A DNA stretch of 34,374 nucleotides, taken from the NCBI GenBank assembly GCA_018883385.1, contig VEQD01000011.1:1-34374 (forward strand), in the 5' to 3' direction. The position numbers and the translations under genes were made by a program. This DNA comes from Rhodocyclaceae bacterium (lineage in GTDB: Bacteria > Pseudomonadota > Gammaproteobacteria > Burkholderiales > Rhodocyclaceae). The notes under the pieces were generated by a model. That model made no database searches and was not told the DNA's origin. It worked only from the letters and a program-made list of their open reading frames with translations. Shown here piece by piece: positions 1 through 34,374 of the stretch (its first letter is position 1; every line of letters starts with the position of its first letter).

Positions 1-220
1 GCAACTTCTGACCGTCGGACCGTACGCGCTTTAAAACCTCCAGGCCATCCATTTTGGGAAGACCCAAGTCCAGAACGACAGCGCTAAAGGGTTCGTGGCG
101 CAGAATCTGCCAGGCCGCCTCACCATCCTTCACCCACTCGGGTTGAAACCCGGCCTGACGCAAACCGGTCTGGAGGCCCTCACCCAGCATGGGGTCATCT
201 TCGACGATCAGAATACGCAC
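1..220 (-). CDS. Response regulator, OmpR family (QseB/PmrA-like), N-terminal part only; continues off the left edge
   Basis: The minus strand from a GTG at 220 reads (M)RILIVEDDPMLGEGLQTGLRQAGFQPEWVKDGEAAWQILRHEPFSAVVLDLGLPKMDGLEVLKRVRSDGQKL. It has the receiver acidic pair, phospho-Asp and LPxxDG. An AGGAG-like SD lies just upstream. Confidence 0.9.
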   Translation of the reverse strand, partial: MRILIVEDDPMLGEGLQTGLRQAGFQPEWVKDGEAAWQILRHEPFSAVVLDLGLPKMDGLEVLKRVRSDGQKL

Positions 221-275
221 CTTGTTCTCCTGCTACTTGAAGCGATGAAGTGTTCAGTATGCCCGAACGCGTAAC

Positions 276-959
276 TCAGGGCAGCAATGCCGGCAAACGG
301 CTGCTCAACAGCGCCCAAAGAAAAAGTCCCAGACCCACTAATAGAAGCACACCAACAATCCACTGTGGATAGCGTATGGCATCGAGCAGATTGCCTTGTT
401 TGCAGCCATGAACCATTGAACGGACCAGGTTCTCACGATGTAGAACACTCGATACGAGGACACCACCGATGTGAATAGCAATGACCAGAATCAGGACATT
501 CACGATCCCCTCATGCAGTTCGCCAAACCAGTCGCCATAGTCACTAAAACTCGCCCATCCCGTCAGCACCGCCAACAGACCTAGACCGATCATGCCGATG
601 ATCGCCCACGCACCCGCCGGATTGTGACCCACGTAGTGGTGTGGATGCCGCGTTAGAAGACTACTCAGATAGCGCATCGTCTGTTTTGGGCCCTGCACAA
701 AATCACTAAAGCGCGCATAGCGGGTACCCACCACGCCCCAGAACAGGCGGAAGAGCAATAGCATGCCAAAGGTGTATCCGGCCGTCACATGCCACACCTG
801 CCAGCGTTCAGACTCACTGGTCAAATAAGCAATCACAAAGCAGAGCACGAGCGACCAGTGAAATATCCGGGTGGGAATATCCCAGACCAGAATGCGTCCA
901 TGCACTGCATCAGACTGCGCATTCAATCCTACTGAAGTGTTCGCGGTATTAATCGCCAT
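276..959 (-). CDS. Cytochrome b561-family membrane protein
   Basis: Four-helix cytochrome b pattern (VWDIPTRIFHWSL, WHVTAGY, HEGIVN, AIHIGGVLVSSVLHRENLVRSMVHG). It overlaps the diheme cytochrome ORF by 11 bp. Confidence 0.88.
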   Translation of the reverse strand: MAINTANTSVGLNAQSDAVHGRILVWDIPTRIFHWSLVLCFVIAYLTSESERWQVWHVTAGYTFGMLLLFRLFWGVVGTRYARFSDFVQGPKQTMRYLSSLLTRHPHHYVGHNPAGAWAIIGMIGLGLLAVLTGWASFSDYGDWFGELHEGIVNVLILVIAIHIGGVLVSSVLHRENLVRSMVHGCKQGNLLDAIRYPQWIVGVLLLVGLGLFLWALLSSRLPALLP

Positions 960-1425
960 GTCGCCAACCTGCGGGGGCTTTCAAGGTGCGCTCGGAAAAA
1001 TCGCCCTTGTCTGCCTGTGTGTGACATCCAGCGCAGTTGCTAAAAGCCAGCCCCTTTGGCGGTTTCGTGCCATGTTCTTTGATGAACCAGCGGGTTTGGG
1101 TCATTCGCGCCGTGGGCTCAGCTGGTGCACTTTTCTCTTTTGAGGAAGCATTCGCCACCAAGTACGACAGGATGGCGCGGTTGGTCGCCGCATCAACGCT
1201 GGCATCCGACCCATAATGTTGCTGTAGGTTGCGCATCTGCGTCTCCCATCCTGCTGACGTCAACCGTTGTGGCGGATAGGGCACGTGGCAACTACCGCAT
1301 TCCTCTGCGTAATTTGCCGGGTAAGGTCCGTACTGGTGCTTATCGCCCGCGTGCGCAATACTTTCTGTGGAAAGTATTGCCAGACCCATCATCCAGCCAA
1401 TGGATTTCATCACATTCATCATCAT
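949..1425 (-). CDS. Diheme cytochrome c (DHC family)
   Basis: Signal peptide and two CxxCH motifs (CGSCHVPYPP, CAGCHTQADKGDFSERTLKAP). It sits between a b561 gene and a DUF1924/SHP gene. Confidence 0.88.
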   Translation of the reverse strand: MMMNVMKSIGWMMGLAILSTESIAHAGDKHQYGPYPANYAEECGSCHVPYPPQRLTSAGWETQMRNLQQHYGSDASVDAATNRAILSYLVANASSKEKSAPAEPTARMTQTRWFIKEHGTKPPKGLAFSNCAGCHTQADKGDFSERTLKAPAGWRHGD

Positions 1426-1847
1426 TTCACCGTTATCAGATAAGTCAGTAAGTTGCCTTTTTCTTCAGGCGTGCACTCACGTTTGAGCACATCATTACAG
1501 TTGCGCTTGAACCATTTGTTGACCTTGGCCGCGTCGCTAAAACGTTCCGGATTGGCACTGGGCGACATGGGTTGAATCAGCTTGCCCGTGACCACGTGTT
1601 TACCGATCGCAGCAGGATTATCGGTATGACAACTTGCACAACTCCAATCGCCGCCGTGCTTGTTCCTGTAAAAACGCTCTCCCGCGGCTACCGAAAATCC
1701 CTTGAAGCCCGGATTTTGGGATTTGGCTGCCTGCTGGTACTCGTCCAGAAAAAACTGGGGCGTCTCCGCCCGAGAAAATCCCGAATTGCCCAACAGCAAG
1801 GCCAATGCTGAAAACCGAAGCAGGCAAAAAAATAAGGTTCGATGCAT
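1422..1847 (-). CDS. DUF1924 / SHP-type (sphaeroides heme protein) monoheme cytochrome c
   Basis: Signal peptide, CASCH heme motif, QPMSPSANPERFSD and KWFKRNCNDVLKRECT (the Asn/Cys region typical of SHP). It overlaps the DHC gene by 4 bp. Confidence 0.85.
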   Translation of the reverse strand: MHRTLFFCLLRFSALALLLGNSGFSRAETPQFFLDEYQQAAKSQNPGFKGFSVAAGERFYRNKHGGDWSCASCHTDNPAAIGKHVVTGKLIQPMSPSANPERFSDAAKVNKWFKRNCNDVLKRECTPEEKGNLLTYLITVK

Positions 1848-1935
1848 AATTTCTCTCCAGAACGTGTTTTACATTTTGCCGATCTGTCATTACCGGAAGC
1901 TTAAGTTAACCATTTCTCGTATAGGGATACCTTCC

Positions 1936-2508
1936 ATGATGCATCCTATGCATACTGTCTGGCGGCCGTTGCTGCTTCTGTCTCTGGCATTTGCCGCCAG
2001 CCTCGCCACTGTGAGCCAAGCGGAGACAGCCGATCGATTGCCCACGGTTCAGAACGTTGACCTTCAACGATACAGTGGACGGTGGTATGAAATCTCACGT
2101 CTACCGATGTGGTTTGAACGCAAGTGCCTGGATAACATCACTGCGACATACACCGTCAGAAGCGATAATCGTATCGATGTCGTCAATAGCTGTCGCACCG
2201 AAGATGGTCAGATCAAGGCCCGAGGCATCGCCGAAATTCCGGATCGCCAGCACCCCGGGCAACTGCGGGTTCGTTTTGCACCTGACTGGATGGCATGGCT
2301 TCCAGTGGTCTGGGGCGACTACTGGATCATTGATCTCGACCCGGAATATCGCTGGGTCATGGTCGGCGCACCCAGTCGCGGCTACCTCTGGATTCTCGCC
2401 CGTACCCCCGCCCTGGATGAGGCAAAGATAACCCAATTAAAGAGCAAGGCGACGGGCTTGGGTTTTGACGTGACGCCGATGATCAACGTGACCAATTCGG
2501 CTGAATAG
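1936..2508 (+). CDS. Lipocalin family protein (Blc-like)
   Basis: After the signal peptide: LQRYSGRWYEISRLPMWFERKCLDNITATYTV, the GxWYEI lipocalin signature. The start was chosen inside the longer ORF 1702..2508 so that it opens with the signal peptide. Confidence 0.88.
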   Translation: MMHPMHTVWRPLLLLSLAFAASLATVSQAETADRLPTVQNVDLQRYSGRWYEISRLPMWFERKCLDNITATYTVRSDNRIDVVNSCRTEDGQIKARGIAEIPDRQHPGQLRVRFAPDWMAWLPVVWGDYWIIDLDPEYRWVMVGAPSRGYLWILARTPALDEAKITQLKSKATGLGFDVTPMINVTNSAE

Positions 2509-2510
2509 GA

Positions 2511-4085
2511 TTACAGCGACGCCAGCTGTGTCAGGCGCACTTGGGCCCAGTCACGAATCGCTGCACGTTCTTTCTCGTCCATTCTGTCGAGGTTTTTGTA
2601 AGCCATCGCCATGCGCGGATTCGACCGGAGCAGGTGGTCGTGACGCATCAGGAAATCCCAGTAGAGGGTTGTAAAGGCGCAGGCTTGAGCACCGGTTCGC
2701 AGCTCCGGTCGATAAACGCACTGCTTACAGTAATTGCTCATCCTTTTGATGTAGGCGCCAGAGGCAATATAGGGTTTGCTGGTCATGCGGCCACCGAGAG
2801 CAAAAAGAGCCATGCCCAGGGTGTTGGGCTCTTCAACCCAGGCGAGCGCATCGACATACACCGCCAGGTACCAGTCGGCAACAGCGCGAGGATTGATTCC
2901 AGCCAACAGGGCAAAGTTGCCCGTTACCATCAGTCGCTGGATGTGATGGGCGTAACCCTGTTGCAGGGTCTGCGAAATCGCCGCGTTGAGGCATGCGGCT
3001 TTGGTTTCTCCCGTCCAGAACCACTTCGGCAAAGGGTGCGATGCGCTGAGCGCATTCGTTAACGGCCATGCCGTGACATATCGCCAGTAAATACCGCGCA
3101 CGAACTCACGCCAACCCAGAATCTGTCGGATGAATCCTTCGACGGCTGACAATGGCGCTGTACCCCTCGCTAGCGCATCCTCGGCTGCTGAAATCACCTC
3201 GCGCGGGTCAAGGAGCTTGAGATTCATTGCGGCAGAAATCAACGAATGCCAGAGAAAGGGTTCGTCGCGCCACATCGCATCCTGCCACCGCCCAAAAGCT
3301 GGCAAGCGATGTACGACAAAATCGGCCAAGGCTAAGCGTGCTTCCTGCTCGGTGACTGGCCACGCAAAATCCGATAGCGATCCGGGATGCTCCGGGAAAA
3401 ACTTTTCGACATCCGCCATCACCGCACGGGTAATGCCATCCGGTACAAATCGTTGTGGTGGCGGAACAGCGGGTGGTCCGCTTGCGCCAAACCCAGAACG
3501 GTTTTCGGCATCAAAATTCCATTGTCCGCCGACCGGCTGATCCTCATCCATCAGCACACCGGTTCGTCGCCGCATCCAGCGGTAGAAAAATTCCATCCTG
3601 AGACTTTGAGCAGCCTTGCCCTGTTGCGCCCCCCGATTTGCCCAGTGTTCAAAATCCTCCAGGCTACACAAAAAATGTGGATCAGGATAAACATCTATTG
3701 GGCGACCAATCTGTTTCCCACAAGCAGCAAGCGCGCTGGAGACGCGTGCATCGCCGGCTTCGAGCATACCGATGCAATCGATGTCTGGATGCTGACTCAC
3801 GAAAGCATCGACTGCCGCCCCTAGCGTCTTGAATTTATGAGCGCCGATGCGGAGATACGTCAAATCACAGCGTGTCTGCCAACGTTCGGCAAAGTGGCGC
3901 ATCGCCGAAAAGAACAAGGTGATTCTGGCTTTATGGCTCCAGACGTGCGTCGCTTCTTCAGGGGCCTCCACCATCAGCACATAGTCGCCCTGCTGCGCGA
4001 GGGATAGCAACGGGTGGGGATCGGGGTGCAATTGATCCCCCAGCACCAGAAACAGCCTAGGCCCCCGGTGCGCCATATGCATCAA
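2511..4085 (-). CDS. Cryptochrome/photolyase family protein, FeS-BCP type (DPRP family, PhrB/CryB-like)
   Basis: N-terminus LFLVLGDQLHPD. The C-terminal part carries cysteines spaced C-x87-C-x2-C-x12-C (CLNAAIS...SNYCKQCVYRPELRTGAQACAFTTLYWDF), matching the [4Fe-4S] cysteine spacing I recall for PhrB/CryB. Confidence 0.9.
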   Translation of the reverse strand: MMHMAHRGPRLFLVLGDQLHPDPHPLLSLAQQGDYVLMVEAPEEATHVWSHKARITLFFSAMRHFAERWQTRCDLTYLRIGAHKFKTLGAAVDAFVSQHPDIDCIGMLEAGDARVSSALAACGKQIGRPIDVYPDPHFLCSLEDFEHWANRGAQQGKAAQSLRMEFFYRWMRRRTGVLMDEDQPVGGQWNFDAENRSGFGASGPPAVPPPQRFVPDGITRAVMADVEKFFPEHPGSLSDFAWPVTEQEARLALADFVVHRLPAFGRWQDAMWRDEPFLWHSLISAAMNLKLLDPREVISAAEDALARGTAPLSAVEGFIRQILGWREFVRGIYWRYVTAWPLTNALSASHPLPKWFWTGETKAACLNAAISQTLQQGYAHHIQRLMVTGNFALLAGINPRAVADWYLAVYVDALAWVEEPNTLGMALFALGGRMTSKPYIASGAYIKRMSNYCKQCVYRPELRTGAQACAFTTLYWDFLMRHDHLLRSNPRMAMAYKNLDRMDEKERAAIRDWAQVRLTQLASL

Positions 4086-4657
4086 TCTTTCCGGAGAGCC
4101 CGGTAATCGCCGTCATGGAAGACAAGCGGCGCTGGCGATGGATCGGCGGCAAAACGCAACACTCTGCCGACGTAAAGGCGATGGTCGCCACCATCGAGTT
4201 TCTGAGAATTCTCGACTTCGAACCAGGCGCTACAACCGGCCAGCAAGGGCACACCACTGAGACCGGGTGCCCACGACACTGCCTCAAAAGGGCGATCCAG
4301 GGATGAGGCAAACAGATTCGACACATCGATCTGATCAGCGGAAAGAACATTGACCGCGTAGGTGGAAGTCGTGTCAAACGTCATTAGATGGCGGGATGTC
4401 AGCTGTAAACTCCACACAATCAAGGGGGGCTCCAGTGACACCGTATTGAAAGAGCTCACGGTTAATCCGATCGCCAGCCCATCGGCGTCCAACGCGGTTA
4501 ACACAGCCACGCCCGTTGGAAATCGCCCCAATGCCAGGCGCAGATCGCGTTGGGCATCACCGGTGGGCTCAGCCTGCTCGAAGGGAAATGGTTCCGGGTT
4601 AGCGATCATCGAAGAATCAGTGCAAAATTCAAGGCGCAACGCCTGCCTCGCCAGCAT
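4082..4657 (-). CDS. Flavin reductase family protein (FMN-binding split barrel)
   Basis: ALGRFPTGVAVLTALDADGLAIGLTVSSFNTVSLEPPLIVWSL ... FAVNVLS-like and HRLYVGRVL motifs. The stop overlaps the photolyase start by 4 bp. The start may instead be an internal Met at about 4609. Confidence 0.88.
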   Translation of the reverse strand: MLARQALRLEFCTDSSMIANPEPFPFEQAEPTGDAQRDLRLALGRFPTGVAVLTALDADGLAIGLTVSSFNTVSLEPPLIVWSLQLTSRHLMTFDTTSTYAVNVLSADQIDVSNLFASSLDRPFEAVSWAPGLSGVPLLAGCSAWFEVENSQKLDGGDHRLYVGRVLRFAADPSPAPLVFHDGDYRALRKD

Positions 4658-4713
4658 GCGTTAGGATGGGCGCTGATTATACCGCCACCCCACAACCACT
4701 TGGCCCCAGCACC

Positions 4714-5766
4714 ATGACGCCCTCTGGCAACACCACCGCAATCGCTCAAGCCAAGTTCCCTGTCACCCTGGTGCGCTGGCAAAAGAAACATGGTCGCCAT
4801 GATTTGCCTTGGCAGCAAACGAATGACCCCTACCGGGTCTGGCTCTCGGAAATCATGCTGCAACAAACGCAAGTGCAAACCGTGATCCCGTATTACAGCC
4901 GTTTTCTTGAGGCGTTCCCGACGGTTGCCGCACTCGCCGCTGCACCATTGGAAAACGTGCTGACCCTCTGGGCAGGGCTTGGCTACTATGCGCGAGCGCG
5001 CAATCTGCATGCCTGTGCCCGCAAGGTTGTTGCCGAATTTGCCGGGCAATTCCCGGCCGATGCTGATACGCTCGCTAAGCTACCCGGCATCGGTCGGTCT
5101 ACTGCCGCAGCCATTAGTGTCTTCGCCTTCGGCCAGCGCGCAGCCATTCTGGACGGCAACGTCAAGCGCGTTTTCTGCCGCGTCTTTGGCGTCGAAGGGG
5201 TGCCAACCACGACTGCTGTCGATAAATCACTTTGGCTGCTTGCCGAATCCCTATTGCCCAAGAAAGATGTCGCGGCCTATACACAAGGTCTCATGGATCT
5301 CGGTGCGACGTGCTGCACGCGCAGCAATGCCCGCTGCAACGTGTGCCCCATGCAGCCCTTCTGTGACGCATTCCACACGGATCGCGTGAACGAGCTACCC
5401 CATCGCAAACCCAAAACCAAACTCCCAATTCGTACGGCGCACGTTTGGCTGATCCGGAACAAAGATCATGTGTGGCTAGAACGTCGACAGGCCTGCGGTA
5501 TCTGGGGGGGGCTCTTGAGCCTGCCCGATGCCGAATCGGTACGCCTGCCCGCTAAAGCAACGACACTGCCGGGCAAAGCCATCCGCCATAAATTTACCCA
5601 TTTCGAACTTCAGGCAGAGGTGAGTCGTTACGAGGTGCAAACTGCACCATCGGCGCTCAATCGACATCGTGAATTGGCGGCGTATCCGTTAAGCGAGGTT
5701 GAAGAACTTGCGCTGCCGACGCCATGGCGGAAATTGCTTATGGCTGAACTGCATCCGGCACCCTGA
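4714..5766 (+). CDS. mutY: A/G-specific adenine glycosylase MutY
   Basis: LPWQQTNDPYRVWLSEIMLQQTQVQTVIPYY, helix-hairpin-helix LPGIGRSTAAAI, DGNVKRVFCR, FeS loop CCTRSNARCNVCPMQPFC and a C-terminal NUDIX-like domain. The start is placed at an internal ATG of ORF 4666..5766. Confidence 0.95.
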   Translation: MTPSGNTTAIAQAKFPVTLVRWQKKHGRHDLPWQQTNDPYRVWLSEIMLQQTQVQTVIPYYSRFLEAFPTVAALAAAPLENVLTLWAGLGYYARARNLHACARKVVAEFAGQFPADADTLAKLPGIGRSTAAAISVFAFGQRAAILDGNVKRVFCRVFGVEGVPTTTAVDKSLWLLAESLLPKKDVAAYTQGLMDLGATCCTRSNARCNVCPMQPFCDAFHTDRVNELPHRKPKTKLPIRTAHVWLIRNKDHVWLERRQACGIWGGLLSLPDAESVRLPAKATTLPGKAIRHKFTHFELQAEVSRYEVQTAPSALNRHRELAAYPLSEVEELALPTPWRKLLMAELHPAP

Positions 5767-6259
5767 GCCAGGCGACGATCAAGCCATTCAGGGTGCCAAA
5801 TAGTAAAGCCGCACCGATAAAAACAGGCGCCAAAACCCAGACTCCTGGACTTGGCACCAGCCATAGCCGAACGATCAGCAACTGCGTCAACATGTGTGCA
5901 AGTGCCGCGAGTAGGGATAGCGTGATGGGTCCAAACCAGGCAGGTAAGTGTCGTACCAGCGGTAGTGCTAGGTAGAGCACCAGCAATGAGGCGATTGCAC
6001 CACCCAGGGACAGCACAAAACCGGGCGCCAGGAACTGGCCGACCAACAGACTGACGGCAAAGACACGCAGTATGGTCACCCAGGCAGCAGTCACCCAGTC
6101 ATAACGCAACAGCACAAGCAAGGTGATGATGTTGGCTAATCCCGGCTTCACACCCGGCAATGGGCTCGGCACAGCCGACTCAACCAAGGCGATGGCGATG
6201 GCCGCTGCTGTCAGCCGTGCAATGCGGTGGTCGTCAGGTGTCAGCGTGAGTTGGCGCAT
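5738..6259 (-). CDS. Gx transporter family / heptaprenyl diphosphate synthase component I-like membrane protein
   Basis: RIARLTAAAIAIALVESAVPSPLPGVKPGLANIITLLVLLRYDW...GAIASLL followed by several TM helices, which is the PF07456-type pattern. Its 3' end overlaps mutY convergently by 29 bp. Confidence 0.82.
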   Translation of the reverse strand: MRQLTLTPDDHRIARLTAAAIAIALVESAVPSPLPGVKPGLANIITLLVLLRYDWVTAAWVTILRVFAVSLLVGQFLAPGFVLSLGGAIASLLVLYLALPLVRHLPAWFGPITLSLLAALAHMLTQLLIVRLWLVPSPGVWVLAPVFIGAALLFGTLNGLIVAWLRVPDAVQP

Positions 6260-6268
6260 CGGTGATCT

Positions 6269-6694
6269 TTAGTACGCCATAGATTCATATGCCGGCTGCC
6301 CGCCGGTTAATGACAGACTGACGTGGTTGGGGGCACATAGGGCCATCTCGCCCGGTCTCGTCAGCCATCCCTGCTTCACACAATACTGCCGCGGTCCCGG
6401 ATCGCTCACAACACGGGCGCGTCCGGATTCGATGCGGATCACCGTGGCGCCCAGCGCCCCATCGATCGAGACGGTTCGATCTTCATTCAGCGCATACGCT
6501 GCCACCAGAATGCCGTCGCGTCTGACTTGCGCCTGCGCCGCCGGACCCGACTGCCAAAGTGATATTGATAACGCCAACCAGCCAGCAAACCCGGCCAGTA
6601 GCACGAGGACATCACCGGGACGCAGTAGGTGTTTAAGCGGACGCTGCAGGAACCAGTTCACGGTGACGCACCAGCACATCGGGCCGGTCGGCAA
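6269..6694 (-). CDS. NusG domain II-containing protein
   Basis: One N-terminal TM helix, then GILVAAYALNEDRTVSIDGALGATVIRIESGRARVVSDPGPRQYCVKQGWLTRPGEMALCAPNHVSLSLTG. The start is uncertain; a GTG at 6661 would overlap rapZ less. Confidence 0.8.
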   Translation of the reverse strand: MPTGPMCWCVTVNWFLQRPLKHLLRPGDVLVLLAGFAGWLALSISLWQSGPAAQAQVRRDGILVAAYALNEDRTVSIDGALGATVIRIESGRARVVSDPGPRQYCVKQGWLTRPGEMALCAPNHVSLSLTGGQPAYESMAY

Positions 6695-7484
6695 ACTGCG
6701 TGGCCAGCCATTCAGTCATCCAGACCGAACGATGTTGACCACCAGTACAACCAATTGCCACGGTCAAATACGAGCGATTGTCATGCCCATATTTTGGCAA
6801 CCAGGTTTTTACGAAGCGGGCAATCTCATCCCGCAGTTGAATGGCGTCTGGTTGTGATTCGAGAAACGCAGCAACAGGGGCATCCTTGCCAGTGAGCGGT
6901 CGTAGCAATGGGTCATAGTGCGGATTTGGCAAGCAGCGCACGTCAAACATAAGATCGGCATCGCGCGGAACGCCGTGTTTGAAGCCAAAAGATTCAAAGA
7001 CCAACGTCAGACCATCCTGACTATCGACCTTGAGGAAATCACGAATCCAAGTCCGCAAGACTGCAGGCTTCAAATGGCTACTATCAAGACGATGTCCCAT
7101 ATCGGCCACGGGCTCCAGTAACATGCGCTCATGACGCAGCGCTTCGGCAAGCGTCATGGTGTCGCTGGTCAGCGGATGCGCACGGCGCGTTTCCGAAAAA
7201 CGCTGAATCAGGGTTTCGTCATCGGCATCAAGAAACAAGACACTCACCCGCGCATCGCGTCGTAAGTCTTCCAAGGCCTTCGGCAGGGCCTCAAGTGAGG
7301 GGCCACTACGCACATCGACAGCCACGCCAATCCTGGTATACCCATCCTGGCGCAAGTGCCCAACCAGGACTGGCAGCATATCCGCTGGCAGGTTGTCGAC
7401 ACAGTAATACCCCGCATCCTCGAGCACGGCGAGCGCAATCGATTTTCCGGAGCCGGAGAGGCCGCTAATCACGACAAGTTCCAT
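6633..7484 (-). CDS. rapZ: RNase adapter protein RapZ (YvcJ/UPF0042 family)
   Basis: MELVVISGLSGSGKSIALAVLEDAGYYCVDNLP (Walker A), FLDADDETLIQRFSETRRAHPL, FGFKHGVPRDADLMFDVRCLPNPHY, AIGCTGGQHRSV. Confidence 0.96.
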   Translation of the reverse strand: MELVVISGLSGSGKSIALAVLEDAGYYCVDNLPADMLPVLVGHLRQDGYTRIGVAVDVRSGPSLEALPKALEDLRRDARVSVLFLDADDETLIQRFSETRRAHPLTSDTMTLAEALRHERMLLEPVADMGHRLDSSHLKPAVLRTWIRDFLKVDSQDGLTLVFESFGFKHGVPRDADLMFDVRCLPNPHYDPLLRPLTGKDAPVAAFLESQPDAIQLRDEIARFVKTWLPKYGHDNRSYLTVAIGCTGGQHRSVWMTEWLATQFADRPDVLVRHRELVPAASA

Positions 7485-7559
7485 GGTGGGTTCAGTATAG
7501 CTGGGGAATGCGCCATAATGGTGACGAAACCTTTATAGAGGCTTGGCCTCAGGTGCCCC

Positions 7560-8726
7560 ATGAAACTGCTCGACCTGCCTTTCCTTGCCGATATCACCGC
7601 CATCCGCCGCGATATCCACGCCCACCCCGAGTTAGCCTTCGAAGAGGCCAGAACGGCTGACGTCGTTGCGCGGACGCTCGAAGGATACGGCGTCGCGGTG
7701 CATCGTGGTTTGGCGGGCACGGGCGTTATCGGCGTTATCAAGGGCACCCAAGGCGACAGCCCACGCATGGTCGGGCTTCGCGCCGATATGGATGCCCTGC
7801 CCATGCCGGAACTCAACGAATTTCCGCACCGATCCCGACATGCCGGCAAGATGCACGCCTGCGGCCATGATGGTCATACGGCGATGCTACTTGGGGCTGC
7901 GTGCTACCTCGCCGAGCACCGCGATTTTGATGGCACCGTGGTGCTAATTTTCCAACCTGCCGAAGAAGGCGAGGGCGGCGCACGCGTCATGATCGAGCAG
8001 GGACTATTCGATCAGTTTCCGGTGGAGGCGGTTTTTGGGCTGCACAATTGGCCTGGCCTGCCAGTCGGCCAGATGGCCATCATGCCCGGCCCAGTGATGG
8101 CGGGCACTTGTGGCCTCGAAATCCTGATTCGCGGCCACGGCTGCCATGCCGCCATGCCGCACCAGGGTATCGATACCATCCTGGTTGGTACGCAGGTCGT
8201 TCAGGCCTTGCAGAGTGTGGTTTCGCGTAACTTACACCCCTGTGATGCCGGCGTCGTTTCGGTCACGCAATTTCATGCGGGCGATGCCTGGAATGTGATT
8301 CCGGAAGATGCCGTCTTGCGCGGTACCATCCGCACCTTTAAGCCCGAGGTACAACAACTCATCGAAAAACGCATTCAAGAAATTTGCACCGGCATCGCCG
8401 CCACTTTTGGCGTACAGATCGATGTGCGTTTCGAACAGCGTTACCCGCCGACGGTCAACAGCGCTCATGAGTCACATTTTTGTCAGCATGTCGCTGCGCA
8501 GCTCCTGGGCGCGGATCACGTGATCAAGGATGCGCTGCCCTCGATGGGCGCCGAAGACTTTGCTTATATGTTGCTGGAAAAACCTGGTTGCTATGTCTGG
8601 CTAGGCAACGGCCCGGGTGAGGGTGGCTGCACGCTGCACAACCCGCACTACGACTTCAACGATGACATCACGGCCATCGGCATCAGCTACTGGGTCAAAC
8701 TGGCGCACGACTTTTTAGCCAAATAG
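7560..8726 (+). CDS. M20 family metallo-amidohydrolase (hippurate hydrolase-like)
   Basis: DIHAHPELAFEEARTA, MHACGHDGHTAMLLGAA, FQPAEEGEGGARVMIEQGLF, SMGAEDFAYML. Confidence 0.93.
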   Translation: MKLLDLPFLADITAIRRDIHAHPELAFEEARTADVVARTLEGYGVAVHRGLAGTGVIGVIKGTQGDSPRMVGLRADMDALPMPELNEFPHRSRHAGKMHACGHDGHTAMLLGAACYLAEHRDFDGTVVLIFQPAEEGEGGARVMIEQGLFDQFPVEAVFGLHNWPGLPVGQMAIMPGPVMAGTCGLEILIRGHGCHAAMPHQGIDTILVGTQVVQALQSVVSRNLHPCDAGVVSVTQFHAGDAWNVIPEDAVLRGTIRTFKPEVQQLIEKRIQEICTGIAATFGVQIDVRFEQRYPPTVNSAHESHFCQHVAAQLLGADHVIKDALPSMGAEDFAYMLLEKPGCYVWLGNGPGEGGCTLHNPHYDFNDDITAIGISYWVKLAHDFLAK

Positions 8727-8745
8727 CCTAGTGCATTAAAAACGC

Positions 8746-9237
8746 TCAGTAGCTGGCTGTTCGCAAGTCAGCCGTAGAGACTGATACGCGCTGCTGTTTC
8801 TGCATGAACTCGAGTAGAACAAAGCTGCGTTGCTCGCCGTCAGCGATTTCAAAGACCCCTTCCAATCCGACCAGGGGCCCGCTCACGACTTGGACAGCAT
8901 CACCGGCGGCAAAAAGCGTTTCTTTGATTTCCTGCGTCCGCGCTCGAATCGCCTCAATGACCGGATCCGGCACCGCCGCATAGGTCTGACCAAAGCGCAC
9001 CATACCGGCAACCCCCAAGGTTGACCGAATTGGCCCCCAATTGTCGTTACCTTCTTCCAGATGTAGAAACAGATAACGTGGAAAAAGCGGCTCCAGTCTC
9101 TTGAGCAACTTTCCACGCTGCAATCGTTCCACCTCGATCAACGGTAGGTAGGTCTCATAACCCTGGCGCAATAGGTTTTCCAGCGCCCGCGCTTCGTTGC
9201 GGGGTTTGCTTTGAACCAGATACCAGGTGCGCGCCAT
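8746..9237 (-). CDS. rfaH: RfaH-like transcription/translation factor (NusG paralog)
   Basis: ARTWYLVQSKPRNEARALENLLRQGYETYLPLIEVERLQRGKLLKRLEPLFPRYLFLHL ... STLGVAGMVRFGQTYAAVPDPVIEAI plus a KOW-like C-terminal domain. This is the RfaH rather than NusG pattern. Confidence 0.88.
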   Translation of the reverse strand: MARTWYLVQSKPRNEARALENLLRQGYETYLPLIEVERLQRGKLLKRLEPLFPRYLFLHLEEGNDNWGPIRSTLGVAGMVRFGQTYAAVPDPVIEAIRARTQEIKETLFAAGDAVQVVSGPLVGLEGVFEIADGEQRSFVLLEFMQKQQRVSVSTADLRTASY

Positions 9238-9289
9238 AGTGATGCATTTTAACCATACTCACTTTTGCCCTTCCAACCCATTGATTTGC

Positions 9290-9318
9290 TTGACGCAAAC
9301 CGCTTCGACCCGTATTGT
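9290..9318 (+). promoter_or_regulatory. Predicted sigma70-type promoter for the metH leader
   Basis: TTGACG (9290-9295), a 17-nt spacer, then TATTGT (9313-9318). The predicted start is near 9325, just before the aptamer-like element. Confidence 0.55.
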
Positions 9319-9337
9319 TTCGGCTTGGCAAGCTTGC

Positions 9338-9400
9338 CACGCGCCGATTTGAGCTCCTCAGCTTGCGGGCGCGCTTACAAATACTGCTAAAGCGATGGGA
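9338..9400 (+). promoter_or_regulatory. SAM-II-like riboswitch aptamer in the metH 5' leader
   Basis: CGCGCC (9340-9345) pairs perfectly with GGCGCG (9368-9373). GATTTG (9346-9351) follows the 5' strand. GCTTGC (9361-9366) precedes the 3' strand. Downstream is AAATACTGCTAAAG with GCTAAA at 9386-9391. The order P1-GAUUUG-CUUGC-P1'-AAA-GCUAAA is the SAM-II (metA) architecture as I recall it. CAG 9359-9361 can pair with CTG 9384-9386 as a pseudoknot. Confidence 0.6.
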
Positions 9401-9408
9401 TGCCAAAC

Positions 9409-9448
9409 ACCCGCCGCTGCAGCCCCGCTGACCGGCGGGTTTGTTTTT
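9409..9448 (+). terminator. Intrinsic terminator/attenuator in the metH leader
   Basis: ACCCGCCG-ctg-CAGC-ccc-GCTG-ac-CGGCGGGT followed by TTGTTTTT, ending 15 nt before the metH ATG. No other + strand gene lies closer than the M20 gene ending at 8726. Confidence 0.75.
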
Positions 9449-9463
9449 AAGAAGACGTTGGTT

Positions 9464-13183
<3,720 letters not shown>

Positions 13184-13202
13184 CGCAGGGCAACACGCCA
13201 AG

Positions 13203-13228
13203 AAAAAGCCACCAGTCGGTGGCTTTTT
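13203..13228. terminator. Bidirectional intrinsic terminator between metH and the DUF1840 gene
   Basis: AAAAAGCCACC-agtc-GGTGGCTTTTT, a perfect 11-bp stem with T tracts in both orientations between convergent genes. Confidence 0.9.
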
Positions 13229-13249
13229 CGATTGCTCTGACAGGGCCAC

Positions 13250-13597
13250 TTATTTAGCAAAGTCTTTCGGTGCCTCCCAGGTTATTGCCTTCTTCTCACG
13301 CATCGCTTGCGACAAGGCCTTAATAAAGGGTTGTGCACGTACGGCAAGACCAATCAATTCGTGCGGTTCAATTCCGACATCCGGGATCGGCAGTTCTTCA
13401 CGGCGTTCGCGCCCTTCCTTCAAACGTCGCTCGTGCTCAACCAGCTGATGGAGGTGCGTCAACGCTGTCGGCATCTCATCAACGGTAATCACCCCACGTT
13501 GTGTCGGTGATTTACCAATCACGGTTAGCAAGGCGCGCGCCACATCGTCAAACATCAACAAATTGGCAGTTGCCTGCGAAGAAAAACGGACCAGCAT
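13250..13597 (-). CDS. DUF1840 domain-containing protein
   Basis: MLVRFSSQATANLLMFDDVARALLTVIGKSPTQRGVITVDEMPTALTHL. An AGGAGG SD precedes the ATG at 13597; ORF 13250..13621 extends slightly further upstream. Confidence 0.85.
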   Translation of the reverse strand: MLVRFSSQATANLLMFDDVARALLTVIGKSPTQRGVITVDEMPTALTHLHQLVEHERRLKEGRERREELPIPDVGIEPHELIGLAVRAQPFIKALSQAMREKKAITWEAPKDFAK

Positions 13598-13640
13598 GAA
13601 ACCTCCTTGTGGGCTACGCACCCGAACTGTTCAGCTCCTT

Positions 13641-13646
13641 TATAAT
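13641..13646 (+). promoter_or_regulatory. Candidate -10 element upstream of the carbonic anhydrase operon
   Basis: Exact TATAAT in a short intergenic region about 45 bp before the ATG. No convincing -35 was seen. Confidence 0.35.
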
Positions 13647-13690
13647 ACGCCACAGCCCGACATTGAATAAAAAAACAGCGAGTTAACGCC

Positions 13691-14341
13691 ATGCACATTC
13701 TTGAACCACTCTTTGAGCAGAACCGCATCTGGTCCGAACAGATGCAAAACGAAAATCCCGAGTTCTTCAGGCAACTTGCCAAGCTCAAGAATCCTGAATA
13801 TCTATGGATCGGTTGCTCGGATTCTCGCGTCCCGGCCAACCAGATTATGGGACTTCAACCGGGTGAGGTCTTTGTTCATCGCAACATCGCCAACGTGGTC
13901 GTACATAGTGACCTCAATTGCCTATCAGTGGTTCAGTATGCCGTCCAGGTACTGCGCGTGAAACATATTCTGGTCGTGGGCCATTATGGTTGCGCTGGCG
14001 TTAAGGCCGCGCTTGATGGTTTACGCATTGGTCTGGTCGATAACTGGTTACGCCATATTCACGATGTGCGTCAGAAACATCAGGTGATCCTAGATAACAC
14101 GCCAGAAGAGGAGCGCCATAACCGCCTCTGCGAACTCAATGTTATCGAACAGGCATTGAACCTTGCACAATCGACCGTGCTCTACGACGCCTGGGCGCGT
14201 GGCCAGGAAGTCTCGGTGCATGGTCTGGTCTATGGCCTGCAAGATGGCATTGTGCGCAACCTCAATATCTCCATTCACAGCTTCAACGCGATCTGCCCGG
14301 CCTACAACGACGCACTAAGCGTGTACAGCACCCAGGCCTGA
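13691..14341 (+). CDS. can: Beta-carbonic anhydrase
   Basis: WIGCSDSRVPANQIMGLQPGEVFVHRNIANVVVHSDLNCLSVVQYAVQVLRVKHILVVGHYGCAGVKAAL, with the Cys-Asp-His-Cys zinc and active-site motifs. Confidence 0.96.
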   Translation: MHILEPLFEQNRIWSEQMQNENPEFFRQLAKLKNPEYLWIGCSDSRVPANQIMGLQPGEVFVHRNIANVVVHSDLNCLSVVQYAVQVLRVKHILVVGHYGCAGVKAALDGLRIGLVDNWLRHIHDVRQKHQVILDNTPEEERHNRLCELNVIEQALNLAQSTVLYDAWARGQEVSVHGLVYGLQDGIVRNLNISIHSFNAICPAYNDALSVYSTQA

Positions 14342-14344
14342 CCC

Positions 14345-15667
14345 ATGGCGTTGCCACCTTCGACTGGCCTGCGCAAAACAGTGCTGGCTGGTGCCATCGG
14401 CAACGCCATCGAGTTCTATGACTTTATTGTCTATGCCTACCTGGCAGGCTATTTTGCGGCGCACTTCTTTCCAACGCACGATCCGGTAGCCGCATTACTC
14501 GCTAGTTATGGCGCCTTTGCCACAGGCATGGTGATGCGACCTATCGGCGGTATTCTATTTGGGACCATTGGTGACCGCATCGGCCGCAAGGCCGCGTTAC
14601 AGCTATCTGTTTTGCTGATCGCCGTGCCGACCCTGATGATTGGCCTGTTGCCTACTTATGCCACGATTGGCCTGTGGGCACCGGCATTGCTGATTCTGCT
14701 GCGCATGCTGCAGGGGCTTTCGATCGGCGGTGAATACTCATCGTCGATCGTATTTCTGATTGAGCATGCTCCAATAAATCGTCGCGGATTGATCGGTGGT
14801 TTTAGCCCTATGGGTGCTTTTGGTGGTCTGCTGCTGGGCACGGCGGCTAGTTTTCTGTGCACCGCTGTTTTGGGAAAAACCATCATGGCCGATTGGGGCT
14901 GGCGGGTTCCATTTCTGTCCAGCATCCTTTTGACAGGCATTGGTATCTGGGCGCGCCGCTCTCTTGGCCATGAGCTTATGCAAGGCAAGGACATAGTGCA
15001 ATCACCTGTCCGCACGGCGTTTCGCTATTACTGGCGGCCCATGCTGGCGATCGCGCTGGCCAATACGGCAACTGGGATTGTCTCTTTTGTCGGGTTTATG
15101 TATGCCGTACCTTGGATGACCAAAGTGACCGGTATCAGCACCACGACGGCACTGGCGATCAACCTGCTGAGCCTTTTACTCGTCAGCCTATTGTCCGTGG
15201 GTGGCGGCTGGCTGGGCGACTGGTTCGGCAAGCTGAACATCACACGACTGGGTGTCTTGATCCTGCTGGCGGGTGCCTGGCCGGCATTCCTGCTGTTCGC
15301 CAGCGGGGAAGTTCCGCTCATGATTCTGGGGGGGCTCTTGCTAGCCATCGGACAAGGATTCTACCTGGGGCCACTTTCTGCCAGCATGGCGGCGTTATTG
15401 CCGCACAAAGTCCGGGTAACAGGTCTTTCATTTGGCTATAGCCTCGCTGTTGGTCTTTTCGGCGGGCTCGCACCGATGTTCACCGAATTTCTGATCGCAC
15501 GATTCCAACTGACCATGGCACCGGCCATTGTGATCATGCTGGGCGCGCTGGTGTCACTCGTCACCCTGTGTTTGCATCCGCTCTGGCGACATCACCATGA
15601 CCAACTGCCAGAGGACGAACCCGTCACTACCCCTGGAAAGCTCCAAACAAATGCGTATCGGCATTGA
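14345..15667 (+). CDS. MFS transporter, MHS/metabolite:H+ symporter-like
   Basis: AIGNAIEFYDFIVYAYLAGYFAAHFFPTHDPVAALLASYGAFATGMVMRPIGGILFGTIGDRIGRKAAL, the typical MHS N-terminus. Many TM helices. Confidence 0.92.
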   Translation: MALPPSTGLRKTVLAGAIGNAIEFYDFIVYAYLAGYFAAHFFPTHDPVAALLASYGAFATGMVMRPIGGILFGTIGDRIGRKAALQLSVLLIAVPTLMIGLLPTYATIGLWAPALLILLRMLQGLSIGGEYSSSIVFLIEHAPINRRGLIGGFSPMGAFGGLLLGTAASFLCTAVLGKTIMADWGWRVPFLSSILLTGIGIWARRSLGHELMQGKDIVQSPVRTAFRYYWRPMLAIALANTATGIVSFVGFMYAVPWMTKVTGISTTTALAINLLSLLLVSLLSVGGGWLGDWFGKLNITRLGVLILLAGAWPAFLLFASGEVPLMILGGLLLAIGQGFYLGPLSASMAALLPHKVRVTGLSFGYSLAVGLFGGLAPMFTEFLIARFQLTMAPAIVIMLGALVSLVTLCLHPLWRHHHDQLPEDEPVTTPGKLQTNAYRH

Positions 15668-16559
15668 TCTGGGCGGCACGAAAATTGAAGCGGCAGTGCT
15701 AGACGCAGCAGGTCATTTCCGTTTTCGCGAACGCGTCGCCACACCCCAAGGTGACTACTTGGCGACCTTGCAGACGATCCACCAACTGATCGAACGCGCC
15801 GAGATGGCACTCGACGAAACATGCGGCTTCGTGGGCATTGGTCATCCGGGTTCTGTCAATCCAGCAGATGGGTGCATTCGTAACGCCAATTCCACCTGTC
15901 TCAATGGTCAAAGCCTGCAGCGAGATCTGGAAGAAACCCTCCAAAGACCCGTGCGCCTGGCCAACGATGCGGACTGCCTGGCGCTATCGGAAGCCATGGA
16001 TGGCGCAGCGTATGGATGTTCCTCTGTTTTTGCGGTGATCCTGGGCACCGGTGTGGGCGGCGGCTGGTTTATTCATGGGCATTTGCAGCAGGGCCCTAAC
16101 GGACTCGCCGGCGAATGGGGTCACAACCCCTTAGCCATTAGCTCGCCTGACGAAATGCCGGGACCGACCTGTTACTGTGGCAAGCATGGCTGTATTGAGG
16201 CGTGGCTCTCAGGTCCTGGGCTGGTGGCCGACTTCCAACGCGAATCGCACGATCTTGCCATCACAGACGCCCTATCAGTGGTCAAACTCGCCGGGCAGGG
16301 CCATCAGGCAGCACAACAAACGCTGAATCGACATACCCAGCGTCTGGCGCGATCGCTGGCTCTCATCATCAATGCGGTCGACCCGGAAGCAATCGTTCTG
16401 GGCGGTGGGGTCGCGCAACGCCCAAATCTTATTGCCGACCTGCAAGCTGCGCTTGTCGCGCATCTGTTTCTGCCAGCGGGCACGCCACTTCGGACAAAAT
16501 TATCGTTGCCGATGTTTGGCGATAGCTCCGGCGTCCGCGGCGCCGCCCGGCTGTTTTAG
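15651..16559 (+). CDS. ROK family sugar kinase (fructokinase/N-acetylglucosamine kinase-like)
   Basis: MRIGIDLGGTKIEAAVLD, GLANDADCLALSEA-like motif, ILGTGVGGGW, zinc motif CYCGKHGCIEAWLSGPGL. The start is an internal Met overlapping the MFS gene by 17 bp. Confidence 0.93.
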   Translation: MRIGIDLGGTKIEAAVLDAAGHFRFRERVATPQGDYLATLQTIHQLIERAEMALDETCGFVGIGHPGSVNPADGCIRNANSTCLNGQSLQRDLEETLQRPVRLANDADCLALSEAMDGAAYGCSSVFAVILGTGVGGGWFIHGHLQQGPNGLAGEWGHNPLAISSPDEMPGPTCYCGKHGCIEAWLSGPGLVADFQRESHDLAITDALSVVKLAGQGHQAAQQTLNRHTQRLARSLALIINAVDPEAIVLGGGVAQRPNLIADLQAALVAHLFLPAGTPLRTKLSLPMFGDSSGVRGAARLF

Positions 16560-18628
16560 CATTCCAGCGGATCGACCTCGATGCCCCAGCGCACCCCGCC
16601 CGGCGCTGCGCCGCGCGTCATGCCACGGCCTGCGCTAATTTGCGGCAACCAATCATTGAGAAAATTCTGCAACGCAATCCGGCTAGGTGATTCAATCAAC
16701 AACTGCGCACGCTCACGGCCGGCCAGTTTGACCATGCGCATCGGGACCGGATCATAAATAAAGACTTCCGGATGCAAATCGGCCGACACCAGGGACCGGA
16801 TGCGTTTGAGGAATACTAGAACCGTATCTAACTGTTTGGCCTCGGCGCGCACAATGGCTTGTGACGCGTAGGGCGGGAAACCGGCACGCTGCCGTTCGGT
16901 CAGCTCTAACGCCAGGAATGCCGGCACATCGTGTCGTAGCAAACATTGGTAGAGCGGGTGTTCTGGATGTTCGGTCTGCACAATCACGTGCCCCGGATGT
17001 GCCGCACGGCCGGCCCGACCGGCCACTTGCATCAATTGGGCAAACAACCGTTCGGGGGCACGCCAGTCCGCAGCGAACAAACCCGCATCGGCACCGACAA
17101 CGCAGACCCGGGTCAGCGCGGGAAAATCATGGCCTTTCGCCAGCATCTGGGTGCCCACCAGAATATCAACATCGCGCGACCGGATCTTTGCTTCCAACGC
17201 TTCCCATTGTTTACGCGTGGTCGCGACATCACGATCAACGCGCAGTATCCGCGCTTGCGGAAAATGTTTCTGCAATGCTTCTTCTATACGCTGCGTCCCC
17301 CGGCCCAGTGGGCGTAAATCAGCGTTACCGCAATCAGGACACTGCTTGGGAATAGGCGAGGTATCGCCGCAGTGGTGACAACGCAACGTACGATCCAGTC
17401 GATGCACCACGCGATGCGCGGCACAGCGTCGGCAATTTGACACCCAACCGCAGGCCGTACAGGTGAGTACCGGTGCATAACCACGACGGTTGATAAAGAG
17501 CAGACTCTGTTCGCCTGCAGCCAATCCCTGCGCTAACGTGTCAAGCAGCGCCGATGACATCCCTTCGTCCAACGTGAGGCGGCGGGTATCGAGCAAGGTC
17601 ACGGTCGGCAATACGGCATCGGCATGCGCCCGCTCTGGCAAATCCAGACGCTGGTAGCGTCCACTCTGCACGTTCGACCAGCTTTCCGGTGATGGCGTCG
17701 CCGACCCCAACACAATCGGTATTTGCCGTTGTCTTGCGCGCCACACGGCCAGGTCACGCGCGTGATAACGCATGCCTTCCAATTGTTTGTAAGCCGGATC
17801 ATGTTCTTCGTCGACGATGATCAGACCCAGATCGGGCATGGGTGTAAAGACCGCAAGCCGTGTTCCGATCACGATACGAGCCTCACCAGTGAGTGCTGCT
17901 GCAAAGTATCGGGCACGCGCTGCTTCGGTCACCTCACTATGCAGGCTGACTACGGGCGTACTTGAAAAACGTTCCACCACCCGCGCTTCCAGCAAAGGGG
18001 TCAGATTAATTTCGGGAACCAACAAGAGTACCTGCTGGCCGGCGGCCAACACCGCCTCGATCAGGCGCAGATAGACCTCGGTCTTGCCAGAGCCCGTCAC
18101 CCCAAAGAGCAGGTTGGCCGAATACCCCTGCATCCGGGGGAGCAAATCTGAAAGGACGGCTGATTGACCCGTGGTGAGTGCCGGGCGCGATACAACGGCG
18201 TTGGCTTCGATTGATTTGGCCTTAATCGAACGCCGTTTAATGGGGTCGGGTTTGCGCAACCCGGTTGGGATGGCTTGGAGGAGTGCCTCACCGGGTGCGG
18301 CTTGATAATAACTTGCCGCAAATAGACAGAGATCCACCCAATCCTGCGGCACAGGCGGTAGATCACGCAGGATGGTTTCGGCGGACTTCAGTTTTGCCGA
18401 ATCCGGCGCGGAGGAATCGCTTTGATCGTGCAGCGGTAACACCGCCAGAATCAGCCCAACACGCCGACCCGAACCAAAGGGCACGACCACCCGGCACCCC
18501 ACATCGTCGCCGGTGACATCGGCGGGTGCCAGATAGTCAAAACTCGCGGCCAGGGGCGCATCAATCGCAACGCGTAACCGTCGCATAACCCATGGATTTT
18601 CAAGGGCATTCTGTTGCGTCACCGACAC
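16556..18628 (-). CDS. priA: Primosomal protein N' (replication restart helicase PriA)
   Basis: LLFGVTGSGKTEVYLRLIEAVLAAGQQVLLLVPEINLTP, DEEHDPAYKQLEGMRYHARDLAVWRA, paired CxxC zinc motifs, GTQMLAKGHDFPALTRVCVVGADAGLFAADWRAPERLFAQLMQVAGRAGR. Confidence 0.97.
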   Translation of the reverse strand: MSVTQQNALENPWVMRRLRVAIDAPLAASFDYLAPADVTGDDVGCRVVVPFGSGRRVGLILAVLPLHDQSDSSAPDSAKLKSAETILRDLPPVPQDWVDLCLFAASYYQAAPGEALLQAIPTGLRKPDPIKRRSIKAKSIEANAVVSRPALTTGQSAVLSDLLPRMQGYSANLLFGVTGSGKTEVYLRLIEAVLAAGQQVLLLVPEINLTPLLEARVVERFSSTPVVSLHSEVTEAARARYFAAALTGEARIVIGTRLAVFTPMPDLGLIIVDEEHDPAYKQLEGMRYHARDLAVWRARQRQIPIVLGSATPSPESWSNVQSGRYQRLDLPERAHADAVLPTVTLLDTRRLTLDEGMSSALLDTLAQGLAAGEQSLLFINRRGYAPVLTCTACGWVSNCRRCAAHRVVHRLDRTLRCHHCGDTSPIPKQCPDCGNADLRPLGRGTQRIEEALQKHFPQARILRVDRDVATTRKQWEALEAKIRSRDVDILVGTQMLAKGHDFPALTRVCVVGADAGLFAADWRAPERLFAQLMQVAGRAGRAAHPGHVIVQTEHPEHPLYQCLLRHDVPAFLALELTERQRAGFPPYASQAIVRAEAKQLDTVLVFLKRIRSLVSADLHPEVFIYDPVPMRMVKLAGRERAQLLIESPSRIALQNFLNDWLPQISAGRGMTRGAAPGGVRWGIEVDPLEC

Positions 18629-18705
18629 CCACCTGTTAGAGGATATTTCTTACCGGCGTTCTCCGCACAATGTCTTAATCCATTGGTAACTATAGGAAAA
18701 GTGGG

Positions 18706-18736
18706 TTTTCCACATTGTGGATAACTTTGTGGGTAA
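18706..18736. promoter_or_regulatory. Cluster of three DnaA-box-like 9-mers between priA and hemE
   Basis: TTTTCCACA (18706-18714, + strand, one mismatch to TTATCCACA). TGTGGATAA (18716-18724, perfect box on the minus strand). TGTGGGTAA (18728-18736, minus strand, one mismatch). Confidence 0.6.
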
Positions 18737-18836
18737 ACAACCCGAATCGGGCGTATTGACAGGAGGAAACCAGCCATGGGGCAACCTTGCGCTCAGATTA
18801 TGCCGATGCCATGGTGGCAGGTGTTTTTGGACAGAA

Positions 18837-19928
18837 TCAGCGGCTGGCGCGCATGGCCCGGCCGACCGCGTGCACGGTGTCCACCAGCACTGAAACATGC
18901 TCCGGTGGCGTGAATTGCGAGATGCCATGACCCAGGTTAAAAACATGGCCAGTATTCCCCGCGCCAAAGCTACGCATTACTCTTTCTGCCTCGCGCGCCA
19001 CGGCTTCCGGGCCCGCCCGCAGAATCGTTGGGTCCAGATTGCCCTGAAGCGCCACACGATCACCGACACGCGCGCGTGCTTTACCGATATCAATCGTCCA
19101 ATCCAGACCCAGGCCATCGGCCCCCGTATCGGCCAGTGCTTCCAACCAGAGCCCGCCACCCTTGGTAAAGACGATGGACGGAATACGTTCCCCGTGCCAG
19201 GTCTTGTGTAAGCCCGCCACAATGCGCTTCATGTAGTTCAGTGAGAATTCATGGAAAGCCGACTCGGCCAAGGTGCCACCCCAGGAATCAAAAATCATCA
19301 CGGCCTGCGCACCCGCTTCGATCTGGGCGTTCAGATATTGGATGACCGATTCAGTCGTGACCTCCAGAATCTTGTGCATCAGATCCGGTCGATCATAGAG
19401 CATGGTCTTGATGCGCGCGTAATCATCCGACGCACCGCCTTCGACCATGTAGCAGGCCAGCGTCCAGGGGCTGCCCGAGAAACCAATCAGCGGGACACTG
19501 TTATCCAGCGCTTTACGAATCTCGGCAACCGCGTCGATCACGTAACGCAACTGGTCATGCGGGTCGGGTACACAGAGATTACGAATCTCCCACTCGTCAC
19601 GCAAGGGACGCTCAAACTTCGGGCCTTCGCCTTCGGAAAAATACAATCCGAGACCCATCGCATCCGGTACCGTCAAAATATCCGAAAACAGAATGGCCGC
19701 ATCCAGGTCATAACGCGCTAGTGGTTGCAAGGTGACTTCGCATGCGTAGGCCGGGTTTTTGCAAAGCCCCAGGAAACTTCCGGCGCGCTTGCGCGTCTCA
19801 CGATACTCCGGCAAATAACGACCCGCCTGGCGCATCAGCCATACCGGGGTTGTTTCAGTCGGCTCTTTCAAGAGGGCACGGAGGAACAGATCATTACGAG
19901 GACGACTCACAAGAACTCCACTCAGCAA
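18837..19928 (-). CDS. hemE: Uroporphyrinogen decarboxylase
   Basis: [86 protein letters not shown]. The start may be the GTG a few codons inside. Confidence 0.97.
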
Positions 19929-19957
19929 ATTTAAATTAATGGGATGGTCAGATGGTT

Positions 19958-21253
19958 TTAGGAACCGCCATTACCCGAGCCGTCTTTACGATCGAGCGCA
20001 ATGCCGAGTTGCTTGAATTTACGATACAGGTGGGTACGCTCAAGACCGCTTTGCTCGGCAACGCGCGTCATATTGCCGTTGCTGCGGGCAATATGGTGCG
20101 CAAGATAGATTCGTTCGAAAGCATCGCGTGCTTCTTTCAGGGGGAGTGCATAGAAAGCCGATAGAGAGCCTTCGGTTTCATCCACACCCACCGCATCGCC
20201 CGAGATCTCTTCAGGCTGTAGCAGGCCATCCACATCCTGGCGACTGATCGTTTCGTCCAGGGCATTCAGCGCCAGATTCTTAAGCGTTCCCAGTAACGAA
20301 CTCCAACCGCCATCGGCACCTGACCACGTCTTCTGGCGGAGCACGTTCAGGGCGTCGGGCGCCATGTAGCGATGAGGAATGTTGCCTTGCTCGCAGAGCA
20401 GGGTGAGAAGCGCAGGCAATAGTTCGGGCATATCGTTGGCAGATTCGGATAGCGAGGGTAGCCCCACCCAGACATCACTGAGTCGTGCCACCAGCGCCGA
20501 ATCAACGCCATTTTCAACAATAACCTCGCTCGGATAGGCACTGGCGACGACCAGCGTCAACCGGTATTTGGATAGCCGTTCAAGCACAAAAACCAGATTC
20601 ATCTGCGCCATACGCCCTGCGCCGTATAGCTCGGGCAGAAACAGGACGCCTCCCGCATTTTGTTCGAGCATTTCTTGGGTAATCGCACGACTCTCCTGCG
20701 AGAGATTCAGCCACGGCGCATGCGGCGCCAATAAGCTACGCGCCCCCACCTCAGCGATCAAACCCTGGGCACCACGTAAAAACAGAATCGGCGAATGCTT
20801 GGCAGATTGCGCAATACGCTGCGCAAATTTCTTGAGTAAGCCAATCTGCAACAGCGAATCAACCGCATAGTGCTGACGTGTTGCCGACGCATCTGGCTTC
20901 AGACATTTTTTTACGGTGGCCAGCAGCTTCTGCAGGGCGATCGGCTTTTCAAGGAAGTCGACTGCACCAATACGCGTTGCTTCTATGGCGGTGTCGATCG
21001 TCCCGTGGCCAGACATCATCACGACCGGCATAGTCAACAGACCATTCGATGACCATTCTTTCAGCAACGATATGCCATCCGCATCCGGCATCCAGATATC
21101 CAACAGCACCAGATCTGGGCGACGATGGCTTCGCAATTCGCGCGCTTTCGTCGCGTTCTCGGCCAACATCACGCTGTGACCTTCGTCCGCCAGAATCTCC
21201 GAGAGCAGTTCGCGGATACCCACTTCGTCATCTACTACCAGTATGTCTGCCAT
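19958..21253 (-). CDS. NtrX-like response regulator with a degenerate central AAA+ domain and Fis-type HTH
   Basis: Receiver ([34 protein letters not shown]), central region without an intact Walker A or GAFTGA, and C-terminal [24 protein letters not shown]. It starts 1 bp after the ntrY-like stop. Confidence 0.88.
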
Positions 21254-21254
21254 G

Positions 21255-23417
21255 TCAGGCTCCTACCGACTTCTCAGTGTCATGATTGTTCGATGATGCA
21301 TCTGTTTTAACTGCCTGGAGCACGATACGGATTTCCGCACCACCCTCCGGGCGATTGGCGAGTGAGATTTTCCCACCATGTTCTTCGATAATTTTCTTCA
21401 CAATCGGCAAACCCAGGCCGGTGCCTTTGGGCTTGGTCGTCACGTAGGGTTCAAAGGCATTGGCCATGATCTCCGGCGGGAAACCCGGACCCGAATCTGC
21501 AATGATCAGTTCGACCTGTTGAGAACCCAACTCGCGCGTTATCACGTCGATCTGCAAATCGGCGCGCCCCTCAGTCGCATCTTGCGCGTTGCGAATGAGG
21601 TTATGAATAATCTGTCGTAGCTGTGTTGGATCGCCCTTAACGTTGGGAAGCGCTGCTGCAAGCACGGCACGAATGGGCGTCGGTGAGGCTTCGTACAAGA
21701 CCAATAGTTCGCGCACTAACTCGTTGAGATCCAGCTGTACAAGATTGGCGGGAGGTAACCGCGCATAGTCGCGAAAACTATCGACCATGTGCTTCATGGC
21801 CTGAACCTGATTCACGATGGTACGCGTCGATCGTTGTAGCACCGCCGAATCTTGCTCATTTAATTGCGACGCGAGCTTATGTTCCAGGCGCTCGGCGGCC
21901 AGCTGAATTGGAGTCAGTGGATTTTTGATTTCATGCGCCAATCGGCGCGCCACCTCGCCCCAGGCAGTAGCACGCTGCGCTTTGATGAGTTCGGTGATGT
22001 CATCGAATACGACCACATAACCACCACCGGATTGCTCAGGCAACTCCGATCCGTGCACCATCAACTGTTGCTTACGGCCATCCGGCAGCACACGCTCGAC
22101 CTCGAGCTGCCAGTCGGCATCACCATGCTGCGCAAAGCCATCACGAATCGTCCGCGCCAACTGTTCTTGTCGAGGCCAGGCCTCTAATGGCTCCGAGAGG
22201 AGACCGACCCAATCTTCCTTGAGCAGGGTGTGTGCCGCCCCATTAACCGCTTTCAGAACGAAGCGGCGATCAAAAGCCAGCACCCCGGCGGAGAGGTTAT
22301 CCAGGACTTCTTGCAGGTAGGCACGGGCGCGCTCCAGATCCGCACGGTGCCGCTCGGTTTCCGTATGTGCCTCACGCAATTGATACGTCATACGGTTAAA
22401 CGACTGCGTCAGAATCCCCAACTCATCATTACTCACCACAATCTGTTTTGGTGACAGATCACCGGCGGCCACGGCCTGAGTCCCCTCCGCCAGGATGGTC
22501 AATGGCGCGGTAAAACGGCGCGCCAGAATGAAGGCAGCGGCAAAAGCGGCTGCCAGCGCCAGCAGCAGGGTGAGCGTCAGCGTAATGGCATACAGACGGG
22601 TTAGACCTTCGCGGGCCAGTTCCAACTCACGGTATTCGCGGTAGACCGTTTGGACCGCTTCTGAGTCCGTCGCCAGCTTCTCGGGAACCGGCATCGTTAC
22701 TTCAAGTAACCGGGGGCTATTCTGTCGCTCATCACCGGGCAGCATGACGATCGCCCGTAACACAGGCTGCCCAGTGGCATCGGCCTCGATCGACGAAAAC
22801 GCACCGTCTTTCCGGGCTGCGTCTATTTGGGCTGGCAACGGCGGCACCAACTGTTCACTACGTGTCTCGGACGAACCCAGCACCACAATCCGGTTGCCGA
22901 CAATTTGCAATAGCGCTGTTGTTTGTGCGCCCGTAACTTTTTTGAGCTTATCTAGGACGGGCGGCGCCGCATCATTGCCACGCTGGGCAATCGCCACCGA
23001 AGCATCACGCGTCGTCGCCACCAGCCCCGCCGTGACGCCTTCCAGCGCGTCGCGACCGAGACTTAACCCTGCTTCCAGCGCCTGCTCCACACGCACATCA
23101 AACCAGCTCTCGATACTGCGTGTCACAAACTGGACAGATACCGCGTAAATCAGCGCGCCTGGCACCAGGGCCATGAGCGCCAGCATCAACATGAGGCGAA
23201 ACTTTAATCGGGCGCCGAAAATCTGCTCGCGATGATCCCGCCAGAGTCGGTAGAGCTGTATACCAATCACGGCGGCCATCGCTAAACCGAGCACAACATT
23301 GAGACCTACCAGCCAAAAATAGTGTCGTGCGAAAAAGTCGGTATTAGCCGATGCCTGTGTCAGTAGAAACAGTAACGCTACTGAGACCAACGTCATGATG
23401 AACATCGCCAGGCGCAT
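21255..23417 (-). CDS. NtrY-like membrane sensor histidine kinase
   Basis: N-terminal TM helices, HAMP (RRFTAPLTILAEGTQAVAAGDLSPKQ), PAS, H-box ARRLAHEIKNPLTPIQLAAERLEHKL, N/G boxes (HNLIRNAQDA, ADSGPGFPPEIMANAFEPYVTTKPKGTGLGLPIVKKIIEEHGG). Confidence 0.95.
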   Translation of the reverse strand: MRLAMFIMTLVSVALLFLLTQASANTDFFARHYFWLVGLNVVLGLAMAAVIGIQLYRLWRDHREQIFGARLKFRLMLMLALMALVPGALIYAVSVQFVTRSIESWFDVRVEQALEAGLSLGRDALEGVTAGLVATTRDASVAIAQRGNDAAPPVLDKLKKVTGAQTTALLQIVGNRIVVLGSSETRSEQLVPPLPAQIDAARKDGAFSSIEADATGQPVLRAIVMLPGDERQNSPRLLEVTMPVPEKLATDSEAVQTVYREYRELELAREGLTRLYAITLTLTLLLALAAAFAAAFILARRFTAPLTILAEGTQAVAAGDLSPKQIVVSNDELGILTQSFNRMTYQLREAHTETERHRADLERARAYLQEVLDNLSAGVLAFDRRFVLKAVNGAAHTLLKEDWVGLLSEPLEAWPRQEQLARTIRDGFAQHGDADWQLEVERVLPDGRKQQLMVHGSELPEQSGGGYVVVFDDITELIKAQRATAWGEVARRLAHEIKNPLTPIQLAAERLEHKLASQLNEQDSAVLQRSTRTIVNQVQAMKHMVDSFRDYARLPPANLVQLDLNELVRELLVLYEASPTPIRAVLAAALPNVKGDPTQLRQIIHNLIRNAQDATEGRADLQIDVITRELGSQQVELIIADSGPGFPPEIMANAFEPYVTTKPKGTGLGLPIVKKIIEEHGGKISLANRPEGGAEIRIVLQAVKTDASSNNHDTEKSVGA

Positions 23418-23998
23418 TATTTGGTTCCGGAGACGGCGGGAACCGTCAGACGATAACTACGCCAGTCACTATCGAGCCGCCAATCCCGATCGCCGAACGA
23501 AACCACCTGGAACGGTTTGGGTAGAAAAGTCGGATCAAGGCGGAACCGGATGGCCACTTCAATGGGATCCCCTGTCTTTGCCTGCTCCGGCGGCAAACGC
23601 CACTCGGCTGGTCGCGCAATATAAGCGACTGCATCTTCCAGCTTCATGAAATTTCGGCCACCCGTGGCGTCGCTGACCCGGTAATTACGCACAAGCGCGT
23701 TGTACGTCAGACGACGATCGACGCGTGCACGATAGACGATTTCATCGATCCAGTACCAGCGTGCGCGCTTAAGCTCGGCTTCCATCTGAAAGACCAGCGG
23801 TATGCCATGATTGACCGCATCGATCAGCGCCGGGGTCAGCGTCAGTGAGAAATTGCCTGTCAGCACGACGGCTTCTTCGTTCTGGACAATCGTCGGTGCC
23901 CGCAATTCTGCGCCCGCTGCAGCTGCGGACAAGCTCTGCACGCTCAGGCATATTGCCAACAAACTGCAGAATATGGTGCGAACGAGGCGCAGACTCAT
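23417..23998 (-). CDS. DUF4390 domain-containing exported protein
   Basis: Signal peptide, then VVLTGNFSLTLTPALIDAVNHGIPLVFQMEAELKRARWYWIDEIVYRARVDRRLTYNALVRNYRV. It lies between rsmB and the ntrY-like gene. Confidence 0.82.
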   Translation of the reverse strand: MSLRLVRTIFCSLLAICLSVQSLSAAAAGAELRAPTIVQNEEAVVLTGNFSLTLTPALIDAVNHGIPLVFQMEAELKRARWYWIDEIVYRARVDRRLTYNALVRNYRVSDATGGRNFMKLEDAVAYIARPAEWRLPPEQAKTGDPIEVAIRFRLDPTFLPKPFQVVSFGDRDWRLDSDWRSYRLTVPAVSGTK

Positions 23999-25416
23999 GC
24001 CGGTACCTTTTGTAGCAGCGCATAGTAAAAACCATCGTGCCGGGCATCCGGTAGCAGATAGGTTTCACTCAGTACCAGTGCATCGGGCATTCGGGCGACG
24101 AAGGCTGCAATCTGCTGGTTGTTTTCCTGCGCGAAAACCGAGCATGTTCCGTAGAGTAACTTGCCGCCCGTTTTAAGGCGTGGCCAGAGCGCATTCAATA
24201 ATTCTCTCTGCGTGCGTGACAAAGCATAAATGTCATCTTCGCGACGCAACCACTTCGCATCAGGATGCCTACCTGCCACACCAGAGCCGGAGCAGGGCGC
24301 ATCGAGCAAAATCACGTCGAAGGGTCGTTTTGCCCACGCGGCGTTCGTTTGCGCAGCGTCAGCACAAATCACCTGGATGCTGCGATCCGCAGGAAAACGC
24401 GCGGGATCCAGTACTCGCTGGAGCGCCGCGCATCGTTCTCGATCGGCTTCCACCGCCGTCAGTTCAATCGCAGCGTGCTCGAGGAGGTGTGCGGCCTTGC
24501 CCCCCGGGGCAGCGCAGGCATCGAGGACGCGCATACCGGGTTGCACGTTCATCAGCTGCGCCGCCTGTTGCGCCCCCAGATCCTGTACCGACACTAGACC
24601 CTCGGCGAACCCAGGCAAACTTTCTGCGGCCTGAGGGTGCGTGAGCAGTATTGCGGTTGGCGCATCGTCGGGTAAGGCGTCTTCAATGGCTACACCAGCA
24701 GCTGACAATTGTTGCCGATATGTGGCCACATCGGTCCTCAGGCAGTTTGCACGCAGACCCATCGGGGGTTTTCGGTTACCGCCGGCAATGATCGTTTGCC
24801 ACTGCGTCGGCCAGTCCGTTTTTAAACGCTGCAACCACCACGCCGGATGTTGATGTTGTGCCTCGTCATCCGCCTTAATCGCGGAGTCCAGTTGCTCACG
24901 TTCGCGCAAAGCGCGGCGTAGGATCGCATTCACAAAACCGCGGTATCGCCCGCCTGATAACGTGGCAGCCGCCTCGACTGCCTGATCCACACCGACATGC
25001 GCTTTTTCAGGATGCATCTCTAGCCAGCACAACGCCACGCGCAGGAGGCTGCGTAACGCATCTTCCGCCGTTGGCCGATCGAGCAGCTTCGACAACGCCA
25101 CATCACCCCGACGATAACGGCGCAAGGTCGCGTAGGTCAGATCGATTGCCTGCGCGCGTACTGCATTGGTCGGTAAATTCTGTAGACGCAGCCTCGCCAG
25201 AACCGCTGTCAGACTGCAACCAAATGCGATGACCTCTGTCACGCAATCGGCGGCGGTCTTGATCGCCCAGGCCAGCGAGTCGGGTTGCAAAGGCAACGGG
25301 GCACGCCGAAATTGAGACTCTTGCGCTTGCTGATGTGACCCCGACGGACGACCGCCCGTGCGGACGCGCGGCGACCGGTTATCGGGTTCTGATCGACTGG
25401 GTGGACGACTCCTCAT
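23995..25416 (-). CDS. rsmB: 16S rRNA (cytosine-967-C5)-methyltransferase RsmB
   Basis: NusB-like N-terminal domain, VQDLGAQQAAQLMNVQPGMRVLDACAAPGGKAAHLLE, LLDAPCSGSGVAGRHPDAKWLR, LKTGGKLLYGTCSVFAQEN. The start was trimmed from ORF 23995..25497 to an internal Met. Confidence 0.93.
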   Translation of the reverse strand: MRSRPPSRSEPDNRSPRVRTGGRPSGSHQQAQESQFRRAPLPLQPDSLAWAIKTAADCVTEVIAFGCSLTAVLARLRLQNLPTNAVRAQAIDLTYATLRRYRRGDVALSKLLDRPTAEDALRSLLRVALCWLEMHPEKAHVGVDQAVEAAATLSGGRYRGFVNAILRRALREREQLDSAIKADDEAQHQHPAWWLQRLKTDWPTQWQTIIAGGNRKPPMGLRANCLRTDVATYRQQLSAAGVAIEDALPDDAPTAILLTHPQAAESLPGFAEGLVSVQDLGAQQAAQLMNVQPGMRVLDACAAPGGKAAHLLEHAAIELTAVEADRERCAALQRVLDPARFPADRSIQVICADAAQTNAAWAKRPFDVILLDAPCSGSGVAGRHPDAKWLRREDDIYALSRTQRELLNALWPRLKTGGKLLYGTCSVFAQENNQQIAAFVARMPDALVLSETYLLPDARHDGFYYALLQKVPA

Positions 25417-25465
25417 TGATTTGAGTGTAGCATGTTTACAACACCACAAAAGGCCTCTGTGCGGC

Positions 25466-26419
25466 ATGAAATTTTCCCGGTTTTTCTGTTCATTCATCTG
25501 CTTGCTGGCATTACCCGCCTCGCTGGTTCATGCATGGAACGGTACAGGTCATCAGGAGGTGGTTGCGGTTGCCTGGTCTGCGTTGGATAAACCTACTCGC
25601 GCCCGTGTCGCGCGCGTGCTGCGAAGCCAGCAGCTCATTACCGGCACCAGGGATAAATCCGGCGAAGCGGCCTGGATGGGGGCGGCCCTCTGGCCTGATC
25701 AATTGCGTGATCGCTCAGACACATCCTCATCCGATACGCCGCCGGGAACGCTAAAAGAATGGCTGCGTCGCGCGACGACAGGCGAGCACACGCGTCGCTG
25801 GCACTTTGCCGATCGGAACGTGGCACAGGCTTTTAGCCAGCAACGCCCACATGGCCTGCTCGAGCCCGCTCTAAATGCACAGATACGCCTCCTCGGCGAT
25901 GCCACAGTCTCGGCACACGATCGCGCCATCGCGCTGGCCTGGGTTAGTCACCTAATCGCCGATGCGCATCAACCACTGCATTGCGCCAGCCGCGCCGTAC
26001 CCGGCCAACCGGGCGAACTGGATGCGGGTGGCAATCTCGTCACCGTGATTGATGCCGGCCGAAAGCCGCCGGATCCGATCAGCCTGCATCGCTGGTGGGA
26101 CGAACTTCCTGGGCAAGCGCGACCCGGAAGTGCACGGTTCAATAAAGCGCTGATCCGGCTGCTGGAACACGCGTTGCTGGTGACTGAAACCGAACTGACC
26201 CAACCGCCGCTCGGCTGGATCGAAGAATCCTTCAACATCGCCCGTAACCAGGTCTACCCCGGACTTTTACCAGATGCCGACTTGCCGGGCACTTTTATTA
26301 TTCGGCAGGATTACTGGCTGAATGGGCGAGAAACCTCCCAAGCGCGACTTGCCCTCGCCGGGCGCCGACTGGCCTATATTGTTGAGCGCGCGCTGCGCGA
26401 CCTACCTCAGGCGCCTTAG
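25466..26419 (+). CDS. S1/P1 nuclease family protein
   Basis: Signal peptide ending ...LVHA, then mature WNGTGHQEVVAVAW with an N-terminal Trp as in P1 nuclease. RRWHFADRN and SHLIADAHQPLHCAS zinc-binding motifs. Confidence 0.9.
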   Translation: MKFSRFFCSFICLLALPASLVHAWNGTGHQEVVAVAWSALDKPTRARVARVLRSQQLITGTRDKSGEAAWMGAALWPDQLRDRSDTSSSDTPPGTLKEWLRRATTGEHTRRWHFADRNVAQAFSQQRPHGLLEPALNAQIRLLGDATVSAHDRAIALAWVSHLIADAHQPLHCASRAVPGQPGELDAGGNLVTVIDAGRKPPDPISLHRWWDELPGQARPGSARFNKALIRLLEHALLVTETELTQPPLGWIEESFNIARNQVYPGLLPDADLPGTFIIRQDYWLNGRETSQARLALAGRRLAYIVERALRDLPQAP

Positions 26420-26423
26420 TTCA

Positions 26424-27272
26424 TTAACCACCGCGCGCCATGGCCTCCAGTCGGGCAATACGTTCGGCTGTCTTGGGATGCGTCGAAAAGAGGCTATCGA
26501 TCGCGCCACCGGCCAGCGGGTTCATGATCATCATCTGTGCTGTTGCTGGGTGCGCTTCAGCGGTCGGGAACGGGATGCCCCGCGCATAGGCATCAATCTT
26601 GCCGAGCGCGCTGGCAAGGGCGAGCGGATCACCGCTGATCTCGGCACCTCCACGATCGGCTTCGAATTCACGTGCCCGCGAAATAGCCATCTGAATCAGC
26701 GCAGCCGCCAGCGGGGCAATGATAGCGACGACAATACTCACGATCGCGTTTGCAGGACGACCGTCTTCGTCGCGTCCACCGAAAAACATGGCAAAGTTCG
26801 CCAGCGCCGAAATAGCACCGGCAAGCGTTGCGGCTATCGTCGAGGTCAAAATATCCCGATGCTTCACGTGCGCCAGTTCGTGCGCCATCACGCCCCGAAG
26901 CTCACGTTCGCTCAACAGGCTCACGATGCCGGTGGTTGCCGCCACGGCCGCATTCTCAGGATTACGACCCGTAGCAAACGCGTTCGGTTGCGCTTCGTCG
27001 ATCAGATAGACGCGCGGCATTGGCAACTGGGCGCGCGCCGCCAGATCGCGCACCATGTTGTACAGATAGGGCGACGAGGTTTCATCGACGGGCTGCGCGT
27101 TATACATCGACAACACCATCTTGTCCGAGAACCAGTAGGCGAAGAAGTTCATGCCGCCACCAATCAGCAGTGCCATCATCATCCCATCACGACCACCGAT
27201 CAATCCGCCAATCATCATGAAGAGCGCCGTGATCGCTGCGAACAGTATAGTTGTCTTGAACCAGTTACTCAT
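26424..27272 (-). CDS. htpX: Zinc metalloprotease HtpX
   Basis: [19 protein letters not shown] (HExxH), [46 protein letters not shown]. Confidence 0.96.
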
Positions 27273-27383
27273 GGTGACTCCTTCGGTGCATCCAAAATTT
27301 AGAAGCGGGTTTGCTCACTGGGTCTTATTAAAACCAACCGGGCTTAAGAATTACTTAGGTATCTAGCGCCCATCTGACTATTT

Positions 27384-28316
27384 TCAAGTCAATCGAGTAC
27401 CTACAGGGAGCGGGTGGCCGCGCAAAAAATCGGCGGCTGGCAATCGTTTGCCCCCCGGCGCCTGCAAGACCTCCAGGCGCAGCGCGCCCTCACCACAGGC
27501 TACCACCACACCGGCCGCATCGGCCGCCAACACCTGGCCCGGCAGCCCCTTGTCTTGCACGATACTGGCCTGCCAGATCTTGATCGGCTGCTCTCCCGCT
27601 TGCAACACCGCCCCGGGAAAGGGGTTGAAGGCCCGGATCTTACGATCCAGCAGCGCCGCAGGTGCCGAGATATCAAGTCGCGCCTCGGCCTTTTCCAGTT
27701 TGTGCGCATACGTCACGCCCACCTCGGGCTGCGCCTGCGCAACCAGCGCGTCGCCTGCAGCCAGTTTTTGTAAGACCGCCACAATGCGCTCTGCGCCCAG
27801 CGCTGCCAAGCGATCATGCAGCTGCACCGTCGTTTCCATCGGCAGTATGGGTAGACGTGCTTCATCCACGACCCCCCCCGTATCGAGGCCGGCGTCCATC
27901 TGCATGACGCAGACACCGGTGTCAGCATCGCCGGCTTCAATGGCACGATGAATCGGCGCCGCGCCACGCCAGCGCGGTAACAGCGATGCATGAATATTCA
28001 AACATCCCGCCCGCGGCAATTCGAGCACCGCTTGCGGCAAAATGAGTCCGTAGGCCACCACCACGAGCACATCCAGGTAATAGGCACGCAGCATGGCTTG
28101 CGCCTCCTCGTTGCGCAACGATACCGGTTGCTCGACCGGAATACCCCGACTCAATGCCAGCATTTTTACCGGCGACGGCGTGAGTTGCATGCCGCGCCCC
28201 GAGGGACGATCCGGTTGGGTCAGCGCAACCACTATATGAAAGTTGGCGTCCAAAATAGCCTGCAAGGCTTTTTCGGCAAAGACCGGTGTCCCGGCGAAAC
28301 CAACGCGCAGAGTCAT
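27384..28316 (-). CDS. fmt: Methionyl-tRNA formyltransferase
   Basis: [83 protein letters not shown]. Confidence 0.97.
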
Positions 28317-28326
28317 TCGACGATCC

Positions 28327-28830
28327 TCAGGCGGTATGCCTGGCCTGCTTGACTAATTTGTTACGAATGCGCGTCTGCTTGAGTTGTGACAAGTGATCAA
28401 CAAATACCTTGCCATTCAGGTGATCAATTTCATGCTGAATACAGATGGCAAGCAGACCATCCGTTTCCAGGACCTGCTCTTGGCCCGCCAGATCCTGATA
28501 GCGCACGCGCACATCAGAGGGCCGGTCGACCTTATCGTAAATACCCGGTACCGACAAACAGCCCTCTTCATAAGTCTGCATCCCGCTGACCTCTTCAATC
28601 ACCGGATTAATGAATACCTGAAGCTTACTTTGATCTTCAGACACATCAATGACCACCACGCGCTGATGCACGTTGACCTGCGTTGCGGCCAGGCCAATGC
28701 CCGGCGCCTCGTACATGGTCTCGGCCATATCCTGGGTCAGCTGGCGCAAGGCAGCGTCAAACACCGTCACCGGCTTGGCGACGGTACGGAGCCGTTCATC
28801 AGGAAAACGTAAAATCGGAAGCAGGGCCAT
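28327..28830 (-). CDS. def: Peptide deformylase
   Basis: [54 protein letters not shown]. Confidence 0.97.
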
Positions 28831-28935
28831 GGAAAATTTCAGCGTGTTCGCAAGTCGCTTGCAGCAGACTGTCTAAAATGATTTATGCTTATCCGGCGAC
28901 CGATGTCCGGCGCCTCATGAGCCCCTATTATAACG

Positions 28936-29829
28936 ATGCCACGCCTATCCAACCGACGATTGCTCATGCGCCTGTGTCTGGCCGGATTGCTCACTGCGGG
29001 CTTATCGTCGTTGGCACTGGCACAAAACCTGGGGCTGCCGATCATCCTGCCCGAAGCGGTCTTTAGCAGCCTGGGGCGCGTCACCGGTGCGACCACTGAG
29101 CAGCGCATCATGGATCGCGGCAGTATCGTCCGTATCCGCTTGGGCGACAATCAGGAGCGACTATCGCCCGACACCGGCGTGCTGCTTTTCCGGCAAGGAC
29201 TGCGCCTGCGTGACGGTGGTCGCAGCCTGGGTGTCCTGGCCGTCCCTGTAGGACGTGGCCGAAGTTTGCAACGCCTTTCAGAAAACGAAGAAATTGCCGA
29301 CCCTAATGAACCCGGCGTTGCCTGGGTGCGTCTGCAATCAGTCCGTCAGGAAGTCTCTCGCGGGGATAGCCTCATGACCGAGCGCGATGCCAAGCAATGG
29401 GAAGCCGGTAATTGTGACAAAACCACGGTGGGTAAAGCAGACCCGACACCAGATGCCGAGGACATCAAGGTCATTGCTCTGGTGTCCAGCAATGTGCTGG
29501 CTGACCCATTATCGACATCACTGGATCTTGTGATCATTTCTGGCGGCTGCGCCGCAGGTCTCACGACCGGGCGAGCGGTCTCGCTTTGGCGACCACCGGT
29601 CACCACCTATGGCCGTCAACTCGATCAACCCGTGGAGGCGCGCGATAACAACAGCGCCAGCGTGATCGACGACAACCCCGGCATTCTCCGCACCAAGACG
29701 CCCGGTCACCGCATTGGCAGCGGCGTCATTGTCGCTGCGTACCCGGACGCTGCGATCGTTCGCCTTCGCATCGCGACGCAGCCGATTCAAGTTGGCGATC
29801 AGGCACGCCCTACGCCTCTCAGGAACTAA
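28936..29829 (+). CDS. Exported protein resembling the non-LysM part of the LysM protein often encoded upstream of dprA
   Basis: Signal peptide (LCLAGLLTAGLSSLALAQ), then LPIILPEAVFSSLGRVTGATTEQRIMDRGSIVRIRLGDN. Placed between def/fmt (divergent) and dprA. No recognisable LysM motif near the N-terminus. Confidence 0.65.
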   Translation: MPRLSNRRLLMRLCLAGLLTAGLSSLALAQNLGLPIILPEAVFSSLGRVTGATTEQRIMDRGSIVRIRLGDNQERLSPDTGVLLFRQGLRLRDGGRSLGVLAVPVGRGRSLQRLSENEEIADPNEPGVAWVRLQSVRQEVSRGDSLMTERDAKQWEAGNCDKTTVGKADPTPDAEDIKVIALVSSNVLADPLSTSLDLVIISGGCAAGLTTGRAVSLWRPPVTTYGRQLDQPVEARDNNSASVIDDNPGILRTKTPGHRIGSGVIVAAYPDAAIVRLRIATQPIQVGDQARPTPLRN

Positions 29830-29831
29830 TC

Positions 29832-30959
29832 ATGTCTTTCAATCCAGCCGACGACGATCTGCACGCCTGGCTCAACCTCACGCTTCCGGCCGGCATAGGG
29901 CCGCGTACCCAGCAACAATTGCTCGGCGCTTTTGGTAGCCCCACGGCAGTCTTTGATGCCGGCTTAAGCGCCGTCGCTGGCGTCATCGGCATCAAACTGG
30001 CGCAATCACTGTTTGATGGTTGCCAACAGGAGGCGCAACAAGCGCTCATTGAAAAGACGCATGCCTGGCTCACCGAGCCTGGCCATCATGTGGTGACGCT
30101 CGCCGACAGCACCTATCCGCAGCGTCTGCTCGAATCAACGGATCCCCCCAGTCTGCTTTATGTGAATGGTGATCCGGCGTACTTAAACCACCCTGCCATT
30201 GGCGTGGTCGGAAGCCGCAACGCTACCCCACAGGGTAATGAAAACGCCCGTGCATTTTCCAAAACGCTGGCTGATGCTGGCTTTTGTATTGTCAGTGGCC
30301 TGGCCCTCGGCATCGATGCGGCCGCCCATGAAGGTGCATTACGTTCCGAGGCCCGCAGCGGCACCATCGCCGTCATTGGCACGGGGATCGATCGCGTCTA
30401 CCCGGCCAGCAACAAAAAGCTGGCGCACCTCATTACCGGGAATGGCTGCATCGTTTCAGAGTTTCCACTCGGCACCGTCGCTGCAGCCGGCAACTTCCCA
30501 CGGCGCAATCGGCTGATCGCTGGCTTGGGGCAAGCCTGTCTGGTCGTCGAAGCGGCGCCCGCCTCCGGCTCGCTCATCACCGCCCGCCTGGCGGGCGAAC
30601 TTGGCCGAGACATTTTTGCCATCCCCGGTTCGATCCACGCACCCCAGTCCAGGGGCTGCCACGCGCTGATCAAACAGGGCGCGAAACTGGTGGAATGCGC
30701 CCAGGACATTCTCGAGGAGCTCCGTCCACAAGCAGCACCCCATGTCAGCGTTGCGCAAGCCGATGACCACTGCGGCCAGAAACCTGAACATGCGGCACTG
30801 CTCCAGGCCCTAGGCCACGAGCCCGCCACACTCGACCAATTGATCAGCCGCTGCGGATTGGCGGCGGACGCGGTGCTCGCGATGCTGACTGAGCTTAATC
30901 TGGAAGGGGCTGTAACAAATTTGCCCGGCGGGCGTTATCAACGGCTAATTCGTGCATAA
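29832..30959 (+). CDS. dprA: DNA processing protein DprA/Smf
   Basis: YPQRLLESTDPPSLLYVNGDPAYLNHPAIGVVGSRNATPQGNENARAF, IVSGLALGIDAAAHEGAL, VIGTGIDRVYPASNKKLAHLI, SEFPLGT, FPRRNRLIAGLG. Confidence 0.96.
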   Translation: MSFNPADDDLHAWLNLTLPAGIGPRTQQQLLGAFGSPTAVFDAGLSAVAGVIGIKLAQSLFDGCQQEAQQALIEKTHAWLTEPGHHVVTLADSTYPQRLLESTDPPSLLYVNGDPAYLNHPAIGVVGSRNATPQGNENARAFSKTLADAGFCIVSGLALGIDAAAHEGALRSEARSGTIAVIGTGIDRVYPASNKKLAHLITGNGCIVSEFPLGTVAAAGNFPRRNRLIAGLGQACLVVEAAPASGSLITARLAGELGRDIFAIPGSIHAPQSRGCHALIKQGAKLVECAQDILEELRPQAAPHVSVAQADDHCGQKPEHAALLQALGHEPATLDQLISRCGLAADAVLAMLTELNLEGAVTNLPGGRYQRLIRA

Positions 30960-31003
30960 TGAAACCCGAAGGTCATCGATTCACCCACGCTTAGGTTGCC
31001 ACC

Positions 31004-31465
31004 ATGCTCGATATTCTGGTTTATCTATTCGAACACTTTGAAGAACTTGGCAATAGCGAACAGCAGACCATCCAACTGGATGCAGCCCCTCTGTCAGAAA
31101 GTCTGATTGAAGCGGGTTTTGAACGCGAAGAAATCGACGAGGCATTTGGCTGGCTGGCCGGTCTAGCCGGTGAGCGTCATCATGCAGTCGCCAGCCCTTC
31201 GGCCGATGCGATCCGCATTTATACCGACCGCGAATACGAACATCTGGGTACTGATTGCCTGAACTACCTGTGGGCATTGGAACAGCAGAATGCCGTACCG
31301 GCTGATCTGCGCGAGTTGATCATCGACCGTGCCATGGCGATGGATGATCTCACGATAGAGCACTTTAAAATCATCGTGCTCATGGTGCTCTGGAGCCGCA
31401 ATCAAGCCGTTGATTGCCTGCTCGTCGAGACGTTGCTCGACGCCGACAATCCCGTCTACAACTAA
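31004..31465 (+). CDS. smg: Smg family protein (DUF494)
   Basis: MLDILVYLFEHFEELGNSE...LIEAGFEREEIDEAFGWLAGL, RIYTDREYEHLGTDCLNYLWALEQQNAVPADLRELIIDRAMAMD. Directly downstream of dprA. Confidence 0.92.
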   Translation: MLDILVYLFEHFEELGNSEQQTIQLDAAPLSESLIEAGFEREEIDEAFGWLAGLAGERHHAVASPSADAIRIYTDREYEHLGTDCLNYLWALEQQNAVPADLRELIIDRAMAMDDLTIEHFKIIVLMVLWSRNQAVDCLLVETLLDADNPVYN

Positions 31466-31493
31466 TTACAACGCGTGACCGTTCCGGCTGGCT

Positions 31494-31515
31494 GGCTTGC
31501 CAATCCCGGCAAGCC
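31494..31515. other. Intergenic inverted repeat (8-bp stem) between smg and the topoisomerase gene
   Basis: GGCTTGCC-aatccc-GGCAAGCC. No T tract follows, so it is not called as an intrinsic terminator. Confidence 0.5.
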
Positions 31516-31629
31516 CTCCTATGATGCGGCGGTTACACGGTGCCTTTGGGTGCCGGCCATAGATGAATACCGGGCAGCGATAACGAGCAACTGCTCGACT
31601 CGCTAGACTCCGGAACGAGACCTCACCCC

Positions 31630-34236
31630 ATGGGAAAAAAGCTGATCATTGCCGAAAAACCTTCCGTCGCTCTGGATATCTCCAAGGCGCTCGGCGGCTT
31701 TACCAAGCATGACGATTACTACGAAAGCGACGATTACGTCCTCTCGTCGGCCGTGGGTCACCTCCTGGCGCTGATTTGCCCGGAAGAATTCGAGGTCAAA
31801 CGCGGCAAATGGACGTTTGCGCATCTGCCGGTGATTCCCCCGCACTTTGATCTGCAACCCATCGAGAAATCGGCGCCACGGCTGAAAGTGCTACAAAAGC
31901 TGCTGCGCCGCAAGGATGTCGATGGCCTCATCAACGCCTGTGACGCGGGGCGTGAAGGCGAGCTGATCTTTAATTACATTGCGCAGTACGCCAAGGCCAA
32001 AGTGCCGGTCCAGCGCCTATGGCTGCAATCGATGACTAAAGAAGCCATCCAGGATGGCTTCCAGCATCTGCGTGACGGGACCGAAATGCAAGGCCTGGGC
32101 GACGCGGCGGTTTGCCGCTCGGAATCCGACTGGCTGGTTGGCATCAATGGCACGCGCGCCATGACGGCATTCAACTCCAAGACGGGTGGCTTCCACCTCA
32201 CTACCGTGGGCCGCGTCCAGACACCGACCCTGTCGCTGGTGGTTGAGCGCGAGAAAGAAATCCGCGCCTTCATCCCGCGCAATTACTGGGAAGTGGAAGC
32301 CGACTTTGAAGCCGCCGGCGGCACCTACACCGGCCGCTGGTTTGATGAAGGTTTCAAAAAAGGCGAGGACGAACATGCCCGCGCCGAACGTCTTTGGAAC
32401 GAACCCGAAGCCGCGTCGATTCGCGGCGAATGCCTCGGCAAACCCGGCATCGTTACCGACACCGCAAAGCCGGAAAATCGGCTATCTCCCCTGCTTTTTG
32501 ATCTAACAAGCTTGCAACGTGAAGCGAACACGCGTTTTGGCTTCTCGGCCAAAACCACGCTATCGATCGCCCAGGCGCTCTACGAAAAGCACAAAGTGCT
32601 GACCTACCCGCGAACCGATTCGCGCGCCCTGCCCGAAGACTATCTGCCTACCGTGCACAACGTGCTGGCCGGTCTACCAGATCTGTATGCCCCCTTCGCC
32701 AACGAAATCGTCAAAGAAGGCTGGGTCAAACCGAACAAGCGCATCTTTAACAACACGAAGATCTCGGATCACTTTGCCATCATCCCGACCGGCACCGTAC
32801 CCAAGAGCCTGTCAGAAGTCGAAGCCAAGCTCTACGACTTCGTCGTACGCCGCTTTCTCTCGGTTTTCTATCCGGCCGCCGAATATCTGGTCACCACACG
32901 CATCACGCGCGTGGGCAAGCACCCCTTCAAGACCGAAGGCAAAGTTCTGGTCAAAAAGGGCTGGCTCACCGTGTACGGCAAAGAAGAGAGCGACGAAGAA
33001 ACCAACCTGCCAGCAGTGACGGATGGCGAATCGGTAAAAACCGAAGACGTGCGTCTCAAAGCCTCGGCCACCCGTCCACCCGCACGCTATTCCGAAGCCA
33101 CGCTACTCTCCGCCATGGAAAGCGCCGGGAAGCGCATTGACGATGACGAACTGCGTGCCGCCATGGCCGGTCGTGGCCTGGGTACACCGGCCACCCGCGC
33201 CCAGATCATCGAAGGTCTGCTCAGCGAGCAATACCTGCTGCGTGAAGGCCGCGAACTGATCCCGATGGCCAAAGCCTTTAACCTGATGACCCTGCTTAAC
33301 GGCCTGGGCGTCACGGCACTGACCTCGCCCGAACTCACCGGCGAATGGGAATCGAAGCTCGGCAGCATGGAACGTGGCGAACTTTCGCGCAAGCAGTTCA
33401 TGGCCGAAATCGCCCAGATGACCGAAGACATGGTCGCCAAGGCGAAGAACTACGAACACGACACTATCCCCGGTGACTTCGGCACATTGACCACGCCATG
33501 CCCCAAGTGCGGCGGCGTCGTCAAAGAAACCTACAAAAAGTTCCAGTGCGGCAGCTGCGACTATGGTCTCTGGAAAACGGTTGCTGGTCGCCAGTTTGAA
33601 CCCGCCGAAATCGAAACACTGATCAAAGAGCGCCAGGTCGGCCCGCTCAATGGATTCCGCAACAAGATGGGACGCCCGTTTGCGGCACTCATAAAACTCA
33701 ACGACGAGCACCAACCGGCGTTCGACTTCGGTCAATCTGATGATGCATCCACCGAGCCCGTGGATTTCTCGGGCGTTGCTAGCGTGGGCAAGTGCCCCAA
33801 GTGCGCGGCCAATGTTTACCCGTACGTCACGTCTTATGTGTGCGAAAAGTCGGTCGGACCGGAGAAGAGCTGTACCTTCCGCTCTGGACAGATCATTTTG
33901 CAGCAGCCCATCGACACAGAGCAGATGTCCAAACTACTCACCAGCGGCAAAACCGATCTGCTCAAAGAATTTGTTTCGGCGCGTACGCGCCGCAAATTCT
34001 CGGCTTTTCTGGCTTTAGGTAAAGACGGCAAGGTTGGCTTCGAATTCGAACCGCGCCCCGAAAAAAAGGCAGCAACGAAAGCGCCCGCCAAAGCCAAGGC
34101 CACGGGTGATGCTGCTGAACCAGTGAAAAAGGCAGCCGCGAAAAAACCGGCAGCCAAGAAAGCGGCGAATGCGCCTGCTAAAAAAACTGCGGCCAAAAAA
34201 CCGGCTGCTAAGAAGGCAACCAGCGCCAAAGAATAA
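31630..34236 (+). CDS. topB: Type IA DNA topoisomerase (topoisomerase III-like) with zinc-ribbon domains and a Lys/Ala-rich C-terminal tail
   Basis: KKLIIAEKPSVALDISKALGG, CDAGREGELIF, TTVGRVQTPTLSLVVEREKEI, catalytic TYPRTDSRALP, CPKCGG/CGSCDYG and CPKCAANVYPYVTSYVCE motifs. Confidence 0.93.
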   Translation: MGKKLIIAEKPSVALDISKALGGFTKHDDYYESDDYVLSSAVGHLLALICPEEFEVKRGKWTFAHLPVIPPHFDLQPIEKSAPRLKVLQKLLRRKDVDGLINACDAGREGELIFNYIAQYAKAKVPVQRLWLQSMTKEAIQDGFQHLRDGTEMQGLGDAAVCRSESDWLVGINGTRAMTAFNSKTGGFHLTTVGRVQTPTLSLVVEREKEIRAFIPRNYWEVEADFEAAGGTYTGRWFDEGFKKGEDEHARAERLWNEPEAASIRGECLGKPGIVTDTAKPENRLSPLLFDLTSLQREANTRFGFSAKTTLSIAQALYEKHKVLTYPRTDSRALPEDYLPTVHNVLAGLPDLYAPFANEIVKEGWVKPNKRIFNNTKISDHFAIIPTGTVPKSLSEVEAKLYDFVVRRFLSVFYPAAEYLVTTRITRVGKHPFKTEGKVLVKKGWLTVYGKEESDEETNLPAVTDGESVKTEDVRLKASATRPPARYSEATLLSAMESAGKRIDDDELRAAMAGRGLGTPATRAQIIEGLLSEQYLLREGRELIPMAKAFNLMTLLNGLGVTALTSPELTGEWESKLGSMERGELSRKQFMAEIAQMTEDMVAKAKNYEHDTIPGDFGTLTTPCPKCGGVVKETYKKFQCGSCDYGLWKTVAGRQFEPAEIETLIKERQVGPLNGFRNKMGRPFAALIKLNDEHQPAFDFGQSDDASTEPVDFSGVASVGKCPKCAANVYPYVTSYVCEKSVGPEKSCTFRSGQIILQQPIDTEQMSKLLTSGKTDLLKEFVSARTRRKFSAFLALGKDGKVGFEFEPRPEKKAATKAPAKAKATGDAAEPVKKAAAKKPAAKKAANAPAKKTAAKKPAAKKATSAKE

Positions 34237-34374
34237 TGGCCGGCCTACAGAACAACACCCCAGTACCCGAGGAACTGCGCCTACGTTCTGGGGGTCAAAC
34301 TCTGGTTCTGACCTACGCAGATCTCGGCGAAGTCACCCTGAGCGCCGAATTCCTCCGGGTGTATTCGCCTTCGG
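34236..34374 (+). CDS. DUF971 family protein, N-terminal part; truncated by the window edge
   Basis: The ATG overlaps the topoisomerase stop (TAATG). Reads MAGLQNNTPVPEELRLRSGGQTLVLTYADLGEVTLSAEFLRVYSPS, the LxLLxYxDG...L.AE.LRV.SPS pattern of DUF971. Confidence 0.8.
   Translation, partial: MAGLQNNTPVPEELRLRSGGQTLVLTYADLGEVTLSAEFLRVYSPS

Follow-up and report, generated by a model that had tools for sequence, protein, structure and literature searches.

The window, which is the complete 34,374-nt stretch of DNA that was analysed (contig VEQD01000011.1, assembly GCA_018883385.1), originates from a Rhodocyclaceae (betaproteobacterial) MAG. It carries a gene for cobalamin-dependent methionine synthase (metH), preceded by a leader with a divergent, rfaH-like gene upstream. 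MetH scored 2099 bits against NF007024 (cut-off 1497), and the MetH of the closest named relative (L031) is 92% identical; by homology, the gene downstream of the leader is a true metH. The following features were located:

9290-9318, forward strand: sigma-70-type promoter (TTGACG 9290-9295, 17-nt spacer, TATTGT 9313-9318)
9331-9411, forward strand: SAM-II (SAM_alpha) aptamer, full-length match to Rfam model RF00521
9340-9373, forward strand: P1 stem, CGCGCC 9340-9345 with GGCGCG 9368-9373, loop L1 being GATTTGA ... CAGCTTGC
9386-9394, forward strand: GCUAAAGCG, 3' strand of P2 that doubles as the 5' strand of the antiterminator when the leader folds the other way
9384-9422, forward strand: predicted antiterminator helix, CUGC/AGCG/UGGG/UG with CA/CCCG/CGCU/GCAG (-15.6 kcal/mol, z -2.95)
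9410-9448, forward strand: intrinsic terminator from folding, CCCGCCG 9410-9416 with CGGCGGG 9433-9439, plus UUUGUUUUU
9424-9439, forward strand: nested, antiterminator-compatible hairpin from a pattern scan, CCCGCU-GACC-GGCGGG (-9.2 kcal/mol)
9464-13183, forward strand: metH, cobalamin-dependent methionine synthase (NCBIfam NF007024)

P1 encloses GATTTGA and GCTTGC, and AAATACTGCTAAAG occupies 9379-9392. The U-tract TTTGTTTTT follows the terminator stem and extends to 9448, 15 nt before the metH ATG (9464). The terminator fold (9405-9444) had a predicted energy of -20.0 kcal/mol (z -2.90). Promoter, P1, GATTTG...GCTTGC, terminator and 15-nt gap had all been named in an original prediction made from the letters alone, and each was recovered where it had been placed. 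The pattern scanner selected the nested 6-bp hairpin at 9424-9439 rather than the longer terminator, whose own 3' arm and U-tract this hairpin uses. The promoter pattern occurred once, versus 0.2 expected in shuffled sequences, and its hexamers were kept among congeners while the spacer between them diverged. More broadly, 95 of 123 leaders had TTGAC no more than about 100 nt 5' of P1, as compared to 35 of 600 control windows (78 nt).

A cmscan of positions 9150-9550 (401 nt) against all of Rfam matched RF00521 (SAM_alpha, which is SAM-II) at 9331-9411 on the forward strand with 31.4 bits and an E-value of 2.1e-5, while no other SAM class, including SAM-V, and no SAH or cobalamin model matched this segment up to E = 10; SAM_alpha was the sole meaningful Rfam match. 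The gathering cut-off of RF00521 is 36 bits, which the leader does not reach, and a whole-window Rfam scan at the cut-offs listed nothing. Four congeneric metH leaders scored 40.6 (L005), 36.2 (L008), 36.0 (L010) and 35.7 bits (L009), three of them reaching the cut-off, so that close homology to the metH leaders of its congeners brings the leader in the window into SAM-II. When aligned to the Rfam consensus, it showed the nucleotides conserved as unpaired or as part of the ligand pocket (GAUUUG, GCUUGC, AAAU and GCUAAA). Across 30 aligned leaders these were invariant or nearly so, with GCUAAAG invariant and GCG nearly invariant, and GATTTG, GCTTGC and GCTAAAG followed the SAM-II order.

A score under the curated cut-off might also come from an unrelated attenuator, from SAM-V or SAH as another sensing class, or from resemblance by chance, and the family search gave weak matches in unrelated control genomes too. 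Given that none of the other classes matched up to E = 10, that the three motifs are conserved in SAM-II order in the 30 aligned leaders and that congeners pass the cut-off, such an explanation is very improbable. As judged from these model scores and alignments, the SAM-II identity of the leader is statistically real and the leader very probably encodes a SAM-II riboswitch, with SAM as its presumed ligand on the basis of class. Weak second SAM_alpha matches (17-22 bits) in the genome of the window (G000) and in congeners lay inside the dnaK coding sequence and were rejected as chance. The same genome also holds an SAH riboswitch (G000:C59:2706-2777) that scored 54.1 bits, above its cut-off, which indicates that SAM and SAH sensing coexist.

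A local covariance model (R1) was built from 30 well-aligned leaders. Its score for the window (76.2 bits, E 1.6e-19) is that of one of its own 30 building sequences; this leader was the only convincing copy that R1 found in its genome. Of 300 genomes sampled from the order, 237 carried the motif in the R1 search. By tblastn, 39 of 132 distinct leaders preceded metZ, 33 metX and 23 metH; the downstream ORFs of the remaining leaders, read by eye, included four metK genes and six metN-like ABC ATPases. Judged by position (95 of 132 at metZ, metX or metH), these SAM-II leaders would control methionine and SAM genes in cis. Ten of 80 named metH loci carried the motif, namely those in the genus of the window, two Accumulibacter, two Methyloversatilis, one betaproteobacterium, two Undibacterium, Polynucleobacter and Noviherbaspirillum. 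In the window's genus, metX and metZ each lie at most a few tens of bases from the gene before them, and no SAM-II leader was found in front of either. SAM-II is common but under-annotated in betaproteobacteria, and the RF00521 cut-off misses many of its members there.

Several other arrangements were observed during this survey. As read by eye from N-terminal sequence, SAM-II-type leaders stood right before ORFs for metK (SAM synthetase; L135, L136, L200, L222), a gene which, according to Leyn et al. (PMC4239095), is not under a known methionine regulator in betaproteobacteria. Leaders with a very short P1 and junction, also identified by eye, preceded metN-like ABC transporter ATPases (L167, L169, L171, L177, L189, L197). 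Tandem SAM-II-like elements, ~90-170 nt apart, occurred in several genomes of the order (L130, L156, L223, L229; G040, G089, G152, G174), in some cases followed by a short ORF that begins MFDCL or MYDC; SAM-II in tandem has been described previously (PMC9481103).

The two strands of P1 coevolve (5.48 versus 5.01 pairs of 6, with 0 of 2000 permutations as high). Its outer pair varies between CG, AU, GC and UA, and in the first 30 leaders the stem is nearly frozen as GCGCC/GGCGC. The pseudoknot core P2a (CAGCUUGC/GCUAAAGCG) is complementary and mostly invariant. In a register-based test of P2b, the first pair alone covaried (z 4.3), without extended covariation, and the leader in the window has a C.U mismatch in the tested register. 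With P2a mostly invariant and a single covarying pair in P2b, the assignment of pseudoknot P2 leans, in this analysis, on class and not on new covariation among these leaders. Covariation of both P1 and the pseudoknot had been put forward originally as a way to check the prediction; it was borne out for P1, and within the pseudoknot it was confined to that one P2b pair.

Terminators were found 3' of 118 of the 132 leaders, as compared to 32 of 260 control windows (12%). In the ligand-free minimum-energy fold, CUGC, AGCG, UGGG and UG of 9384-9402 pair with 9408-9422. Because this antiterminator occupies both GCUAAAGCG, the P2 strand, and the terminator 5' arm, it excludes P2 as well as the terminator. 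Nearest-neighbour folding, which leaves pseudoknot and ligand out of account, assigned about 0.8 of the ligand-free ensemble to the antiterminator and 0.17 to the terminator in the window, and on folding the arrangement was kept in four congeners. Because same-locus control terminators were few (20), dinucleotide shuffles and permuted probes served as controls for complementarity instead. A perfect 9-bp complement of GCUAAAGCG was present in the terminator region of 18 of 117 leaders (0.92 in dinucleotide shuffles, maximum 3), and the mean GCUAAAGCG duplex energy was -7.89, versus -5.87 ± 0.13 kcal/mol, about 15 standard deviations below shuffles. The predicted GCUAAAGCG target overlapped the terminator 5' arm in 97 of 117 leaders, with strong complementarity (duplex <= -7 kcal/mol on the 5' arm) in only 57 of the 117, and 2 of 200 permuted 9-mers scored as low as the real core. 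Sequence comparison and folding thus point to a linked terminator and a mutually exclusive antiterminator, as in a transcription-attenuating riboswitch.

A SAM-II aptamer could also regulate differently, with the P1 3' strand (GCGGGCG) as the antiterminator strand (cf. Leyn et al., PMC4239095). GCGGG is complementary to CCCGC of the terminator arm, and a GCGGGCG probe paired better with leader terminators than with the 20 control terminators (p 9e-4); however, GGG-CCC matches are expected of GC-rich terminators generally. Since this arrangement must break a 6-bp, all-GC P1, whereas the predicted fold favours the P2-strand antiterminator with P1 retained, it is considered quite unlikely. Alternatively, the terminator may be constitutive or act via the nested hairpin, which lies directly 5' of the U-tract and does not clash with the antiterminator, the aptamer then mainly tuning RNA stability or translation. 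Incoherent regulation has been reported for Sinorhizobium meliloti metA and metZ (PMC9373788), and for metA of S. meliloti no dependence of the terminator on SAM was predicted. This explanation is hard to reconcile with an aptamer-strand complement in the terminator arm that is far above shuffles. Moreover, neither aptamer nor terminator reaches the metH start region (9449-9466), so that direct masking by P2 is impossible. Overall, it appears unlikely.

In the preferred reading (probability about 0.85), the metH leader is a riboswitch of the SAM-II class that works as a transcriptional OFF switch, with SAM as the presumed ligand and with the direction of switching and actual termination as predicted from sequence and folding. 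RNA polymerase would start near 9325 and P1 would form. At low SAM, GCUAAAGCG-AUGGG (9384-9402) would pair with the emerging terminator 5' arm (9408-9422), and the resulting antiterminator would allow transcription of metH. At high SAM, the ligand would sit between L1 and the P2 strand and lock GCUAAAG into the pseudoknot; the 5' arm CCCGCCG would then be free to form the terminator, and the transcript would be cut at ~9448. The covariance-model match, P1 covariation, conserved promoter and terminator, and competing antiterminator support the original proposal that a SAM-II-type riboswitch drives a transcription attenuator before metH. Against the OFF switch count the score of the window below the Rfam cut-off, the restriction of pseudoknot covariation to the first P2b pair, the nested 6-bp hairpin, a caveat particular to this genus, which could terminate with the antiterminator formed, and the limits to 5'-arm complementarity given above (57 of 117 leaders; two equally low permuted 9-mers).

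A terminator-linked SAM-II on a betaproteobacterial metH had initially been regarded as less typical. This view is contradicted by the motif's presence in 237 of 300 genomes and by earlier work: a legend in Corbino et al. (2005, PMC1273637) lists Bordetella bronchiseptica, outside the alphaproteobacteria, and the same paper notes terminators after many SAM-II copies, while Barrick and Breaker (2007, PMC2258182) report that in alpha- and betaproteobacteria SAM-II stands alone among the classes in being associated most often with transcription terminators. The leader looks functional, and its unusual features are metH as the target and the explicit antiterminator; having a terminator is not unusual. 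A search of non-subscription literature found no publication on SAM-II before metH. With the leaders described here, the SAM-II regulon comes to include metH in Rhodocyclaceae and in certain other betaproteobacteria, and a specific, testable antiterminator is now proposed for this class, whose influence on gene expression had received little study (PMC9373788).

Compared with the metA motif from which SAM-II is known (RF00521; PMC1273637), these leaders share the layout of P1 and a predicted pseudoknot, the motifs GATTTG, GCTTGC and GCTAAAG, a promoter just 5' of P1, a terminator between P2 and the ORF, and methionine genes downstream. They differ in a nearly fixed P1 (GCGCC/GGCGC), a fixed P2 core (CAGCUUGC/GCUAAAGCG), scores that for many members fall below the Rfam cut-off, and metH as a target. 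The SAM-II of S. meliloti metZ is similar in its predicted SAM-dependent terminator, which releases a short RNA (PMC9373788), but is alphaproteobacterial and precedes metZ, not metH.

Leyn et al. (2014, PMC4239095) found SAM_alpha only in Rhizobiales and Rhodobacterales, and described a betaproteobacterial terminator-antiterminator element, 'metXZ', as novel, not recognising it as SAM-II. That element has six conserved blocks, with a pseudoknot formed by blocks 1-4 and 2-6, and shares with the present motif its taxa, the genes metX and metZ and a downstream terminator. Since paired blocks, pseudoknot, terminator, genes and taxa all fit, the metXZ element as described there is probably the same RNA, and thus SAM-II. 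Another catalogued element, Bp2_Cand287, was reported as an sRNA near metZ/metX, with a cis-acting role in methionine metabolism suggested (Khoo et al., PMC3521395). Full-length matches to its Rfam family RF02424 (Bp2_287, 'Burkholderia sRNA') ran antisense to the SAM-II motif in Burkholderiales leaders upstream of metZ, with 204 bits at L201:498-326 (reverse strand) and 157 bits at L172:1428-1604 (forward strand); in the window, the match at 9428-9341 (reverse strand) reached 22 bits, below the cut-off of 70. By sequence, RF02424 corresponds to betaproteobacterial SAM-II leaders and their terminator in reverse complement; it is catalogued as an sRNA, on the strand opposite to that of a riboswitch. 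The SAM-II reading would account for the metXZ element, so far an orphan described as 'novel', as well as for an Rfam sRNA family assigned to the wrong strand. At slightly better than even odds, betaproteobacterial SAM-II may form a distinct subtype whose P1/P2 core is fixed and whose antiterminator strand is the ligand-contacting GCUAAAGCG itself. If true, this would explain the mutual constraint between the GCUAAAGCG strand and the terminator arms, and would unify SAM-II, the metXZ element and Bp2_287, which have been catalogued separately.
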